Source of the DNA: Euzebya rosea
GTDB taxonomy: Bacteria > Actinomycetota > Nitriliruptoria > Euzebyales > Euzebyaceae
Length of the DNA: 64,000 nt
NCBI RefSeq assembly: GCF_003073135.1
Contig: NZ_PGDQ01000009.1
Span: 124,001 to 188,000 of the forward strand
Direction: 5' to 3'
In this document: piece after piece, positions 1 to 64,000 of the stretch
Position numbering within the stretch: position 1 is the stretch's first letter
How the letters are laid out: each line of letters opens with the position of its first letter
Translations under genes and position numbers: made by a program
Notes under the pieces: model-generated
What the model was told of the DNA's origin: nothing
Seen by the model: the letters and a program-made list of their open reading frames with translations, nothing else
Database searches by the model: none

Positions 1-381
1 GACGTCCTGCTGATGCAGGAGACGTTCGAGGAGCTGCACGTCGGGGTCGAGGTGCTCACCGCGGGCGACGGTGTCGAGGCACTGGACACGTTGGAACGCG
101 GTATGGCCGACGGTCGGTTGCCCGACCTCGTGGTCCTCGACCTGAACATGCCCGGCATGAACGGCATCGAGGTCCTGCAGGCCGTGCGGGCCAGCGACGG
201 CCTTCGCCACCTCCCGATCATCATCATGACGTCCACCGCCGCGGAGGAGGAGGTTGTCGAGGCCTATCGCCACTACGCCTCCAGCTTCGTCACCAAACCC
301 CAGCGGCCAGCGGAGATGACCGAGGCCCTCCGCAGCCTCGACGCCTTCTGGCTGCGCATCGCCCAGCTGCCGAAGACGTGA
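1..381 (+). CDS. Single-domain response regulator (5' end outside window)
   Basis: Receiver-domain protein of the CheY/Rcp1 type. The frame is open from base 1 (reads DVLLMQETFEEL), which matches the segment just after the acidic cluster of a receiver domain, so the true start lies upstream and an internal Met at 13 is not the start. The phospho-acceptor Asp is in VVLDLNMPGMNG, the switch Thr in IIIMTST and the conserved Lys in FVTKP. The length and loop features resemble Rcp1-type regulators that pair with phytochrome-like or hybrid kinases. It is followed after 4 nt by a receiver-histidine kinase in the same orientation, so the two are probably co-transcribed. No output domain is present. 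Confidence 0.9.
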   Translation, partial: DVLLMQETFEELHVGVEVLTAGDGVEALDTLERGMADGRLPDLVVLDLNMPGMNGIEVLQAVRASDGLRHLPIIIMTSTAAEEEVVEAYRHYASSFVTKPQRPAEMTEALRSLDAFWLRIAQLPKT

Positions 382-385
382 TGCC

Positions 386-1489
386 GTGAGCACGAGGATC
401 CTGCTGATCGAGGACAACCCCGGCGACGCCCTGATCGTCGAGGAAGCGCTCGAGGACGGCGTCCACGGCGGGGTGGTCTGCATCGTCGCCGAGACGCTGG
501 CCGAGGGTCTCGATGCCCTCGACGCCCACGACGTCGCGTGCATCCTCTGCGATCTCGGGCTTCCGGGCGTCCAGGGCACCGACGCGGTGGGGGCGCTGGT
601 CGACGCCCATCCCGACGTGCCGGTGATCGTCCTCACCGGGCAGCGCGGTGCCGAGGTGGCCGTGGCGGCGCTGGCCGCGGGGGCGCAGGACTACATCGTG
701 AAGGCGGCGGACCTCGACCCCGATGCGCTGGCCCGCGCCATCCGGTACGCGATCGACCGCCACCGAATCCGCGGTGAGCTCCGTCGGGCCAACCGGCGCC
801 TCAGCGAGTTCGCCGGCGTGGTGGCCCACGACCTGAAGGCGCCGCTCGCGGGGATCGTCGGCTACCTCAGGCTCGCCAGCCGCCAGTCGACCGACGAGAC
901 GGTGACCATGATGCTGGACCGGGCCGGGGCGTCGGCCAACGAGCTGGCCAGCACCATCGACACGCTGCTGGACTTCGCCCGGTTCTCCTCGGCCGGGGTT
1001 CCGGAGCGGGTCGACATGGCCGCGCTGACCGAGGACCTCCACATCGCGTTCGACCCGATCCTCCAGCAGCACGGCGGTCGCATCGAGGTGTCCGAGATCC
1101 CCGACGTGATGGCCGACGAGGCAGCCCTGCGGCATGCGATGCACAACCTCGTCGCCAACGCCCTGAAGTACGCCCACCCGGAACGCCCACCGGTCGTGCG
1201 GATCAGCGGCGTCCTCGACGGGGACCGCGTGCGCGTGGCGGTGTCCGACAACGGCGTGGGCATCCCCGCCCGTGCTCGCGAGCAGGTCTTCGAGATGGGG
1301 GTCCAGCTGACCCCCGGCTCACAGGGCATCGGACTGGGCCTGCCCTCGGTCCGCAACGTCGTGCAGGCCAACGGTGGCCGGGTCTGGGTGGAGGACGGGC
1401 CGGACGGGCTCGGCACCACGATCGTGCTGTCCCTGCCCGTCCCCGCCGACGTCCGGATCTCCCTGGACCACCCGCCCACACACCACTGA
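386..1489 (+). CDS. Receiver-histidine kinase hybrid (N-terminal REC, C-terminal kinase)
   Basis: A 367-residue soluble signalling protein. Residues 1-120 form a receiver domain (acidic pair in LLIEDNPGD, phospho-Asp56 in CDLGLPG, Lys106 in YIVKA). Residues about 138-205 form a HisKA domain with the phospho-His148 in VVAHDLKAPLAG. Residues about 215-355 form the HATPase with the N-box HNLVANALKYA, G1 box DNGVGIP and G2 box GIGLGLPSVRN. No membrane segment or PAS domain is seen, so input probably arrives as phosphorylation of its own receiver. GTG start chosen because the receiver begins there; no clear Shine-Dalgarno. It follows the upstream response regulator by 4 nt, suggesting a relay pair. 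Confidence 0.93.
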   Translation: MSTRILLIEDNPGDALIVEEALEDGVHGGVVCIVAETLAEGLDALDAHDVACILCDLGLPGVQGTDAVGALVDAHPDVPVIVLTGQRGAEVAVAALAAGAQDYIVKAADLDPDALARAIRYAIDRHRIRGELRRANRRLSEFAGVVAHDLKAPLAGIVGYLRLASRQSTDETVTMMLDRAGASANELASTIDTLLDFARFSSAGVPERVDMAALTEDLHIAFDPILQQHGGRIEVSEIPDVMADEAALRHAMHNLVANALKYAHPERPPVVRISGVLDGDRVRVAVSDNGVGIPARAREQVFEMGVQLTPGSQGIGLGLPSVRNVVQANGGRVWVEDGPDGLGTTIVLSLPVPADVRISLDHPPTHH

Positions 1490-1512
1490 CCCCGAACGGG
1501 CGTCAGGGGGCG

Positions 1513-4500
1513 TCAGCGCGCGTTGAAATACTTCGCCTCGGGGTGGTGGACGACGAGGGCGTCGGTGGACTGCTCGGGGACCAGCTGGAACTCCTCCGAC
1601 AGCTCCAGGCCGATGCGTTCGGCGCCGAGCAGCTCGAACAGGGGCTTGCGTGACTCCAGGTCCGGGCAGGCGGCGTAGCCGAAGGAGTACCGCGACCCCT
1701 GGTAGCCCTGCTTGAACAGCCCGGTGACCTCCGCCGCGTCGTCGCCGTCGATCCCGAGCTCGCGCCGGATGCGGGCATGCCACATCTCGGCCAGGGCCTC
1801 GGCCATCTCGACCCCGAGCCCGTGCAGGTACAGGTAGTCGGTGTAGGCGTCGGCCGCGAACAGCTCGGCGGCGCGTTCGCTGACCCGGCTGCCCATCGTG
1901 ACGGCGTGGAAGGCGATCACGTCCCGTTCGCCGGACGCGACGGACCGGAAGAAGTCGGGGATGCACAGGCGGCGACCACGGGTCTGCCGGGGGAACGTGA
2001 ACCGCGCGGCGACCTCGTCGCCCTCGGGGTCGGCGTACACGATGAGGTCGTTGCCCTCCGACTGGCAGGCGAAGTACCCGTGCACGGCCTCGGGGACCAG
2101 CAACGACTCGGCGCGTGCGGTGGCCATGACGTGCCGGAGGGCTTCCTCGCCCTTCTCGGCCTGGTCGCGGTCGAAGCCCCACTGGTTGCGGAACAGCGTG
2201 GTCTTGTTCAGGAAGGCGGCGATCTCGTCCAGCGAGATGCCGCGGGTCACGCGGCTGCCCCAGAACGGCGGGGTCGGCACGGGCACGTCGGTGGCGACGG
2301 TGGGGGCGACGACCTCGCTGGTGTCGCCCTCCTCACCGGCCCCGCCGGTCGCCTTGACGCGACGTTCCCCGATCTGACGGCCCCAGGACGGCCCGGGGTC
2401 CTCGCCCTTCTTGCGGGCGGCGACCTCGTCCATCACCCGCAAGCCGCTGAAGGCGTCCTTGCAGTAGAACAGCGGACCCTCGTAGCGCTCGCGGAGGTCG
2501 ATCTCGACGTAGTTGCGGGTCAGAGCGGCACCGCCGAGCAGCACGGGGTAGTGGTCCAGCCGACGGCGGGCGAGCTCGTCGAGGTCGTCGCGCATGACGA
2601 CGGTGGACTTGACCAGGAGGCCGGACAGACCGATGGCGTCGGCGCCGAACTCCTCGGCGGCGGTGATGATCGCGTCGATCGGCTGCTTGATGCCGATGTT
2701 GCGGACCTCGAACCCGTTGTTGGTGAGGATGATGTCGACGAGGTTCTTGCCGATGTCGTGCACGTCGCCCTTGACGGTGGCCAGCACGACCTTCGCCTTG
2801 CCGGTGGCGTCGGCGGCCTCCATGTAGGGCTCGAGGTGGGCGACGGCGGCCTTCATGGTCTCGGCGGACTGCAGCACGAACGGCAGCTGCATCTCGCCGG
2901 ATCCGAACCGCTCGCCGACGACCTTCATGCCGGCCAGCAGGTGCACGTTGATGATGTCGAGCGGGGCGATCCCCTCGGCCATCGCGGCGTCGAGGTCGGC
3001 GGCGAGCCCGTCGCGCTCCCCGTCGATGATCCGCTGCTCGAGCCGCTCGGTCAGCGGCAGCTCGGCCAGGGACTCCTTGGTCGACTGGGTCCCGGTGACG
3101 CCCTCGAACAGCGCCATGAGGCGGTGCAGGGGGTCGTAGTCCGCGCCGCCGGTGCCGTTCAGCCCCGCCTTGCCGCGGCGGTCGTACACGAGGTCGGTGC
3201 AGACCATCAGGGTCTCGTCGTCCAGGCGCGACAGGGGCAGGATCTTGCTGGCATGCACGATCGCGGAGTCCAGCCCCCGCTCGACCGCCTCGTGCAGGAA
3301 CACGCTGTTGAGGGCCTGGCGTGCGGCGGGCGACAGGCCGAAGGAAACGTTGGAGACACCGAGGGTGGTGAAGCAGCCGGGGATCTCGGCCTTGACCCGC
3401 TCGATCGCCTCCAGCGTGGCGAGGCCGTCCTTGCGGAGGTCCTCCTGGCCCGAGCCGAGCGGGAAGGTGAGGGTGTCGAAGATGAGGTCGGAGGCCTCGA
3501 GGCCGAAGTCGCCGATGCCGATGTCGGCGATCCGCTTGCAGACGTCGACCTTCCAGTCGGCCGTGCGGGCCTGCCCCTCCTCGTCGATGGCAAGGGCGAT
3601 CAGCGCGGCACCGTAGCGCTTGGCCATCGGGAACAGCACGTCGGCCTTGCGACGCCCGTCCTCGAGGTTGACGGAGTTGATCACGGCACGACCGCCGAGC
3701 CGCTTCAGGGCCGACTCGACGACCTCGACCTCGGTGGAGTCGATCACCAACGGCAGGGTCGACTTCGTCGCCAGGTGGCTGACCAGGTTGACCATGTCCG
3801 CGGTGCCGTCGCGGCCCACGTAGTCCACGCAGACGTCGAGGGAGTTGGCGCCCTCCGCGGTCTGGGTCCTGGCGATGGTCAACATCTGCTCGAGGTCCCC
3901 GTCGAGCATCGTCTCCTTGAACTTGCGGGAACCGTTGGCGTTCAACCGTTCGCCGATGATGTGGAAGCTGAGCTCCTGCTCGAGCGGCACGGCGCTGTAC
4001 AGCGACGACAGGGACGGCGTCCAGGTGACCTGCCGCGGGGCCGGGGTCAGGCCACGCACCGCCTCGACGACCTGGCGCAGGTGCTCGGGGGTGGTCCCGC
4101 AGCATCCACCGACGAGCTGGACGCCGAGGTCGCGCACGAACTCCACGTGCGCTGCGGCCAGCGCTTCGGGGGACAGCGGATAGCACGTCTCGCCGTCGAT
4201 CATCTCGGGGATGCCGGCGTTGGGGATGACCGAGATCGGCTTGCGGGAGTTGGCCGACAGGTAACGAACCTGTTCCCGCATGTCGTCGGGGCCGGTCGCG
4301 CAGTTCAGGCCGATGACGTCGATGCCGAGGGGGTCCAGCGACGTGACGGCCGCGCTGATCTCCGAGCCGAGCAGCATCGTGTTGATGCCCTGCTCGATCG
4401 TGACCGACGCGATGAGGGGGACAGTGACGCCCTCGGCCTGCATCGCGTCGTGGCAGGCGGCGACGGCGGCCTTGACCTGCAGCAGGTCGAAGGCCGTCTC

Positions 4501-4986
4501 GATGATCAGCACGTCGCTGCCACCGGCGAGCAGGCCACGCGCCTGGCGGATGTAGCCGGCGACCATCGTGTCGAAGTCGATCCAGTCGCCGGCCTCCGGT
4601 CCCTTGGTCAGCGAGAGGGTGGGCGAGCGGGTCCCGGGGCCGATCGAGCCGATGACCCACCGCTGTCCGGACGCCTCGTCGCAGGCCCGACGCGCGATCT
4701 CCGCGGACAGCCGGTTCAGCTCCTCGGTGTCCGCGCCGAGGCCGTACTCGTCGAGCACCCACGGCGCCCCGCCGAAGCTGTCGGTCTCCACGGCGTCGAC
4801 CCCGACGTCGAGGAACGCGGCGTGGAGGTCCTGCAGGACGTCCGGGCGGGTTCGGACGAGGATCTCGTTGCAGCCCTCCAGCCCGTCGAAGTCCTCGAGG
4901 GTCAGGGTGCGTTCCTGCAGCGAGACCCCCATGGCGCCGTCGAACACGAGGACGCGGCGGGCGAGTTCATCGAGGAAGCTGCTCAT
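1513..4986 (-). CDS. metH: Cobalamin-dependent methionine synthase
   Basis: A full-length 1157-residue MetH that transfers a methyl group from 5-methyltetrahydrofolate to homocysteine through cobalamin in the cytoplasm. Modules appear in the usual order: homocysteine-binding barrel (about 1-315) with the zinc-binding cysteines C229 (GLNCATG) and C295/C296 (GGCCGTTPEH); pterin-binding barrel (about 340-620); cobalamin cap and B12-binding domain (about 650-860) with the DxHxxG signature in GDVHDIGKN near residue 745; and the C-terminal SAM-dependent activation domain (HARIRRELGI, GYAACPDLESR). ATG start with the family-typical N-terminus. It is a single gene separated from the kinase at 386-1489 by a short convergent gap. 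The 75 nt upstream show no recognisable cobalamin riboswitch. Confidence 0.98.
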   Translation of the reverse strand: MSSFLDELARRVLVFDGAMGVSLQERTLTLEDFDGLEGCNEILVRTRPDVLQDLHAAFLDVGVDAVETDSFGGAPWVLDEYGLGADTEELNRLSAEIARRACDEASGQRWVIGSIGPGTRSPTLSLTKGPEAGDWIDFDTMVAGYIRQARGLLAGGSDVLIIETAFDLLQVKAAVAACHDAMQAEGVTVPLIASVTIEQGINTMLLGSEISAAVTSLDPLGIDVIGLNCATGPDDMREQVRYLSANSRKPISVIPNAGIPEMIDGETCYPLSPEALAAAHVEFVRDLGVQLVGGCCGTTPEHLRQVVEAVRGLTPAPRQVTWTPSLSSLYSAVPLEQELSFHIIGERLNANGSRKFKETMLDGDLEQMLTIARTQTAEGANSLDVCVDYVGRDGTADMVNLVSHLATKSTLPLVIDSTEVEVVESALKRLGGRAVINSVNLEDGRRKADVLFPMAKRYGAALIALAIDEEGQARTADWKVDVCKRIADIGIGDFGLEASDLIFDTLTFPLGSGQEDLRKDGLATLEAIERVKAEIPGCFTTLGVSNVSFGLSPAARQALNSVFLHEAVERGLDSAIVHASKILPLSRLDDETLMVCTDLVYDRRGKAGLNGTGGADYDPLHRLMALFEGVTGTQSTKESLAELPLTERLEQRIIDGERDGLAADLDAAMAEGIAPLDIINVHLLAGMKVVGERFGSGEMQLPFVLQSAETMKAAVAHLEPYMEAADATGKAKVVLATVKGDVHDIGKNLVDIILTNNGFEVRNIGIKQPIDAIITAAEEFGADAIGLSGLLVKSTVVMRDDLDELARRRLDHYPVLLGGAALTRNYVEIDLRERYEGPLFYCKDAFSGLRVMDEVAARKKGEDPGPSWGRQIGERRVKATGGAGEEGDTSEVVAPTVATDVPVPTPPFWGSRVTRGISLDEIAAFLNKTTLFRNQWGFDRDQAEKGEEALRHVMATARAESLLVPEAVHGYFACQSEGNDLIVYADPEGDEVAARFTFPRQTRGRRLCIPDFFRSVASGERDVIAFHAVTMGSRVSERAAELFAADAYTDYLYLHGLGVEMAEALAEMWHARIRRELGIDGDDAAEVTGLFKQGYQGSRYSFGYAACPDLESRKPLFELLGAERIGLELSEEFQLVPEQSTDALVVHHPEAKYFNAR

Positions 4987-5061
4987 GGCCCGCCAAGCGT
5001 ACGCACACCGGCCGAGCTGTCATGGTGTCCGGACAGTGGAAAGCGCCCGGCGACGTCGGGA

Positions 5062-5448
5062 TCAGGTGTCCTCGACCAGGCGGGCGATGGCATCGGGGAT
5101 CTCGCTCATCCGCTCCTTGGAGAGGAACCGATCGATGCCGGCCGCCCGTGCCTCGGCCTCCAGGGTCGGATCACCGAACGCCGAGCACAGGATGATGCGG
5201 GCGTTCGGTCGGGTCTCCCGGATCCGCAGCGCCGTCTCGATGCCGTTGAGCCCCGGCATCATCCAGTCGATCACGATGACCTGCGGATCGTGGGGCGGGA
5301 GCCCCTCGAGCACCTTCAGGCAGGACTCGCCGTCCTCGGCTTCGGCGACGACCTCGAGGTTGCCGTCCGACAGCTCGATCAGGTGGCGGATCAGGAACCG
5401 GATGTCCTCCTGGTCGTCGACGACGATGGTCGTGGTGGCTGTCGACAT
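5062..5448 (-). CDS. Single-domain response regulator
   Basis: A 128-residue receiver domain with no output domain. The acidic pocket is VDDQEDIR, the phospho-acceptor Asp is in VIVIDWMMPGLNG, and the conserved Lys is in FLSKERM. ATG start at 5448. It is the last gene of a minus-strand run (sensor kinase, membrane protein, receiver, this receiver), 11 nt after the preceding receiver gene, so it probably receives phosphate from that kinase or works in a relay. Sequence alone does not define its target. Confidence 0.92.
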   Translation of the reverse strand: MSTATTTIVVDDQEDIRFLIRHLIELSDGNLEVVAEAEDGESCLKVLEGLPPHDPQVIVIDWMMPGLNGIETALRIRETRPNARIILCSAFGDPTLEAEARAAGIDRFLSKERMSEIPDAIARLVEDT

Positions 5449-5459
5449 CGAGTCCTCGA

Positions 5460-5894
5460 TCAGGAGTGCTGGCTGGAGGCGAGGGCCTTCAGCTCGTCGT
5501 GGCGGCGGGCAATACGGCTCTGGAGGTCGCTGGCGTGCAGCTCCTCGACGGTGGAGATGAGGGCGTCGAGGTCGAAGGGCTTGTTGAGGTAGGCGTCACA
5601 GCCAAGCGTCCACGCGTGCACGAGGTCCTCGTGGGAGAACTTCACGGTGCACATCAGCACGGGGACGTGCTGGTGGCGGGGGTGGTTGCGAACGGCTTCG
5701 AGCACGTGCCAGCCATCGACGGCCGGCATCTGGACGTCGAGCACGATCACGTCGATGTCGGTGAGATCGCCGAGCAGCTGCAGCGCGTCGATGCCGCCGT
5801 CGGCGCTGGTCACCCTGTGCCCCGCCGACTCCAGCGTGATCTGCATCAGCAGGCGCAGGTCGGCGGCGTCGTCGCACACGAGGACGTGGCTCAC
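5460..5894 (-). CDS. Single-domain response regulator
   Basis: A 144-residue receiver protein: acidic cluster VCDDAADLR, phospho-Asp in VIVLDVQMPAVDG, Lys in YLNKPFDLD, then a short charged C-terminal tail without a DNA-binding domain. The frame stays open far upstream, but the GTG at 5894 is the start: it gives the receiver N-terminus MSHVLVCDD and has GGAGGT about 7 nt upstream. The start overlaps the stop of the upstream membrane-protein gene by 4 nt (GTGA), which implies translational coupling in one operon with the sensor kinase. Confidence 0.92.
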   Translation of the reverse strand: MSHVLVCDDAADLRLLMQITLESAGHRVTSADGGIDALQLLGDLTDIDVIVLDVQMPAVDGWHVLEAVRNHPRHQHVPVLMCTVKFSHEDLVHAWTLGCDAYLNKPFDLDALISTVEELHASDLQSRIARRHDELKALASSQHS

Positions 5895-6703
5895 CCGAGC
5901 ACCTCCTGGAGGACGTGATCGTCGGGCGCCGCGGCGGACGCCGCCGCCGCGCGGTCCCCGAGGTCCTCGATGGCCTCGAAGCGTTCGTTCCAGTCCTTCA
6001 CCGTGCCAGTCTCCAACCCGCGAACCACCCAGAAGAAGTACAGGGCTGCCGGGACACCCAACCAGTCGACCCACAGTCCGTGGAAGTCCGGGGCGAACAG
6101 CGCCGACCCTGCGTAGACGACGTAGGAGGCATGCATGACCGCACACGTCGGGAAGATCATCATCAGGGAGAGGCCGGACAATGACCAGCCCCCGTGCTCG
6201 CGGCGGTTGTGCAGCTGGCCCCGCATCAGGGCTGCCCCGATCCCGAGGTACAACCCGACGAGCAGGATGTTGGGGATCAGGCGCGTGTCCATCGCGGTCG
6301 CCCCGGTGAGCAGGCGCAGGCCGACGGCGAGGGTGGCCACGGCGGCGATGAGGTGCGCACCGGCCACGAGCCGGAGCCACGCCGGGGTCCCCCGGAGGTA
6401 CCGATCGCCTCGGCCGCCGCGGCTGGCCTCGATCCGCAGCAGCGCCCAGATCCCGCCGGCCGGGACCCCCATGGCCACCGCGACGAGGTCTGCCGGCCCG
6501 ACCTCCCGGCCCTCCGCCAGCACGTGGATGCCGTGCACCAGGTGGTGGGCGCCGCAGGTGTACATGATGCTCAGCCACGCGACCCCGAAATGGGACCAGC
6601 CGCGGCGCCTGATCGCGCGTTCCAGGTCCATGGCGATCATGGTGCCGATGGCCATGTAGATCACGGCCAGCAGCAGGTTGAGCAGGGCGGTGGCCAGGAT
6701 CAT
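5891..6703 (-). CDS. Polytopic membrane protein of a two-component operon, function unknown
   Basis: A 270-residue integral membrane protein with about six to seven hydrophobic segments (for example LLNLLLAVIYMAIGTMIAM near the N-terminus and CAVMHASYVVYAGSALF near residue 205). A histidine-rich stretch CGAHHLVHGIHV lies at the end of the second segment and could bind a metal or haem, which is only a possibility. The ATG at 6703 overlaps the stop of the sensor kinase (ATGA) and its own stop overlaps the next receiver gene (GTGA), so kinase, membrane protein and receivers are tightly coupled. A role as sensory or accessory partner of the kinase is inferred from context; I do not recognise the family. 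Confidence 0.8.
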   Translation of the reverse strand: MILATALLNLLLAVIYMAIGTMIAMDLERAIRRRGWSHFGVAWLSIMYTCGAHHLVHGIHVLAEGREVGPADLVAVAMGVPAGGIWALLRIEASRGGRGDRYLRGTPAWLRLVAGAHLIAAVATLAVGLRLLTGATAMDTRLIPNILLVGLYLGIGAALMRGQLHNRREHGGWSLSGLSLMMIFPTCAVMHASYVVYAGSALFAPDFHGLWVDWLGVPAALYFFWVVRGLETGTVKDWNERFEAIEDLGDRAAAASAAAPDDHVLQEVLG

Positions 6704-8373
6704 CCGTTGCTCCGTGCCGGTAGGCCGAGCTGGCGCATGAACTCGTCGACGCTGGTGTGGGCTGCCGCGGCGGTACCGGAGATGTCGACGACGTGGTCGA
6801 GGTCGTCGGCCACCGGCAGGACCACCGTGAACGTCGAGCCCTGCCCCAGCGTGGACCGTGCCTCGACCCGGCCGTGCATGCCGTTGACCAGCGACTCCAC
6901 GATGTACAGGCCGATGCCGGTGCCGCCGAACCGACGAACGTCGGTCGCCTCGGCCTGCCAGAACCGGTCGAAGCACTGGTCGAGCTGTTCCTGGGTCATG
7001 CCGATGCCCCGGTCGATGACCGAGATGCTGATCTCGCCATCAGCGCGGACAGCGGTGATCCGCAGGTCCTGCCCGCCGGGGGAGTACTTGGCGGCGTTGT
7101 CCAGGAGGTGGTCCAGCGTCGTGACCAGCGCGTCGCCGCTCCCGAGGGCGAGCAGGTCGTCCTCGACGTCGACCTCGATGGTGCGGCCGAGGGAGTTGCT
7201 GAGGCCACGCATGCGGGTTCGCAGGATGTCGCTGACGTCGATGGGTTCGATCTCCAGGTCCACCCGGCCGGCTTCGATTCGTGAGCTGAGCAGCAACCGG
7301 TCCACGATGTTGGCGAGCTCGGCGCTGCGCGTCTCGATGGCGGCAAGCGCAACCTGCGCCTCGGTGTCGGGCACGGTCCGACGGAGGACCTGCGCGAACC
7401 CCCGGATCACCGTCAGCGGGGTCTTCAGCTCGTGGGACGCGGTCGCCAGGAACATGGTCTTGGCCTCGTCTGCCTGGCGCAGCCGAGTGATGTCGCGGAA
7501 CGAGTGCAGGAACTGCGTCTCCTCGCCGGGGCCCGACAGGCGCGAGGCCGTTGCCAGCAGCGGCTGCCTGACCCCGTCGGTGTCGCGCCAGACCTGCACG
7601 CCCTGGTCGTCGTGGCAGAGCGCGGCGAGGGCGCAGGTCCGCCGGCAGTCCAGCGCCTCGCTGTCCTGGTGCAGCGACAGGCGGTCGTTGCACGTGCCGC
7701 CGATCAGCTCGTCTGCGGTCGTGACGCCCAGCGATCGCTCCGCCGCAGGGTTGACCTGGCGGATGACCCCACCCTCGCCGGTCACGACGATGCCCTCGCT
7801 GGACCGCGCCAGGATGTGGTCGGACCGCTGGACGGACTCGGCGACGCTGCGGGCATCACGCTTCTGCACCGTCAGCGCGCGACCGACCACGAGCAGGACC
7901 CCGACGAGGGCCAGGGTGTCCACGACCTCCCTGAGCGGGTCGATGGGTCCACCACCGGCCAGGAGCGTGACGATCCATCGCACGGCCAGCAACGCCGTGC
8001 CGAACGCCACGCCCGGGACGACGCCGGAGCGGTAGGCCACACCCGCCGCGAACGGCACCAGCAGCACCATCACGGTCGATGCCGACGCCGGGTCGATTCC
8101 CATCAGCACGCTGGCCACGACCAGGTCCAGGGCCATGCCGGCCCGGAGGGTCCGGGTGTCGGCCGGCCCCTCCTCGGCGAACCACAGCCCCGCAGCCGCC
8201 GGCACCCAGATCAGCCCGGCGCCCCAGACGACCCATGCCGGTGCCGCGACCGTCTCCACCGACAGGACCGCGGTGACGACGAGCGCCGCGAGGACCCGGA
8301 TCAACGCCAGGATCCGGCGCGCGGCAAGGTCGCCGACGGCGGTCGGCAGGTACGCAGGCGGGGGGGTTGGCAT
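6700..8373 (-). CDS. Membrane-bound PAS sensor histidine kinase
   Basis: About 557 residues. The first ~160 residues contain several membrane helices. A PAS domain follows (about 185-310), with a cysteine cluster in EALDCRRTCALAALC typical of the Cys-rich PAS subgroup and possibly metal- or redox-active. HisKA follows with phospho-His in LATASHELKTPL, then HATPase with N-box DHLLDNAAKYSPGG, G1 DRGIGM and G2 GGTGIGLYIVE. The frame extends upstream without a plausible protein, so ATG 8373 (MPTPPPAYLPTAVGD) is preferred. It is the first gene of an operon with the membrane protein and two receivers; its stop overlaps the next start by 4 nt. Confidence 0.88.
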   Translation of the reverse strand: MPTPPPAYLPTAVGDLAARRILALIRVLAALVVTAVLSVETVAAPAWVVWGAGLIWVPAAAGLWFAEEGPADTRTLRAGMALDLVVASVLMGIDPASASTVMVLLVPFAAGVAYRSGVVPGVAFGTALLAVRWIVTLLAGGGPIDPLREVVDTLALVGVLLVVGRALTVQKRDARSVAESVQRSDHILARSSEGIVVTGEGGVIRQVNPAAERSLGVTTADELIGGTCNDRLSLHQDSEALDCRRTCALAALCHDDQGVQVWRDTDGVRQPLLATASRLSGPGEETQFLHSFRDITRLRQADEAKTMFLATASHELKTPLTVIRGFAQVLRRTVPDTEAQVALAAIETRSAELANIVDRLLLSSRIEAGRVDLEIEPIDVSDILRTRMRGLSNSLGRTIEVDVEDDLLALGSGDALVTTLDHLLDNAAKYSPGGQDLRITAVRADGEISISVIDRGIGMTQEQLDQCFDRFWQAEATDVRRFGGTGIGLYIVESLVNGMHGRVEARSTLGQGSTFTVVLPVADDLDHVVDISGTAAAAHTSVDEFMRQLGLPARSNG

Positions 8374-8522
8374 TCGGATCCGTGGGGGGAGACGGGCGTG
8401 CGTCCTTGATCGGCAGGCAGCAGCCGTCCGAGAGCGATTCCATCGTCGGGGTTGCAGCCGACCGGCGCCATGGCCGCTCGTGACCATTTTCGCCCGTGCC
8501 GGATGCGTACGCCCGACGCAGG

Positions 8523-11159
8523 TCAGCGCCGGGACAGCCCCGACGCACGGAGGTGGATCCGTGCGTCGACCACGCTCGTGCCGTGCCGACGGACGAACAC
8601 CGGGTTCAGCTCCAGGTCGACGATCTCGGGGTGTGCCTCGGCCATGGCACCCAGCCGCAGCAGAACGGTGCGCAGGGCGCCGACGTCGACCGGACTCGAT
8701 CCCCGGTATCCGGTCAGCAGGGGGAAGCCGCGCATGCGCTGCAGCATGTCGTCGACGTCGAGGTCGGTCAGCGGGAGCACCTTCACGGTGCGGTCCGACA
8801 GCAGCTCGGCGAGGGTGCCGCCGAGGCCCAGCTGGAGGGTCGGTCCGAACGTGGGATCGGAGACGATCGCGATGGTCGTCTCGACCCCGTCGGGAACCAT
8901 CTGCTGGACCAGCCAGCCCTCCGCCAGCGCATCCTCGCGTCCTCGGCGTCGCAGGTCGCGTTCCATGGCCTCGACCGCATCGGCGATCTGACCCGGTCGG
9001 GAGAGGCCCAGCCTGACCACACCGAGCTCGGTCTTCTCCACCGGCGCGGCCGGCTTGAGCACGACCGGTCCGCCGAGCTCCTCCTGCGCGGCCGCCGCGG
9101 CGGCGCCGTCGGCGACGATCCGGTGGTCCGCGCAGGGGATGGCGTGGGCCCGCAGGAGGGCGTTGGCCTGTCCTGCGGGCAGCCAGACATCGTCGGACGA
9201 GCCGAGGGCGGCCTCAACGATCGCGCCGGCTGCGTCGATGTCGGCGTCGTCGAAGGCCACCACGTTGCCCAGCGGCTGGCGTCGCCAGCGGGCGTGGTCG
9301 GCCACGTGGGCCAGCGCCTCGGCCGCCCCCTCGGGGAACGGGACGGTCGGCAGGCCGGCCCGGCGCAGGGCCGTCGGCGTCTGGTCGGTGCTCATCAGGA
9401 CGGTGATCATCGGCACCGTGACGTCCGCGGACGCCTCGGCCAGCTCCTCGGCCAGCACCGACTGTCCACGGCGAAGGGGCGGGGCGTCGATCACCAGCAA
9501 CGCATCGACGGCACCCGAGGCCCCCAGCGCGCGGACGGCGGCGGCCATGTCGGCGGCGGTGGCGTCGCCGCGCAGGACCAGCGGGTTGGACGGCTCGCCC
9601 AGGACGGGCAGCTCCGCTGCGAGCCGCTGGACCACGTCGTCCTCCGGTGCGGTGACCTCCAGGCCGTTGGCCTCGCAGGCGTCGGCGGCGAGGATGGCAG
9701 GCCCCACGCCGTTGGACACGATGCCGACCCGGTGCCCCGACGGCAGGGGCTGGCTGGACAGCAGCGACGTCACGGCGAACATCTGGTCGAGCGTCGGAAC
9801 GCGGACGACGCCGGTCTGGTCGAACATCGCCTGGACGATGGCGTCGTCGCTGCCTCGGCGATCGGCCTTGACCACCACGACGGGCTTGCGGCGACCGATG
9901 CGCCGGGCGATGCGGGCGAACGTGCGTGGATTGCCGAAGGACTCCAGGTACAGCACGATCACGTCGGTTGCGTCGTCGGCCTCCCAGTACTGCAGCAGGT
10001 CGTTGGAGGAGATGTCGCTCTTGTTGCCGATGGACGCGAACGTCGACAGGCCGAGCCCCAACCGCTCGCTGGCGTCCAGGATCGCCATGCCGAGGGTGCC
10101 CGACTGGCTGGACACCCCGACACGGCCCGCCGGGGGCAGCGACGGCGCGAACGTCCCGTTGAGGCGGACGTCCTCCGCCGCGTTGAGCACCCCCATGCAG
10201 TTGGGGCCGATCAGGCGGATCCCGTGCCGCCGGGCGGTGCGCAGGACCTCGGCCTCCATCGCGGCGCCCTCGTCGCCGGACTCCGAGAACCCCGTCCCGA
10301 TCAGCACGGCGGCCCGGACGCCGAGCTCACCGGCCTGGTCGACCACGGACTCGACCAGCGGGGCGGGTACGCAGACGAAGACGGTGTCGGGGACGGTGGG
10401 GCAGGCCTCGAGTGTCGGGTAGGCAGCCACGGACTGGACGTGGGGGGTGTGCGGGTTGACCGGGTAGACCGCCCCGCTGTACCCGCCGTGCAGCAGGCTG
10501 GACAGGACCACCCCACCGATGGACCCGGGGTCGCGGCTGGCACCGATCACGGCCACCGCGGCGGGGCTGAAGACTGCCTCGAGGGCCTTCCGGGCCGCAC
10601 GCCGATCCAGCTCACCGGCCTTCTCCAGCAGGGCCTCGGTCGGCGTGGTCGTGAAGGTGGCCGTGACCACGTCGCCGTAGTCCTTGAACGCCGGCTCGAA
10701 CCCGGCAGCCTGCATGACGGCCATCATCGACCGGTTGAGCTTCAGGATCTCGCCGTGGAACTGGGTGATGCCGCGGTCCCGGGCGGGCTGCAGCAGCTGG
10801 CGCAGCAGCGCGGTGCCCAGCCCGCGTCCCTGTTCGGCGTCCTCGACGGTGACGGCGAACTCGGCGCTGTCGGGTGACTCGGGCAGGCGATCGAAGCGGG
10901 CCACGGCGATGATGCGGTCGCGGACCTCGGCCACGAGCGCGAACCGATCGTGCCCGTCGACGTCGGTCAGGTAGCGGATCTGGGCTTCGCTCAGCTGCTG
11001 GGGCGCGAAGAACCGCAGCCGGATGGTCTCCGGCGACAGGCGCTGCCACATCGCCTTCATCGCCTCGAAGTCGTCGGGGCGGATCGGCCGGACGCGGACC
11101 GTCTGCCCGTCGGTCAGGACGATGTCGCCGGTGTAGTCGACGGGATCCGGGATGGTCAT
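8523..11159 (-). CDS. GNAT / acyl-CoA synthetase-like protein acetyltransferase (Pat-like, GNAT first)
   Basis: An 878-residue fusion. Residues about 20-180 are a GNAT acetyltransferase (RPIRPDDFEAM; acetyl-CoA loop EQGRGLGTALL). Next come a CoA-binding Rossmann domain (VIGASRDPGSIGG; LIGPNCMGVLN), the succinyl-CoA-ligase-like domain and a C-terminal ATP-grasp domain (GGPVVLKPAAP). This is the Pat/PatZ lysine-acetyltransferase architecture with GNAT at the N-terminus. The ASHTGAL-type segment that carries the phosphohistidine in true ADP-forming acyl-CoA synthetases appears deleted (VVVVKADRRGSDDAIVQ), as expected if the synthetase half is a regulatory CoA/effector sensor. ATG 11159 overlaps the upstream stop by 4 nt. 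Probable role: acetylation control of metabolic enzymes. Confidence 0.85.
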   Translation of the reverse strand: MTIPDPVDYTGDIVLTDGQTVRVRPIRPDDFEAMKAMWQRLSPETIRLRFFAPQQLSEAQIRYLTDVDGHDRFALVAEVRDRIIAVARFDRLPESPDSAEFAVTVEDAEQGRGLGTALLRQLLQPARDRGITQFHGEILKLNRSMMAVMQAAGFEPAFKDYGDVVTATFTTTPTEALLEKAGELDRRAARKALEAVFSPAAVAVIGASRDPGSIGGVVLSSLLHGGYSGAVYPVNPHTPHVQSVAAYPTLEACPTVPDTVFVCVPAPLVESVVDQAGELGVRAAVLIGTGFSESGDEGAAMEAEVLRTARRHGIRLIGPNCMGVLNAAEDVRLNGTFAPSLPPAGRVGVSSQSGTLGMAILDASERLGLGLSTFASIGNKSDISSNDLLQYWEADDATDVIVLYLESFGNPRTFARIARRIGRRKPVVVVKADRRGSDDAIVQAMFDQTGVVRVPTLDQMFAVTSLLSSQPLPSGHRVGIVSNGVGPAILAADACEANGLEVTAPEDDVVQRLAAELPVLGEPSNPLVLRGDATAADMAAAVRALGASGAVDALLVIDAPPLRRGQSVLAEELAEASADVTVPMITVLMSTDQTPTALRRAGLPTVPFPEGAAEALAHVADHARWRRQPLGNVVAFDDADIDAAGAIVEAALGSSDDVWLPAGQANALLRAHAIPCADHRIVADGAAAAAAQEELGGPVVLKPAAPVEKTELGVVRLGLSRPGQIADAVEAMERDLRRRGREDALAEGWLVQQMVPDGVETTIAIVSDPTFGPTLQLGLGGTLAELLSDRTVKVLPLTDLDVDDMLQRMRGFPLLTGYRGSSPVDVGALRTVLLRLGAMAEAHPEIVDLELNPVFVRRHGTSVVDARIHLRASGLSRR

Positions 11160-11764
11160 GCCGTGCCGGCCTCGAGGTCGGTCCACGACGGACGCTTCAG
11201 CTCGGTGATCGTGCCGGGCATCGCGTAGCGGCTGCCGCTGAGGCGGCCGACGGGCGCGAGCGCCTCGTGGTCGACCCGGCCGTCGCGCCACACCGCATCG
11301 TCCACGTGCAGGTGGGTGACGTCACCGAAGACCATGTGCCCGCTGCCCATCGACAGGACGGTGCGGACCGTGCACTCCAGCGCTGCCGGGGATGCCGCGA
11401 CGCGAGGTGGCGCAACCGTGACGGACCCGACCGGTTCGAGGCCAGCGAGGGCGAACTCGTCGGTGTCGGGCGGGGCGTCCACAGCGGTGGTGTTCATGGC
11501 CGCCAGGAGGGCAGGGGTGACCAGCGACACGGTGAACTCGGGGTGGGCACGCACGTTGGCCAACGTGTCCTTGGTCCCCGTCGAGGTGAAGTGCACGATC
11601 GGGGGGTCGCTGGAGACCACGTTGAAGAACGAGTGGGGCGCGAGGTTCGGCACGCCGTCGCGACCGATGCTGCCGACCCAGGCGATCGGTCGTGGGACCA
11701 CCAGGGCGCTCAGCAGGTGGTAGGTGGCGTCCGGCGACAGGTCGGCAGGGTCGAAGGTCGGCAT
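11156..11764 (-). CDS. Flavin reductase-like, FMN-binding protein
   Basis: A 202-residue protein of the flavin reductase-like split-barrel family (DIM6/NtaB type). The N-terminal motif LLSALVVPRPIAWVGS and the following PNLAPHSFFNVVSSDPP are typical FMN-binding segments of this group, which includes flavin reductases and uncharacterised flavoproteins. ATG 11764 gives the family N-terminus; no strong ribosome-binding site is visible. The stop overlaps the start of the acetyltransferase gene by 4 nt, so the two are translationally coupled, although their functional connection is not obvious. Substrate cannot be assigned from sequence. Confidence 0.85.
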   Translation of the reverse strand: MPTFDPADLSPDATYHLLSALVVPRPIAWVGSIGRDGVPNLAPHSFFNVVSSDPPIVHFTSTGTKDTLANVRAHPEFTVSLVTPALLAAMNTTAVDAPPDTDEFALAGLEPVGSVTVAPPRVAASPAALECTVRTVLSMGSGHMVFGDVTHLHVDDAVWRDGRVDHEALAPVGRLSGSRYAMPGTITELKRPSWTDLEAGTA

Positions 11765-11861
11765 CGCGACGGATGGTAGACCCGGGGTGCCCCGCCCGGG
11801 TCGGGCACGAGCCGAGAACCCGTCTTGGGCTTCGAAGGGTGGACAGGCATCATCGGGCGCC

Positions 11862-12266
11862 GTGATCTTCCGCCGGAAACGACTGCCAGACGAGCTGGTC
11901 GAACCACGCAGGGCCTTCGACGACCAGGTCGAGCGCCTCGAGGCCGCCCGGCGCGCGCTGATGTCGTGCCTGCCCGTCGGCAGGGTCGACCCGGCACCGG
12001 TCGAGGTGGGCCTCGACCTCGTGGCCGACACCCTCGAGGAGCTGTCGGCCGAGCTGGAGGCGTGGCGTTGCCCACCGCTGGAGGAGGCCTGGCAGGGCTG
12101 CGTCGAGGCGATCGCCGAGTCGCGGGGGACCATCGCCGAGGCCCACCGGGTGGCCCGCGAGTCCACGGAGCTCGAGGAGCTGCTCGGCGCGGTCGAGGAC
12201 GTGGACGAACCGTTGGGTCACGCGTTCGGCCGGGCGGAACGGGCCTTCAACGCCCAGCGGCGCTGA
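11862..12266 (+). CDS. Small alpha-helical protein, unknown function
   Basis: A 134-residue acidic, probably all-helical protein (VIFRRKRLPDELVEPRR then long Glu/Ala/Leu-rich helices such as VADTLEELSAELEAWR). The GTG at 11862 is chosen because the upstream extension overlaps the divergent flavin reductase gene and has low-complexity shadow composition. No signal peptide, membrane segment or catalytic motif was seen. It is convergent with the chemotaxis operon and divergent from the flavin reductase gene. Family unrecognised; codon usage looks coding. Confidence 0.6.
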   Translation: MIFRRKRLPDELVEPRRAFDDQVERLEAARRALMSCLPVGRVDPAPVEVGLDLVADTLEELSAELEAWRCPPLEEAWQGCVEAIAESRGTIAEAHRVARESTELEELLGAVEDVDEPLGHAFGRAERAFNAQRR

Positions 12267-12272
12267 ACGCGC

Positions 12273-12785
12273 TCAGGCAGCCAGGGCGACGTCGGCCTCG
12301 GCGCGCGAGACCACCGTCAGCACACCCTCGCCGTACTCCTCGATGTCCACGGTGAAGTGGCGACGGCGGGTGCCGTCCCGCAGCAGCGTGCGCACACCTC
12401 CGGGCAGCAGTTCGCCGACCCGGTACATGCCGCGCAGCTTCACGTGCGGGCTGTCGGGGGAGTTCAGGACCCGTGACAGGACGTTCACCACTTCCTTGAA
12501 GCAGTCGAACATGTCCCCGTCGATCTCACCGGCGACGAGGGCCTCGTCGGCGACCGAGGGCGGCATCATGACCAGCGCGGAGCCCGATCGGCACGCGAAG
12601 GACAGGTCCGCGATCGCGGCACCGGCGGCCTCGCCGTCGGCGTCGACGTACTCGGCGACCACACCGACGGTGCCGGGGGACAGGGCCAGCCCGTCATCGA
12701 CCCGGTCGACCGCGCAGGTCTTGGACAGCAGGTCGGAGAAGAGGTCGCGGAGCGCCTCGCGGTCGGGCAGGGGAACGTCGGCCAT
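12273..12785 (-). CDS. Chemotaxis-operon protein with CheC/CheX-like DxxxExxN motif
   Basis: A 170-residue protein of uncertain family. It contains DCFKEVVN, matching the D/SxxxExxN phosphatase signature of CheC/CheX proteins, in an overall alpha/beta sequence of suitable length. The second conserved segment expected around a proline is less clear. It is the last gene of the chemotaxis operon, 45 nt downstream of a CheY. A role in dephosphorylating CheY-P or in coupling CheY to an output is inferred from motif and position; it could equally be a degenerate non-catalytic paralogue. ATG start at 12785. Confidence 0.6.
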   Translation of the reverse strand: MADVPLPDREALRDLFSDLLSKTCAVDRVDDGLALSPGTVGVVAEYVDADGEAAGAAIADLSFACRSGSALVMMPPSVADEALVAGEIDGDMFDCFKEVVNVLSRVLNSPDSPHVKLRGMYRVGELLPGGVRTLLRDGTRRRHFTVDIEEYGEGVLTVVSRAEADVALAA

Positions 12786-12830
12786 GGGGTCACACGTCTT
12801 CTCGTCGGGGTCCGGAGTCGGGACCGTCGG

Positions 12831-13193
12831 TCAGGACACCGTGCCGGCCATCACGCTGGCGAAGGTCTCGGCCGTGAAGGGCTTGGCGATGGTGAACGAC
12901 GCGCCGTTGGTGATGGCCACCTCACGCATCTCCGGGGTCGTCTCGGAGGTGACGAACCCGAAGGTCGTGGGGTTGCCCTCCGCGCGCAGCGCCTGGAGGA
13001 ACTCGATACCCGACATGTTGGGCATGTTCCAGTCCGACACGATCAGGTCCGGGTGGTGTTCGCGCACGGCGGCGAGGCCCTGCACACCGTCCTCGGCCTG
13101 GATGAACTCGGCGCCGGCGAACTCGGTCTGCTTCAGCATGCGCATGACGATCATGCGCATCGCCTTGGAATCGTCGCACACAACGATCTTCAT
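12831..13193 (-). CDS. cheY: CheY-type response regulator
   Basis: A 120-residue single receiver domain beginning MKIVVCDDSKAMRMI. Acidic residues are in CDDS, the phospho-Asp in LIVSDWNMPNMSG, the switch Thr/Ser in FVTSETT and the Lys in IAKPFT. Its length and lack of output domain are those of CheY, the diffusible regulator that binds the flagellar switch or another motor. It lies between the two ExxN proteins in the chemotaxis operon. CAGGAGACCAGCACC precedes the ATG and can serve as ribosome-binding site. Confidence 0.92.
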   Translation of the reverse strand: MKIVVCDDSKAMRMIVMRMLKQTEFAGAEFIQAEDGVQGLAAVREHHPDLIVSDWNMPNMSGIEFLQALRAEGNPTTFGFVTSETTPEMREVAITNGASFTIAKPFTAETFASVMAGTVS

Positions 13194-13292
13194 GGTGCTG
13201 GTCTCCTGTGATGTGGTGGGTCGTGTTCCCAGTCGGCCCGAGACGGCTGGAGCTGAGCGGGCAGCTGGACGAAGGCGTGAAGAGACGCGGTC

Positions 13293-13757
13293 TCAGGCGA
13301 ACACCGGCACGTCGGCGGACGCCCGTTCGAGGACTCGAACGGCCAACGACTGGCCGGCGGACGCGAACCACGACTCGTTGAGCACCGTTGAGCCGGGGAC
13401 CGACAGCGTGTACTGCGTCCCGCCGATCACGGTGGGAAGCGACAGGCTGGAGGGCCCGTCGACCATCGCCTTCACGCTGCCGCCGAGCATGTTGGCGATC
13501 TCGCCGAAGGCGTCCCCGATGTCGTCCTCCGACAGCTCGTCGGCCTCCATCCCGAACATGGACTCGGCGACGGCGGTCGCCAGCGCGTGCGTGCCGTGGA
13601 GGACGATCGTGCCCTCCCACGTCCCGTGCACGTGGATGAGGCTGGACAACGAGGGGACGTCGTCGGCCTGCGGCCCGCTCTCGTCGATGTCCATGCCCAG
13701 CACCGACTGCCAGATCTCGGCCACGAGGGCCCGGATGTCGTGATGACTCAGTTCCAT
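13293..13757 (-). CDS. cheX: CheX-like CheY-P phosphatase
   Basis: A 154-residue protein whose motif DAFGEIANMLGGSVK matches the DxxxExxN phosphatase helix of CheX, followed by a proline-containing strand (SLSLPTVIGG). CheX removes phosphate from CheY-P by inserting the Glu and Asn into its active site. The flanking sequence (HVHGTWEGTIVLHG) resembles the beta-strand scaffold of the family. It sits between cheR and cheY in the operon. ATG start, with AGGAAGAG upstream (TTCCTGGAGGAAGAG). Confidence in the CheX assignment is good but not absolute because CheC/FliN-like families share the fold. Confidence 0.8.
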   Translation of the reverse strand: MELSHHDIRALVAEIWQSVLGMDIDESGPQADDVPSLSSLIHVHGTWEGTIVLHGTHALATAVAESMFGMEADELSEDDIGDAFGEIANMLGGSVKAMVDGPSSLSLPTVIGGTQYTLSVPGSTVLNESWFASAGQSLAVRVLERASADVPVFA

Positions 13758-13788
13758 CTCTTCCTCCAGGAAGGTAGTGCGCAGCGTG

Positions 13789-14649
13789 TCACAGCGAGGG
13801 TCGTCGGACGGAGCGGAACCACACGGAACGCCCCAGTGTCACGCGGTCGTAGTCGGTCGGTGCGCCGACGGTGGTCTCCGCGCCGCCGAGGCTCAGGTAC
13901 CCCCCCGGCGCGAGCGTCTGGCGCATCCGGCGCAGGATGTCCTGCTTGGTCTCGTCGTCGAAGTAGATCAGCACGTTGCGGAGCAGCACAAGGTCGGTGC
14001 CCGGCTGTGCAGCCCACGGTCCGATGAGGTTGGTGTGCTCGAACCGGACCATGCGCCGGACCTCCTCGCTGATCCGCCACCGTGCCCCCTGCCGGTCGAA
14101 GTACTTGACCAGCATCGGTGCGGGCAGTCCCCGGTTGACGTCGAGCTGGGAGTACTCCCCGTGCGCGGCACGGGCCAGCACGGCGCGGGAGATGTCGGTG
14201 GCCAGGATCTCCAGGTCCCAGCCGAGCAGCGTCGGTAGGTGTTCACGGATCGCCATGGCCACGGAGTAGGGCTCCTGGCCGGAGGAGGCTGCGGCGCACC
14301 AGATGCGCAGGCGGCGGCTGGCCGCGTTGGTGCGCATCAGCTCCGGCAGGACGTCGGTGACGAGGCTCTGGAAGGGGTGGATGTCGCGGAAGAACGACGT
14401 CTCGTTGATGGTGAGCGCGTCGATCACGTCACGGGAGAGCTGTCCGCTCGGCCGGGACCGGACGCGTTCCACGAGCTGGCCGATGTCGCCGATGCCGTGG
14501 GCGGCAGCGACCGGGGTCAGGCGCGAGACCACGAGGTACTCCTTGCCCTCGTCGATCGTGATCGCCGATTCCCGCCGCACGAACTCGCGGATCCACGAGA
14601 AGTCGGCGGGCGCGATGTCGGCCGCAGGGACGGTGGTGAGGGAGCTCAC
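13789..14649 (-). CDS. cheR: Chemotaxis receptor methyltransferase CheR
   Basis: A 286-residue SAM-dependent glutamate O-methyltransferase acting on chemoreceptors. Seen: N-terminal helical CheR domain with ALTINETSFFRD (the TxNETxFFRD signature), then the Rossmann core with IWCAAASSGQEPYSVAM, the SAM-binding ILATDIS and NVLIYFDDETK. GTG 14649 gives the expected N-terminus and has GGAGG 6 nt upstream. The start overlaps the end of the upstream receiver gene region slightly apart (28 nt gap). No cheB methylesterase is present beside it, which is unusual for an operon that encodes cheR. Confidence 0.95.
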   Translation of the reverse strand: MSSLTTVPAADIAPADFSWIREFVRRESAITIDEGKEYLVVSRLTPVAAAHGIGDIGQLVERVRSRPSGQLSRDVIDALTINETSFFRDIHPFQSLVTDVLPELMRTNAASRRLRIWCAAASSGQEPYSVAMAIREHLPTLLGWDLEILATDISRAVLARAAHGEYSQLDVNRGLPAPMLVKYFDRQGARWRISEEVRRMVRFEHTNLIGPWAAQPGTDLVLLRNVLIYFDDETKQDILRRMRQTLAPGGYLSLGGAETTVGAPTDYDRVTLGRSVWFRSVRRPSL

Positions 14650-14677
14650 AGGGGCCTCCGAACGTGTCGAGGGACGA

Positions 14678-15073
14678 TCACGCGTCGACCCCGGCGGCAG
14701 CCGGCAGCGGGACACCCATCAGGGCGAGCTTCTGCGCGACGACGTCCGCGGTGACGGGCTTCATGGCGTACTCGTCGGCCCCGGCCTTCATCGCCTCGTA
14801 GACGTTGCGGGGGCTGGCCTCCGACGTCACCATCAGCAGCTTGATCCGGTCCCACCGGCGGTCGTCGCGCACGGTGCGGACGAACGACAGCCCGTCCATG
14901 ACGGGCATGTTCCAGTCGACGAGGGCAACGTCCACCGGGCCGTCGGCACCCAGCAGGTCGAGGGCAGCCTGTCCGTGTTCGGCGCTGTCGGTGTCGAAGC
15001 CGAGGCCCGTCATCAGACGGGTCAGCAGGCTTCGCATCGCGCGGGAGTCATCGATGACGAGGGCTCGTGGCAT
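14678..15073 (-). CDS. cheY: CheY-type response regulator
   Basis: A 131-residue receiver domain: VIDDSRAMRSLL, phospho-Asp in VALVDWNMPVMDG, MVTSEAS switch region and Lys in YAMKPVTAD. It has the same organisation as the second CheY of this operon (12831-13193), so the locus carries two CheY proteins that may act as motor regulator and phosphate sink. Located between cheW and cheR. ATG start; AGGAGACCTGCC precedes it. No output domain. Confidence 0.92.
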   Translation of the reverse strand: MPRALVIDDSRAMRSLLTRLMTGLGFDTDSAEHGQAALDLLGADGPVDVALVDWNMPVMDGLSFVRTVRDDRRWDRIKLLMVTSEASPRNVYEAMKAGADEYAMKPVTADVVAQKLALMGVPLPAAAGVDA

Positions 15074-15093
15074 GGCAGGTCTCCTGGGGTCGG

Positions 15094-15582
15094 TCAGGAC
15101 GTCAGCCGCAGCACGGCGGCAAGGTCCAGGGCCAGCAGCAGCTGACCGTCGAGCTTGTAGATCCCGTCGATGACCGCGGCGGCGCCGGCAGGCAGCGTCG
15201 ACGGCGGTTCCTCGAGCAGGTCGCGGGTGACGTTGGTCACGTCACCGATCCGATCCACGAGCAGGCTCGTGGGGCCGTCGGGGGTGTGGACGACGACGTT
15301 GAGCGGGTGGTCGCCGAGGTCGTCGCCCATGCCGTCCGGTCGTGCGGGGAGCCCGAGGCGCGACCGCAGGTCGACCGCGGTGACGATCTGCCCGCGAAGG
15401 TTGATCAGCCCCCGGACATCATCGGGTGCCAACGGCACCGGGGTCAGCTCCTGGTGGCGGATGACCTCCTGGACGTCGAGCACGTCCACGCCGAAGACCA
15501 GGTCGTCCACGGCGAAGGTGCACAGCTGGCGGACAGGCGTCCGCGTGGCAGGGGTCCTGTCGAGGACGGTGTTCGTGGTCAT
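15094..15582 (-). CDS. cheW: Chemotaxis coupling protein CheW
   Basis: A 162-residue CheW domain that links receptors to CheA. Typical segments: QLCTFAVDDLVFGVDVLDVQEV at the start (first beta barrel), PDDVRGLINLRGQIVTAVDLR, and LLVDRIGDVTNV. ATG 15582 overlaps the stop of cheA by one nucleotide (TGATG), indicating translational coupling and fixed stoichiometry. It is distinct from the two CheW-like domains fused to CheA in this operon. Confidence 0.93.
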   Translation of the reverse strand: MTTNTVLDRTPATRTPVRQLCTFAVDDLVFGVDVLDVQEVIRHQELTPVPLAPDDVRGLINLRGQIVTAVDLRSRLGLPARPDGMGDDLGDHPLNVVVHTPDGPTSLLVDRIGDVTNVTRDLLEEPPSTLPAGAAAVIDGIYKLDGQLLLALDLAAVLRLTS

Positions 15583-17867
15583 CAGGCGGTCACCAGCTCG
15601 TGGTCGGGGAGGTCGGGAGAAACGGTGGCGATGACGGCCTCGACGTCGAGGACGTCCGTCACCTGGCCACCGACCACGGCGGAGCCGAGCACACCGTGGC
15701 GCGAGGACGGGCTCTGGAGGACCAGGGGTTCGTCGAGGACGTCGTGGATGCGATGGACGACGAGACCCACACGGCGCGCCCCGCGCTCCTGCACGATGAC
15801 CTGAAGGGTTGCTGCTGCGTGGTCCCGCTGTCGGAGTCCGAGGACGCCGGACAGGTCCACCAGCGGGAGGATCGCGTCGCGGTACTGCACGACGGGCTGC
15901 CCCGAGGCGTACTCGATGTGCGCCGCGTCGATCTCCTCCAGTCGCGCGACCTGGCGGAGCGGGACGACCATCCGGACGTCCGTGCCGCTGGGACCGGCAC
16001 CGAGGCCGAAGACCAGGAGGGACTCGGCCCCGGCCCCGTGATCGGTGGCGTCGCCGTCGTCGTCGGTGGACTGCAGCCGCGTTGTCCCCGTGCCGATTCC
16101 CACGCTGGCGGCGATGCCCATGACGTCGAGGATCAAGGCAACACGGCCGTCGCCCATGATCGTTGCGCCCGCGTAGACCGACAGGTTGTTCAGCGCGTGT
16201 CCGAGCGGCTTGACCACGATCTCCGCGGTGTCGCTGACCGCGTCGACGACGAGCCCGAACTGATGGTTGTCGGCCTGGAGCACGACGATGTTGGACGCGC
16301 CGGTCGGCGTCGTCTCGATTCCCAGGACATCGGCCAGTCCCACCAGCGGCAGCAGCCGATCGCGGAGCCGGTACACCGGGGTGCCGTGCACGTGCTCGAT
16401 GGCCGTGGCCGCGTCGGCGGCCTCGACGCGGACGAGCTCGAGCAGGCTGACCTGGGGAATGGCGAAGCGCTGGCCGCCGGAGGTGACGACGAGGGCCGGG
16501 ATGATCGCCAGCGTCAGCGGGATCTTCAGCTTCGTCGTGGTGCCCGCGCCCGGGGTCGAGGTCACGTCGACGCTGCCGCCGATGCGCTCGATCGAGGTGC
16601 GTACCACGTCCATGCCGACACCGCGTCCGGACAGGTTGGACACCGAATCGGCAGTGGAGAAACCTGGCGCGAAGACGAGGTCGATGATCTCGCGTTCGGT
16701 CATCTGCTGGGCGCGCTCAGCGGTGACGATGCCCTTGGTGACCGCCTTCACCGCAACCGCACCGGCGTCGATGCCTGCGCCGTCGTCGGCGATCTCGATG
16801 TTGACCTGTCCACCTTCGTGGTAGGCCCTCAGCGTCACCGTGCCTGCCTCGGGCTTCCCGGCGGCCCGGCGCACGTCGGGGGTCTCGATGCCGTGGTCCA
16901 CGGAGTTGCGGACCATGTGGGTCAGCGGATCCTTGATCGCCTCGATGATGGTCTTGTCGAGCTCGGTCTCCTTGCCCTCCATCTCGATGGTGACCTGCTT
17001 GCCGAGGGACAACGCGATGTCACGCACGACTCGTGGGAACTTGCTGAAGACATTCCCGATGGGCTGCATGCGCGTCTTCATGACGCCCTCCTGCAGCTCG
17101 GTCGTGATGAGGTTGAGCCGTTGGGAGGTGTCAGCCAGGACCGACGACCCGGTTCGGGCGGTCACCTGCATGATCTGGTTGCGTGCGAGGACGAGCTCAC
17201 CCACCAGGTTCATCAGGTTGTCGAGCAGGTCGACGTCGACACGGATGGTGGCGTCGGCCGGGGCGGTCCGACGCTGCGCGTCCTGCACCTCCAGGGCCTC
17301 CGTGACCGCCTCGTGCGGGACGGCGCCACGCTCCACGAGGATCTCGCCGAGCTGACGGGGGTCCCCGTCGGCCTGTGCGGATGCGGCGTCCTCGATCACC
17401 TCGTCGGGCAGGCCTGCGGTGCTTCGGAGGATGTCCCCGAGCCGATGGCCGCCGTTGGCTGCGTCGGGGTCATCCGACGTCGGGTCGTGTGCGGCCGCGT
17501 CCAGGCGTGCCACCAGGGGACCGTAGACGCCGGTGCCCTCGGTGCCGTCGGCTTCGATCGACGTCAGGATCTCGCGGAGCGCGTCGACCATGGCCAGCAG
17601 CACGCTCGTGCGGGCGGCGTCGAGGACCAGCTCGCGGTCGCGCAGCTTGGACAGCAGGTTCTCGCCCACGTGCGCGACGGACTCGAGCTTGCCGAAGCCG
17701 AGGAAGCCCGACGTGCCCTTGATCGTGTGGATGTCGCGGAAGATCCCCGCGAGCACGTCGACGTCGTCGGGGTCGTCCTCGAGCCTGACGAGCTCCTCGT
17801 CGAGCCGATCGAGGTTCTCGCGGCTCTCCACGAGGAACTCCTCGATGATCTCATCCATCTCGTCCAC
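15582..17867 (-). CDS. cheA: Chemotaxis histidine kinase CheA with two C-terminal CheW domains
   Basis: About 761 residues. An HPt domain has the phospho-His in IFRDIHTIKGTSGFLGF. A dimerisation segment, then the HATPase (THMVRNSVDHGIE N-box; DDGAGID; GRGVGMDVVR) and a P5/CheW regulatory domain follow. An additional CheW-like domain occupies the last ~150 residues (MVVPLRQVARLEEID; ILPLVDLSGVLGL), which is longer than standard CheA. A segment between HPt and kinase lacks an obvious CheY-binding P2 domain. GTG 17867 is preferred over ATG 17858 because GGAAGG lies 8 nt upstream. First gene of the chemotaxis operon. Confidence 0.93.
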   Translation of the reverse strand: MDEMDEIIEEFLVESRENLDRLDEELVRLEDDPDDVDVLAGIFRDIHTIKGTSGFLGFGKLESVAHVGENLLSKLRDRELVLDAARTSVLLAMVDALREILTSIEADGTEGTGVYGPLVARLDAAAHDPTSDDPDAANGGHRLGDILRSTAGLPDEVIEDAASAQADGDPRQLGEILVERGAVPHEAVTEALEVQDAQRRTAPADATIRVDVDLLDNLMNLVGELVLARNQIMQVTARTGSSVLADTSQRLNLITTELQEGVMKTRMQPIGNVFSKFPRVVRDIALSLGKQVTIEMEGKETELDKTIIEAIKDPLTHMVRNSVDHGIETPDVRRAAGKPEAGTVTLRAYHEGGQVNIEIADDGAGIDAGAVAVKAVTKGIVTAERAQQMTEREIIDLVFAPGFSTADSVSNLSGRGVGMDVVRTSIERIGGSVDVTSTPGAGTTTKLKIPLTLAIIPALVVTSGGQRFAIPQVSLLELVRVEAADAATAIEHVHGTPVYRLRDRLLPLVGLADVLGIETTPTGASNIVVLQADNHQFGLVVDAVSDTAEIVVKPLGHALNNLSVYAGATIMGDGRVALILDVMGIAASVGIGTGTTRLQSTDDDGDATDHGAGAESLLVFGLGAGPSGTDVRMVVPLRQVARLEEIDAAHIEYASGQPVVQYRDAILPLVDLSGVLGLRQRDHAAATLQVIVQERGARRVGLVVHRIHDVLDEPLVLQSPSSRHGVLGSAVVGGQVTDVLDVEAVIATVSPDLPDHELVTA

Positions 17868-17960
17868 GTGCGAGGCCTTCCGGGTGTTCCGTGCTGGTGA
17901 CGGACCTCCCATCGGCGCCTGCTCGGCCGACCTGAGTCGCTGGACGGGGACGCGTCCGGC

Positions 17961-18395
17961 TCAGCGCCAGTCGGGCTCCTTGCGGGTGCGCTTGAGCTCG
18001 CCCCGACGCTTCTTGTTGTCCAGCCGGCGCTGGCGAGCGCGACGGGACGGCTTGGTCGGGCGCCGTGGCTTGGCCGGCGGCGACGTGGCCTCCACGAGCA
18101 GGTCGCGCAGCCGGGTGAGGGCAACCTGCCGGTTGCGCGTCTGCGAGCGGGTCTCCGCGACCTGCACGATGACCTCGCCCGACGTGGTCAGGCGGTCGGC
18201 GAGCCGCCGGGTGATGCGGTCCTTGAGCCGACCGGGCAGGGCCTGCGAGGCCTCGACGTCGAACCGCAGCTCGACGGCCGTGTTGGACCTGTTGGCATGC
18301 TGGCCACCCGGTCCGCCGGAGGTGACGAACCGCCAGTCGAGCTCGGCGTCGGGGATGTGCACCCCACGCACGTGGAGGCCGTCCTGCATCGGCAT
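17961..18395 (-). CDS. arfB: Alternative ribosome-rescue factor / peptidyl-tRNA hydrolase ArfB
   Basis: A 144-residue class I release-factor-like protein without codon-recognition domain. The catalytic GGQ is in TSGGPGGQHANRSNT, and the C-terminus is a long basic tail (KPSRRARQRRLDNKKRR) that in ArfB/YaeJ inserts in the mRNA channel of stalled ribosomes, so it hydrolyses peptidyl-tRNA on non-stop complexes. ATG 18395 chosen as the first Met matching the family N-terminus (MPMQDGLHVRGVHIPD); an upstream in-frame extension overlaps the divergent MATE promoter region. Single gene. Confidence 0.93.
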   Translation of the reverse strand: MPMQDGLHVRGVHIPDAELDWRFVTSGGPGGQHANRSNTAVELRFDVEASQALPGRLKDRITRRLADRLTTSGEVIVQVAETRSQTRNRQVALTRLRDLLVEATSPPAKPRRPTKPSRRARQRRLDNKKRRGELKRTRKEPDWR

Positions 18396-18463
18396 CGACC
18401 GTAGCGTGTCGGACGCCGGATGAACGTGCGATCCGCCGTCCCGAGTGGTCTGCTTCACAACCC

Positions 18464-19780
18464 ATGGACACCGCCGCACGACGCAGGGAGATCCTCGGGC
18501 TGGCCCTGCCGGCCACCGTTGCGCTGGCCGCCGACCCGCTCCTCGGCCTGGTCGACACCGCCCTCGTGGGCCGGCTGGGCACCGACGAGCTCGCGGCGCT
18601 GGGTGTGGCCACGGCGGTGTTCACGACGGCGTTCGTGGTCTTCAACGTGCTGACCTACGGGACCACGGCCCGGGTCGCGCAGCTGGTGGGCGCACGCCGA
18701 CCGGCGGATGCCGCCACGTTCACCGTCCAGGCCATCTGGGCGTCACTTGCCGCCGGTTTGCTGGTCACGACGGTCCTCGTCACCGCGACCGGTCCCGTCC
18801 TCGACCTGATGGGGGCCAGCGGCGACGTCACCGAACCGGCGACGACGTATCTGCGGATCCGGGCGTTCGCCGCCGTGCCCGTGCTGCTCGTCCAGGTCGG
18901 CCACGGGGCGCTGCGCGGGCTCAAGGACACCCGTACGCCGCTGGTGGTCACCGTCGTCGCCAACGTGGCCAACGCCATCCTCAGCGTGATCCTCATCCAT
19001 CCCGTCGGGCTCGGGGTGGCCGGTGCGGCGCTCGGCACCGTCATCGCCCAGGGCATGGCCGCGGTCGTGTTCATGGTGATCGTGCGGCGCCGGTTGCCGG
19101 CCCCGTCGCTGCGACCCGTGCCGTCGCAGCTGGCCACCCTCGCGCGGATCAGCCGCGACCTCTTCGTCCGCACCGTCTCCCTCGTGGTCGGGCTGGCGGT
19201 GCTGACCGCCGCCGCTGCGCGGATCGACACGGTCGCGGTGGCCGGTCACCAGGTCGCGCGCGAGCTGTGGCTGCTGTCCACCCTGATGCTCGACGGTTTC
19301 GCGATCGCCGGACAGGCGATGGTGGGGACGGCGCTGGGAGAGGGCGATCGGGCACGGGCACGGGCGGACGCCTGGTCCCTGACCCGCTGGGGGCTGGGGG
19401 CGGGTGTCGTGGCGATGCTGGTCTACCTGCCGCTGGGTGGGGTGCTGCCCGGCATCTTCACCACTGACCCTGCGGTCATCGAGACCGTCGGCAGCGTCTG
19501 GCTGCTCGTGGCCCTCCTGCAGCCGATCGGCGGGGTGACGTTCGTCCTCGACGGCGTCTTCATGGGCGCCGGCGACTTCACGTTCCTCATGGGGTCGACG
19601 GTGACGGCCGTCGTCGTCGGGTTGCTGCCGGTGATCGCGCTGGCCCTCTCCCGTGGCTGGGGCCTCCCCGGGCTGTGGTGGTCAGTCGTCGCCCTGATGG
19701 TCATCCGCGTGGGCGCCCAGCTGTGGCGCCTCCGCGGTGCGGCCTGGACCCGCGTGGCCGAACGCCAGGCGACGACGTGA
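18464..19780 (+). CDS. MATE-family multidrug/sodium efflux protein (DinF-like)
   Basis: A 438-residue polytopic membrane protein with about 12 helices. The start RREILGLALPATVALAADP and the LGLVDTALVGRLG segment are characteristic of MATE/DinF transporters, as is the second-half repeat (RDLFVRTVSLVVGLAVL; MLDGFAIAGQAMVG). These proteins exchange Na+ or H+ for cationic drugs or metabolites. The ATG at 18464 is chosen by homology. The stop overlaps the start of the first crcB gene (GTGA), so transporter and fluoride channels are co-translated; substrate remains undetermined. Confidence 0.92.
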   Translation: MDTAARRREILGLALPATVALAADPLLGLVDTALVGRLGTDELAALGVATAVFTTAFVVFNVLTYGTTARVAQLVGARRPADAATFTVQAIWASLAAGLLVTTVLVTATGPVLDLMGASGDVTEPATTYLRIRAFAAVPVLLVQVGHGALRGLKDTRTPLVVTVVANVANAILSVILIHPVGLGVAGAALGTVIAQGMAAVVFMVIVRRRLPAPSLRPVPSQLATLARISRDLFVRTVSLVVGLAVLTAAAARIDTVAVAGHQVARELWLLSTLMLDGFAIAGQAMVGTALGEGDRARARADAWSLTRWGLGAGVVAMLVYLPLGGVLPGIFTTDPAVIETVGSVWLLVALLQPIGGVTFVLDGVFMGAGDFTFLMGSTVTAVVVGLLPVIALALSRGWGLPGLWWSVVALMVIRVGAQLWRLRGAAWTRVAERQATT

Positions 19781-20217
19781 CCCCGACCGCAGCGGGTGCC
19801 TCGGGCGGACGCACCGCGCTGGTCGTCGCGGCCGGAGGTGCGGTCGGGGCGCTGCTGCGCTGGCAGCTGGCGGGTGTGATGAACGGCCTCGTCGTCGGCG
19901 CGTGCCCGGCCACCGCCAGCTGCGTGGCGACACAGCCGGCGTTCCCGTGGGGCACGCTGCTGGTCAACGTGGTCGGCGCGTTGCTGCTGGGATGGGTCGC
20001 CGGCCGACAGGTCGACCCGATGCGACGGGCGTTCCTCGGCACCGGGGTGCTGGGGGCGTTCACGACCTTCAGCGCGTTCGCCGTCGAGGCGGTCCTGGTC
20101 GGTCGGCGCAGCCCGCTGGAGGGCATCGCCTACGTGGGGGTGACGCTGGGGGTCGGGTTGGCCGCCGCACGGCTGGGGCAACGGGCGTCCCGGCCCCGTC
20201 CGGGAGCGCCGTCGTGA
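19777..20217 (+). CDS. crcB: Fluoride channel subunit CrcB/Fluc (first of pair)
   Basis: A 146-residue four-helix membrane protein. Hallmarks: GAVGALLRWQ at the first helix, PWGTLLVNVVGALLLG containing the pore-lining Asn of the FxGTxxxN motif, and TGVLGAFTTFSAFAVE with the phenylalanine-box motif TTFSxF. Fluc channels export fluoride as dual-topology dimers. GTG start overlaps the MATE stop, and its own stop overlaps the start of the second crcB gene (GTGA). It has an extra loop after the first helix with two cysteines (ACPATASCVAT). No fluoride riboswitch was recognised upstream. Confidence 0.92.
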   Translation: MTPTAAGASGGRTALVVAAGGAVGALLRWQLAGVMNGLVVGACPATASCVATQPAFPWGTLLVNVVGALLLGWVAGRQVDPMRRAFLGTGVLGAFTTFSAFAVEAVLVGRRSPLEGIAYVGVTLGVGLAAARLGQRASRPRPGAPS

Positions 20218-20558
20218 CGGCACTGGCGGTGGCGGCAGGCGGGGCCCTCGGCGCGGTGCTGCGCTGGTGGCTGTCGCGGCTGAACGGATCGTGGCCCCGG
20301 GGGACGTTCGCGGCCAACATGCTCGGGTGCCTCGCGCTCGGCCTGCTCCTGGCCGTCGACCCCGCGGGAGTGCTGCTGGTCCCACGTCCCCTTCCCACCG
20401 GGATCGCGGCCGGGCTGCTCGGGGGCCTGACGACCTTCTCGACGTTCGCGGTCGAGGCCGCCTCGCCGACCGGGATCCGCTACGGCTACGTCGCCGGCAC
20501 CGTGCTGTGCGGACTGGGCCTGGCCTGGGTCGGCGCGCACCTCCATCCCCCGTTCTGA
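20214..20558 (+). CDS. crcB: Fluoride channel subunit CrcB/Fluc (second of pair)
   Basis: A 114-residue four-helix protein paralogous to the gene before it: [27 protein letters not shown] (pore Asn) and [15 protein letters not shown] (phenylalanine box). Pairs of adjacent crcB genes usually encode the oppositely oriented halves of a heterodimeric channel, which is the likely case here. GTG start coupled by a 4-nt overlap. Shorter than its partner because the long first loop is missing. Confidence 0.92.
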
Positions 20559-20680
20559 GGCCCGCGCCGGCCACTCCCCAGACGGACCTCGCTACCTCAG
20601 ACCGATGCCCGTGACGGGCGTTGTCGAGATACGGCACCTTCCCGATGTGGGGGAGGGGGCCTCGGGCGCATGGTCGAGCC

Positions 20681-20845
20681 ATGAACGACTACGAGCACCT
20701 GACCCTGATCCACCTCCAGGACCGCATCCGTGCTGCCGACCGTCGCCTCCACCACGACGGCGCACGGGACCGCACGCTGGTGTCCCACCGCATGGCAGCG
20801 GTGCACCGGCTGCTGTCGGTCCTGCCTGTTCGCGGGGGGCGCTGA
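20681..20845 (+). CDS. Possible small Arg/His-rich protein
   Basis: A 54-codon frame ([22 protein letters not shown]...) lying between the crcB pair and the LuxR-type regulator. It has balanced composition and a plausible helical N-terminus, but no ribosome-binding site and no recognised family. It ends 8 nt before the regulator's start, which would suit a small upstream partner. The alternative is that this is an untranslated leader of the regulator. Weakly supported. Confidence 0.35.
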
Positions 20846-20853
20846 CCGCCACA

Positions 20854-23757
20854 ATGGCGTCCGTGACCCTGCCCCGTCATCCCGAACCCCCTGTCGGCCG
20901 GGCCGACGAGCTGGCCATCCTCAGCCGGCTGGCCGCGGCGGCCCGGCGCGACGCGGACCTGCGCGTCGCGCTGGTCTCCGGCGACGCCGGCATGGGCAAG
21001 TCCCACCTCGTGGCCGCGTTCGCCGCGGGGATCGAGGACGCGTTGGTCATGGTCGGCGAGTGCCTCGACCTCGGCGGGGCCACCCTGCCGTACGCCCCGC
21101 TCGTCCAGGCGTTGCGTCCGGTCCTGCGCGAGTCGACGGCCGACATCGACGTGGACCTCGACGCCCCTGCCCGTGCGGCGCTCAGCCGGCTCGTCCCGGA
21201 GCTCGGTCCCCCGCCGGAGCGGGCGCAGGGCGTCGCTGACATCGACGTCGGCCAGACCCAGCTCTACGAGCACCTGCTGGCGCTGCTCGAACGGCTCGGC
21301 CGACGGACCGGCCTGCTGGTGCTCGTGATCGAGGACCTGCACTTCAGCGAACCGTCCACCCGTGACCTGCTGGCCTTCCTCAGCCAGAACCTGACCGGCG
21401 CGCCGGTCCTGCTGGTCGCGACCGTCCGGGGCGGCGAGGTCACCCGGCGGCACCCGGTGTCCCGGCTGCTGACGGCGCTTCGGCGCGGCTCCCGGACCAC
21501 CGAGGTCACGCTGGGGCCGCTCGGAACGGTCGCGATGACCCAGCTCCTGAGGCCGCTGTGCGAGCACCTGCCCGACCAGCACGCCGTCGACGAGGTGCTC
21601 GAGCGGGCCGACGGCAACCCCTTCTTCGGGCTGGAGCTGGCCCGGTCGGGCCGCCGGGTCCCCGACCACCTCGGTGACCTGCTGCTGGACCGCTTCGACG
21701 AGCTGGCCGAGCCCACCCGAGAGGTGCTCCGGTTGGTGGCGGCCGCCGGCGATTCGATCGACCACGACCTGCTGCGGCGCATGACCGGCATGGAGGAGAC
21801 GGCGGTCACCCGCGCGCTGCGCGAGGCCGTCGACCACCGCCTGCTGGTGGTCACGGGGGACGGTGCCTATCGGTTCCGCCACGCCCTGCTGCAGGAGGTG
21901 GTGCACGACATGCTGCTGCCCGGCGAGGCGCGGCGCCTGCACCAGGCGCTGGCGGCGGCGCTCGAGGCCGACGGTGGCCTGCGCGGTCGACACGCGGCAG
22001 CCCTTGCTCGCCACCACCTGATCGCGGGGGACGTCGCCCGCTGCCTGGAGGCGTCCTTCGCCGCAGGGGTGTCCGCCCTCGACGCCGTGGCCTACGTCGA
22101 AGCCCAATGGCACTTCGAGCGGGTTGCCAAGCTGTGGCCCGACGTGCCGGACGCCGGAGAACGAACCGGAACCGACCTGGCGGAGGTCCTGAAGAAGGCG
22201 GCCCTGTGCACGGTCTCGGGCCACGACAGACGTCGGGGCCTGTCGTTGGCTCGACAGGCGCTGACCCAGCTCGATCCCGACGCCGACCCACGACGGGCCG
22301 CGCTGATCCAGATGTGGATCGGCCACGCCATGCAGCACCTCGGTGACCCCGGCGGCGTCGATGCGTACCGGACTGCGGTCGCGACGGTCGGCGAGGAACC
22401 GACCGAGGAGCGGGCCAGGGTGCTGGCGGCGCTCGCCAAGGGGCTCATGGTCACCAACCAGGCCGTGGAGGCCGAGGACGTCGCCACGGAATCCATCGTC
22501 GTCGCGCGGCAGGTGGGGTCCGTTCGCGACGAGGCCTACTCGTTGATCACGCTCGGCACGATCGAGATGGCACGAGGGGATCACGACGTCGGTCGCACGC
22601 ACCTGGAGGAGGGAACGCGTCTTGCTGCCGACATCAACCGGATCGACTACGTCCTGCGGGGCCACACGAACCTGTCGCACAGCCTGATGGTTGCCGGTCA
22701 GCTCGAGGCCTCCATCGCCGTCGCCCAGCGGGGCGTGCCGCTGGCTCGGGCCAACGGGTTGCTCCGCAGCCACGGCGTCTACCAGCAGGCCAACATGGTC
22801 GAGGCGCTCGTCCCCCTGGGTCGGTTGGCGGAGGCCGAGGAGCTGGCGGAGGAGAACGTCGCGCTCTCGCCCGACGGGCTGGCAGGGGCCCACGCCTACC
22901 TCGGTCAGGCCGAGGCCCGGCTGCTCCTCGGCGACGTCGACGGCGCCTCGGCCGCCGTGGCTTCGGCGTATCGCCACATGGGAGGGACGGCCGAGCCGCA
23001 CTTCGCGGCGAGGGCGGCGGTGGTCTCGGCGGGGGTCCAGCAGGCGCTGGGGAATCACGGGGCCGCGCTGGAGGAGTCACGATCAGCGCTCGTCGCGCTG
23101 CGCAACGGGCAGGGCCCGGCCCGGTACGAGGCGTCGCTGGCCTGCAACGTGCTCGAGGCCGTGATGGCGCTCGCGGCGTCCGCACCCGTGCCGAACCAGG
23201 TCGTCGAGGACGTCGTCGCGGCGGTGGATGCGGCCACGGCCCGTGGCCAGACGGCGTTGCACGTCGCCGATGTGGCTCGGTTGGGGGCGTTGTCGGCGCA
23301 GCTCGAGGGGGTGGACACACGCGAGGCGTGGACAGCGGCGGCGACGGTCCACGACGAGATGGACCTCGCGCCGGGACACGCCCGTTGCCTGCTCTCCCTG
23401 GCCGAGGCAGAGCTGGAGGCGGGGGACCGCGCTGCCGCGCTGGCGGCCTGGAAGGCCGCGACGCGCATCGCCGACGACATCGGGGCCGGCCGGCTCGTGA
23501 TGGCCGCCACCACGCTCGGGCGCCGCGGCGGGTTCCTCGACCCGGACAGGGTCGAGGATCCCTACGAGCTGACGAACCGCGAGATGGAGGTCCTCCGGCT
23601 GGTCGCCGACGGGCTGTCCAACGCCCAGATCGGCGCGGAGCTGTTCATCACCGGCAAGACCGCCAGCGTCCACGTCTCCAACATCCTCGCCAAGATGGGG
23701 GTCGCCAGCCGCGGACAAGCGGCAGCCGAAGCGCATCGGGCGGGACTGTTCGGCTGA
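20854..23757 (+). CDS. LuxR-family ATPase transcriptional regulator (AAA/LAL type)
   Basis: A 967-residue large ATP-binding LuxR regulator. An N-terminal AAA-like ATPase has Walker [10 protein letters not shown] (about residues 45-52) and a Walker B-like [10 protein letters not shown] long helical TPR-like middle (about 420-880) probably binds ligand or partners. The C-terminal HTH (about 900-960) has the LuxR signature [19 protein letters not shown] and [18 protein letters not shown] 20854 is chosen because the conserved [16 protein letters not shown] precedes the ATPase; longer upstream frames are shadows. Single gene; regulated targets are unknown. Confidence 0.9.
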
Positions 23758-23799
23758 ACCCGCCTCGTGCCGGGCACCACGTCGCGCTAGGCTCGCCGC

Positions 23800-24375
23800 G
23801 TGTTCCGGATCTCCCGACTGCTGCTGGTGGCCCTGGCGTTGCTCGCCGCGGCGTGTGGGTCCTCGGCGCCGGAGTCGTCGGTGGCGGCCCCCGCTGCGAC
23901 CTCCGTGCCGGCTGCCGGCACGAGCGCCGCGACCACCGGCCCGGTGACTCCGGCCGGTGACGTCCCCGAGGCGCTGGCCTTCAGCGCAGCGACCCTCGGT
24001 GGTGGCACCTTCGAGGGGGCGAGCGCGGTCGGCAACGACCTGCTGCTGTGGTTCTGGGCGCCCTGGTGAAGCACCTGCAACCGGGAGGCTCCCGAGGTTG
24101 TGCAGGTTGCGCAGCTGCTTGACGAGGACCAGCGCATCGTGGGCGTCGCTGGACGCGACTCCATCGAGGAGATGGAGGCGTTCGTGGACCGCCACGGCCT
24201 GTCCGACGTGGTCACCATCGCCGACCCCGACAACGTGGTCTGGGACCGCTTCGGGGTGTTCGGCCAGCCCACGTGGGTCTTCGTGAACGGCGAGACGGGT
24301 GAGGCGACCACGCGGTTCGGTGCGCTCGGCCAGCAGGGCGTGCTGGCGGTCTTCGAGAGTGGCGGCTTCGCGTAG
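23800..24375 (+). CDS. Thioredoxin-like lipoprotein with in-frame TGA: putative selenoprotein (UxxC)
   Basis: A single 191-residue frame if TGA at 24067-24069 (codon 90) is read through. Residues 1-19 are a lipoprotein signal peptide with lipobox LAAAC (Cys19); a Ser/Ala/Thr linker follows; residues about 56-191 are a TlpA/DsbE-like thioredoxin fold. The active site reads LLWFWAPW-U-STCNREAPEV, so TGA stands exactly at the first Cys of CxxC (U90, C93). The cis-proline region GQPTWVFV is intact downstream. GTG 23800 has TAGGCT 6 nt upstream, consistent with a leaderless mRNA. Predicted extracytoplasmic thiol-disulfide oxidoreductase. Alternatives: a nonsense mutation or sequencing error (TGC to TGA). 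Confidence 0.78.
24067..24107 (+). promoter_or_regulatory. Candidate bacterial SECIS element following in-frame TGA
   Basis: Directly after the TGA, 24073-24082 (ACCTGCAACC) pairs with 24096-24107 (GGTTGTGCAGGT, a TG bulge), and 24083-24086 GGGA pairs with 24090-24093 TCCC, closing a GGC loop at 24087-24089. The loop begins 18 nt after the TGA and opens with two G residues. Both distance and loop composition fit bacterial SECIS elements recognised by SelB. Pairing was done by eye, not by folding software. Confidence 0.65.
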
Positions 24376-24394
24376 TTCCTGAACGATCGAGGAC

Positions 24395-24472
24395 GGAGTT
24401 CCCCTGCTGCGGACGGGTGTGGAAGGCTTCCGGTCACGCCGTGTCGGCGCCTGATCATCCGAGGGGAACTCC
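24395..24472 (+). promoter_or_regulatory. Leader inverted repeat sequestering the ribosome-binding site of the DUF4333 gene
   Basis: GGAGTTCCCCT at 24395-24405 is the exact complement of AGGGGAACTCC at 24462-24472; the second arm holds the purine-rich GAGGGG site just before the ATG at 24476. Pairing would occlude the ribosome-binding site. The 56-nt loop contains a further perfect small palindrome (GGAAGGCTTCC at 24421). It could be a translational switch or a processing site; no known riboswitch class was recognised. Confidence 0.5.
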
Positions 24473-24475
24473 ACC

Positions 24476-25000
24476 ATGCACCGTCCCACCACCACCCGTG
24501 CCGCTGTCGTGCTGCTGCTCGCCGTCGTCACCTCCGCGTGCTCGTTCAGCTTCTCCATCGGGGGGCTGGACTACGAGGCGCTCGAGGAGGGCATCGCCGA
24601 GGAGCTGAACGCCAGCTACGCCTCGATCGGCCGCAGCGTGGAAGGGGTCGACTGTCCCGAACCGGACGAGGACCCCGGCGTCGGTGACCAGCTCGTGTGC
24701 ACCGCCACCCTGGAGGGCCAGGCCGTCCGGGTTCAGGCCACGGTCGAGGACGAGGACTTCAACGTCACCTTCAACACCCTCGACGTGGTCTACGAGCTGA
24801 CCGACACCGCCGAGCTGCTGGCGGCCGACATCTCCGAGGCCATCGGCGTGCCGGTCAACCTCAACTGCGGTCAGGGCATCACCGTCGTGCCCATCGGTGA
24901 CGGCTTCCAGTGCTCGGCGACCGACGCCGGCGGGGGCACGGCCACGATCCAGGTGACCGCCAACGACATCGAGGACACCTCCTGGGAGATCCTGGAGTAG
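24476..25000 (+). CDS. DUF4333-type lipoprotein with two cysteine pairs
   Basis: A 174-residue predicted lipoprotein: signal peptide with lipobox VTSAC (Cys22), then two repeats of a DUF4333-like module, each with a cysteine pair 15 residues apart (C60/C75 and C131/C146; motifs GVDCPEP...QLVCTATL and NLNCGQG...FQCSATD). DUF4333 proteins are extracytoplasmic and of unknown role, common in actinobacteria. The paired cysteines suggest two disulfides. It lies 100 nt downstream of the thioredoxin-like selenoprotein gene, so it could be a substrate or partner of that enzyme, which is inference. ATG chosen by the signal peptide. Confidence 0.82.
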   Translation: MHRPTTTRAAVVLLLAVVTSACSFSFSIGGLDYEALEEGIAEELNASYASIGRSVEGVDCPEPDEDPGVGDQLVCTATLEGQAVRVQATVEDEDFNVTFNTLDVVYELTDTAELLAADISEAIGVPVNLNCGQGITVVPIGDGFQCSATDAGGGTATIQVTANDIEDTSWEILE

Positions 25001-25057
25001 TCGGGCCGTCCTCCCCGGCCGGTGTTGCGGGGTGTACGGGGCCCCGAACGGGGGACA

Positions 25058-26500
25058 ATGGCCGTCACCATGGCTGACTCCTCCCTTCCCCTCGGCGGAC
25101 GCGTCAAGCGCGCTGCCTCCCTCGCCAAGCTCGGTGCGAAGGCCGGTTCCGGGTTGGTCGGGGCCCGTCGAGCCGCCCGTCGCGGCGACACCGCCGCGGT
25201 CGAGGCCGGTCACGAGCAGGTCGCCGATGCCGTCTTCGAGACCCTCGGATCGATGAAGGGCGCGGCCATGAAGCTCGGCCAGATGCTGGCCTTCGTGGAC
25301 CTCGACATCGACGACGCGACCGGCGACATCTACCGCAGCAGGCTCAACGGGCTGCTCGACAGCGCGCCGGCGACCGACACCGCCGCCATCGAGGCGGCCA
25401 TCGCGGAGCAGTACGGCGCCCCGGCCACCGACGTCTTCGCCCGGTGGGACAGGGACCCCATCGCTGTGGCCTCCATCGGCCAGGTCCACCGGGCACAGCT
25501 GCCCGACGGCACCGAGGTCGCCGTCAAGGTCCAGCACCCGGGCATCGCCGAGGCCGTGCAGGCCGACATGGGCAACCTGTCGGCGCTGCGACCCGTGCTG
25601 TCGATGACGCACCCCAACCTTGACACCGGCCCGCTGATCGACGAGGTGCGCGAGCGCATCCGCGACGAGCTGGACTACCAGAAGGAGGGGGCCTACCAGC
25701 AGGCGTTCCACGACCGGTTCGACGGCCACCCCGCCATCGCCGTCCCGCGTGTGTTCCACGAATGGTGTCGGCCGCGGGTGCTGGTCACCGAGTACGTCGC
25801 GGGCCGCCGCTTCGATCAGATCCTCGACGCGCCCCAGGACGAACGAGACCGGTACGGCGAGGCGATCTTCCGCTTCGTCTTCTCCTCCCTGTACCGCTTC
25901 CGGATCTTCAACGCCGACCCGCACCCGGGGAACTTCATCTTCCCGCTGGACCCGGGTGGTCCGGTCACGTTCATCGACTACGGATCGGCACGGACCTTCT
26001 CCTCCGACGTCCGTCGCAAGCTGCGGGCGCTGCACCTGGCCGTCGCCGCCGACGACGAGGGCGACCCCACCGGGGCCACGGCCCTGCAGCACGCCATGCT
26101 CGACGCCGGCCTGCTGCCCAAGGACCACCAGGACATCGATTTCGACGTCGTGCGTCGATGGTTCGCCCTGGCCTACGAACCACTTGCCGGCGACCGCGAG
26201 TGGACCTACTCCACGGAGTACGCCCGACGGCTGATCGGGGCGTCCACCGACCCCTCTCGAGGCATGGAGGCAACCCTCCGCAAGCTGACGATGCCGGCGG
26301 AGTACATCCTGCTCAACCGCATTCAGTTCGGGGTGAACAGCCTCCTGGCACGCCTGCGGCCGACGGCCAACTGGAACCGGATCATGCACGAGATCGCCGA
26401 GGGGAGCGCCCCCACCACGGCCATGGGGCACGAGGAGCAGGCGTGGCTCGGTCGCGTCGGGGAGCTGATCGACCCGGTGGCCCGACCCACCGCGGCCTGA
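25058..26500 (+). CDS. ABC1/AarF/UbiB-family protein kinase-like protein
   Basis: A 480-residue atypical kinase-fold protein. The family-specific KxGQ motif is in AAMKLGQMLAF, the Ala-rich nucleotide loop in VASIGQVHRAQL, the catalytic Lys in EVAVKVQHPG, and the catalytic and metal loops in NADPHPGNF and FIDYGSA. Members act in ubiquinone or other isoprenoid-lipid metabolism; in actinobacteria the substrate is not settled. ATG 25058 is the first candidate; ATG 25070 (MADSSLPLGGRVKR) is an equally possible start. Transcribed alone or with the DUF4333 gene. Confidence 0.9.
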   Translation: MAVTMADSSLPLGGRVKRAASLAKLGAKAGSGLVGARRAARRGDTAAVEAGHEQVADAVFETLGSMKGAAMKLGQMLAFVDLDIDDATGDIYRSRLNGLLDSAPATDTAAIEAAIAEQYGAPATDVFARWDRDPIAVASIGQVHRAQLPDGTEVAVKVQHPGIAEAVQADMGNLSALRPVLSMTHPNLDTGPLIDEVRERIRDELDYQKEGAYQQAFHDRFDGHPAIAVPRVFHEWCRPRVLVTEYVAGRRFDQILDAPQDERDRYGEAIFRFVFSSLYRFRIFNADPHPGNFIFPLDPGGPVTFIDYGSARTFSSDVRRKLRALHLAVAADDEGDPTGATALQHAMLDAGLLPKDHQDIDFDVVRRWFALAYEPLAGDREWTYSTEYARRLIGASTDPSRGMEATLRKLTMPAEYILLNRIQFGVNSLLARLRPTANWNRIMHEIAEGSAPTTAMGHEEQAWLGRVGELIDPVARPTAA

Positions 26501-26531
26501 GGCGGACGATGACCCGTTAGGCTGCACGGCC

Positions 26532-27188
26532 ATGGAGCTCAGCCCGCCGGCCCAGCGCGTCCTCGGGGCGCTCATCGAGAAGGAGCTGGCCACTCCCAAC
26601 GGATACCCGCTGTCGCTGAACGCCCTGCGCAACGCGACCAACCAGTCGACCAACCGTGACCCGGTCACCGACTACGACGAGCCGGTGCTGCGCGAGGCCC
26701 TCACCGAGCTGTCCGGTGGCGACCTGGTCGTCACCCGGTACGCCCACGGGTCCAACACGCCCAAGTACGCCCACACCCTCGGCGACCACCTCGAGCTGGA
26801 CACCGACGGGGTGGCGTTGCTGGCGGTCCTGATGCTGCGTGGCCCGCAGACGATCGGCGAGCTGCGGACCCGAACCGAGCGGCTGCACCGGTTCCCGGAG
26901 CTTTCGGACGTGCACGAGGCGCTGGAGCGCCTGCGGACCCACCCGTTCGGGGCGCTCGTGGCCGAGGTGCCGCGCCAGCCCGGTCAGAAGGAGGGCCGTT
27001 GGTGCCATCTGCTCGGCGGGGAGGCGGCACCCACGACCACCACCTCCGGAACACCCGCGGCGACGGCTTCGGTGCCGGCGGACGACGGCCGTGTCGCCGC
27101 GCTGCAGCAGGAGGTTGCCGAGCTGCGCGACGACGTGGAGACCCTCCAGCTGGAGCTCGAGCGCCTGCGACGCTTCGTCGGCGCCTGA
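26532..27188 (+). CDS. YceH/UPF0502 (DUF480) family protein
   Basis: A 218-residue protein with two winged-helix repeats characteristic of YceH: ELSPPAQRVLGALIEKELA, LNALRNATNQSTNRDPV and LLAVLMLRGPQTIGELR. The C-terminus is a short coiled coil (VAALQQEVAELRDDVETLQ). The family is widespread and its role is unclear; DNA binding is likely from the fold. ATG 26532 is preceded by TAGGCT 8 nt upstream, indicating a leaderless transcript. Convergent with the hydrolase gene. Confidence 0.92.
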   Translation: MELSPPAQRVLGALIEKELATPNGYPLSLNALRNATNQSTNRDPVTDYDEPVLREALTELSGGDLVVTRYAHGSNTPKYAHTLGDHLELDTDGVALLAVLMLRGPQTIGELRTRTERLHRFPELSDVHEALERLRTHPFGALVAEVPRQPGQKEGRWCHLLGGEAAPTTTTSGTPAATASVPADDGRVAALQQEVAELRDDVETLQLELERLRRFVGA

Positions 27189-27198
27189 CCGGTCCGGG

Positions 27199-28332
27199 TT
27201 ACAGGCCCTCGAGGAAGCGTGTCACCGCGGTGGTGTAGCGGTCGGCGTCGGCGTTGAAGCCCTCGACGTGCCCTGCGGTCGGGAGGCGTTCGTAGGTCAT
27301 GGCCCGTGTGCGGGCGGCGGCCAGGCGGTCGCTGGGCCCCACCGGGACGAAGTCGTCGCCGGGACCGTGGAACAGCAGCAGCGGCACGTCGCTGCCGGCG
27401 AACGTGTCGACGTGCTCGACATCGGCGACGTCGAAGTCGGCCTGCAGGCGGGCCACCTGCTGGGTGCCGAACAGGATCGGCGGGACGATCGGGCCGGGGA
27501 TGTTGCGGCGTCGCGCCTGCAGGACCAACGTCTCGGGCAACGACAGCAGCGGGGAGTCCAGGACGATCCCGGCGATGTGGTCGGGGCCGCGTTCCCTCAG
27601 GAGGTAGCCGATCAGCGAGCCGCCCTGGGAGAACCCGACCAGGACGATGTCGCGAGCGCCCCTCGCCCGCGCCCAGTCGACCGCTGCGGCGAGGTCCGGC
27701 CACTCGCTCGCGCCGTACCTGCCGGTGCCGTCGGCGGCCGGAGGGCCGCCGGCGAAGTCGTTGCGGTGGGTGATCGCCAGCGTATGCAGGCCGTGTGCGA
27801 CGAGGGTGGGCAGGATCCGCAGCGACTCCTCCCGTGTCCCCGTGCGACCGTGCACGACGATCGCCCAGCGGTCGCCCTCGCCGGGCAGCAGCCACGCCGG
27901 TGCGTCCCCTCGCTCGGTGGGGACCACGACGTCCTCGAAGGACAACCCGACCCGTGAGGGCGGGCCGTGCCAGATGTACTCGTCGAACCGTGCGGGCTGG
28001 GTCACCCCCGTGGCGGGGTCTCCCTCGTCGATGGCGAGGACCGTCCGGACCACGGTGCCATCGCCGTCACAGGTGCCCTCGACCGGCCCGCCGATGCGGA
28101 CGTAGCCGTCGGGAAGCAGCAGGCCGATGTGCTCCAGGCACGCCCGACGTTCTGCGGGCAGCCGGACCGTGCCGTCGTCGGCAAGGGTCGCGGTGGTGTC
28201 CAGCGTTCGGTCGCGTGCGGACGCCGGCAGCAGCTGGCCGGTGTAGACGAACCCGCCGCCGACGACGAGCGCGGTCGCCAGGGCCCCGAAGGTGCTGCCC
28301 AGGCCCACCCACAGGCGGCCGGTCCCCGTCAC
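27199..28332 (-). CDS. Alpha/beta hydrolase, membrane-anchored or secreted
   Basis: A 377-residue alpha/beta hydrolase. An N-terminal hydrophobic segment (GSTFGALATALVVGGGFVY) is a likely signal anchor. Catalytic triad candidates are the nucleophile Ser in LVGFSQGGSL, the Asp in GPGDDFVPV and the His in AGHVEGF; the oxyanion region is VVHGRTGTREES. Substrate is unknown; family resemblance is to dienelactone hydrolase/BEM46-like serine hydrolases. GTG 28332 overlaps the stop of the globin gene by 4 nt (GTGA), so the longer upstream frame is a shadow. Confidence 0.87.
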   Translation of the reverse strand: MTGTGRLWVGLGSTFGALATALVVGGGFVYTGQLLPASARDRTLDTTATLADDGTVRLPAERRACLEHIGLLLPDGYVRIGGPVEGTCDGDGTVVRTVLAIDEGDPATGVTQPARFDEYIWHGPPSRVGLSFEDVVVPTERGDAPAWLLPGEGDRWAIVVHGRTGTREESLRILPTLVAHGLHTLAITHRNDFAGGPPAADGTGRYGASEWPDLAAAVDWARARGARDIVLVGFSQGGSLIGYLLRERGPDHIAGIVLDSPLLSLPETLVLQARRRNIPGPIVPPILFGTQQVARLQADFDVADVEHVDTFAGSDVPLLLFHGPGDDFVPVGPSDRLAAARTRAMTYERLPTAGHVEGFNADADRYTTAVTRFLEGL

Positions 28333-28847
28333 GCGGGCTCGGGCACGTTGCGCATGAAGTGGGCGGCGCGCTCGACGTAGGCCCACAGCTCCACGGTCAC
28401 CTCGGGCGCGGGCTGCACGTCGCGGATGGCCCTGCGGAAGCAGTCCAGCCACGCCTCGATCTGGACCGAGCCGACGGGGAAGGGGGCATGGCGCATGCGC
28501 AGCCGCGGGTGGCCACGTTGCTCGGAGTAGGTCGTCGGCCCGCCCCAGTACTGGATGAAGAACAGCCGCAGGCGTTCCTCGGCAGGGCCGAGGTCGGCGT
28601 CGGGATAGAGGGGGCGCAGCACCTCGTCGTCGGCGACGTGCCGGTAGAACGCGGCGATCAGCTCGGTGAAGAAGGCCTCGCCGCCGACCCGGTCGTACAG
28701 CGACGCGGCGGGATCGGCGGGGGTCTCCGACAGGGCGGGCTGGACCGTCGGCACATCCGCCCGTGGCAGGGACCGTGCGGTGTCGGTGGCCGCGGTGGGC
28801 GTGGGCAAACGGGCGGGGTCGGACTGAGACCGGTCGGCGTCGCTCAT
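28329..28847 (-). CDS. Truncated haemoglobin, group II-like
   Basis: A 172-residue protein. After a Pro/Ala/Thr-rich N-terminal extension of about 55 residues comes a 2/2 globin: LYDRVGGEAFFTELIAAFY, VADDEVLRPLYPD, FFIQYWGGPTTYSEQRGHPRLRM and the distal region. The proximal His is in GHPRLRMRH. Group II globins bind O2 or NO and serve in detoxification or oxygen handling. ATG 28847 gives MSDADRSQSD; the longer frame upstream overlaps the divergent small membrane protein gene. Translationally coupled to the downstream hydrolase. Confidence 0.92.
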   Translation of the reverse strand: MSDADRSQSDPARLPTPTAATDTARSLPRADVPTVQPALSETPADPAASLYDRVGGEAFFTELIAAFYRHVADDEVLRPLYPDADLGPAEERLRLFFIQYWGGPTTYSEQRGHPRLRMRHAPFPVGSVQIEAWLDCFRRAIRDVQPAPEVTVELWAYVERAAHFMRNVPEPA

Positions 28848-28860
28848 AGACTCCCAGCCT

Positions 28861-29043
28861 ATGGGTGCGATCGTGTTGATGGCCGGCGTGTTGATGCTCG
28901 TCCTCGGAGCTGCAGGGCTCCTCGGGACCGGTGGCGCGTCGTTCTCGCGCATGCGGACGGCGAGGACGCCGAAGACGCACTACGGCCAGCTGGTGGCCGG
29001 CGTCCTCCTGACCACGTCGGGCCTGGCGCTGATCCTGAGCTGA
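28861..29043 (+). CDS. Small two-helix membrane protein
   Basis: A 60-residue protein with two hydrophobic segments (IVLMAGVLMLVLGAAGLLG and LVAGVLLTTSGLALIL) joined by a basic loop (RMRTARTPKTH). It is divergent from the globin gene. TAGACT at 28847-28852 lies 8 nt before the ATG, consistent with a leaderless transcript. No family recognised; the loop would face the cytoplasm by the positive-inside rule. Confidence 0.7.
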   Translation: MGAIVLMAGVLMLVLGAAGLLGTGGASFSRMRTARTPKTHYGQLVAGVLLTTSGLALILS

Positions 29044-29071
29044 AGACCGCTCGGAAGGCGGTCGGGATCAG
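29029..29071. terminator. Bidirectional hairpin between convergent genes
   Basis: Outer arms CTGATCC (29029-29035) and GGATCAG (29065-29071) enclose a perfect inner stem GACCGC/GCGGTC (29045-29050, 29058-29063) with a TCGGAAG loop. It covers both stop codons of the convergent genes. There is no T-run on either side, so it may be a weak or Rho-assisted terminator. Confidence 0.4.
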
Positions 29072-29934
29072 GTGCGGTCGGGCGCATGCGCCTCGAGGTG
29101 CTCGACCAGCTGACGAGGATCCTCGAGCACGGTGATGCCCAGCGGCTCCGCGATCGCAAGGTCGACGCCCTGCCCGCCCATGATGAGCTGACGTCCCTCG
29201 CAGGCGTCGGCGAGCGCCCGGTACTCCTCGGGATCCATGGACTTGGCGACGGAGACGCAGACGACGTCCGCGGGCACGATGTCGAGGAACAGCTTCAGGT
29301 CCTCGATCGGTACGTCGGTACCGAGGTGGTGCACCTCCCATCCGGCGGCGCGGAGGAAGTCGGCGATCATCGCCGTGGCCACCCCGTGGGCCTCGCCCGG
29401 CGCGGTGACGGTGGCCGCCACGCCCCGTCTGGGGCCCCGGCGTTCGAAGTGCTCCGACAGCCGGCTCATGATGCCGCTGGTGATGGCCGTGGCGCGGTGC
29501 TCGACCGCGACGCTGATCGCCCCGACCTCCCACATGTCACCGATGCGGTGCAGGGCCGGGGTCAGCACCTGCGTGTACAGGTCGCCGACGCTCAGTCCGT
29601 CCCTGACCAGCTCGCGGACGGTTGCGTTGGCCTCGCTGGCCTCGCCGTTGACCAGCTGCTGGAGCAGGCGGTCGACGTGGACCTGCCGCTCGCGGACGGT
29701 GTCGTCGTCCCGCTCGACCGGTCCGTCCGTGCCCTCGTCGCGTGCACGGCGACAGGCGTCGAGGTCGTCGCGGCGAACACGGAGCCGTCCACCGTCCTTG
29801 ATCGCCGGAAGGTCACCCTGCCGGACCCACCGGTAGGCCGTCATGTAGTGGACGTCGAGCGCCTCCGCTGCTTCCTGGAGGGTCAACAGGTCATCGTCTG
29901 CATGGGGTTGCGCCACGGAAGGGATCGTAACCAC
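29068..29934 (-). CDS. CarH/LitR-like B12-binding transcriptional regulator
   Basis: A 288-residue regulator. Residues 15-65 are a MerR/excisionase-type HTH (LTLQEAAEALDVHYMTAYRW). Residues 85-165 are a helical B12-cap domain and 170-285 a B12-binding Rossmann domain. The cap carries W135-x9-E145-H146 (WEVGAISVAVEH), the motif of light-sensing CarH proteins, and H183 (GEAHGVA) is placed as the lower axial cobalt ligand. In CarH, adenosylcobalamin makes a tetramer that represses DNA, and light disassembles it. Light dependence here is inference. GTG start; convergent with the small membrane protein gene. No carotenoid gene is next to it. Confidence 0.85.
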   Translation of the reverse strand: MVTIPSVAQPHADDDLLTLQEAAEALDVHYMTAYRWVRQGDLPAIKDGGRLRVRRDDLDACRRARDEGTDGPVERDDDTVRERQVHVDRLLQQLVNGEASEANATVRELVRDGLSVGDLYTQVLTPALHRIGDMWEVGAISVAVEHRATAITSGIMSRLSEHFERRGPRRGVAATVTAPGEAHGVATAMIADFLRAAGWEVHHLGTDVPIEDLKLFLDIVPADVVCVSVAKSMDPEEYRALADACEGRQLIMGGQGVDLAIAEPLGITVLEDPRQLVEHLEAHAPDRT

Positions 29935-29951
29935 GGCGGCGCCTGCCCGCT

Positions 29952-31514
29952 TCAGCCACAGGTGTGCGTCGGCAGGGGCGGGGGTTCGGTCGGTTCGGGA
30001 GACGGTGTCGGCACCGGGATCTCGGTGCAGCCGTAGAGCGTCGCGGCCAGCCCCAACACCACGAGGTCCTGCAGCCGCCGGGCGTTGGACAGCTGGGGCC
30101 CCTCCAGGTCGTTGCTCGTCACGCCGAACCAGAACGGCCGTCCGTCCGGACCGACGACCGCCCCGCTGATCGCCCGGACGTCACCGAGCGACCCGGTCTT
30201 TCCGCGGAGCCGCAGCTCGGCGATGGTGTCGACCAGCCGCCGTCGGAGGGTGCCGGACACCCCCGACACGGCCATGAGGTCCTGCCACGTGGCACCCACC
30301 GACGAGCTGGTCATCCGGTAGTTCAGGGTCACGAGCAGGGCGACCGGGATGCGGCTGTCGCGCGACAGGCCCGACCCGTCGGCCAGGGAGGTGCTGCTCC
30401 AGTCCAGCTCGAGCTCCTCGAGGACGGCGATGGCCTGGGCCGCCCCGTCGTCGAAGCTGCCGGCCCCCTCCACCCGACGACCGACAGCGCGGAACAGGAC
30501 GTCGGCGAGGTGGTTGTCGCTGCGCTGGACCATCGAGGTCAGCAACGTCACCAGCGGTGGGGACTGCAGCCGCCCGAGCTCGATGCTGCCGGGTGGGGTC
30601 GGCACGTCCGCCGCCCGCGCCCGACCGGTGATGACGACACCCCGCTCGACCAGCGCAGCCGCCAGCACCCTCGCCGCGTCGCCGACCGGGTCGGTGGAGG
30701 CCCGCGACCGCAGGGCGCCGGCGTCGGTGCGGTACAGCTCCAGCCCCTCGTCGACGGTCAGGCCGTCGATCGGGGTGGCGTCGAGGTCCTCGAGGTAGCG
30801 AGGCGGCCACCCCATCGCCAGCACGTCGCCGTCCAGGTAGCTGCCGTCCCCGACGACGTCGCCCTCGATGTGTCGCACGCCGGCAGCGACCAGCTGGTCC
30901 GCGAGCCCTGCGATGGGGGTGTGCGGACGTTCGGTGTCGACCTCTCCCTCGATCCAGTCCTGGCTGACCAGCGTCGGGTCGCCGCCCCCCGTCAGCACCA
31001 GGTCGCCGGCCAGCACGCCGTCGGGTCCCACCGGGACGTCGCTGGACACGGTGGTCGTGAAGGTGTGGTCCGGGCCGAACGCCGTCAGCGCGGCGGCCGC
31101 GGTGACGAGCTTGGCGGTGGAGGCCGGGATCAACGGCACGGTGCCCCCGGAGTCGAACACCACTCGCCCGTCGGCGTCCATCACGTAGACCCCGCTGGTC
31201 CCGGCGTCGCCGGCCCGGGCGATGGCGTCGACCATGGCGGCGGTGACCTGCTGGGCCACGGGATCACCCGGTGGGGCCAGCTCCACCGGGGCCGGCACGT
31301 CGACCAGGTCGACGGCGCCGGCCTTCGCGGCTGCGACGACGCGCCACTGCTTCGGCGGGTCGGGCTTCTCCAGGAACCCGGTCGTGGCGACCTGCGGCAG
31401 GGGGTCGCCGACGACGAACCGTGGCTGTGCGACCGACACGATGGCTGCCGCGATCAGGGCCAGCACCACCAGCGTCCCGAGTGCCGGGACGACCCGACGC
31501 GAACGGCGCGCCAC
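29952..31514 (-). CDS. dacB: D-alanyl-D-alanine carboxypeptidase/endopeptidase, PBP4 (DacB) type
   Basis: A 520-residue class C penicillin-binding protein. It has an N-terminal membrane anchor or signal (LGTLVVLALIAAAIVSV), then the catalytic SxxK in PASTAKLVTAAA, SxN in QRSDNHLAD and KTG in RGKTGSLGD. The large insertion between SxxK and SxN is typical of PBP4. It trims or cleaves peptidoglycan stem peptides outside the cytoplasmic membrane. GTG start at 31514 abuts the stop of the upstream methyltransferase gene (TAG-GTG), so the two form an operon. A C-terminal Pro-rich tail ends with Cys. Confidence 0.93.
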   Translation of the reverse strand: MARRSRRVVPALGTLVVLALIAAAIVSVAQPRFVVGDPLPQVATTGFLEKPDPPKQWRVVAAAKAGAVDLVDVPAPVELAPPGDPVAQQVTAAMVDAIARAGDAGTSGVYVMDADGRVVFDSGGTVPLIPASTAKLVTAAAALTAFGPDHTFTTTVSSDVPVGPDGVLAGDLVLTGGGDPTLVSQDWIEGEVDTERPHTPIAGLADQLVAAGVRHIEGDVVGDGSYLDGDVLAMGWPPRYLEDLDATPIDGLTVDEGLELYRTDAGALRSRASTDPVGDAARVLAAALVERGVVITGRARAADVPTPPGSIELGRLQSPPLVTLLTSMVQRSDNHLADVLFRAVGRRVEGAGSFDDGAAQAIAVLEELELDWSSTSLADGSGLSRDSRIPVALLVTLNYRMTSSSVGATWQDLMAVSGVSGTLRRRLVDTIAELRLRGKTGSLGDVRAISGAVVGPDGRPFWFGVTSNDLEGPQLSNARRLQDLVVLGLAATLYGCTEIPVPTPSPEPTEPPPLPTHTCG

Positions 31515-32801
31515 CTACGCGCCCTCCGCCCCGACCGGCGGGAGGAACGTGGCGACGGCCTCGACGTGGGCGGTGTGTCCGAAGACGTCCAGCCCGCGGA
31601 CCGCGACGAGCCGCATGCCCGCGGCGAGCAGGGCCTTGGTGTCCCGCGCCAGCGCGGCGGGATCACAGGCGACGTAGACCAGGCGGTCGGGACGGAGCGC
31701 GGCGAGCTCGCGGCACACGTCGGGACCGGCGCCCGAACGAGGGGGGTCCAGCACGACGACGTCGACGTCGGCCAGCTCGTCCATGACGTCGGCGACGTCC
31801 GCGGTCACGACGGTGACGTCCAGCTCCGACAGGTTGGCGCGTGCGTCGGTGGTCGCCTGTGGGCTGGACTCCACGAGGGTCACCCGGGCACCGGCACGGG
31901 CCAGGAAGGTGGAGAACAACCCGACGCCGCCGTACAGGTCCAGGACGTGCATCCCGGTCAGGTAGGGGGTGCCGGCCGGCGAGGCTGCGGCGACGACGAG
32001 GTCGACCAGCGCGGCGGCCGCGGCAGGGCCGGCCTGGAAGAACGCCCCTGCCGAGACGCGCAGGTCGACGTCGCGGACGCGCATCGTCACCGATCCGGGT
32101 TCGCGAAGGACCGCAGGTGCACCCGAGGACTGCAGGGCGACGCCGAAGCTGCCCTCGGGGGCGGCCGGCACGCCGCCGGTGCCCGGGTGGATCGTCAGCA
32201 GCCGACCGTCGGTGCCGGCCATCAGTGCCACCTCGTCGACGCCGTCCCAGCCGTCGCCCGCCTCGTCGCGAAGGCTCGCGGCGGCATCGGTCATCAGCAG
32301 GCACCGGTCCACCGGGTGCACCTCGTGGCTGCTGGCACGCCGGAACCCCAACGCCCCGTCGGGAGCCACGGCCATCCGCGCCCAGGCCCGGTACCCCTGC
32401 GGCCAGGCGTCGGGGACGGGCTCCACGACGATCTCCGGCGGGTCCTCGACACGGCCGATCCGGACCAGCTGCTCCCGCAGCACCCGGGCCTTCAGCTCCA
32501 GCTGGTGTGCCGGCGCCGCGTGCTGCAGCTGGCACCCGCCGCAGCGGTCGGGGCCGTAGTGGGGACAGGGCGGGCCCACGCGGTGGGGACTTGCCTGCAG
32601 CACCTCGACCAGCTCGGCCCGTGCCCACCGCTTCTTCCGCTCGGTGATGCGTGCAGTGACGGTCTCGCCGGGCAGGGCGTGGGCGACGAAGCAGGCCATG
32701 CCCTCGGGCAGGCGGCCGACGGCCTCGCCGCCATGGGCCCAGCCGTCCAGGGACAGGGTGACGAGGTCGCCGGCGGCGGTGCGGGGCTGGTCGGTGCTCA
32801 C
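31515..32801 (-). CDS. TrmA/RumA-family RNA (uracil-5-)-methyltransferase
   Basis: A 428-residue SAM-dependent enzyme. The N-terminal TRAM domain (VTLSLDGWAHGGEAVGR) is followed by a cysteine cluster of the 4Fe-4S type (PPCPHYGPDRCGGCQLQ). The Rossmann domain has VLDLYGGVGLFS, the catalytic VVLDPPRSG, and the nucleophile Cys in YVACDPAALARD. It probably methylates a specific uridine of rRNA (RlmD-like) or tRNA; the actual target cannot be read from sequence. ATG start; first gene of a pair with dacB. Confidence 0.92.
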   Translation of the reverse strand: MSTDQPRTAAGDLVTLSLDGWAHGGEAVGRLPEGMACFVAHALPGETVTARITERKKRWARAELVEVLQASPHRVGPPCPHYGPDRCGGCQLQHAAPAHQLELKARVLREQLVRIGRVEDPPEIVVEPVPDAWPQGYRAWARMAVAPDGALGFRRASSHEVHPVDRCLLMTDAAASLRDEAGDGWDGVDEVALMAGTDGRLLTIHPGTGGVPAAPEGSFGVALQSSGAPAVLREPGSVTMRVRDVDLRVSAGAFFQAGPAAAAALVDLVVAAASPAGTPYLTGMHVLDLYGGVGLFSTFLARAGARVTLVESSPQATTDARANLSELDVTVVTADVADVMDELADVDVVVLDPPRSGAGPDVCRELAALRPDRLVYVACDPAALARDTKALLAAGMRLVAVRGLDVFGHTAHVEAVATFLPPVGAEGA

Positions 32802-32896
32802 GCTGTCGGAGGGTATGACGCGACGATGCCCGTGGCCGCGTGGCGCCGTCAGGGGACATGCCGGCGAGGACCAGCGGCTGGGTTACCGTGCTGGCG

Positions 32897-33742
32897 ATGT
32901 CATCCCGGCCGACGGGCTCGACCGCCCTGTTCCTCGTGCTGGCCGCGGCGCTGCTGCTGGCCTCGTGTGCCCGTTCCAGCGCTCCCCACCTGGTGGCGTC
33001 GCTTCCGGAGTCCCTGCTGGACCGCGGTGCGGTGTGGCGGGCAGGCCCGGACGGCGTCGAGCAAGCCCTCGCGTTGACCGGACTGACGCCGGACGGCGTC
33101 GAGGGGTCGGTGACCACCGGCGCCCCGGCGGTGGTGCTGGTCGCCCACGACGACGTCGGCGGCGTGCCCGCTCAGCTCGAGGCGCGCGGGTACCGGACGG
33201 TGGAGCCGCCTGCGACGGGGTGGACCCTGCTGGAGCGCGGGGCCCTGGTCGAGGAGGCACAGGTCGGCGCCCCTGCTGTCGGTGTGGGGCCCGACCTGGT
33301 CGTCATCGGGGGGACCGACGAGGTCGTCGCTGTCGCGCGCCAGGGGGCGGACAGCCGCACGCCCGTCCCGGTGGAGCTGCTGGACGGGGCCGACATCGCG
33401 CTCGTCGGCACGCCGGCGGCGGTTGAGGGCCGGGGGCCGGTCCGCAGCGCGGCCGAGCTGCCCGAGTGGCAGGCGTTCGCCATCACTGCGACGTCCTCCG
33501 ACGACGGGGCCGTCGCGCTGCGCGTGCCGGGCGCCACGCAGGACGATGCGGTTGCCCTCTCGGTGCGCGTCGCCACCGGGGTCCTCGACGGCGGCTTCGC
33601 CGTCTCGTCCCTGATGCGGCCGGGGGCGCCGATCAGCGAGGGGGACCTGGTGCTGCTGGACGTCGACTGGCTGGCCGACCCGGTTCCCACCGTTTCTGCT
33701 GGTCTCGACGGCGGGCTCGGTGCCATCCTGCGCCCCATGTGA
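32897..33742 (+). CDS. Predicted lipoprotein, unknown function
   Basis: A 281-residue predicted lipoprotein: signal peptide with lipobox LLLASC, then a soluble alpha/beta region without recognised motif (HLVASLPESLLDRGAVWRAG...). TACCGT lies 7 nt upstream of ATG 32897, suggesting a leaderless transcript, and the frame before it is probably not translated. It is divergent from the methyltransferase gene. No homologous family was recognised. Confidence 0.78.
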   Translation: MSSRPTGSTALFLVLAAALLLASCARSSAPHLVASLPESLLDRGAVWRAGPDGVEQALALTGLTPDGVEGSVTTGAPAVVLVAHDDVGGVPAQLEARGYRTVEPPATGWTLLERGALVEEAQVGAPAVGVGPDLVVIGGTDEVVAVARQGADSRTPVPVELLDGADIALVGTPAAVEGRGPVRSAAELPEWQAFAITATSSDDGAVALRVPGATQDDAVALSVRVATGVLDGGFAVSSLMRPGAPISEGDLVLLDVDWLADPVPTVSAGLDGGLGAILRPM

Positions 33743-33911
33743 CCGTCGGGACCGCCGCTCGTCGGATCAGCCAAGAAATTTCGGGAATCGGGCAGGAGAG
33801 TCGGCGGCGATGTCGAAAGTCCATGTCAACAGATCATCCCGACACCGACTTGATGGGCGCGGCGGCTCATCGATGTTCGGTGCCGTGTTGGGCGCGGCGG
33901 CCCGACACGTC

Positions 33912-33945
33912 CTCAAGGCCCCGGGCTTCGGCCCGGGGCCTTGAG
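33912..33945 (+). terminator. Strong intrinsic terminator with UUCG loop
   Basis: A perfect 15-bp stem: CTCAAGGCCCCGGGC (33912-33926) pairs with GCCCGGGGCCTTGAG (33931-33945) across a TTCG tetraloop, followed by TCTTTCC. It is suited to end plus-strand transcription from the lipoprotein gene or from a small upstream transcript. Confidence 0.8.
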
Positions 33946-33999
33946 TCTTTCCCCGGGGCGGAGTCCTTCCCCGGGGCGGAGTCCTTCCACGGGCGGGAA
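33946..33999. repeat. Tandem repeat, 18 bp, about 3 copies
   Basis: Unit TCCTTCCCCGGGGCGGAG: copy 1 at 33946-33963 (one mismatch), copy 2 at 33964-33981, degenerate copy 3 from 33982. Each full copy carries the palindrome CCCCGGGG. It follows the terminator directly. Confidence 0.8.
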
Positions 34000-34042
34000 C
34001 GCGGTGGGGATGCGGCCGTCCGGGCAGGCCCGCGCGTGATCG

Positions 34043-34879
34043 TCAGCCGTCGGCGGGACGGTGCGCGACGAGGACGGACCACTCCCGACCGGGGGAGACC
34101 GATGGCTCCAGGCCGGCTCGGGCGAAGGTCGACCGGGCCTCGTCGCTGCGGTCGACGGCGACACCGGAGCACAGGAGCGTGCCGCCGGGCGCGACGAGGG
34201 CGACGAGGTCCTCGGCGATCGCCAGCAGCTTGTCGGTGATGATGTTGGCGATCACCAGGTCGGCGGTGCCGTCGACGACCTCGCAGGATCCCACCCGCAG
34301 GACGATGCGGTCGGCCGTGCCGTGGGCGGCCACGTTCTCCGTCGCCACCGTGATGGCCAGCTCGTCGACGTCGACGGCGATCACCTCGCGGGCACCGAGC
34401 GCGACGGCGGCCAGGGCGAGCACGCCGGTGCCGGTGCCGATGTCGGCCACCCGTCGACCGGTGAGCTCGACGTCCTGCATGGCGCGCAGGACCGCGGTGG
34501 TCGTCTCGTGGTGGCCGGTGCCGAACGCCATGCCGGGTTCGATGACGATGCGGTAGGGCGGCTCGTCCAGCTGCGGCCCCTCGGGGGCCAGCCATGGGGG
34601 GACGACGGTCAGGGCACCGACGGTGATCGGGTCCAGCCCCTCCTTCCACGACTCCGACCAGTCGGTCGTGGGCACTTCCTCCCAGCGCCCGTCCAGCGGC
34701 ATGGGTGGCGTGGTCGCCGGATCGGGACGGGTGGCGAACCACGCGGTGGACACCCCGTCCTGCTCGGTCAGCCCGTCGCAGGTGATCCCCGCGATGTCGA
34801 GCGCGTCGCTCAGGGCGTCCAGGTCCGGACTGTCGACACGGTAGGCCCAGCTCGAGGGCGGCAGGCCGGTCAGGTCCAT
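34043..34879 (-). CDS. prmA: Ribosomal protein L11 methyltransferase-like protein PrmA
   Basis: A 278-residue SAM-dependent methyltransferase. Diagnostic segments: WSESWKEGLDPITVG, the PrmA signature EPGMAFGTGHHETT, SAM motif VADIGTGTGVLALAA, and the NPPY-like IANIITDKLLA. PrmA methylates lysines and the N-terminus of ribosomal protein L11. ATG 34879 overlaps the end of the upstream nitroreductase gene by 10 nt, with GGAG just before it. Last gene of a small minus-strand group. Confidence 0.92.
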   Translation of the reverse strand: MDLTGLPPSSWAYRVDSPDLDALSDALDIAGITCDGLTEQDGVSTAWFATRPDPATTPPMPLDGRWEEVPTTDWSESWKEGLDPITVGALTVVPPWLAPEGPQLDEPPYRIVIEPGMAFGTGHHETTTAVLRAMQDVELTGRRVADIGTGTGVLALAAVALGAREVIAVDVDELAITVATENVAAHGTADRIVLRVGSCEVVDGTADLVIANIITDKLLAIAEDLVALVAPGGTLLCSGVAVDRSDEARSTFARAGLEPSVSPGREWSVLVAHRPADG

Positions 34880-35457
34880 CGCTCCACCACCGTCTCCAGC
34901 TCCGCCGGCCGGCGCGGTGCCGGGTGGTTGTTGGCCGGGATGGTCCCCAGGTAGACCCACCCGATGATGCGGTCCTGTTCGCGCAGCGCCAGCGCCTCAC
35001 GGACTTCCGGGGCATCGCCGAACCAGCCGGTGCGCCACATCGCCCCGAGCCCCATCGCGTGCGCGGCCAGGCACAGGTTCTGCACTGCGGCAGCGACGGC
35101 GGCTTCCTGCTCCCACGCGGGCACCGACTTGCCGTTCCACGCCTCCTCGGCGGCAAGGGGGGTCGACACCGCGGCGACGATCGTGGGCGCACGCAGCGGC
35201 TTGCAGGCCGTCTTGTCGAGCGCGCCCGGATCGGCGCCGGGTTCGCGCGCCGCGTGGGCTCGTGCGAACACCTCGCCGAGGCGTTCACGGGCATCGCCCT
35301 CGATGACCACGAAGCGCCATGGCTGCAGCTGACCGTGGTCCGGTGCGGCCACGGCTGCCTGCAGCAGCCGCTCGAGGGTGACCTCGTCGGGGCCGGGCGC
35401 GACCAGCCGGGGGACCGACCGGCGCGTGGCGATGGCGGTGAGGGCGTCCATCGCCAT
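34870..35457 (-). CDS. Nitroreductase-family FMN oxidoreductase (YdjA-like)
   Basis: A 195-residue FMN-dependent oxidoreductase. Start motif TAIATRRSVPRLVAPGP and QAAVAAPDHGQLQPWRFVVI match the YdjA-like compact nitroreductases; NLCLAAHAMGLGAMWRTG and GWVYLGTIP are further family segments. Physiological substrate unknown. ATG 35457 is the first Met (MAMDALTA), a second Met two codons later is equally possible. It is followed directly by prmA and preceded by the MhuD-like gene, stop and start 4 nt apart, so the three probably form one transcript. Confidence 0.9.
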   Translation of the reverse strand: MAMDALTAIATRRSVPRLVAPGPDEVTLERLLQAAVAAPDHGQLQPWRFVVIEGDARERLGEVFARAHAAREPGADPGALDKTACKPLRAPTIVAAVSTPLAAEEAWNGKSVPAWEQEAAVAAAVQNLCLAAHAMGLGAMWRTGWFGDAPEVREALALREQDRIIGWVYLGTIPANNHPAPRRPAELETVVERWT

Positions 35458-35461
35458 CCCG

Positions 35462-35839
35462 CTAGGCGTCCGGGGTGATGCCAGCGGCGTCCGCGGGCTG
35501 GGTGACGCCAGCGGCGTCCGCGGTTTGTATCGCCTCGAAGCTCCAGACCTCCGAGCCGCTCGCTGCGGGGCCACCCTCGCGCCCGTCCTGCGACGCCTGC
35601 GCGTGGCCCTTGCCGAACTGCATGCTGTTGACCCACGCGTCGAAGTGCTCCTTGGACTTCCAGCGCGTGTAGACCAAGTACTTGTCGGTGCCGCCGACCG
35701 GGCGGAGCAGCTCGAAGTGCTCGAAGCCGTCCATCTTCTCGACCTCGCCAGCACGCTTGGCGAAGCGGTCCTCGAGGGTCTCTCGCATGGGTTCGGGCAC
35801 GGTCAGCACGTTGAAGGCAACGAACGGGTGGTCCGACAT
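35462..35839 (-). CDS. Antibiotic-biosynthesis-monooxygenase fold, IsdG/MhuD-like haem-degrading protein
   Basis: A 125-residue ferredoxin-like protein. The segments FVAFNVLTVP (Asn), FELLRPV, YTRWKSKEHFDAWVNS (Trp) and GKGHAQA (His) occupy the positions of the Asn-Trp-His haem-degradation residues of IsdG/MhuD, and the overall sequence resembles mycobacterial MhuD. It would open haem and release iron in the cytoplasm. The C-terminus has a Gly/Ala-rich tail with an imperfect repeat (ADAAGVTQP, ADAAGITPD). ATG start with GGAGAC upstream. A general ABM-domain protein is the alternative. Confidence 0.8.
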   Translation of the reverse strand: MSDHPFVAFNVLTVPEPMRETLEDRFAKRAGEVEKMDGFEHFELLRPVGGTDKYLVYTRWKSKEHFDAWVNSMQFGKGHAQASQDGREGGPAASGSEVWSFEAIQTADAAGVTQPADAAGITPDA

Positions 35840-35899
35840 GAGGGGGTCTCCTCGCCGCGGGGGCGGTAGGGGTCAGGGTTCACCGGGCAGAGTAGGGCC

Positions 35900-36706
35900 G
35901 TGGACCAACGACTGCTCGACGACGCGAAGCGAATGACGCTGGCCTGGCACGGCCGTACCGGACCCGTGCTGGCCCCGATGGCCTTCTGGTGGGACGGTCG
36001 GCACCTGTGGTGCTCGACCTCCGGCTCCTCGGCCAAGGTCGAGCGGATCGAGGACCGTCCGGAGGTTGCCGTGCTGGTCGGGGCCGACGACGATGGCGCG
36101 TCCGGCGCGGTGCTGCGCGGCAGGGCCCGGATCTTCCGCCCGACCGACGTGGTCGCCATGGCCACCCACGGGGCGACCCTCGCCGCTGCGCAGGCTGCCC
36201 TGGCGGTCAAGCAGGCCCCGTCGATCGCCGGCTACGTCGTGGATGCGGCCCGGATCCCCTCCCGCTGGATGCCCGCCCGCCGGGTGATGCTGCGGATCAC
36301 CGTCGACGATCCCGAGCCGATCCTCGCGCCGACGATGGGTCCGGGCATCGCGCCGGGCCTGCCGACCGCCGTCCCTCCGGAGGTGCGGCGGCTGCTGTCG
36401 GGACAGCGACGAGTCGTCCTCGGCGTCCGTGACGGTGAGCACCTGCGCGTCCTGCCGGCCATCTGGGGGCCGGGCTTCACCCTGGACCTCCCCGCGGGCG
36501 AGTCGGTGCCGACCGGGCTGCCGGCGGTTGTCGTCACTGACCACGACCCGGGGTTCCGCCCGACGGAGGTCGCCGGTGTGGCCGTTCGCGGCCGGATCTC
36601 CGGGCGGACGATCAGCGCGGAGTCGGTGCGCTGGTGGCATGGCTTCGACAGCGGTCGGGCCGAGATGCCGACCGCCGCGTTCGACCCGATCGTCCTTCCC
36701 GACTGA
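35900..36706 (+). CDS. Pyridoxamine 5'-phosphate oxidase-like FMN-binding protein
   Basis: A 268-residue protein whose first half is a split-barrel flavin-binding domain (GPVLAPMAFWWDGRHLWCST, SSAKVERIEDRPEVAVLVG). The second half is unrecognised (PTAVPPEVRRLLSGQRRVVLGV). Such proteins often bind FMN, F420 or haem, and the substrate is unclear. GTG 35900 fits the family start. It is divergent from the MhuD-like gene and convergent with the LVIVD-like gene. Confidence 0.75.
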   Translation: MDQRLLDDAKRMTLAWHGRTGPVLAPMAFWWDGRHLWCSTSGSSAKVERIEDRPEVAVLVGADDDGASGAVLRGRARIFRPTDVVAMATHGATLAAAQAALAVKQAPSIAGYVVDAARIPSRWMPARRVMLRITVDDPEPILAPTMGPGIAPGLPTAVPPEVRRLLSGQRRVVLGVRDGEHLRVLPAIWGPGFTLDLPAGESVPTGLPAVVVTDHDPGFRPTEVAGVAVRGRISGRTISAESVRWWHGFDSGRAEMPTAAFDPIVLPD

Positions 36707-36728
36707 CGGCGGTCGGTCCCGAAAACGT

Positions 36729-36756
36729 GTCCGGCCGCCCCGAGGGGCGGCCGGAC
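36729..36756 (-). terminator. Intrinsic terminator of the LVIVD-like gene
   Basis: GTCCGGCCGCC (36729-36739) pairs with GGCGGCCGGAC (36746-36756), loop CCGAGG. On the minus strand the hairpin is followed by ACGTTTTCGG, giving a T-run for transcripts arriving from 36782. It lies between convergent genes and may also slow plus-strand transcripts. Confidence 0.75.
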
Positions 36757-36781
36757 GATCGTGGTGTCGAGGCAGGTCCGG

Positions 36782-38371
36782 TCAGCGGACCTGGCAGGAG
36801 AACCGCAGGGTCCCGTCCTCGTCGGTGACGACGGCGAGCGCCTCGGAGACCATCGCCGGGGTGAAGACGGTCGTCCCCTCCGGCGCAGCGGTCGGGGCTG
36901 CCGGGTCGATGATCAGGCGGAAGTCACCGTTCTCGATGAAGCAGTCGGAGTCCCACGTCTCGTCGAAGGGGTTGCCGCACTCCTCCGGGCCGGTCCACTT
37001 GAAGATGTCGAACCCGCGGCCCTGGTCGCCCACGTACATGTACGGGCCCTTGTAGAACTTGGCGCTCCAGGCCTCGGTCCCGGCGGTGCGGCCGGCCGTG
37101 GTCCCATAGGCGCCTGACTCGGAGTCCTCCAGGGAGATGGTCGCGGCACCGATCTCGACCGGCAGGGTCGGGTCGGCGAAGTCGACGACGCGGCCGCCGA
37201 GGACGTACCAGGCGACGCTCATCACCTGGTTGTTGGGGGCGACGCGGCCGAAGTGGCTGGTGCAGGCACGGTGGTCGGGAGTCTGACCCTGCACCGGTGG
37301 CACGTAGTAGCTGAGCGGGCCGACCGCGGCACCGGCGATGGAGGTGTCGTAGAAGGCCAGTCCCTCACCGGGGCACACGCCCGAGCGGTCCGCGAAGAAG
37401 CCGCCCAGCGCGAGGGACTCGTTGTTGGTCACCGCGATGGCGCCGTCGGGGGAGGGGAAGTAGCCGTGGGCGTACGTGCCCTCGTTGGGGGCGAACGCCG
37501 TCGTCAGCTGGGGGTCGAGCGGGTCGGTGTTGTCGTAGATCAGGTAGTCGACCTCGCTGGCGACGTACATGATCGAGCCGTCGGGACTGAGCTCGCCGTC
37601 GTGGGGGCTGCCGATGGTTTCGGGCCCGATGAAGGAGCGGATGTCGGTGACGTCGCCGCCGTCGACGAAGTACGGGCTCATGTCGACGATCTGGATGGAG
37701 GTGACCTCGGCGCCGCCGATCTCGCCGTTCCAGGCGTAGGCGACGGGGGCGGTGGGGTGGAACATGAAGTTGTGGGCGCCACCGGCGCCGATGCGCACGC
37801 GGGCGAACGGCTGGGCGTCGTAGGGGTCGGTGACCTCGAACATCGAGAATCCGCCGGCCTCGCTGGTCAGCGGGTTGCCGTCGTCGGACTCGTACGTCGT
37901 CTCGGGACCGGCCTCGGTGCACAGCGCGCCGGACTCGCGGCTGGAACCGACGAAGGTCCGGAGGGTGCCGTCGTCCTCGGTCCACTGGAACACGCCGACG
38001 TCGCTGCGCGGGTTGGCGCAGGAGATGTAGTCGGCGACCACGGCGTTCTCGGGGTCGGTGATGTCGATGATGCCGATGCCGTCGGAGTGGTCGCCGACGA
38101 CGGCGAAGTCGCGCTCCTCCACCGTGCCGTCGTCGAGGGTGACGGGTGTGGTGAAGAACTCCACGTCGGTGCCCTGGTTGTCGACCTTCCTGCTGGCCTG
38201 GGTCTCGGGGATGTTGGCCAGGGTGATGTTGCCGACGTGCTCGAAGTTGAACAGGTCGGTGTCACCCACGCCGGGCGCCTGCTGGCGGTCGAAGCCGGTG
38301 TCGGGGGCGGCGCCGAGCAGGCCGATCACCAACAAGGCGCTGGCCGCGGTCGCGATCGTCTTTCGGATCAT
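36782..38371 (-). CDS. Secreted beta-propeller-like protein with LVIVD-type repeats
   Basis: A 529-residue exported protein: signal peptide (IATAASALLVIGLLGAAPD) then repeated blocks of the form IDITDPENAVV, FEVTDPYDAQP, VDFADPTLPVEIG, characteristic of LVIVD repeats that form a beta-propeller. Six-plus cysteines (ISCANPRS, GALCTEAG, GVCPGEG, RACTSH, EECGNPF, DCFIEN) suggest disulfides. Function unknown; surface or secreted. ATG 38371 is preceded by TGGAGCACCACC. A single gene with its own terminator. Confidence 0.82.
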   Translation of the reverse strand: MIRKTIATAASALLVIGLLGAAPDTGFDRQQAPGVGDTDLFNFEHVGNITLANIPETQASRKVDNQGTDVEFFTTPVTLDDGTVEERDFAVVGDHSDGIGIIDITDPENAVVADYISCANPRSDVGVFQWTEDDGTLRTFVGSSRESGALCTEAGPETTYESDDGNPLTSEAGGFSMFEVTDPYDAQPFARVRIGAGGAHNFMFHPTAPVAYAWNGEIGGAEVTSIQIVDMSPYFVDGGDVTDIRSFIGPETIGSPHDGELSPDGSIMYVASEVDYLIYDNTDPLDPQLTTAFAPNEGTYAHGYFPSPDGAIAVTNNESLALGGFFADRSGVCPGEGLAFYDTSIAGAAVGPLSYYVPPVQGQTPDHRACTSHFGRVAPNNQVMSVAWYVLGGRVVDFADPTLPVEIGAATISLEDSESGAYGTTAGRTAGTEAWSAKFYKGPYMYVGDQGRGFDIFKWTGPEECGNPFDETWDSDCFIENGDFRLIIDPAAPTAAPEGTTVFTPAMVSEALAVVTDEDGTLRFSCQVR

Positions 38372-38458
38372 GGTGGTGCTCCAGGGGTGAGGGGGTCGGT
38401 GCGGGGTTCGACGGCGAGGGGTCGGATTCCTCCCCGATGGGGTAGGACTGTCCTCCTC

Positions 38459-39103
38459 GTGACCACACCTGGAGACCACCTCTTCGAGGGCGCCATCACC
38501 GCCGCGGGCTTCGCGTCAGGCGAGTCCGTCGTCGTCGGCGCCTGGGCCCGTTCGCCCCTCGGCATGTTCGTCGACGTCATGTGGCGTCGGCCGGACGGCG
38601 AGCGGATCCTCCTCGCCCCCCGGCAGGACGTCGCCGACTACGTCGCAGGCCTGTACGCCTTCGACACCGTTCGGGTCGTCCCCCTCGAGGGCCGCCTCCT
38701 GCGGGACGCGCTGCGGGTGTCGGCGGGCCCGCTGCAGCTCTCGGCCACCCTCGCGCCGCGGGACTGGCGGTCGTGGCTGTTCGCGCTGCGGCCCCGCGTG
38801 CTGCGTCGCAGCCCACGGTGGATCGCGCTGGAGGACCGCCTTGCCCGGCCGTTCGTCGGGCACGTCATCGGCGGCGGCGAGGGGGTCCGGGCGGCGGGCG
38901 TGGCCCCCGGCGGCCAGCAGGAGTTCTACGGGGCCGACGACTGGCGGGCGCTGACCTGGGCTGCCCTGACGGTGGACGGCGCCGACGCAGGGCTGATGGC
39001 GCCGCTTCCCGCGGACTTCGGGGTCGGGCTGAGCGCGTTCCCCACCCAGCCGGCGTCGGTACGGGTCGGCACCATCATCCGTCCGGTTCCGGACCGAGGG
39101 TGA
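38459..39103 (+). CDS. Conserved-looking protein of unknown function
   Basis: A 214-residue protein starting MTTPGDHLFEGAITAAGF, with no signal peptide. Features are VVVGAWARSPLGMFVDVMWRR, APRQDVADYVAGLYAFDTV and a C-terminal beta-rich part. I do not recognise the family; it resembles a cytoplasmic beta-rich enzyme or binding protein. GTG 38459 chosen as the first codon after the divergent LVIVD-like gene promoter. It is followed 23 nt later by the aminotransferase gene, possibly the same transcript. Confidence 0.7.
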   Translation: MTTPGDHLFEGAITAAGFASGESVVVGAWARSPLGMFVDVMWRRPDGERILLAPRQDVADYVAGLYAFDTVRVVPLEGRLLRDALRVSAGPLQLSATLAPRDWRSWLFALRPRVLRRSPRWIALEDRLARPFVGHVIGGGEGVRAAGVAPGGQQEFYGADDWRALTWAALTVDGADAGLMAPLPADFGVGLSAFPTQPASVRVGTIIRPVPDRG

Positions 39104-39126
39104 CCACCGGGTAGCCTTCTGCCACC

Positions 39127-39945
39127 ATGAACACGCGGGACACAGAGGGTCGTGCCGTGGTCGACGGCGTGGCCATGCCGTTGGCCGTCGCTCGCCTCGC
39201 CCTGACCGACGACGGCGTTGCCCGCGGCGACGGTGCGTTCGAGACCATCGGGGTGTGGGACGGTCGAGCCTTCCGCCTCGAGGACCACCTGGCCCGGCTG
39301 GCCGCGTCGCTGGAGGCCAGCGCCCTGCCCGCCGCGGACCTCGAGCTGATCGCCGAGGAGGTCCACCAGCTGCTCGCCCGCGCGCCGGGGGATGCCGCGC
39401 TGCGGATCTACGTGACCGGGAGCGGCACCCGGGTGCTGACCCTCGCCCCACAACCGGTCCGTCCCGATCCGACCGTGCTGTCGTTGCAGCCCGGCCCGTG
39501 GATCAGCCCACGTGACGGCTACGCCGCTGCCGGCGCCAAGACCATGTCCTACGGCCCCAACATGGCCGCGACACGTCGCGCCAGGGAAGCCGGAGCCGAC
39601 GACGCCCTGCTGTACTCCGTGCCCGACCGCCACGTGCTGGAGGGCCCCACGTTCGGGGTCGTGTTCGTGGCGCGGGGGGTCGTGCACGTGCCGTCGGAGG
39701 ACCTCGGCATCGTCCCGTCGATCAGCCGACGGACCCTCGTCGACATCGCCATGGCCCACGGCCTGGACGTGCTGCACGGGACCTGGCCGGTCGACGTGCT
39801 CGCCGACGCCGACGAGTTGATCGTCTCCTCCTCCATCCGCGACGCCATCGCGGTGCAGCGGGTGGACGACTGGACCTTCGGCCGTGCCCACCCCGTGCGG
39901 GACATGCTGAGCCGCGAGCTGATGATTCGGCGGCGCGGCCGATGA
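39127..39945 (+). CDS. PLP-dependent class IV aminotransferase (BCAT/ADC-lyase family)
   Basis: A 272-residue fold-type IV PLP enzyme. The opening strand and RGDGAFETIGVWDGRAFRLEDHLARL are typical of this family; the PLP-binding Lys is in GAKTMSYGPNMAATR, and the phosphate and carboxylate loops in EGPTFGVVFV and IVSSSIRD. Candidates are 4-amino-4-deoxychorismate lyase, branched-chain aminotransferase or D-amino-acid transaminase. The YGPNM motif favours ADC lyase or a related enzyme, but substrate cannot be decided. TAGCCT is 9 nt upstream of ATG, suggesting a leaderless mRNA. Confidence 0.87.
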   Translation: MNTRDTEGRAVVDGVAMPLAVARLALTDDGVARGDGAFETIGVWDGRAFRLEDHLARLAASLEASALPAADLELIAEEVHQLLARAPGDAALRIYVTGSGTRVLTLAPQPVRPDPTVLSLQPGPWISPRDGYAAAGAKTMSYGPNMAATRRAREAGADDALLYSVPDRHVLEGPTFGVVFVARGVVHVPSEDLGIVPSISRRTLVDIAMAHGLDVLHGTWPVDVLADADELIVSSSIRDAIAVQRVDDWTFGRAHPVRDMLSRELMIRRRGR

Positions 39946-40099
39946 TGGCCTCGGCTCGCCCGGACCGCGTGCCGTCGACGTCTGTGATCGGCGCCCGTGC
40001 CATACGCTGTCAGCCGACTGCGTCCCCACGGACGCCCGCCGAGCCCCGAGGCGCTAGCCTGCGGGCACGCCCAGCCCCACCACCCCCGAGGAGATCCGC

Positions 40100-40819
40100 G
40101 TGAGTGAGTCAGACGCGCCAGCCGCTGACTGGTATCCCGACCCCTCCGGTCGCTTCCAGTTCCGCTACTGGGACGGCGAGGCCTGGACCGGACACGTGTC
40201 CACCGACGGCAAGACCGACTGGGACCCGCCCGGGGACGGCGACGCCGAGCAGGCCGACGACGCGGCGGCATCCGATGCGGGTGCCGACGACAGCGCGTGG
40301 GCACCTGCCGCCGATGACGCCGAGCCGGCCGCCGAGGTGTCGGCCGAGGGCGACGGCGCGACGCCCGTCGAGCAGGTTGCCGCCGACTCGACCCCTGCCG
40401 AGGCTGCCGCCGACGACCAGGCCACGATCGGAGAGGACGAGCCGGGCGACACCAACCTGGTCGCCAACCGCCGCGCCGGTGTCGCCCAGGACGTCGAGGC
40501 CTGGCTGGACGAGGTCGCCGGACAGGTGGCCCCCCGCCTGAGCCGGATCAGCCCGGAATGGACCGCACAGCCCCAGGCCGAGGCCGCCCGTGCCTGCGCG
40601 TACGGGCTGCTGGTCGGCCACCTGGCCCGCCTCCACCCCCACATGAAGGCCGAGCTCGGCCAGGTCGCCGAAGCCCACCCGTCGTTCACGACGTTGCAGG
40701 CCGGTGCCCGCCTGGAGACCCTCGAGCAGATCGCTGCGGACCCCGAACGCGCTGCGGCGTGGCTCGGCCCGCTGATCGGCACCGAGGACACCGACCGCGT
40801 CAGGACGCTGTTCGACTGA
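40100..40819 (+). CDS. DUF2510 domain protein
   Basis: A 239-residue cytoplasmic protein. Residues 5-45 are a DUF2510 module (PAADWYPDPSGRFQFRYWDGEAWT). Residues 50-115 are a highly acidic Asp/Glu/Ala-rich linker, and the C-terminal ~110 residues are helical (TNLVANRRAGVAQDVEAWLDEV). DUF2510 is common in actinobacterial proteins, often membrane-associated; here no membrane segment is seen. GAGGAGATCC precedes GTG 40100. Function unknown. Confidence 0.78.
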   Translation: MSESDAPAADWYPDPSGRFQFRYWDGEAWTGHVSTDGKTDWDPPGDGDAEQADDAAASDAGADDSAWAPAADDAEPAAEVSAEGDGATPVEQVAADSTPAEAAADDQATIGEDEPGDTNLVANRRAGVAQDVEAWLDEVAGQVAPRLSRISPEWTAQPQAEAARACAYGLLVGHLARLHPHMKAELGQVAEAHPSFTTLQAGARLETLEQIAADPERAAAWLGPLIGTEDTDRVRTLFD

Positions 40820-40865
40820 TCCCGGTCGGGATCACGCCGCACGGCACGACCTCGAGGACGAGCTG

Positions 40866-41828
40866 ATGGCCCTGGGCCTGCCCGACGTGGCCGTGGGTTC
40901 GTGGACACACCCCGACGGCCACACCGGCTGCACGGTCGTCCTGCCGCCCAAGGGGTCGATGGGTGCCTGCGCCGTCCGCGGCGGGGCACCCGGCACGCGT
41001 GAGGCTGCGGCGCTCGGTCCCGGCGGGCAGGGCACCGAGTGCCACGCCGTCTTCCTGTCCGGGGGCTCGGCGTTCGGCCTCGCCGTCGGTGACGGGGTGG
41101 CGCGCTGGTGCGAGGCCCATGGCCGGGGCTACGACCGCTTCGTGACCCCCGTCCCCGTCGTCGGCGGGGCGATCGTGTTCGACCTGCACCGGCGTGGCGC
41201 GGACCGTCCCGACGCCGACAGCGGCTGGGCGGCCTGCGAGGCGGCCAGGTTCGCTGACCCCGACCAGGGCCGGGTCGGCGTGGGTGCGGGCTGCACCGTC
41301 GCCAAGTCCAGCGGCTTCCAGCACATCCGTCCGGGAGGGCAGGGCTGGGCCGTCGTCCGCGGGGGCGGCGTCACGGTCGGCGCGCTGATGGCGGTCAACG
41401 CCCTCGGCAACGTGCTGGCCGAGGACGGCACGTTCCTCGCCGGTCCCGAACGGGGAACGCCGAACGACATCGACGGGTACCCCTTCACCGACCTCGCCCC
41501 GCCCCCGCGCGCCAACACCGTCATCGGGTGCTTGGTCACCGACGCGGCCCTGACCAAGGCGCAGGCCTCACGGGCGGCCGATCTGGCCCACAACGGGATC
41601 GCCCGTACCATCGAGCCGGCGCACACCGCCTTCGACGGTGACGCCCTGTTCCTGCTGACCACCCAGGCCCGCGAGGTGCCCAACGCCTCCGACCTGGTCG
41701 CCACCCTGGCGGCCCGGGCTGTGGCAGAGGCCATCCGCTCGGCCGTCCGCGCCGCCGCCGGACAGCCCCTGGCGGTCCCCGACGACGTGCTGGCGGCCAT
41801 GCAGGCCGCGCAGAAGGACGACAGATGA
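40866..41828 (+). CDS. DmpA/NylC-like N-terminal nucleophile peptidase (family S58)
   Basis: A 320-residue protein of the DmpA/P1 aminopeptidase-NylC group. The family segments GCTVVLPPKGSMGACAVRGGAPGT, VFLSGGSAFGLAV and GVGAGCTVAK are present. These enzymes autocleave to expose a Ser or Thr nucleophile. Here Asn217-Thr218 in PRANTVIGCLVTDA matches the NylC-type cleavage site, so Thr218 is the likely nucleophile. Substrates in the family range from D-amino-acid peptides to nylon oligomers; none can be assigned. ATG 40866 chosen by alignment to the family start. Its stop overlaps the next gene (ATGA). Confidence 0.85.
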   Translation: MALGLPDVAVGSWTHPDGHTGCTVVLPPKGSMGACAVRGGAPGTREAAALGPGGQGTECHAVFLSGGSAFGLAVGDGVARWCEAHGRGYDRFVTPVPVVGGAIVFDLHRRGADRPDADSGWAACEAARFADPDQGRVGVGAGCTVAKSSGFQHIRPGGQGWAVVRGGGVTVGALMAVNALGNVLAEDGTFLAGPERGTPNDIDGYPFTDLAPPPRANTVIGCLVTDAALTKAQASRAADLAHNGIARTIEPAHTAFDGDALFLLTTQAREVPNASDLVATLAARAVAEAIRSAVRAAAGQPLAVPDDVLAAMQAAQKDDR

Positions 41829-42079
41829 GTGACTTCCCAGAGGACTACCCCTACGCCAGCGTCGAGGCCGAACGACGCATCAAGGCCGTCACGACCGTGA
41901 TCTCGTTCGTGTCGGTCGGCATGCTGCTGGTCGGCCTCTACCTCGCGCTGCTCACCCCGAGCATCGGGCCCGGAGGCCTGCTGACCCTCATCGGGTTCGT
42001 CGCCCTCATCTTCCTGCCCTTCATCGGCAAGCGCATGCGCAACGCCGCGCTCGCCCGCGAGGCCGGCCAGGACGCCTGA
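41825..42079 (+). CDS. Small two-helix membrane protein
   Basis: An 84-residue protein with two membrane helices (TTVISFVSVGMLLVGLYLAL and LLTLIGFVALIFLPFIG), acidic N-terminus and basic C-terminus (KRMRNAALAREAGQ). It is translationally coupled to the peptidase gene through a 4-nt overlap. Family unrecognised. Confidence 0.75.
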   Translation: MSDFPEDYPYASVEAERRIKAVTTVISFVSVGMLLVGLYLALLTPSIGPGGLLTLIGFVALIFLPFIGKRMRNAALAREAGQDA

Positions 42080-42117
42080 GCGGTCCCGCCGGCCCCTGTG
42101 CCCGGCCCCGACTCGGT

Positions 42118-42195
42118 CAGCTGAACTGACCGACCCGGGCCTTCAGCTGAACTGACCGACCCGGGCCTTCAGCTGAACTGACCGACCCAGGCCTT
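42118..42195. repeat. 26-bp tandem triplication spanning the enoyl-CoA hydratase stop codon
   Basis: Three head-to-tail copies of a 26-bp unit (start CAGCTGAACTGACCGACCC) at 42118-42143, 42144-42169 and 42170-42195; the third differs by one base. On the minus strand the unit encodes the last residues (KAWVGQFS) and stop of the hydratase. The unit length is not a multiple of 3, so downstream copies would not extend the protein in frame. Confidence 0.92.
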
Positions 42196-42921
42196 CAGCT
42201 GGTCGGAGGACGCCGAGGCGGCCTGTGCCCACGACTCGTACTCCAGCACCGCGTCGAGGTCGTCGGTGGCCACCGCCAGGTCGACCGCCTTCGTGATGTG
42301 TCGTGCCAGCTGGGGGTCGACCTCGGCGAACCGGCCTGCGAGGGTCAGGGCCTCGGCGACCACGTCCTCGTGGGGCCCCTCGGCCAGCCCGTGCGCAACC
42401 GCGGCCTCGGCGTCGAGCATGTCGCCCAGCAGCAGGGTCCGCAGCGCCTTCGACGCGCCCATGGCCCTGACCAGGAACCAGGTGCAGCCGCCGCCCGGGT
42501 GCAGCCCGATCCGCGAGAACGTGGCACCGAACTTGCCGTACGGGCCGGTCAGCCGGATGTCGCAGGCCATCGCCAGGTTCAGGCCGGCCCCGACCGCTGC
42601 CCCGTTGACCGCGGCGATCGTGGGGAACGGCAGCTCGCGGATGGCCAGGAACGCCCGGTAGTAGCCCTGCAGGTCGGCATGGACCTGCTGCACCGAGCGG
42701 TCGGACTCCCCGAACAGCTGGGGCAGGTCCGCCCCGGCGCAGAACCCCTTGCCGGCACCGGTCACGACGAGCGTCCGGACGTCGCGGTCCACCTTGAGCT
42801 CGGCTGCGGTCGCGATCATCTCCGCGGCCATCTCGAAGCCCATCGCGTTGCGGCGCTCGGGATCGTTCAGGGTCAGCAGCCGGACGCCGGGGGATGGTTC
42901 GGTCAGCTCGAGCAGGGACAT
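42169..42921 (-). CDS. Enoyl-CoA hydratase/isomerase family protein
   Basis: A 250-residue crotonase-fold protein: NDPERRNAMGFEMAAEMIA, the oxyanion loop VTGAGKGFCAGADLPQL, AAVNGAAVGAGLNLAMACD and the Gly-rich FSRIGLHPGGGCTWFL segment. In the crotonase family these act on acyl-CoA thioesters in fatty-acid oxidation or related pathways. The second catalytic Glu position reads GLHPGGG, so hydratase versus isomerase activity is uncertain. ATG 42921 has GAGGAG upstream. Its 3' end lies inside the 26-bp triplication. Confidence 0.9.
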   Translation of the reverse strand: MSLLELTEPSPGVRLLTLNDPERRNAMGFEMAAEMIATAAELKVDRDVRTLVVTGAGKGFCAGADLPQLFGESDRSVQQVHADLQGYYRAFLAIRELPFPTIAAVNGAAVGAGLNLAMACDIRLTGPYGKFGATFSRIGLHPGGGCTWFLVRAMGASKALRTLLLGDMLDAEAAVAHGLAEGPHEDVVAEALTLAGRFAEVDPQLARHITKAVDLAVATDDLDAVLEYESWAQAASASSDQLKAWVGQFS

Positions 42922-43075
42922 GTCAGGAGGCTCCTCGGAGGGTGTGGGGATGTCAGCGGAAGGATGGTGGGGCGACCGTGTCGTGTCGGTCGTGCTGTCC
43001 GCAGGGTCGCACGAGACGCGGTGACTACACTGACCGTCCGCATGCACATGCCTTCGACCCCATGCGCGCTTCCCC

Positions 43076-43624
43076 TTGAGTCGTCATCTCGAGCTGATCA
43101 CCACCGCCCCTGCGCAGACCCACGAGGTCGCCGGGATCCTCGCCGATGCCGCCGTCGTCGGGGACGTGATCGCGCTGACCGGTGAGCTCGGGGCCGGCAA
43201 GACCTGCTTCGTGCAGGGGGCGGCGAAGGCCCTCGGGGTCACCGAACGGGTGACCAGCCCCTCCTTCATCCTCCGCAAGGAGTACGAGGGACGGCTGCCG
43301 CTGCTGCACCTCGACGTCTACCGGCTGGAGAGCCTGCAGGAGGTGCTCGACCTGGGCTTCGGCGATGCGCTGGACAACCAGCGGGTCACCTTCGTGGAGT
43401 GGGGCGACGCCATGGCCCCGCTGCTGCCGACCGATCACCTCGAGGTCGAGCTGCACCTGCCGGAGCTCGACCCCGTCGGCGCCGCCAGCGCTGCCTCGGC
43501 CGGCGACTGGCAGCCCGAACCCCGTCGGATCGTCCTGCGATCCCACGGCCCGTCGTGGACCCGTCGGCTGGCCGAGCTCGAACCGCGGCTGCGCCGTTGG
43601 GCCCCGCAGGAAGGAGACGCCTGA
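43076..43624 (+). CDS. tsaE: tRNA threonylcarbamoyladenosine biosynthesis ATPase TsaE
   Basis: A 182-residue P-loop protein: Walker A GELGAGKT, the conserved [13 protein letters not shown] and [11 protein letters not shown], and the Trp-Gly-Asp motif VEWGDAMAP. TsaE cooperates with TsaB/TsaD to make t6A37 in tRNA. The only in-frame start is TTG 43076; upstream TGA at 43031 closes the frame. The TGATG overlap with tsaB couples translation. First gene of tsaE-tsaB-rimI-tsaD. Confidence 0.93.
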
Positions 43625-44355
43625 TGCTCGTCCTCGGCGTCGAGACCTCCACTCCCGCCGCCAGCGTCTGCCTGGCCACCGAACAGGGCGTGGTCGCCTC
43701 CACCTCCCTCGGCAGCGGCCTGCCGCACCTCCAGCGTGCCCACGGCCGCTTCGTCACCGAGGCCATCAGCTGGTGCCTGCGGTCCGCCGAGCTCGTCCCC
43801 GACGACGTCAAGGGCGTCGCGGTGTCGCTCGGCCCCGGTTTGTTCACCGGCATGCGCGTCGGCATCGCCACCGCGCAGGCGTTCGCGCACGCACGCCAGC
43901 TGCCCGTGGTCGGGCTTGCGTCCCTCGACCTGCTCGCCTTCCCGCACCGGCACGCGCACGGGGTCATCTGCAGCGTCATCGACGCCAAGCGCGGTGAGCT
44001 GTTCTGGGCGCTGTACCGCTGCGCCCCGGGCGGCGTCCAGCGGGTGACGGAGTTCCGCACGGGACGGCCCGAGACGCTGGCCGGCGAGCTCGAGGCCATC
44101 GGCGAGGACGTGCTGTGCGTCGGTGACGGCGCGATCGCCCACGCCGGGCTGCTGGCCAGCGTCGGCGCGGAGATCGGTGGCGTCGGCTCGGCCCACCCGT
44201 CCGCCCAGGCGCTGGTGGAGCTCGCGCTGCCGCGGTTCCTCCGGGAGGAGACCCGCCGGCCCGAGGAGCTGACCCCCACCTACATCCGCCAGGCCGATGC
44301 ACAGATCAACTGGGCCAAGCGCGGGGCGCTGCACGGTGGGACGGCCGGCGCGTGA
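43624..44355 (+). CDS. tsaB: tRNA threonylcarbamoyladenosine biosynthesis protein TsaB
   Basis: A 243-residue ASKHA-fold protein beginning [17 protein letters not shown], with GVAVSLGPGLFTGMRVGIA, IDAKRGELFWALY and PTYIRQADAQ at the C-terminus. TsaB heterodimerises with TsaD in the t6A-synthesis complex. ATG 43624 overlaps the tsaE stop (TGATG). The following rimI start overlaps its stop (GTGA). Confidence 0.93.
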   Translation: MLVLGVETSTPAASVCLATEQGVVASTSLGSGLPHLQRAHGRFVTEAISWCLRSAELVPDDVKGVAVSLGPGLFTGMRVGIATAQAFAHARQLPVVGLASLDLLAFPHRHAHGVICSVIDAKRGELFWALYRCAPGGVQRVTEFRTGRPETLAGELEAIGEDVLCVGDGAIAHAGLLASVGAEIGGVGSAHPSAQALVELALPRFLREETRRPEELTPTYIRQADAQINWAKRGALHGGTAGA

Positions 44356-44885
44356 CCGCCGTGACCGTACGGCCGATGGAGGCCGACGACCTGCCGGTGG
44401 TGCTCACCATCGAGCACGCCGTCCAGCCCCAGCCGTGGACCGAGGGCCTGTTCCGGGCCGAGCTCGCCGAGCCGACGCGTGCCTACCGGGTCGCCGTCGA
44501 CGACGCCGGGCAGGTGCTCGGCTTCGGGGGCATCCTCGTGGCCGTCGACGAGATGCACGTCACCACGCTGGCCACGTCCGCCGACCACCTCCGCCGTGGC
44601 ATCGCCTCCCACCTGATGGTGGCCCTGATGGAGGAAGCGCGGACGCGTGGGGCCACCGCCGCCACGCTGGAGGTCCGCACCGAGAACCAGCCGGCACAGC
44701 GGCTGTACGCCCGCTTCGGCTTCGCCCCGGTCGGGGTGCGTCCCGGCTACTACGCCGCCACCGGTGAGGACGCCCTGATCATGTGGGCCCACGACCTCGA
44801 CGGGTCCGAGTGCGCCGCCCGGCTGGACCGCCTCAGGGCCGCCCTGTCCCCCGTCCGAACCACCACCCTCGAAGGAGTCCGCTGA
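44352..44885 (+). CDS. rimI: Ribosomal-protein S18 alanine N-acetyltransferase-like GNAT, RimI
   Basis: A 177-residue GNAT: VRPMEADDLPVVLTIE, strand VTTLATSADHLRRGIASHLM (acetyl-CoA loop), and TLEVRTENQPAQRLYARFGF with the conserved Tyr. It sits between tsaB and tsaD as in many actinobacteria. The named role, acetylation of S18 or other N-termini, follows from homology. A ~25-residue C-terminal extension is longer than E. coli RimI. GTG start coupled by overlap; its stop overlaps tsaD (TGATG). Confidence 0.9.
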   Translation: MTAVTVRPMEADDLPVVLTIEHAVQPQPWTEGLFRAELAEPTRAYRVAVDDAGQVLGFGGILVAVDEMHVTTLATSADHLRRGIASHLMVALMEEARTRGATAATLEVRTENQPAQRLYARFGFAPVGVRPGYYAATGEDALIMWAHDLDGSECAARLDRLRAALSPVRTTTLEGVR

Positions 44886-45901
44886 TGCTGGTCCTCGGGA
44901 TCGAGACGTCCTGCGACGAAACCGCCGTGGCGCTGGTCGAGGACGGCACCACCGTCCGCTCCAACGTCATCGGCACCCAGTTCGAGCACCACCGCCCCTT
45001 CGGTGGGGTCGTCCCGGAGATCGCCGCCCGCGCGCACCTGGACATGATGCTGCCCGCGATCGACCGCGCGTTCGTCGAGGCGGGGGCCACCTACGCCGAC
45101 GTCGAGGGCGTGGCCGTCACGGCGGGGCCGGGCCTGGTCGGGGCGCTGCTGGTCGGCGTGGCCGCCGCCAAGTCCATCGCGCTGGCCCACGACCTGCCGT
45201 TCATCGGCGTCAACCACCTCGAGGGGCACGTCTGCGCCACGCAGCTGGAGTTCGGCCACCTCGAGCCGCCGATGATCAGCCTCATCGTCTCCGGGGGGCA
45301 CACCTCGCTGGTGCTGCTGGACGCCGAGGGGCGCTTCGAGACGATCGGCCAGACCATCGACGACGCGGCTGGCGAGGCGTTCGACAAGATCGCCCGGTTC
45401 ATGGGGCTGCCGTTTCCCGGCGGGCCCGAGATCGACAAGCTGGGCCGCACGGGTGACCCGACGGCGATCGCGTTCCCCCGGGCGATGATGAACGACGGGA
45501 CCCTCGACTTCTCGATGTCGGGCCTGAAGACCGCGGTCATCCGCGAGCTGCGGCGACGCGAGGCGGTGGGGGAGGAGATCGTCATGCCCGATGTCGCCGC
45601 GTCGTTCAACGAGGCGATCGTCGACGTGCTGGTCACCAAGACCCTGCGGGCGGCGGAGGCCCATGACGTGGGCACCATCACCCTGGTCGGGGGTGTGGCC
45701 GCCAACGGGCGGCTGCGCGAGGCGATGGCGGACGGCTGTGCGCGGACGGACCGTCGCCTGCTGCTGCCCCAGCCGGTCCTCTGCACCGACAACGGGGCGA
45801 TGATCGCCGCTGCGGGATACAACCGACTCGTGGCCGGTGAACGGTCGCCGCTGACGATCGATGCCGACCCGGGCCTGCCGCTGGTCCCGCTCGCCGGGTA
45901 G
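44885..45901 (+). CDS. tsaD: tRNA N6-adenosine threonylcarbamoyltransferase TsaD
   Basis: A 338-residue ASKHA-fold metalloenzyme: MLVLGIETSCDETAVALVE, metal-ligand His pair in NHLEGHVCA, VSGGHTSLV, the LPFPGGPEIDKLG segment and GGVAANGRLRE. Transfers the threonylcarbamoyl group to A37 of ANN-decoding tRNAs. ATG 44885 follows the rimI stop as TGATG. Last gene of the t6A cluster. Confidence 0.95.
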   Translation: MLVLGIETSCDETAVALVEDGTTVRSNVIGTQFEHHRPFGGVVPEIAARAHLDMMLPAIDRAFVEAGATYADVEGVAVTAGPGLVGALLVGVAAAKSIALAHDLPFIGVNHLEGHVCATQLEFGHLEPPMISLIVSGGHTSLVLLDAEGRFETIGQTIDDAAGEAFDKIARFMGLPFPGGPEIDKLGRTGDPTAIAFPRAMMNDGTLDFSMSGLKTAVIRELRRREAVGEEIVMPDVAASFNEAIVDVLVTKTLRAAEAHDVGTITLVGGVAANGRLREAMADGCARTDRRLLLPQPVLCTDNGAMIAAAGYNRLVAGERSPLTIDADPGLPLVPLAG

Positions 45902-45911
45902 AAGTGGTGCT

Positions 45912-46772
45912 GTGACGACGACCCCAGCCCGTCCCACCGCAGTGCGCCTGCGGTTGTCGGGGGTACCCGCGGTCGTCGACGCCCTGGAGCGCGACTTCGG
46001 TCGCCTGCCCGCGGGCATGTGGGATCCCCGCCACCACTACCTGCTCGATGCGCTGGACCGCCACGAGAGCCAGCGGTTCGTGGTGTGGGGCGATCACGCG
46101 CCGCGGTCCGTGGTGCACCTCGGGTTGACCGGGACGGTGCTGCCGGCCGGCCACCCCGACGGGGCGGAGGAGCTCGCGCCGTTCGTCGAGCGGTCCCGCT
46201 GGCGGATCATGATCGGGGACGAGGCGATCACCAGCGCCCTGCTGGACCTGGCGATGGGTCGGTCGTGGTGGCGCCGTCGGCCGCAGGTGCGCATCCAGCG
46301 CTTCATGACCGTGGAGCGCATGGACGGCTTCGCCGACGTGGAGGGGTTCCGGCGCGGGGCCCGGCAGGACCTGCCGTGGCTGGAGGAGTTCGCCTGCCGC
46401 CTGCACGTCGAGGACCGGATGGGGCCGCCGCTCGGCGGCAGCGCACGCGTGGCTGTGGGTCACCGGATGGGCGAGTCGGTGGATCGCGGGATGACCTGGG
46501 TCGTCGAACGTGCCGGTCGGCCCGTCGCCAAGCTGGACCTGTCGCTGTACTCCACTCGGCGGGGTGCGCAGATCGCGGGCGTCTACGTCGACCCGGAGTG
46601 GCGGGGCCGCGGGATCGCCACCGGCATGGTCCAGCGCCTCTCGGCCGAGCTGCTCCACGGTGGCCTGCCGGTGATCAGCCTGCACGTCCGCGACGACAAC
46701 GAGCCCGCCATCCGCGCCTACCGCGGCGCCGGCTTCGCCGAACGCGGCAACTGGTTGCTGGCACTCCGCTGA
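45912..46772 (+). CDS. GNAT-family acetyltransferase with N-terminal domain
   Basis: A 286-residue protein. The C-terminal half is a GNAT (LDLSLYSTRRGAQIAGVYVDP, acetyl-CoA loop PEWRGRGIATGM, DDNEPAIRAYRGAGF). The N-terminal ~130 residues form a DUF4081-like GNAT-related domain (PRSVVHLGLTGTVLPAG). Substrate unknown. It begins 11 nt after tsaD (GTG). The last codons and downstream 55 bp are duplicated (see repeat). Confidence 0.82.
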   Translation: MTTTPARPTAVRLRLSGVPAVVDALERDFGRLPAGMWDPRHHYLLDALDRHESQRFVVWGDHAPRSVVHLGLTGTVLPAGHPDGAEELAPFVERSRWRIMIGDEAITSALLDLAMGRSWWRRRPQVRIQRFMTVERMDGFADVEGFRRGARQDLPWLEEFACRLHVEDRMGPPLGGSARVAVGHRMGESVDRGMTWVVERAGRPVAKLDLSLYSTRRGAQIAGVYVDPEWRGRGIATGMVQRLSAELLHGGLPVISLHVRDDNEPAIRAYRGAGFAERGNWLLALR

Positions 46773-46922
46773 GGACCCGAGCCCGCGACGGAGGAGCGTT
46801 CGCGAGGCCCGGAGGCGGAGTGTGGGGGTCGAAGGGGGTGGAGCGTCAGCGCAACCCCCTGGGGGAAGCTGGCACTCCGCTGAGGACCCGAGCCCGCGAC
46901 GGAGGAGCGTTCGCGAGGCCCG
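46757..46922. repeat. Direct repeat of 55 bp spanning the GNAT stop codon
   Basis: GCTGGCACTCCGCTGAGGAC... is present at 46757-46811 and again exactly at 46868-46922, so start-to-start distance is 111 bp. The first copy contains the last four codons and stop of the GNAT gene. The intervening 56 bp occur once. This looks like a duplication of the gene's 3' end. Confidence 0.9.
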
Positions 46923-46944
46923 CCTGAGCGGCGACGGGGAGGGT

Positions 46945-47095
46945 GTGTGCGATGGACGCCTGTGGGCGCGGAGCATCCCACCCACCCTGCACCCTCGTGT
47001 GCGTTGGCGGCCCGCACGGGGTGGGCATCGCACACGGTGGCCAACCCCGGGTGGCATCGACCACCCTCGGGGCCGACCAAGTCACACGGCGACCG
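46945..47095. repeat. Intergenic repeat family, copy A
   Basis: A noncoding spacer with several short cores in both orientations: GTGTGCGATGG at 46945-46955, CGTGTGCGTTGG at 46996-47007 and ATCGCACAC at 47027-47035. Similar cores recur at two further intergenic sites in this window (50031-50178 and 52066-52208). The 46773-47135 gap otherwise holds only the 55-bp repeat. Confidence 0.6.
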
Positions 47096-47135
47096 ACGAC
47101 CCCGGGACCCAGGTCCAGAGGCCGCCGCGTCTGGA

Positions 47136-47615
47136 CTACGCCTGGGCGAGGACTCCCTCGTCCTCGAGGCGGATGACCAGGTCCTCCGGGTCGGTGCCGT
47201 AGATGACCGACAGCGCCCGCAGGTCCTCGCCACGGATGGTGAGGACGTTGCCGTTGAAGTCGCCGCGCTGCAGCTGGATGGTGTGGGCGAACCGGCTGAC
47301 CGGCCGCAGCTCGGGGTCGAGGTCGGCCCGCGAGAGCTTGCGCAGGTCGAGCATGATCTTGCTGGCGGCAGCGGACGTCGCCGACGACGGCAGGTCCTCC
47401 TTCGGCAGCAGCTCCGACACCGGCACGTTGTAGAACTCGCTCAGCTCGGCCAGCTTGGCCACCGAGACCGCGCGGTCCCCACGCTCGTAGGACCCGACGA
47501 CGACCGCCTTCCAACGGCCGCCCGAGACCTCCTCCACCTGCTGCAGGGTCAGACCCTGCTGCTGACGGATGGCACGCAGACGGGCCCCAAGACGCTTCTG
47601 GTAGTCCGTGGCCAC
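47136..47615 (-). CDS. bldD: BldD-type XRE regulator with c-di-GMP-binding signature
   Basis: A 159-residue regulator. The N-terminal HTH (residues 1-70) reads YQKRLGARLRAIRQQQGLTL and GRWKAVVVGSYERGDRAV, almost identical to actinobacterial BldD. The C-terminal domain carries R117-G-D119-x8-R128-x-x-D131 (RGDFNGNVLTIRGED), matching the BldD signature for tetrameric c-di-GMP that drives dimerisation and repression of development genes in Streptomyces. GTG 47615 is chosen because AGGAGG lies 6 nt upstream; earlier in-frame codons are outside the family. Divergent from groESL; two BldD-box matches lie upstream (47692-47715). Confidence 0.93.
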   Translation of the reverse strand: MATDYQKRLGARLRAIRQQQGLTLQQVEEVSGGRWKAVVVGSYERGDRAVSVAKLAELSEFYNVPVSELLPKEDLPSSATSAAASKIMLDLRKLSRADLDPELRPVSRFAHTIQLQRGDFNGNVLTIRGEDLRALSVIYGTDPEDLVIRLEDEGVLAQA

Positions 47616-47691
47616 TCGTTCCTCCTGCAACGTTCGACGCCCCCTCACGGGGGATACGGCGTGTTCGCCGCGATACACCCTGCGTGAAGCC

Positions 47692-47715
47692 TAACACAGC
47701 GTCACGCTCTGTAAA
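47692..47715. promoter_or_regulatory. Two overlapping BldD-box-like operators
   Basis: TAACACAGCGTCAC (47692-47705) matches all fixed positions of the Streptomyces consensus TnACnC(A/T)GnGTnA, and TCACGCTCTGTAAA (47702-47715) matches 9 of 10. They lie about 77-100 nt upstream of the bldD start, consistent with autoregulation. Confidence 0.7.
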
Positions 47716-47751
47716 ACTTGTTCTTGTCACCGTCCGTGACCGCGCGCGACT

Positions 47752-47768
47752 TGAGCGTATGACGCTCA
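47752..47768. promoter_or_regulatory. Inverted repeat in groESL upstream region (HAIR-like)
   Basis: TGAGCGT-ATG-ACGCTCA is a perfect 7-bp inverted repeat. Read as CTTGAGC-N7-GCTCAGA it resembles the HspR operator HAIR (CTTGAGT-N7-ACTCAAG), imperfectly on the right arm. A heat-shock operator is possible, not established. Confidence 0.35.
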
Positions 47769-47784
47769 GATGTTGGCACTTCTC

Positions 47785-47845
47785 CTTGCAGCCTCCACGG
47801 GCGAGTGCTAACTTCCCGTCTGGCACTCCGGATGACCGAGTGCCA
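47785..47845 (+). promoter_or_regulatory. groESL promoter and CIRCE operator
   Basis: TGGCACTC-N9-GAGTGCCA at 47821-47845 matches the CIRCE operator bound by HrcA. Just upstream, CTTGCA (47785-47790) and TAACTT (47809-47814), 18 nt apart, are promoter-like, placing the start near 47821 within CIRCE. A GAGTGCTAA half-site at 47803 adds a possible second contact. The leader to groES is about 146-170 nt. Confidence 0.8.
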
Positions 47846-47991
47846 ACCGCGTCGTCGGGGGTGCGAGATCCAGCCGGCGACGCACAGACGATCCGAACCC
47901 AATTGCCGACGTCCCGCTGTCGTGCGCGGACCCACCCGTCGAGGGTTGCTCCGCGGTGCGATGCCGAAGGACGACTTAGGAGGAGCTACAG

Positions 47992-48300
47992 ATGGCGACC
48001 GCCACCAAGGTTGCACTGCAGCCGCTGGAAGACCGTGTTGTCGTGCAGGCCAACGAGGCCGAGCAGACCACCGCCAGCGGACTGGTCATTCCCGACACCG
48101 CCAAGGAGAAGCCCCAGGAGGGCACCGTCATCGCAGTCGGCCCGGGCCGCGTCGGTGACGACAACGAGCGGGTTCCGATGGACGTCGCCGAGGGCGACGT
48201 TGTCATCTACTCCAAGTACGGCGGGACCGAGATCAAGCTGGGCGGCGAGGAGTACATCATCCTCTCCGCTCGCGACATCCTCGCCAAGATCCAGAAGTAA
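47992..48300 (+). CDS. groES: Co-chaperonin GroES
   Basis: A 102-residue co-chaperonin: [20 protein letters not shown] start, mobile loop with SGLVIPD, roof and [12 protein letters not shown] end. Forms the lid of GroEL in ATP-dependent protein folding. AGGAGGAGC 8 nt upstream of ATG is a strong ribosome-binding site. First gene of the groESL operon, 15 nt before groEL. Controlled by the CIRCE operator upstream. Confidence 0.98.
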
Positions 48301-49950
<1,650 letters not shown>

Positions 49951-49973
49951 TCCAGCGTCACCCGCAAGACCCT

Positions 49974-50006
49974 CGACGGGGCCGGCCCACACGGGCCGCC
50001 CCGTCG
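49974..50006 (+). terminator. groEL terminator
   Basis: CGACGGGG (49974-49981) pairs with CCCCGTCG (49999-50006); an inner stem CGGCCC/GGGCCG closes an ACAC loop. The hairpin is followed by TTCGTTCTC. It is 24 nt after the groEL stop codon. Confidence 0.75.
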
Positions 50007-50030
50007 TTCGTTCTCGGGTGGCTGAGCCGC

Positions 50031-50178
50031 CCGTGTGTGGTCGACCCCGGCAGCGGGTGGGGATGGCGCACACCCTTCGGGCTCGTGTGGCATCCCGGGC
50101 TGTCGGGGGCGGCGCAGGGACACGGTGGCGCACCCCGTGTGCGATGGACCGGGTGCGCTGCGGTGGATCGCACACGCC
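50031..50178. repeat. Intergenic repeat family, copy B
   Basis: Located in the groEL-DUF559 gap. Cores: GTGTGTGGTCGACC near 50033, GGCGCACACC near 50065, GTGTGGCATCC near 50084, GTGTGCGATGG at 50137-50147 and ATCGCACAC at 50167-50175. The pattern of short GTGTG/CACAC units in both orientations matches copies A and C. The gap contains no supported gene. Confidence 0.6.
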
Positions 50179-50315
50179 CGGCCCACGGGAGGAGGGCCCG
50201 GCGCGACGGGCTCAGGGGGAGGAGGGCTCAGGGGAGGGTGGGTCTCGCGCCAGTTGTCCACAGGCATCGCCAGGTCCTGGAACGGGGGACTGCGCGACAG
50301 GCCACCCTCGGCGGC

Positions 50316-51401
50316 ATGGCCACACCTCTTGCCTCATCACGGGTGCTCCACCTCGAGCCGCCCCGGACCCGGTGGGCCGGCGTGGGGATGCTCGCGGCGT
50401 CCCAGGCCGGGCACGTCGCGGTCTGGCAGGCGCGAGCGCTGGGCCTGACGGCGGAAGCCATCAGACGACGCGCCGTTCGCGAAGCATGGACGCGTGTCCA
50501 CCACTCGGTCTGGCGCCTGCCCGGCGTTCCTGCTTCCGTGCTCGGGCGGCTGTGGGCTGCGGCGCTGGCGATCGCCAACACCTCGGCCGCGTCCCGTCTC
50601 GCGGTCGACCCTCCGGACCTGGACGACCTTCGTCGGGTGCTGGGCGACCTGGTGATGGTCACCGGGTGGTCAGCCGCCGGTCTGAGCGGGTTCGATCGGG
50701 GGCGGTCGCTGCGACCGCAGCTCGCGGTGCCGGCGACCGTCACGACCCGACGGGCGGCGGTGGACCTGGTGCGCAGCCGACGTGGGGTCGCCGGATTCTG
50801 GGACGACCACGACGGCCTGCCGGTGGCGATTCCCTCGCGGATGCTCTGGGACGCCGCGCACCTGTCGAGGGGGACGATCGGCGCCGTGGAGGCCCTGGGC
50901 GACCTCGCGACCCATCTCGACCGCACCCGCCGGTTCGCGGTGGAGGAGCTGCTGGGGCTCGTCGACGAACCAGCTGCGTTCGGACTGCCGAGCAGGCCCC
51001 CTCCGCTGCTGCGGGCATGCGCTGAGGAGCTGCGGCCCGGGTTCTCCCACTCACGGACCGAGGACGTGGCACGTCGGATCGCCTCCTCGGTGTGTGCGGA
51101 GCTGGGACTCCGACTCCACCCGACGCCGTACGACATCGTCGACGACAGCGGACGGATACTCGGAGAAGCCGATCTGGCCATCCCGGACATCCGCTTCGAC
51201 GGCGAGATCGATGGTCCCCACCACGAGTCGCCCAGCCAGCAACGGCACGATCGCCGGCGCGACCGCAACGTCAGGCGCATCGACTGGGTCGTGGAGCGCT
51301 ATCCCACACGCATGATCGACGACGACCGCGACGCGTACCGACGCCGGTTCCGGTCCGACGTCGTCGCCCGGGCCGGGGCGGTCGGACGGGCCGTCGGTTG
51401 A
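50316..51401 (+). CDS. AbiEi-like N-terminus with C-terminal DUF559 endonuclease-like domain
   Basis: A 361-residue protein. The N-terminal ~60 residues look like an AbiEi-type winged-helix region (GMLAASQAGHVAVWQARALGL, WTRVHHSVWRLPG). The C-terminal ~100 residues resemble a DUF559/Vsr-like nuclease fold: GEADLAIPDIRFDGEIDG, then the Gln-Arg-His-Asp segment and VVERYPTRM. Proteins of this type are common orphan genes in actinobacteria and the role is unknown; toxin-antitoxin or mobile-element origin is possible. ATG 50316 chosen by HTH start; earlier in-frame codons lie in the repeat. It sits between intergenic repeat copies B and C. Confidence 0.75.
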   Translation: MATPLASSRVLHLEPPRTRWAGVGMLAASQAGHVAVWQARALGLTAEAIRRRAVREAWTRVHHSVWRLPGVPASVLGRLWAAALAIANTSAASRLAVDPPDLDDLRRVLGDLVMVTGWSAAGLSGFDRGRSLRPQLAVPATVTTRRAAVDLVRSRRGVAGFWDDHDGLPVAIPSRMLWDAAHLSRGTIGAVEALGDLATHLDRTRRFAVEELLGLVDEPAAFGLPSRPPPLLRACAEELRPGFSHSRTEDVARRIASSVCAELGLRLHPTPYDIVDDSGRILGEADLAIPDIRFDGEIDGPHHESPSQQRHDRRRDRNVRRIDWVVERYPTRMIDDDRDAYRRRFRSDVVARAGAVGRAVG

Positions 51402-51438
51402 CGCGTTTCGGCGCATCGACGCGGGGCACGTTCTTCGC

Positions 51439-51888
51439 ATGAGCACTCCGCAGCAACCAGAACTCCACCGCAGCAAGGAAACCCCGGAGATGGACCTCGA
51501 CAACGTCGCGGGCGACCTCGAGGGTCGAGATCAGCCCGGACAGTCGGGCGGCAAGGGGCGTCCGGTTCCGAAGGACAACCAGCAGGGACACCACCCGGCC
51601 AGGGAGCAGGACAAGCCCGACCTCGACAAGTTCGCGGCCAAGCTCGGCCTGGTCGACGACGAGTCGACACCGGACGACGTTCGCACGGATGCGCCGGCGT
51701 CGGCCGGCGCAGAGCCGGCAGCGCCGTCGAGGAGCCTGACCGGCGAGGCTGCCAGGGCCATCTCGTCGCTGGAGAGCGCTGGACGGGCGGCCGCCGCTGC
51801 CTCGCTCGCGCTCACCGCACGCACTATGCGGCTGGCTGCTGACCTCGTGGACCGCCTCGGCGACGACGTCGCCCCGCGCCGCGCCTGA
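51439..51888 (+). CDS. Hydrophilic low-complexity protein, unknown function
   Basis: A 149-residue polar protein rich in Asp, Glu, Pro, Gln and Ala, likely disordered in the first 90 residues (QPELHRSKETPEMDLDNVAG), with a helical C-terminus (SLTGEAARAISSLESAGRAA). No signal or membrane segment. Coding composition is plausible, no family recognised. Ribosome-binding site not evident. Confidence 0.55.
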   Translation: MSTPQQPELHRSKETPEMDLDNVAGDLEGRDQPGQSGGKGRPVPKDNQQGHHPAREQDKPDLDKFAAKLGLVDDESTPDDVRTDAPASAGAEPAAPSRSLTGEAARAISSLESAGRAAAAASLALTARTMRLAADLVDRLGDDVAPRRA

Positions 51889-51989
51889 GACGTCGACGCT
51901 CGCGCCGGTGTCGTGTCCGGGACGGTGCGTCAGGCCAGCCGATGCGTCGGACCGGCCACGCGCAAGGCCGACACTGCGTCCGGTCATTC

Positions 51990-52040
51990 GCCGCAGGGCC
52001 ACATCCGCCGCAGGGCCTCATCCACCGCAGGGTCTCATCC
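51990..52040. repeat. 17-bp tandem repeat, 3 copies
   Basis: GCCGCAGGGCCACATCC, GCCGCAGGGCCTCATCC and ACCGCAGGGTCTCATCC follow directly, each differing at 1-3 positions, plus a partial fourth unit ACAGGGCC. Confidence 0.85.
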
Positions 52041-52065
52041 ACAGGGCCGGGCCGGCGCACAGCCC

Positions 52066-52208
52066 GTGTGCGCTGGACGACCTCTTGGGCCGCCGAAGGC
52101 CCACACCCCCTCGCTTGGTGTGCCACGCCGGCCCGCCAGAGGTGGGCATCCCACACATGGGCCACCCCCGTGTGGGATGCACGCCCTCAGTGGGTGGGTA
52201 TCGCACAC
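52066..52208. repeat. Intergenic repeat family, copy C
   Basis: Cores: GTGTGCGCTGG (52066-52076), GTGTGCCAC (52118-52126), ATCCCACAC (52148-52156), GTGTGGGATGC (52170-52180), ATCGCACAC (52200-52208). It has the same short GTGTGCGAT-type motif family, in both orientations, as copies A and B. Confidence 0.6.
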
Positions 52209-52233
52209 GATGGTCGCGGGCGACCGGCCCGGC

Positions 52234-52309
52234 CACGGCCCCCACGCCCGGTCACGGCCCCCACGCCCGGTCACGGCCCCCACGCCCGGTCACGGCCCCC
52301 ACGCCCGAG
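52234..52309. repeat. 19-bp tandem repeat, 4 copies
   Basis: Unit CACGGCCCCCACGCCCGGT repeats at 52234, 52253, 52272 and 52291; the last copy ends CCCGAG instead of CCCGGT. Nearly identical copies indicate recent expansion. No spacer variation, so it is not a CRISPR array. Confidence 0.92.
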
Positions 52310-52322
52310 ACCGGCCTCACCC

Positions 52323-52360
52323 GGCCCGGGTGGCCGAACCCGGCCCGGGTGGCCGAACCC
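52323..52360. repeat. 19-bp tandem repeat, 2 copies
   Basis: GGCCCGGGTGGCCGAACCC is present twice, exactly, at 52323-52341 and 52342-52360, ending 3 nt before the stop codon of the minus-strand DUF4916 gene. Confidence 0.9.
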
Positions 52361-52363
52361 GGG

Positions 52364-52906
52364 CTAGGGGAGGACGCCGACGTGGGCCATCGCCATGCGG
52401 ACGAGGCGGTCCTGGCCGCCGGTCATCTCGGTGGCGACGAGGGGGGACGTGGCGTCCTCAACGCTCATCCACGAGAAGTCGAGGGTGTCCTGGCTCGGGG
52501 CGCACTCACCGCTCACCGGCACGACGTAGACGAGGCTGACCGCATGCTGGCGGGGGTCGGAGTAGCCGGTCCTGGACGGCTCGGGGAAGTACTCGGCCAC
52601 CGTGAAGGGGGAGGGGTTGGGCGGCAGCAGCGGCTCGGCGTCCGGTCCGAGGTCCTTGGTCAGGTGACGCCACAGCGAGTCACGGATGGTCTCGCCGTAC
52701 AGCACTCGGCCGCTCACGATGGCGCGGGAGACCGTGCCGTCGGGGCGGGGACGCAGCAGCAGGCCCACCTTCGTCACCGTCCCGAGGTGGTCGGTGCGCA
52801 CCGGGACGGCCTCGACGTACACCGTCGGGACGCGTTCGCGGATCCAGGACAGCTCTTCGTCCTCCAGCCAGCGGTGCTGGGTGGACAGGATGTCGGCGTC
52901 GCTCAC
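52364..52906 (-). CDS. DUF4916 (Nudix-like) protein
   Basis: A 180-residue protein of the actinobacterial DUF4916 family, a Nudix-like fold: WLEDEELSWIRERVPTVYVE, SGRVLYGETIRDSLWRHL, GYSDPRQHAVSLVYVVPVSG and the C-terminal DRLVRMAM. The classical Nudix Glu pattern is incomplete, so hydrolase activity is uncertain. GTG 52906 gives the family N-terminus (MSDADILSTQHRWLEDE); AAGGAC is upstream. Convergent with the repeat region. Confidence 0.75.
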   Translation of the reverse strand: MSDADILSTQHRWLEDEELSWIRERVPTVYVEAVPVRTDHLGTVTKVGLLLRPRPDGTVSRAIVSGRVLYGETIRDSLWRHLTKDLGPDAEPLLPPNPSPFTVAEYFPEPSRTGYSDPRQHAVSLVYVVPVSGECAPSQDTLDFSWMSVEDATSPLVATEMTGGQDRLVRMAMAHVGVLP

Positions 52907-53008
52907 TCGGGGGTCCTTCCCGCGGGGGTGGGTCTCGGCCCCGCAGTGTGGCACGCCGGACCCGACCCGACCGGCCGCGGACCCTCGACCCTGTTAGGGT
53001 CTGCACGG

Positions 53009-53044
53009 ATGGGCAGCAGCACGAGCGGCACTGTCAGTGGTTGA
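53009..53044 (+). CDS. Possible 11-codon leader peptide overlapping the TPR-like gene start
   Basis: ATG 53009 opens an 11-codon frame (MGSSTSGTVSG) whose TGA at 53042-53044 overlaps the GTG start at 53037. TAGGGT at 52995-53000, 8 nt before the ATG, is a good leaderless -10. It may be a coupling leader peptide, or the real start of the following gene may differ. Low confidence. Confidence 0.3.
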   Translation: MGSSTSGTVSG

Positions 53045-53954
53045 GTCGACCAGCGAGACAGCACCGTCGCTGGGAAGAGACGCGCTGAGCGGTCGCCTCG
53101 AGCGTGCGCTCTCCGCGCTCGAGGGCCGGGACGGTCCGTCCATCCAGTGGCGACGCGCCTGGCTGCTCACCGCCGCGGGGCGGTACGGCGATGCGCTGGA
53201 GGCCTGCGAGCAGGCCAAGCAGGGTGCGCCGATCATCCAGGCCGCCGCGCTGATGGCCGAGGCGATGCTGTACCGCCAGGTCTCGCTGCACGCCCGGGCC
53301 GAGGTCGCCGACGACATGGCGCTGGAGACGCTGAGGGCCTCCCGGGTGCGCAGCCCGTCGGTGCGGGCCGCCATCCGGGTCGGGCAGGTGGCCGACGCCG
53401 TGGGGCTCGGCGCCGACGATGCGGTCCTGGCACGACGGGTCAAGGTGGCGGCCGGGGCCGTGACGACCGCGGGGTCCTGGCGGCAGAGTGTCCGCCTCAC
53501 GTGGGTCCGGGGAGAGGTCGCCATGGTCCGTGGCGCCTACCGTGAGGCCGACCGTGCCTTCGGCACCGGCGCGCGGATCGCCCACGACCAGGGCGCCCGC
53601 CGCCACGAGGCCAAGTCACTGATCTTCCTCGCGGCGGCATCGGCCGCTCGCGACCAGCAGTCCGAGGCCGTCCGGCTGGCCCGTCGCGGCCTGCAGCTGG
53701 CCGCCCGCTGCGGTGCGGCCCCGCTGGTCTGGCCGGCCGAGCTGATCCTCGCCGAGGTGGACACCGACGCCGCCGACGAGCACCTCGACCGGGCGCGGCG
53801 AGTGGCAGGCGGGCTGATCGACTCGCTGCCCGAACCCCTCCAGCAGGAAGCGCGCGAACGACCGCCGGCCAGCTGGTTGCTGGCGCTCGGCCGTACGCAC
53901 GCGGCCCACGGCACGACCGACGGTTCCCCGCTGGAGATCCCCACCGATGCCTGA
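53037..53954 (+). CDS. TPR-like helical repeat protein
   Basis: A 305-residue helical protein with repeated ~34-residue Ala/Leu-rich units (RRAWLLTAAGRYGDALEACEQA, RGEVAMVRGAYREADRAFG, AARDQQSEAVRLARRGLQLA), typical of tetratricopeptide or similar scaffolds. No catalytic or DNA-binding domain. GTG 53037 is the first in-frame start; see the leader peptide entry. It precedes the GAF-PP2C gene by 98 nt and may share its transcript, suggesting a signalling scaffold role, which is inference. Confidence 0.72.
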   Translation: MVESTSETAPSLGRDALSGRLERALSALEGRDGPSIQWRRAWLLTAAGRYGDALEACEQAKQGAPIIQAAALMAEAMLYRQVSLHARAEVADDMALETLRASRVRSPSVRAAIRVGQVADAVGLGADDAVLARRVKVAAGAVTTAGSWRQSVRLTWVRGEVAMVRGAYREADRAFGTGARIAHDQGARRHEAKSLIFLAAASAARDQQSEAVRLARRGLQLAARCGAAPLVWPAELILAEVDTDAADEHLDRARRVAGGLIDSLPEPLQQEARERPPASWLLALGRTHAAHGTTDGSPLEIPTDA

Positions 53955-54052
53955 GACCGCGGTGTCGAGTTGTCCCCGCGTGCACCGGTCGTAGGCTTGG
54001 ACGGCCGCGCCCACCCCCTGCGCGACGTCCGGACGCCTCCCCACACATCGCG

Positions 54053-55768
54053 ATGACCTCCACCGACGCCACCGCCCCGGGCGCTGACCGGGCACCCCAC
54101 ACCACCGAGGGGGTGCTGACGGCACTCACCGGCCTGATCCGACACCTCGCCAGCGCCACGACCGTCGTCGAGGTGCTGACCGCGCTCGTCGACACCGTCG
54201 TCGACGCCACCGAGGCGACGGGCGCCGCGGTGCTGGAGCGGCACGCCACCACCGGACGGGTCGAGGTCGCCGTCGACACCGGCCTGGACCTCCCCGCCGA
54301 CCAAGCCGCACTGGCAACGCTGTGGGCGACCAGCGACCGCGACCGGCCCCAGGCCTGGACCGACGCGGCAGGCGTGCCACCGCCGCTTCGTGGCCTGACC
54401 GGATGGGGCGCCGGCCTGGTCATCGACGTCGGTGCGGAGGAACCGGCCGACCGGGTCCTGCTGGTCGCCGGCGAGCACGCCCCCGCCCACCTGCAGTCCT
54501 GCCGCGACATGGCGATGGCCGTGGCTCCGGCGCTCGACGCCCTGCGTCAGCACCAACGCATGGCCCGCACGCGCAACCTCCTGGACCGTGTGACGGAGCT
54601 GGCCGCACGGCTCACCCGTGCAGGGACCGTCTCGGGCCTGCTCACCGCGCTGGTCGAGGAGGTCGCCGACCTGGATGTCGTCACGGCCACTGTGGTCTGG
54701 CGCATGGTCGCCGATCCCGACGCCGACCGACTCGTGGCCGAGGCCGAGGCGGGCCCCGGCCTGCGCGTGCTGCAGCACGGCATGGACGAGGCGGTGGAAC
54801 GACGGATCCGCGGTGTCCTGGCCCCCGGCACCTCTCGCGCCGGACGGGCCATGCTCGGCGCCCCCGCCCCCCTCGCGGACGGGCGGCTGCTGACGCTGCT
54901 GCTCATCGGTGAGGACCCGCGGCGGGCCCTCGGCCTTCTGCACGACCGCCCCCTCGACCCCGAGGTCCACGGCGTCCTGTCGACCCTCGCCGGGGCGCTC
55001 GGCCCGGCGCTGGTCAACGCCGGCCTCGCGACCGAGCGACGAACGTTGCTCGGCACGTTCAGCCGCACCCTGCGTCCGGGGCGGGTACCGGCCGGCACCG
55101 ACATCGGCGTCGAACACCACCCCAACACCACGGCTGCGGAGTCCTTCGGCGGTGACTTCTTCGACTGGTTCCAGCCCGACGAACACCGTGTCCTGCTCGC
55201 CCTCGGCGACGTGGCCGGCAAGGGTGTCCCGGCTGCCGCGGCCGCCAGCATGGCGGTCTGGTCGCTCCGAGCGCTGGGCCGCCAGGGGACCGGGCCGAAC
55301 GTGCTGGCGCGGCTGCTGGACACCGCGGTCGCGGAGGAGCTCGGCGGCGAACGCTTCGTCACGCTGGCCCTGCTCGACATCGACACCACGACCTGGCGCG
55401 TGCGCATGGTCCTCGCCGGCCATCCCGCACCGTTGCTGCTGCGACAGACCACCCCGCTGGAGGAGCTGGACCTGCACGCCGATCGCCCGCTCGGCGTCAT
55501 GCCGCTCGGGCCGGCGTTCACCACCCACGAACGGCAGCTCGAGCCGGGTGACGCGTTGGTGTTGTTCACCGACGGTGCGACCGAGGCCCAGGCCCCCGAC
55601 GGTCAGCGGCTCGGCAGGGACCGCCTCCGGGCGGCAGCGGAGGCCGCGTGGACGCCCGGGGCCGTCCGGGCAAGCGAGATGGCGGGGGCGCTCTGGTCCG
55701 CGGTGCATGCTTGGTCCGGTGGGCCCCCCGACGACGACTGCGCGCTCATCGTCCTGCGCAGACCCTGA
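54053..55768 (+). CDS. GAF-domain PP2C/RsbU-type serine phosphatase
   Basis: A 571-residue signalling phosphatase. Two GAF-like regions occupy about 20-170 and 180-330 (TTVVEVLTALVDTVVDATEA; TVSGLLTALVEEVADLDVV). The C-terminal ~200 residues are a SpoIIE/RsbU-type PP2C domain: SFGGDFFDWFQPD (metal Asp), LLALGDVAGKGVPAAA, LVLFTDGATEAQAPDG and the final DDDCALIVLRR. Such enzymes dephosphorylate anti-sigma-factor antagonists in partner-switching systems. ATG 54053. No anti-sigma or antagonist gene is present beside it. Confidence 0.9.
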   Translation: MTSTDATAPGADRAPHTTEGVLTALTGLIRHLASATTVVEVLTALVDTVVDATEATGAAVLERHATTGRVEVAVDTGLDLPADQAALATLWATSDRDRPQAWTDAAGVPPPLRGLTGWGAGLVIDVGAEEPADRVLLVAGEHAPAHLQSCRDMAMAVAPALDALRQHQRMARTRNLLDRVTELAARLTRAGTVSGLLTALVEEVADLDVVTATVVWRMVADPDADRLVAEAEAGPGLRVLQHGMDEAVERRIRGVLAPGTSRAGRAMLGAPAPLADGRLLTLLLIGEDPRRALGLLHDRPLDPEVHGVLSTLAGALGPALVNAGLATERRTLLGTFSRTLRPGRVPAGTDIGVEHHPNTTAAESFGGDFFDWFQPDEHRVLLALGDVAGKGVPAAAAASMAVWSLRALGRQGTGPNVLARLLDTAVAEELGGERFVTLALLDIDTTTWRVRMVLAGHPAPLLLRQTTPLEELDLHADRPLGVMPLGPAFTTHERQLEPGDALVLFTDGATEAQAPDGQRLGRDRLRAAAEAAWTPGAVRASEMAGALWSAVHAWSGGPPDDDCALIVLRRP

Positions 55769-55775
55769 CCGCATC

Positions 55776-56627
55776 GTGACCGGGGTCCGAAACGGCGTGC
55801 TCGCCGCGGTGCTGCTCGTGCTGCTTGCCGGGTGCCTCCCGGAGGTGCCGGCGCCGGTGGTCGTGCAGACCATGGCCCCCGGCCAGGACGACATCCTGCT
55901 CGCTCGCGACGCCCTCGGTGAGGACGTCGTCGCCGTCGCCCGGCTGATCATCGCCGCGCCGTCGCGTCTCGAGGAGCTGCGCTTCGAGGTCGAGCGTGGC
56001 GCGCCCCAGCGCGCAGTCCAGGAGGCCCTCCGACAACATGCGGCGGACCTCATGGCGGACTCGGACGCGTTGCTGGCCGACGCCGCAGCGCTGCGGGCCG
56101 AGGTCGGGCCCGACCCGCTCGGTCCCGTGGCGCATGCCGCCGCGATGGCGGCCGAGCTCGGCGAGCTCGGCCGCGTGACGGCGGGGGAGATCACCCGCGA
56201 CGTCGACAGCCTGACCCCCGTCATCGCCTTCGACACGGCGCTGGACGACCTCGTCGAGGCGTGGAACGTCCGGGGCTCACGCAGCCAGCAGGTCGAGCGG
56301 TTCGAGCTGCTGGTCGCCGAGGCCGACGGCCTGGTCAGCGCCGCGCGACGGCTCGACGTCGGCGACTGCACCCTGCTTCGCACCAACAGGATCCGCTGGG
56401 CCGAGCTGCTGGCGGTCCGCACTGCAGCGCTGCGCGACGCGGCGCTGGAGCGTGCTGGCACTCGGTTCGACGAGCTCCGCGACCAGTTCTCGCGCGCTCC
56501 GCTGGGGGAGGATCGGGCCGTGGCGGACTCCGAGACGATGGCCTGCTGGGCTCGCGGCTCGTCGGTCGAGGACCGCGGCGAGCAGGCACAGGCGCTGGTC
56601 GACGGCATCCGCTCCGAGCTGGGCTGA
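55776..56627 (+). CDS. Predicted lipoprotein, helical, unknown function
   Basis: A 283-residue predicted lipoprotein: GTG start, short signal peptide with lipobox VLLAGC, then a helical, Ala/Glu/Leu-rich body (LFDALGEDVVAVARLIIAAP-like and ERFELLVAEADGLVSAARRLD). Two cysteines (DCTLL, ACWARG) could be disulfide-bonded. Begins 7 nt after the phosphatase stop, so likely co-transcribed. Family unrecognised. Confidence 0.75.
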   Translation: MTGVRNGVLAAVLLVLLAGCLPEVPAPVVVQTMAPGQDDILLARDALGEDVVAVARLIIAAPSRLEELRFEVERGAPQRAVQEALRQHAADLMADSDALLADAAALRAEVGPDPLGPVAHAAAMAAELGELGRVTAGEITRDVDSLTPVIAFDTALDDLVEAWNVRGSRSQQVERFELLVAEADGLVSAARRLDVGDCTLLRTNRIRWAELLAVRTAALRDAALERAGTRFDELRDQFSRAPLGEDRAVADSETMACWARGSSVEDRGEQAQALVDGIRSELG

Positions 56628-56669
56628 GGGCGCTCGGACGGCCGATGGCGTGCGGCTACCCTTGATCCG

Positions 56670-58688
56670 GTGAGCGAACAAGACGACATCGAGGTCATCG
56701 ACCTGCGTCAGCGCGTCGAGACCCTTCCTCGCCAGACCCGCCTGGTGCCTCCCACCGAGCGCGACGGTCGCGGGTCGGTCGGCCGGTCCCCCCGACGCCG
56801 GTGGGCGGGTGCCGTCGTCGGTGCGCTCCTCGTCGTCGGCCTCGCCTGGGCGGGTGTGGCGGCCCTGACCCTCCTGCGGATCCGTGGGGACGTCGGGGAC
56901 ACGCGGACCGCGCTGCTGGACGCGCGCAGCGTCCTGACGGCCGGTGAGGTGGAGCGGGCTGCGGAGCTGTTCGGCATCGCCGCTGCAGACCTGCGGGATC
57001 TCCCCGACCGGGTCACCGGTCCGGCGGTGTGGCCCGCCCGGTTGGTGCCGACGTACAACCGCACCCTGGACGCGGTCGCCGAGCTCGGTCGGGCCGGCGG
57101 CCTTGCCGCCGCCGCGGCAGGTCAGGTCGCCGAGGTCCTCGCCGAGGGAGAAGGAGGTCTCGGCGCGCTCACGCCACGGGACGGCCGTGTCCCGGTGGAC
57201 CGCATCGCGGCGTTGACGCCCATGCTCGAGGCCGCCGCAGCGGACGTCGGGACCGCGCTGCAGATGGCCCGCGACGTGCCGACCACGGGGGTGGACGATG
57301 CGGTCGTCGAGGGCCGTCGCGAGTTCATCGAGGTGCTCGAGCCCACGGCCGACCAGCTGGCGCTCGGAGCGGAGGTCACAGAGGTGCTGCCCCGCATCTT
57401 CGGAGCGGATGGACCCAGGCGCTACGTGGTGATGGCCTCCAACCCGACCGAGGCACGTGGCACGGGCGGGTTCTTCGGCGGGTACACCGTGATGGAGGCA
57501 GACAACGGCGAGCTGTCCTTCGGGCCCGTCGGTGAGACCCTGGACCTCCCGGTGCCGCCGGACCCCAGCGTCGTGGAGTGGGTGGACCCCTCCCTGGAGG
57601 AGCGCTGGGCGCTGTACGGCGGCTCCACGCGCATCCGCAGCATCAACATGACGCCCGACTTCCCCTCCGCCGCGGGGATGGTGGAGAACTACTGGGCAAG
57701 CGTCCTGGGGGACCCAGTCGACGGCGTCATCGCCGTCGACCCGTTCGCCTTCGAGGCGATGCTGGAGATCAACGGTCCGATCCAGGTCGGTGACCTGGGC
57801 GAGGTCTCCTCCACCGAGGTGGTGGAGTTCGTCAGCCACTCCGCGTACTCGCTGATCGGCAACCCGATCGAGCGGAAGCGGCTGATCGGCAACGTGGCGG
57901 CCCAGACGCTGCAGGGGTTCCTCGACGGTCCGGGCGACGTGACGCCCGCCGCGGTGCTGGACGCGCTCGGCAGCATGACGGCACGGGACAGCCTGCTCAT
58001 CCACTCGGTCCACCCCGACGAGCAGGCACTCCTGGAGGAGGCGAACCTCGCCGGCAAGCTCGAGGCCGGTCCGGGAGACATGCTCGCGATCATCCTGAAC
58101 TCGGGATCGGGCTCCAAGATCGACTACTTCCTCGATCGGACCGTGCGCTACGACGTGGCCCTCGAGGACGATGGCGTCGCCACGGGCGTGGTGTCCGCCG
58201 GGTTCGTCAACACCGCACCCACGTCGGGTGAGCTGGCGTACATGATCGGACCGCCCGACACACCGGTTGACTTCGGCGCAGGCGACAACGTGACCTACGT
58301 CTCGGTCTACACCGCACCCGGGACGACCTTCTTCGAGACCCCCGACATCGGCTACGCCGACCTGCCGACCAGCTCGTCGATCGAGCTCGGCTTCCCGGTC
58401 GCGTCGACGTGGATGTTGATCCCGTCGGGCCAGTCCCGGGAGCTGATCTACTCCTGGTCGACCCCGGGGGCCTGGACCGAGGAGGGCGACGAGGTCGTCT
58501 ACGCGCTGCGCTACATCCACCAGACCGCAGTTCGGCAGACCGAGGTCGAGGTCCGTGTCGCCGTTCCCGACGGCATGGACGCCGTCGACCTGCCCCCTGG
58601 GGCCGAGGTCGTGGACGGGGAGGTCATCCTGACGCTCGAGCCGCAGTCCGACGTCGACCTCGAGGTCCGGTTCGCCCCCCGTCGGTGA
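56670..58688 (+). CDS. DUF4012-family membrane protein of an exopolysaccharide locus
   Basis: A 672-residue protein with one N-terminal membrane helix (VVGALLVVGLAWAGVAALTLL) followed by a long extracytoplasmic part. Segments such as PRRYVVMASNPTEARGTGGFFGGYTVME and FPSAAGMVENYWAS are typical of DUF4012, a family found in actinobacterial polysaccharide clusters. Its biochemical role is unknown; envelope or capsule assembly is the inference from context. TACCCT lies 7 nt upstream of the GTG start, indicating a leaderless transcript. First gene of the locus. Confidence 0.87.
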   Translation: MSEQDDIEVIDLRQRVETLPRQTRLVPPTERDGRGSVGRSPRRRWAGAVVGALLVVGLAWAGVAALTLLRIRGDVGDTRTALLDARSVLTAGEVERAAELFGIAAADLRDLPDRVTGPAVWPARLVPTYNRTLDAVAELGRAGGLAAAAAGQVAEVLAEGEGGLGALTPRDGRVPVDRIAALTPMLEAAAADVGTALQMARDVPTTGVDDAVVEGRREFIEVLEPTADQLALGAEVTEVLPRIFGADGPRRYVVMASNPTEARGTGGFFGGYTVMEADNGELSFGPVGETLDLPVPPDPSVVEWVDPSLEERWALYGGSTRIRSINMTPDFPSAAGMVENYWASVLGDPVDGVIAVDPFAFEAMLEINGPIQVGDLGEVSSTEVVEFVSHSAYSLIGNPIERKRLIGNVAAQTLQGFLDGPGDVTPAAVLDALGSMTARDSLLIHSVHPDEQALLEEANLAGKLEAGPGDMLAIILNSGSGSKIDYFLDRTVRYDVALEDDGVATGVVSAGFVNTAPTSGELAYMIGPPDTPVDFGAGDNVTYVSVYTAPGTTFFETPDIGYADLPTSSSIELGFPVASTWMLIPSGQSRELIYSWSTPGAWTEEGDEVVYALRYIHQTAVRQTEVEVRVAVPDGMDAVDLPPGAEVVDGEVILTLEPQSDVDLEVRFAPRR

Positions 58689-58733
58689 CCCCGGCGGGGG
58701 CTGATCACGCGGAACAGGCGGTACGCTTCCGGC

Positions 58734-60416
58734 GTGGAAGAACAGATTCGCCGTGGCCCAAGCCTGCTCGAGTCCCTGTGGCGGTACCGCGTCATCGTGA
58801 TGGGGGTCACCTTGGCCATGGGGGTGGTCGGCTACCTCGTGGGGCTGCAGGAGGCCGAGAGCTACGAGGCCGAGGGAACGCTGTTCCTGGCCGACCCGAA
58901 CCTCGGTGACGACCTCCAGGGCATCGTCGGGTCGCGGATCTCCGCGGAGGAGTACGTCCCACGTCAGTCGGCCCGCATCCAGTCGCGCGCGGTCCTGCAG
59001 GAGGCGGTGGAGCTGACGGGCAACCGCGTGTCCGTCGACGACCTCGAGGAGAACCTCGACATCGATGCCTCGATCGAGACCCTCGAGATCACGATCCTCG
59101 TCCAGGACGCCACCGCCGAGGGCTCCGCAGAGCTGGTCAACGCCATCGCCGAGGCCTACCGGAGCCAGCGTCGGGAGCAGGAGGAGCTGCGGGCCGAGGA
59201 CGCCGTCGCGGAGCTTCGCGCGCAGCAGACCCGGTTGGAGGAGGAGCGAAACACCCTCCAGCAGAACCTCGAGGCGGATCCGGGGAACATCGCCCTGCCC
59301 TTCCTCATCCAGTCCCTTGACGCGCGGATCCTCGACATCAGCGGCCGCATCGACGCCACGCTGCTCGAGGTGCGCCTGCGTGGCGACGGGATCGAGAGCT
59401 TCGAGACCGCCAATCCCCCGGAGTTCCCCGCTCGGCCCCGTCCACGCCTGACCGCGATCAGCTTCGCCTTCCTCGGCGCCGTCGCCGCGGCCATGTGGGC
59501 CTACTGGTACGCGTTCAAGTCGCAGCGCGTGACGTCGCGCACGGATCCCGAGCTCGTGCTGGGGGTGCCCCCGCTCGGCGAGATCCCGCTGTACCGCATG
59601 ACGAGCGAGGACGCGCTGACCGGCCTGCTCAGGGTCGACCCTGCCGCAGCAGAGGCCTACGAGTTCGTCCTGTCCTCCATCGAGTTCGCCCTGGCGGACC
59701 TCGACGGGAAGTCGCTCCTCATCACCTCCACGCTGCCGGGCGACGGCAAGACCACCACCACGCTGCAGCTGGCGATCGCGGCATCCAGGGACCGTCGGCG
59801 GGTGGTCCTGGTCGACGCCGACATCCGCGCCCGCGGGCTGACACGGGTGCTGGGCGCCGACGACCGCGTGGGCCTGTCCGACCTGGCAGCCCTCGACCTC
59901 GAACCCAACGAGGTCCTGCGCCGCTACAAGTTCTCGGAGCAGTCCCAGATCCCCGTGGTGACGGCCGGCCAGCGTCGTGGCGATCCGGCAGCACTGCTGC
60001 GGACGCATGCCTTCCGCAAGGCGATGGACCGCATCGAGGACTCCGCCGAGCTGCTGATCGTCGACTCCTCGCCGTTGCTGGCGGTCGCGGACGCCACCAT
60101 CGTCGCCGGTTCCGTCGACGGCATCGTCATCGTCGTCAGCCACGGCACACCCTTCAGCGAGCTGCAGAAGGTCCGGGAACGGCTCAAGTTCGTGTCGACC
60201 CCGCTCCTCGGCTATGTCTTCAACCGATCCGACTCCTCCACGGCGGGTGCGTACGGCTACGGCTACGGCGTGGCGGAGGACGACGACGGCCAGCGGCGGC
60301 TGCTTCCGGGCTCCCGTTCGCGGCAGGGCGCCCGCAACGACGAGGTGCGCGAACCGCGCCCCCGAAGGCGCGGTGATTCCGACGACGGCCCGGTCGGACA
60401 CTCGAAGGCCTCGTAG
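58734..60416 (+). CDS. Wzz-type chain-length regulator fused to BY-kinase (tyrosine autokinase)
   Basis: A 560-residue protein. Residues 1-260 are a Wzz/polysaccharide co-polymerase region with two membrane helices (VIVMGVTLAMGVVGYLVGL; ISFAFLGAVAAAMWAYWYA) and coiled coil (EERNTLQQNLEADPG). Residues about 300-500 are a BY-kinase: Walker A STLPGDGKTTTT, Walker A' VVLVDADIR, Walker B ELLIVDSSPLL. The C-terminus has a Tyr-rich cluster (GAYGYGYG) that is the usual autophosphorylation site. Controls polysaccharide chain length and export. TACGCT is 6 nt upstream of GTG 58734. Confidence 0.92.
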   Translation: MEEQIRRGPSLLESLWRYRVIVMGVTLAMGVVGYLVGLQEAESYEAEGTLFLADPNLGDDLQGIVGSRISAEEYVPRQSARIQSRAVLQEAVELTGNRVSVDDLEENLDIDASIETLEITILVQDATAEGSAELVNAIAEAYRSQRREQEELRAEDAVAELRAQQTRLEEERNTLQQNLEADPGNIALPFLIQSLDARILDISGRIDATLLEVRLRGDGIESFETANPPEFPARPRPRLTAISFAFLGAVAAAMWAYWYAFKSQRVTSRTDPELVLGVPPLGEIPLYRMTSEDALTGLLRVDPAAAEAYEFVLSSIEFALADLDGKSLLITSTLPGDGKTTTTLQLAIAASRDRRRVVLVDADIRARGLTRVLGADDRVGLSDLAALDLEPNEVLRRYKFSEQSQIPVVTAGQRRGDPAALLRTHAFRKAMDRIEDSAELLIVDSSPLLAVADATIVAGSVDGIVIVVSHGTPFSELQKVRERLKFVSTPLLGYVFNRSDSSTAGAYGYGYGVAEDDDGQRRLLPGSRSRQGARNDEVREPRPRRRGDSDDGPVGHSKAS

Positions 60417-60494
60417 GCCCGTCTAGCATCCTCCTGTGCGCGCAGCAGTCAGCGCGCCGCTTCAACCACACACGCAACGCCAAGGACAACATCC

Positions 60495-61820
60495 GTGAAC
60501 GTCGCCGTCATCGGTGTGGGCCATGTCGGCCTGGTCACCGCCGCCACCATGGCCAAGATCGGCCACAACGTCATCGGCTTCGACATCGATGAGTCGAAGG
60601 TCGAGAGCCTGCGCAACGGGATCGTGCCCTTCCACGAACCGGGGCTGCAGGAGCTCCTGACCGCCGGGATGGACAGCGGTTCCATCCGGGTCACGACCGA
60701 CGCCGCCGACGCGCTCAGCGACGTCGACGTGGTCTTCATCTGCGTCGGCACCCCACGTCGCGAGGACGGGTCGCCCAACCTGACCTACGTCCAGTCCGCC
60801 GCGGCCATGGTGAGCACCCACGCCACCCGCCCGACGGTGGTCGTGGAGAAGTCCACGGTGCCCGTCCAGACGGGGGAGCGCATCCGGCAGGCGCTCACGC
60901 TGCAGGCCCAGAGCCGGGGCCAGTCGCTCACCCACGACGTCGTGTCCAACCCGGAGTTCCTCAAGGAGGGCACCGCGGTCGAGGACACGCTGTATCCCGA
61001 CCGCATCGTGGTCGGTGCCGACTCCGCCGCGGCACACGAGGTCATGCGTCGCCTCTACGAGCCGCAGCTTGCCGCCCACGACTGCCCGTACGTGGCCACG
61101 GACGTGAAGACCGCCGAGCTGATCAAGCACGCCTCCAACGCGTTCCTCGCCACCAAGATCAGCTTCATCAACGCCGTCGCGCGGATCTGCGAGGCCACCG
61201 GCGCGGACGTGGAGACCGTCGCCGACGCAATGGGCCACGACGGTCGGATCGGGCGGTCCTTCCTCAACGCCGGGCTCGGATACGGCGGATCCTGCTTCCC
61301 CAAGGACGTCGAGGCCTTCATCCACATCGCCAGCGACCTCGGCTACGACTTCGGCCTGCTCCGCGAGACCGAGCGGATCAACCGCGAGGCCAAGCGGTGG
61401 CCCATCGGGCAGCTGCGGCGGATGCTGTGGAACATCGGCGACAAGACCATCGCGATCCTCGGGGTGGCGTTCAAGCCGCACACCGACGACATCCGGGATG
61501 CGCCCGCGCTGGACGTCATCGACGCCCTGGTGGCCGAGGGCACCACCGTCCGGCTGCACGATCCGGTTGCCCTGCCCCACGTGGCCGACCGGTGGGGCCG
61601 CGCCGTCGTCCTGTGCGACAGCGCCGAGGAGGCGATCCGCGGTGCACATGCGGTCGTGACGTGCACCGAGTGGCCCGAGTACGAGAAGCTGACCCCGGCG
61701 CAGCTCGCCGAGTGGTTGGAGTTCCCGGTGGTGGTCGACGCCCGGAAGGTCTGGGACCCCGAGGCACTCGCAGCGGAAGGCCTCAACGTGGCGTCCGTCG
61801 GTCGGCAGCTGCTCGGCTGA
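60495..61820 (+). CDS. UDP-glucose/GDP-mannose dehydrogenase family nucleotide-sugar dehydrogenase
   Basis: A 441-residue NAD-dependent dehydrogenase oxidising a nucleotide sugar to the uronic acid. The Rossmann start is MNVAVIGVGHVGLVTAATMAK; a Lys-rich central region carries NPEFLKEGTAVED, and the catalytic Cys is in GYGGSCFPKDVEAF. Most similar in pattern to UDP-glucose 6-dehydrogenase; exact sugar not provable. GGACA precedes GTG? The start is ATG-like GTG 60495 with AAGGACA upstream. Supplies activated uronic acid for the polysaccharide. Confidence 0.9.
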   Translation: MNVAVIGVGHVGLVTAATMAKIGHNVIGFDIDESKVESLRNGIVPFHEPGLQELLTAGMDSGSIRVTTDAADALSDVDVVFICVGTPRREDGSPNLTYVQSAAAMVSTHATRPTVVVEKSTVPVQTGERIRQALTLQAQSRGQSLTHDVVSNPEFLKEGTAVEDTLYPDRIVVGADSAAAHEVMRRLYEPQLAAHDCPYVATDVKTAELIKHASNAFLATKISFINAVARICEATGADVETVADAMGHDGRIGRSFLNAGLGYGGSCFPKDVEAFIHIASDLGYDFGLLRETERINREAKRWPIGQLRRMLWNIGDKTIAILGVAFKPHTDDIRDAPALDVIDALVAEGTTVRLHDPVALPHVADRWGRAVVLCDSAEEAIRGAHAVVTCTEWPEYEKLTPAQLAEWLEFPVVVDARKVWDPEALAAEGLNVASVGRQLLG

Positions 61821-61861
61821 CGAGGTTGGCCAGCAGGTCACCCTCCGTCGGGGACTCGGGG

Positions 61862-61891
61862 GTTGGAGTCCAACAACCCTCCGGATAGGAT
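61862..61891 (+). promoter_or_regulatory. Promoter and palindrome upstream of the sugar transferase
   Basis: The perfect palindrome GTTGGA-G-TCCAAC (61862-61874) sits near the -35 position; TAGGAT (61886-61891) is a -10 lying 8 nt before GTG 61900. The palindrome could be an operator or a transcript hairpin; no known regulator matches. Confidence 0.5.
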
Positions 61892-61899
61892 CACGGTCC

Positions 61900-62643
61900 G
61901 TGGAACACGATTCACCGCCCGGTCGGGCGCGGCAGGGAGCACGGGGAACTGCAGTCGCTACCGACGTGACCATCGACCTGACCGATTCACGTCTGTCGGT
62001 CGATCCGGTGTGCGCCGACACGGTCGTGCCGGTGTCGGACTCGGTGTACCTGCGCTACGTCAAGCCCGCGATCGACGCGCTGCTCGCGGCCGTCGCGCTG
62101 CTGCTCGCCCTGCCGGTGATGGCGGTCGTGGCCACGGTGGTCTTCGTGAGCCTCGGTCGACCGATCCTGCTGCGGCAGGAACGCGTGGGGCGTGGTGGCA
62201 AGCGGTTCACCGTCTACAAGTTCCGGTCCATGCATCCGGACCGGCGCGGTGGTGGTACGGACTGGGACGGCATCGACCGTCGGGTCACGCACAAGCACCC
62301 CGACGATCCCCGCCTCACACCCTCTGGCCGCCTCCTGCGCAAGCTCTCACTGGACGAGCTGCCACAGCTGCTCAACGTGCTGCGCGGTGACATGAGCCTG
62401 GTCGGCCCCCGCCCCGAGCTGCCGACCATCGTCCAGCGCCACTACGAGCCGTGGCAGCACCGGCGCCACGCCGTCAAGCCCGGCATCACGGGGTTGTGGC
62501 AGGTCTCGGAGCGGGGCAACGGGATGATGCACGAGCACGTCGATGTCGACCTCGACTACGTCGATCAGGTCGGACTCGGCACGGACCTGCGGATCCTGAT
62601 CCGGACGCTGCCCGCGGCCCTGATGTCCAAGCAGGGGTACTGA
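61900..62643 (+). CDS. Undecaprenyl-phosphate sugar phosphotransferase (initiating glycosyltransferase)
   Basis: A 247-residue member of the bacterial sugar transferase family. One N-terminal membrane helix (DALLAAVALLLALPVMAVVA) is followed by the family-defining GRPILLRQERVGRGGKRFTVYKFRSM, LRKLSLDELPQLLNVLRGDMSLVGPRPELP and KPGITGLWQVSERG. It transfers a sugar-1-phosphate to undecaprenyl phosphate, starting repeat-unit synthesis on the inner membrane face. Lacks the large N-terminal domain of WbaP-type enzymes, so it is the short PglC/WcaJ-core form. GTG 61900. Confidence 0.92.
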   Translation: MEHDSPPGRARQGARGTAVATDVTIDLTDSRLSVDPVCADTVVPVSDSVYLRYVKPAIDALLAAVALLLALPVMAVVATVVFVSLGRPILLRQERVGRGGKRFTVYKFRSMHPDRRGGGTDWDGIDRRVTHKHPDDPRLTPSGRLLRKLSLDELPQLLNVLRGDMSLVGPRPELPTIVQRHYEPWQHRRHAVKPGITGLWQVSERGNGMMHEHVDVDLDYVDQVGLGTDLRILIRTLPAALMSKQGY

Positions 62644-62652
62644 CCCGCTGAG

Positions 62653-63849
62653 TCAGTCCACGAGCCGTTCGGCGATCTCCGCGCCGATGGCGAGGCTTGC
62701 CGTGGCGGCGGGAGACGGAGCGTTGAGCACGTGGACCGTCCGGCCGACACGATGCATCACGAAGTCGTCCGCGAGGCTGCCGTCGGGGTACAGGGCCTGC
62801 GCCCGCACGCCCGAGCGGTACGGCTGCAGGTCCTGGACGCGGAGGTCCGGGGTCATGCGCCGAAGGGCCCTGGCGAAGGCCCGTCGTGACAACGAGCGGG
62901 TCATCTCCCCGACGCCGGTGCGCCAGTGCGCCGCAGCCAGGCTCCGCATCCCGGGATCCGTCGCGATCTCGCGCAGGTCCCGCAACGACCGGTCCTGCCA
63001 GGTGTAGCCCTCCCGAGCCATTGCGAGCACCGCGTTGGGTCCAGCGAGTACCTCCCCTGACACGTGTCGGGTCAGGTGGACACCGAGGAACGGGAAGCGT
63101 GGGTCCGGTACGGGGTAGATGAGGGACCGGCACAGCTGCCGAGCCTCCGGGCGCAGGCGGTGGTACTCGCCACGGAACGGGACGATCGACACCGGCGGGG
63201 CTTCGCCGGACACGGCCTCCAGCAGCCGATCGCTGTGCAGGCCGGCGCAGGCCACCAGGCGGTCGGCCAGGACGTCGCCCCCGGTGGTGTGCACGACCAG
63301 GCCGTCCGGTCGCTCGGTGGTGCCGAGGACGGTCTCCCCCGTCCGGATCGTGCCGCCGCGCTCCCTCACCAGCGTGGCGAGTCGCTCGGCGACGGCCACG
63401 AAGTCCACGATGCCGGCGTCACGGACGTGCAGCGCCTCGACACCGCGCACCGCTGGCTCGAGGCGTCCGAGCTCGGCCCTGTCGACGAGCGACGCGTCGA
63501 CGCCGTTCGCGCGCCCACGCTCGGCGATGGCGTGCAACCCCGCGCGTTCGTGATCCTCCACGGCCACCACGACCTTGCCGCACAGGTCGTGAGTGATGTC
63601 GTGGGTGCGGACGAAGTCGAGCAGGAGCTCCCGGCCCCGACGGCACAGGCGGGCCTTCGCCGACCCGGGTGGGTAGTAGACGCCGGAGTGGATCACCCCG
63701 GAGTTGCGGCCGGACTGATGGCGGGCGACGCCCAGTTCCTTGTCGATGACGGTGACGGGGACATCGGGCCACCGGGTCGCCATCGCATGGGCCGTTGCCA
63801 AGCCGACGAGACCTGCCCCGACGACCACTGATCCGGGACGTACGCCCAA
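62653..63849 (-). CDS. lhgO: L-2-hydroxyglutarate oxidase-like FAD oxidoreductase
   Basis: A 398-residue FAD-dependent oxidoreductase: dinucleotide fold VVVGAGLVGLATAHAMA, the RNSGVIHSGVYYPPGSAKA segment that defines LhgO, and the substrate-side region SGEVLAGPNAVLAMAREGY. It oxidises L-2-hydroxyglutarate to 2-oxoglutarate. Start: TTG 63849 (MGVRPGSVVVGAG), because AAGGGG lies 5 nt upstream; an earlier in-frame GTG or ATG would add a stretch not matching the family. Placed inside the polysaccharide locus, divergent from gmd. Confidence 0.85.
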   Translation of the reverse strand: MGVRPGSVVVGAGLVGLATAHAMATRWPDVPVTVIDKELGVARHQSGRNSGVIHSGVYYPPGSAKARLCRRGRELLLDFVRTHDITHDLCGKVVVAVEDHERAGLHAIAERGRANGVDASLVDRAELGRLEPAVRGVEALHVRDAGIVDFVAVAERLATLVRERGGTIRTGETVLGTTERPDGLVVHTTGGDVLADRLVACAGLHSDRLLEAVSGEAPPVSIVPFRGEYHRLRPEARQLCRSLIYPVPDPRFPFLGVHLTRHVSGEVLAGPNAVLAMAREGYTWQDRSLRDLREIATDPGMRSLAAAHWRTGVGEMTRSLSRRAFARALRRMTPDLRVQDLQPYRSGVRAQALYPDGSLADDFVMHRVGRTVHVLNAPSPAATASLAIGAEIAERLVD

Positions 63850-63926
63850 CGGAACCCCTTTCCTCGCGATGTACCATCCATCGCCGTTGCCCAACCGTAG
63901 TCCACTTCGAGTCAGGACCTTCATCC

Positions 63927-64000
63927 GTGACTGAGACACCTCGCGCGTTCATAACCGGGATCACCGGACAGGATGGTTCGTACCTGGCCGAGCTGCTGTT
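63927..64000 (+). CDS. gmd: GDP-mannose 4,6-dehydratase, N-terminal fragment (cut by window end)
   Basis: The last 74 nt encode MTETPRAFITGITGQDGSYLAELL, with the NAD-binding ITGITGQDGSYLAELL that is diagnostic for GDP-mannose 4,6-dehydratase. GTG 63927 lies 77 nt from the divergent lhgO start. Gmd makes GDP-4-keto-6-deoxymannose, precursor of fucose- or rhamnose-type sugars, consistent with the exopolysaccharide locus. Only the first 24 codons are visible. Confidence 0.85.
   Translation, partial: MTETPRAFITGITGQDGSYLAELL

Follow-up and report, generated by a model that had tools for sequence, protein, structure and literature searches.

Background

In mycobacteria, the DsbE/DsbF family has been studied as a group of secreted disulfide-forming proteins. 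Its M. tuberculosis members (Mt-DsbE and Mt-DsbF) fold hirudin oxidatively in vitro, without insulin reduction (PMC3853704). The cytochrome-maturation thioredoxins CcmG/DsbE, ResA and TlpA belong to the same superfamily and have cysteine, not selenocysteine (Sec).

Selenoproteins with a UxxC motif in a thioredoxin fold are already catalogued for bacteria. Table 1 of a 2026 catalogue (PMC13188914) includes Thioredoxin (PF00085), Thiol-disulfide isomerase-like (cd02966), Redoxin family (PF08534), Prx-like thiol:disulfide oxidoreductase (PF00578) and Thiol:disulfide interchange (PF13098), in which Sec replaces the first cysteine of CxxC and a bacterial SECIS element (bSECIS) follows right after the UGA. 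The same source defines a bSECIS by an apical loop of 3-9 nt with a G in its first two positions, an upper stem of 4-16 bp, a distance of 16-37 nt from the UGA and a minimum free energy (MFE) of at most -7.5 kcal/mol. None of the catalogued families is named as a DsbE/DsbF-type lipoprotein; this sets them apart by name (example HEU0032618.1), and the present family may already be listed there as a 'Redoxin' or 'Thiol-disulfide isomerase-like' entry. A search of the open literature, with most subscription papers outside its range, found no description of a Sec DsbE/DsbF-type lipoprotein or of selenoproteins of the class to which Euzebya and Nitriliruptor belong.

The locus considered here lies in a stretch of 64,000 nucleotides of Euzebya rosea, referred to as the window (C9:124001-188000). 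It very probably encodes a selenoprotein, an exported oxidoreductase of the DsbE/DsbF type in which UGA codon 90 is read as Sec (Table 1), and would place Sec at the active site of this family.

Table 1. Features of the locus and related genes of the same genome. Plain positions refer to the window; those with a contig prefix refer to the contig.
Feature	Position	Strand	Remarks
TAGGCT, candidate TAnnnT-type -10 element	23788..23793	+	6 nt before GTG; by eye
Gene for putative Sec-containing DsbE/DsbF-like lipoprotein	23800..24375	+	GTG start; 191 codons plus TAG stop (24373-24375)
Predicted signal peptide	23800..23856	+	lipobox-like A-A-A-C, predicted lipidated Cys19; sequence pattern
TGA codon 90, probable Sec (U of UxxC)	24067..24069	+	aligned to first active-site Cys of DsbF/MPT53
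SECIS-like hairpin	24071..24110	+	apical loop GGC 24087-24089; RNAfold -20.3 kcal/mol (over 24067-24114)
Resolving Cys93, TGC	24076-24078	+	C of UxxC
cis-Pro codon, Pro157 in FGQPTW	24268..24270	+	DsbF/MPT53 alignment, AlphaFold model
selA	C9:102277-103323		window's contig
selB with winged-helix domain	C9:97090-98919		window's contig
tRNA-Sec, anticodon tca	C6:152701-152792		
selD	C2:75998-76924		SelD protein itself with Cys
Formate dehydrogenase alpha gene (L200)	G000:C15 near 71453-71455	minus	in-frame TGA at canonical Sec site
Second Sec-containing copy (paralogue)	G000:C4:370617-371123 (L155:8618-9124)		

Reading frame and relationship to known proteins

The frame is interrupted by a single in-frame TGA, after which it stays open for 101 more codons. 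The surrounding residues read LLLWFWAPW-U-STCNREAP. These coordinates agree with the preliminary description, which had placed the TGA at codon 90, in the position of the first cysteine of a WAPW-C-x-x-C motif; the cis-Pro region (FGQPTWVFV) and the lipoprotein-type N-terminus were also found as it claimed. With Sec treated as cysteine, the Pfam models AhpC-TSA, Redoxin and Thioredoxin span the TGA over residues 58-175. Dozens of other internal TGAs in the window resemble UxxC/CxxU-type motifs, and none of those looked at has thioredoxin-like surroundings. The neighbours of the gene encode an AAA/LuxR-type regulator (upstream) and a DUF4333 lipoprotein (downstream).

The closest PDB entries by sequence are M. 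tuberculosis DsbF (Rv1677, 3IOS; E 3e-27) and MPT53/DsbE (Rv2878c, 1LU4; E 1e-23). AlphaFold predicts a confident single domain (residues 55-180, pLDDT near 90) with residue 90 just before a helix at 91-106, and a Foldseek search with this model as query ranks the same two proteins first and second, 3IOS with a TM-score of 0.88 by target length. The likeness extends over the whole domain and includes the WFW[AT]PW-x-xxC motif, the N-terminal extension and, by prediction, an extracytoplasmic location. DsbF and MPT53 differ in having cysteine, not Sec, as nucleophile, and share about 41% and 36% identity, respectively, with the window protein. The 'thioredoxin-like' identity first given to this protein therefore stands as to the fold but is a generic label, the sequence and fold matches being specifically DsbE/DsbF-like. 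Sequence and predicted fold alike assign the protein to the DsbE/DsbF family of actinobacteria, in a Sec version. Its active site is UxxC where the family has CxxC, the first cysteine being replaced by a UGA codon, and for this reason we call the protein a Sec variant and not an ordinary member.

Other family models lie further away. NCBIfam NF041054 (ResA-like WAxxUGC motif-containing protein) also describes a selenoprotein, ResA-like, whose Sec lies in the WA..U region; it differs in its UGC motif and its 354 positions, and the window protein scores 23.4 bits against a cut-off of 300. The scores are likewise far under the cut-offs of the dsbE (34 of 123 bits) and ResA (38 of 170) models, and no NCBIfam selenoprotein model is passed.

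Structure of the mRNA after the UGA codon

The TGA is followed by a hairpin with a GGC apical loop, 17 nt from the codon. A GG-beginning loop in the range of bacterial SECIS elements had been proposed for this site, and the predicted structure bears this out, lying within the published bSECIS limits. The stem had been given as 4+5+5 bp, beginning 4 nt past the TGA. The hairpin is real; this helix arithmetic departs a little from the MFE structure, which starts at 24071. All 28 of the 28 Sec loci pass the bSECIS criteria, several divergent ones with a different and less certain loop call.

A core of the form UGCAAYCGGGA-RGC-UCCCG..GGUYGC is shared family-wide. Within the hairpin stretch, codons that these genomes otherwise seldom use are kept: AAT (3% of Asn codons) in 5 of 20 genes, GCT (6% of Ala codons) in 13 of 21 and GTT (3.5% of Val codons) in 7 of 20, as well as GCA. 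CCC and CGG are nearly fixed there among the homologues. Set beside synonymous recodings of the same stretch, the hairpin shows only a moderate gain in stability (mean z -1.06 over 21 genes, against values between 0 and -0.67 for control stretches of these genes); the window gene gives p 0.03 and its paralogue z +0.4.

For the 21-row alignment RNAalifold returned a weak consensus of another shape, which was discarded in favour of the structure common to most single folds. The latter pairs in 88% of alignment cells, compared with 23-50% when slid along the alignment. Covariation in the hairpin alignment was no better than in shuffles, as expected from protein-coding constraint. A SECIS covariance model run over this genome matched the two genes already known and reached no other selenoproteins. 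The structural evidence for a SECIS element is supportive and by itself not decisive.

Capacity of the genome for Sec decoding

The preliminary description had made its reading depend on selA, selB, selC and selD, and all four are present in the genome (Table 1). The selA and selB genes lie about 45-50 kb from the window gene. A similar arrangement, with the Sec gene and selA on one contig some 23-65 kb apart, is seen in eight genomes of the order. Between selB and selA of E. rosea (G000:C9:97090-103323, L151) there is a gene for a ClC-type chloride channel with CBS and TrkA-C domains.

In the same genome the alpha gene of a formate dehydrogenase has a canonical Sec site (ARI-U-HSSTVPGLGTSFGRGGATT / ARI-U-HSSTVPGLGTSFGRGG), and a stable hairpin comes after it, an independent sign that UGA is decoded as Sec here. 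Moreover, among the sampled genomes SelA was found in 21 of 23 with the Sec form compared with 5 of 11 with Cys forms only (p = 0.007). The two Sec-form genomes that gave no SelA match are incomplete or fragmented assemblies. In the order, the Sec-form genome G006, a fragmented assembly, has no SelA match. Within the order alone the association is not significant (p = 0.19), because most of its genomes have SelA.

These observations bear on the alternative that UGA is decoded through a suppressor or altered tRNA as another residue, tryptophan or cysteine. The cysteine homologues do show that cysteine would work at this site. Against it stand the complete set of tRNA-Sec, SelA, SelB and SelD, the Sec formate dehydrogenase, the SECIS after the codon and the use of UGA to end genes in this genome, for example the upstream LuxR-type gene (TGA 23755-23757). 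Decoding as a residue other than Sec is thus very improbable.

Distribution of the TGA codon in relatives

Among 30 genomes of the same order, 13 close homologues were found in 12 genomes, each with exactly one internal stop, a TGA; the next-best homologues, lacking it, drop to E ~1e-15 and 30% identity. Extending the survey to 66 genomes of the class gave 21 TGA-bearing genes, the second copy in the E. rosea genome among them. In 21 of 21 the TGA lies within W[FML]W[AT]PW-U-xxC and the frames are open; the genes come from two orders. A chance origin of the TGA is excluded by its presence in the 20 further class homologues.

Outside the class, 8 genomes of a phylum-wide sample of 396, from other families, carry the Sec form as well, and others, mostly Actinomycetia, have cysteine at the TGA position. 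About 90 actinobacterial Cys homologues align their first active-site cysteine with codon 90; the wide contig scan used a WAPWC-type pattern, which favours Cys forms and gives no basis for counts of Sec against Cys. The position is therefore occupied by either TGA or cysteine in frames that are undamaged, as the Sec reading had predicted. A Sec protein of this kind had been thought unusual in an actinobacterium; it is not isolated, Sec being the rule among the close homologues of the class and present elsewhere in the phylum.

Downstream of the TGA, comparison with the nearest orthologue (81% identical, NG86 method) gives dN 0.052 and dS 0.354, a ratio of about 0.15. Selection on this part of the gene is purifying. 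As foreseen for ordinary gene finders, a plain ORF listing divides the gene into ORFs of 89 and 91 aa, which is what would be left if the TGA were a true stop, a nonsense mutation in a decaying gene. The recurrence of the TGA at the identical codon in 21 open-frame genes of two orders, the purifying selection after it and a complete Sec machinery argue against a pseudogene; this reading was rejected on the first two grounds and retains only a very slight probability. Selenoprotein genes are routinely split or lost by annotation pipelines, and throughout the class the present family seems to be a blind spot of this sort.

An equally small chance is given to the possibility that the UGA serves mainly as a selenium-dependent switch, yielding a truncated 89-aa lipoprotein without selenium and the full enzyme with it. 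Such behaviour is in principle a property of all Sec codons, but nothing points to selection on the truncated product itself, which would be without most of the thioredoxin domain. Although a single base separates TGA from TGC and TGG, a sequencing error is of negligible probability and was rejected on the conserved TGA, found in independent assemblies of many species, and on dN/dS, with the SECIS-like hairpin after the codon also against it.

Probable export and possible function

In 20 of 21 homologues a lipobox-like motif lies 14-32 residues past a possible start; for the remaining one (L143) the start may be elsewhere. On the contrary side, the lipobox of the window copy has alanine at -3. 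On the strength of the signal peptide and of this recurrent pattern, the Sec protein most likely acts outside the cytoplasm as a lipid-anchored thiol-disulfide oxidoreductase. Upstream of the gene, the position of TAGGCT suggests a leaderless mRNA with its own promoter, and a similar TAnnnT occurs at the same distance from the start in about ten orthologues.

In the mechanism proposed, SelB and tRNA-Sec would read UGA codon 90 as Sec, directed by the hairpin just downstream, and the product would be exported as a lipoprotein with a single thioredoxin domain like that of actinobacterial DsbE/DsbF and a predicted U90-x-x-C93 active site. The U90 selenolate may then attack a substrate disulfide, or take part in forming one. 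Cys93 would resolve the mixed selenosulfide and a membrane partner would restore the active form. Sec generally renders such an active site more reducing and nucleophilic. This nature of the site, together with the position of the paralogue beside a ccm operon, inclines us slightly, as a weak guess, to a role of the reductant or isomerase type and away from that of a bulk oxidase; the Cys homologues point the other way, being oxidants in vitro. The protein provides a concrete case in which to ask what leads some bacteria to retain a costly selenium residue in an extracytoplasmic protein.

The paralogue is directly preceded by genes for CcmB, CcmE, CcmF, a CcmG-like thioredoxin and CcmH, and followed by that of a ferric-reductase-like (Ferric_reduct) membrane protein, perhaps MsrQ-like. 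This neighbourhood suggests a tie to cytochrome c maturation or to extracytoplasmic repair. The adjacent ccm operon has its own CcmG-like thioredoxin.

Origin of the Sec form

In an unrooted tree of 122 sequences, from a sample biased towards Cys forms, the Sec/Cys label needs two changes. A single clade (support 99/99) takes in every Cys sequence except the Cys copy of G208. It is conceivable, if rather doubtful, that the Sec form is ancestral in the DsbE/DsbF family of the phylum and that a single Sec-to-Cys switch gave rise to the Cys enzymes found in mycobacteria and in other Actinomycetia. Were this so, the lineage would have an extracytoplasmic selenoprotein redox system of long standing, partly tied to cytochrome c maturation.

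This family allows a direct comparison of one enzyme in its Sec and Cys versions, even within a single genome: G208 carries one Cys copy and one Sec copy in tandem (L180, G208:C154:60448-61698). In the other family of the class (f5, loci L168-L174), a gene for a HAD-type hydrolase typically comes after the Sec gene, with that of an M20-type peptidase on the other side, a neighbourhood that is different from that of the window gene but conserved.

Follow-up and report, generated by a model that had tools for sequence, protein, structure and literature searches.

Background

Bacterial selenocysteine (Sec) decoding relies on an interaction between the messenger and a dedicated factor: as described in the excerpted text of PMC1794560, SelB binds the SECIS and acts with tRNA-Sec at the UGA codon. 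The extracts used here of the selenoprotein review PMC13188914 give limits for the bacterial element (bSECIS), namely a loop of 3-9 nt that has a G at its first or second position, a stem of at least 4 bp, a spacing between UGA and loop of 16-37 nt and a minimum free energy (MFE) at or below -7.5 kcal/mol. The same extracts catalogue selenoproteins with a UxxC motif, including a Prx-like thiol:disulfide oxidoreductase (PF00578), the Redoxin family (PF08534) and a thiol-disulfide isomerase-like protein (cd02966). On the side of the conventional enzymes, the extracts of PMC3853704 present DsbE and DsbF of Mycobacterium tuberculosis as exported oxidoreductases that behave as oxidants in vitro. 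The gene analysed here, from Euzebya rosea, brings the two subjects together, with homology to DsbF in its product and an in-frame TGA at the active site.

The gene and its product

The gene lies in the window, by which we mean the whole 64-kb stretch of DNA that was analysed, starting at C9:124001 in an assembly of 40 contigs that is 97.63% complete. Its features, in window coordinates, are the following:

23800-24375, + strand: predicted selenoprotein coding sequence (read-through translation), with a GTG start, an in-frame TGA and a TAG stop at 24373-24375
23800-23856, + strand: putative lipoprotein signal, up to Cys 19 (MFRISRLLLVALALLAAAC), read by eye
24067-24069, + strand: UGA codon, the U of UxxC, probably read as selenocysteine; TGA there in 40 distinct homologues
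24076-24078, + strand: TGC codon of the resolving Cys 93 of UxxC, from sequence and alignment

The read-through product has 191 residues, with Sec as residue 90 in the active-site motif WFWAPW-U-STC (context ...LLLWFWAPW-U-STC-NREAPEV...), and the UGA codon occupies the position of the catalytic Cys. The residues up to Cys 19 form what we take, from the familiar pattern, to be a lipobox-type signal. In Pfam the product matches AhpC-TSA, Redoxin and Thioredoxin, and its closest solved relatives are two M. tuberculosis proteins, first DsbF (3IOS; E 3.3e-27, residues 54-165 aligned) and second MPT53/DsbE (1LU4; E 1.2e-23, residues 57-165 aligned), that is, homology to this type extends across the thioredoxin domain. 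The CxxC of DsbF/MPT53-type oxidoreductases is UxxC in the product of 23800-24375, and because of this replacement the protein is, judged from its sequence, a Sec-containing version of the actinobacterial DsbF/MPT53 type rather than a canonical member. An NCBIfam search of the product gave 13 matches, none above its own cut-off, and the WAxxUGC selenoprotein model, which has a different motif, was below cut-off on it. Homology thus characterises the product as a putative exported thiol oxidoreductase, with a predicted surface location and redox activity and, by extension from its homologues, a predicted activity in oxidative folding. No functional link to 23800-24375 was found among the gene neighbours within the 64-kb window; the next gene downstream (24476-25000, + strand) encodes a small Cys-containing lipoprotein-like protein.

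Probable selenocysteine at the in-frame TGA

It is very likely that the TGA at 24067-24069 is decoded as Sec, since a TGA is kept at that codon in the 40 distinct homologues, which come from many genomes, two of them lying in that of E. rosea itself. A class search (66 genomes, E <= 1e-18) matched 20 of the 66 genomes, with one TGA in 21 of 21 places, a second gene (paralogue) of the source genome included, and a phylum search (396 genomes, E <= 1e-15) showed, among the 50 matches listed, 34 with one TGA and 16 with no stop. Neither TAA nor TAG occurs at the active-site codon among the class places and the phylum matches listed. The TGA of the UGA homologues always falls on the first Cys of CxxC, this alignment of an in-frame UGA with the Cys of homologues being characteristic of a selenoprotein, and the Cys 93 codon is TGC or TGT in all aligned UGA homologues. 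Moreover, the codons 3' of the TGA, compared with the nearest relative, follow a purifying pattern (73 unchanged, 20 with synonymous and 8 with nonsynonymous changes). As a side observation, two loci of one relative (L137 and L147, G208:C154:60448-61698) form a tandem pair, a Cys copy followed by a copy with TGA at the matching place, and in the tree the Cys copy sits amid the Sec forms.

The source genome holds selA, selB, selC and selD (4/4), two of them on the same contig as the window:

C9:97090-98919: SelB
C9:102238-103533: SelA
contig C2: SelD
contig C6: tRNA-Sec, anticodon TCA

In the class, tRNA-Sec is above the cut-off in 18 of the 20 genomes, the exceptions being G010 and G018, for which a laxer threshold gives 47.7 bits (cut-off 47), a marginal value, and 45 bits, respectively. 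Among the genomes with the UGA form, tRNA-Sec above the cut-off was not found in G018, G260, G296 and G299. These four and G010 are incomplete assemblies (73-95%); SelD is found in all five, SelB is above the cut-off in G010, G260 and G296 and below it in G018 and G299, and SelA has matches in G010, G018, G260 and G296 and none in G299. Sec-SelD is a known selenoprotein, and the SelD genes of G010, G018, G296 and G299 hold one in-frame TGA each, that of the source genome none.

RNA structure downstream of the UGA

Three overlapping or adjacent structures, all in coding sequence, are discussed below:

24073-24107, + strand: 14-bp hairpin of a first-pass annotation; lower stem 24073-24079/24101-24107, not conserved
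24082-24094, + strand: upper hairpin CGGGA-GGC-UCCCG, kept in nearer relatives only
24098-24114, + strand: predicted SECIS hairpin H2, 24098-24103 pairing with 24109-24114 around the apical loop AGGUU (24104-24108)

The first-pass annotation, made from the sequence of this stretch, had proposed a SECIS-like stem-loop after the TGA at 24067-24069, in which ACCTGCAACC (24073-24082) pairs with GGTTGTGCAGGT (24096-24107) and GGGA/TCCC forms an upper stem with a GGC loop. Bases and positions are correct, including those of the upper stem (24083-24086/24090-24093), and the bulged 14-bp hairpin is the exact MFE structure of the isolated 24073-24107 (-16.7 kcal/mol), remaining the fold of the isolated 24067-24116 (50-64-nt window) at -20.3. 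Its improbability by chance, also claimed, held modestly against dinucleotide shuffles for the isolated segment (z -2.28, 4/200 as good) but not for longer windows, which were unremarkable (24064-24115, z -1.04; 24040-24120, z -0.37; 24050-24120, z 0.27), and the MFE structure of the 71- and 81-nt windows is a different one. Stability alone is not decisive, because z varies with window length. When the same peptide was recoded under a synonymous-codon null, which preserves the protein and its codon use, 17 of 1000 recodings folded as well as 24073-24107.

The folds were also compared by conservation. The 31 UGA loci of the first set were split into 18 of the source type and 13 others after the folds had been viewed, and the first counts therefore lean towards the structures. 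The lower pairs of the drawn hairpin (24073-24079/24101-24107) are formed in 84/126 cells of the 18 homologues, against a synonymous null of 0.66 that is as high in 447/1000 draws, and the expected covariation failed to appear in the 14-pair structure as a whole (77.8% of cells paired, a level reached by 89/500 column shuffles; the covariation score was reached by 214/500). H2, which reuses part of the 3' arm of that hairpin and excludes its lower stem, pairs in 106/108 cells (98%) of the same 18 homologues, with a null of 0.66 and 0/1000 draws as high. Its stem of 6 bp extends here to 24096-24116 (9 bp, -10.3 kcal/mol), and an A-U pair may close a GGU loop (A-GGU-U). RNAalifold, unprompted, returned from the 18 sequences the GGG/CCC core of the upper stem and a hairpin at +29..+34/+40..+45 (from the first base after the UGA), which is H2 in the source sequence, and the predicted fold from 24080 onward consists of the upper hairpin and H2 (-17.8). 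For H2 and the upper stem together, the percentage paired, the two-sided cells (18) and the covariation score were all above 500/500 shuffles, and the number of pairs that change on both sides (399/500 as high) and the number of pair types (359/500) were not. One H2 pair, +33/+41, appears as GC, AU, UA and GU, with at least 6 changes on the tree of the 40 UGA proteins.

A held-out set of nine UGA loci missed by the motif filter, six of them with Gln at the matching site, is free of the lean introduced by the grouping, since its loci did not define H2, its core being six loci only. In those six, H2 is paired in 35/36 cells (null 23.8, 0/2000), and over all nine in 41/54 (null 30.3, 0/2000). In the 88 Cys homologues that share the motif, the count is 184/528, slightly below their own null, so the structure is kept in the UGA genes and dispensable in Cys homologues, as characterises a bacterial SECIS. 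Likewise, local RNA structure after the UGA exceeds that of synonymous recodings in the 31 UGA genes (mean z of about -0.8 to -1.5 in the best windows), and no such excess was found after the matching position in 60 Cys genes. The local-structure comparison took 60/88 Cys rows and the pair count 88/88; the structure and pair tests omitted seven distant Cys rows (L122-L125, L127, L129, L130), and two further distant Cys forms (L126, L128) were also set aside. An Rfam search of 23800-24400 gave sub-threshold matches only, with no SECIS family. The first-pass annotation was thus right in reading a SECIS after the TGA, a reading now well supported by the Sec machinery, the TGA of the 40 homologues and a structural excess with no counterpart in Cys homologues, but wrong in the lower half of its structure: the element lies partly where it was drawn, in a different fold, and it is the version shifted downstream, 24098-24114, that passes the covariation check.

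Proposed decoding and its alternatives

The interpretation that we favour, and regard as highly probable, is that of an exported selenoprotein whose UGA at 24067 is read via SelB bound mainly to H2, 34 nt downstream. It builds on what is observed in the reading frame, the machinery genes, the conservation of the UGA and the conservation and covariation of H2, to which it adds the putative binding of SelB at H2 and the insertion of Sec itself. Sec-tRNA-Sec, delivered by SelB, would decode the UGA, SelB would bind the A-GGU-U loop of H2 within the coding sequence, and the small GGG/CCC hairpin between the two (24082-24094) may be a spacer or a pause. The outcome would be a surface-anchored thioredoxin-fold oxidoreductase with its nucleophilic Cys replaced by Sec (UxxC). 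When the ribosome stands at the UGA, its mRNA channel covers about the first 12 nucleotides downstream; the lower stem of the drawn hairpin would start inside this channel, and H2 would lie outside it.

The alternative that survives best, although we judge it unlikely, is that the SECIS is the drawn hairpin or its consensus form, with a GGC loop 17 nt after the UGA. The classic E. coli SECIS has a spacing of about 17 as well, and the drawn hairpin, besides being the MFE fold of 24067-24116, fits the bSECIS limits with its GGC loop, a spacing of 17 and -16.7 kcal/mol. Its upper stem is kept in near relatives (six-pair form, +12..+17/+21..+26, 91/108 in the 18 homologues; null 0.52, 0/1000), but falls to the null in the six more distant, held-out ones (16/36 versus 16.4), and the lower stem is at the null with no covariation. 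The shifted consensus form is paired in 179/216 cells against a null of 0.60, yet it was rejected as weaker than H2, having as few as 5 compensatory cells and being incompatible with H2, itself paired in 98%. It is far less probable that a conserved, G+C-rich peptide produces the RNA structure as a side effect: longer windows are indeed as stable as dinucleotide shuffles and no more, but none of 1000 synonymous draws (or of 2000 for the held-out loci) reaches H2, and the 88 Cys homologues, which encode the same motif, stay slightly below the null. Finally, the view that translation really ends at the TGA, or that this codon reflects a pseudogene or an error of sequencing, has standard gene calling on its side, which ends an 89-residue ORF there and opens a separate GTG ORF at 24100, but it is scarcely credible against the TGA in 40 homologues, the conserved codons after it and the Sec machinery.

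Other registers and a second candidate

The hairpin bound by SelB, as proposed above, would not sit at the same distance throughout the family. The other 13 UGA loci of the first set share a hairpin, H3, with a GGUC loop 26 nt after the UGA (+27 to +30) and 89/91 pairs formed; as a fold of the 23800-24375 gene, H3 was rejected (5/7 pairs, 1059/5000 recodings as good). All 40 UGA loci divide into 24 with H2, 15 with H3 and one with neither (L153, in G118), a single sequence whose predicted hairpin places an AGUUG loop 16 nt 3' of the UGA. Across the family, the distance from UGA to loop is thus 16, 26 or 34 nt, and the tree of UGA proteins needs at least 4 register changes, of which well-supported branches force 1.

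Adjoining the Sec paralogue on contig C4, a second protein with an in-frame TGA was found:

L162 5458-6801, - strand (source genome, C4:371960-372553): membrane protein resembling CcdA/DsbD_TM, interrupted in frame by a TGA (FGUTGP)

It scores 26.4 against DsbD_TM, just below the cut-off of 27.1, and carries the motifs FFAPCSFPLL and, later, AGFG-U-TGPILAG. A search of 101 relatives (E <= 1e-10) matched 9 genomes (candidate loci L162 and also L163-L170); the eight best-scoring matches, each from a different genome, have one TGA each, followed by GGCCGGUCUGGCC in 8/8, and the predicted folds after this TGA vary. The CcdA-like protein is likely a second, perhaps uncatalogued, selenoprotein, and its position suggests a Sec-CcdA partner of the paralogue; if so, the two would form an electron relay across the membrane. 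The word CcdA is absent from the accessible text of the review PMC13188914, and none of the open-access papers listed for CcdA plus selenocysteine seems relevant by its title and abstract. The joint proposal, that the SECIS loop (G(G/U)U-type) moved within one family between about 16, 26 and 34 nt and that a Sec-to-Sec relay crosses the membrane via the CcdA-like partner, is a tentative one, which we find possible while leaning slightly against it. A natural series of this kind, with protein and UGA fixed and the SECIS loop from about 16 to 34 nt away, would offer a handle on the binding range of SelB.

Comparison with known systems

With DsbF (3IOS) and MPT53/DsbE (1LU4) the product has the WFW(A/T)PW motif in common, the difference being that both known proteins start the active site with the Cys of CxxC, where the product has a UGA-encoded Sec. 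With the three catalogued selenoproteins it shares UxxC and, for the PF00578 and PF08534 entries, the Pfam families, in a comparison made by their descriptions in the extracts of PMC13188914; those two entries could include this very protein. No description of a Sec form of DsbF or its group was found in the open-access literature searched, and the present gene would add an exported, UGA-encoded thioredoxin-fold family of the actinobacterial DsbF/MPT53 type, one that routine ORF prediction breaks in two at the TGA. There is also a more general lesson, in that a hairpin that is convincing in one genome may turn out, where two folds overlap, to be the incorrect one. H2 resembles the bSECIS model in its small loop with G(G/U)U, in-frame and just 3' of the UGA, and its loop, stem, spacing of 34 and MFE of -10.3 are all within the limits extracted from PMC13188914; it differs in that this spacing is long, near the upper limit of 37, and in that the binding of SelB is here a predicted one.
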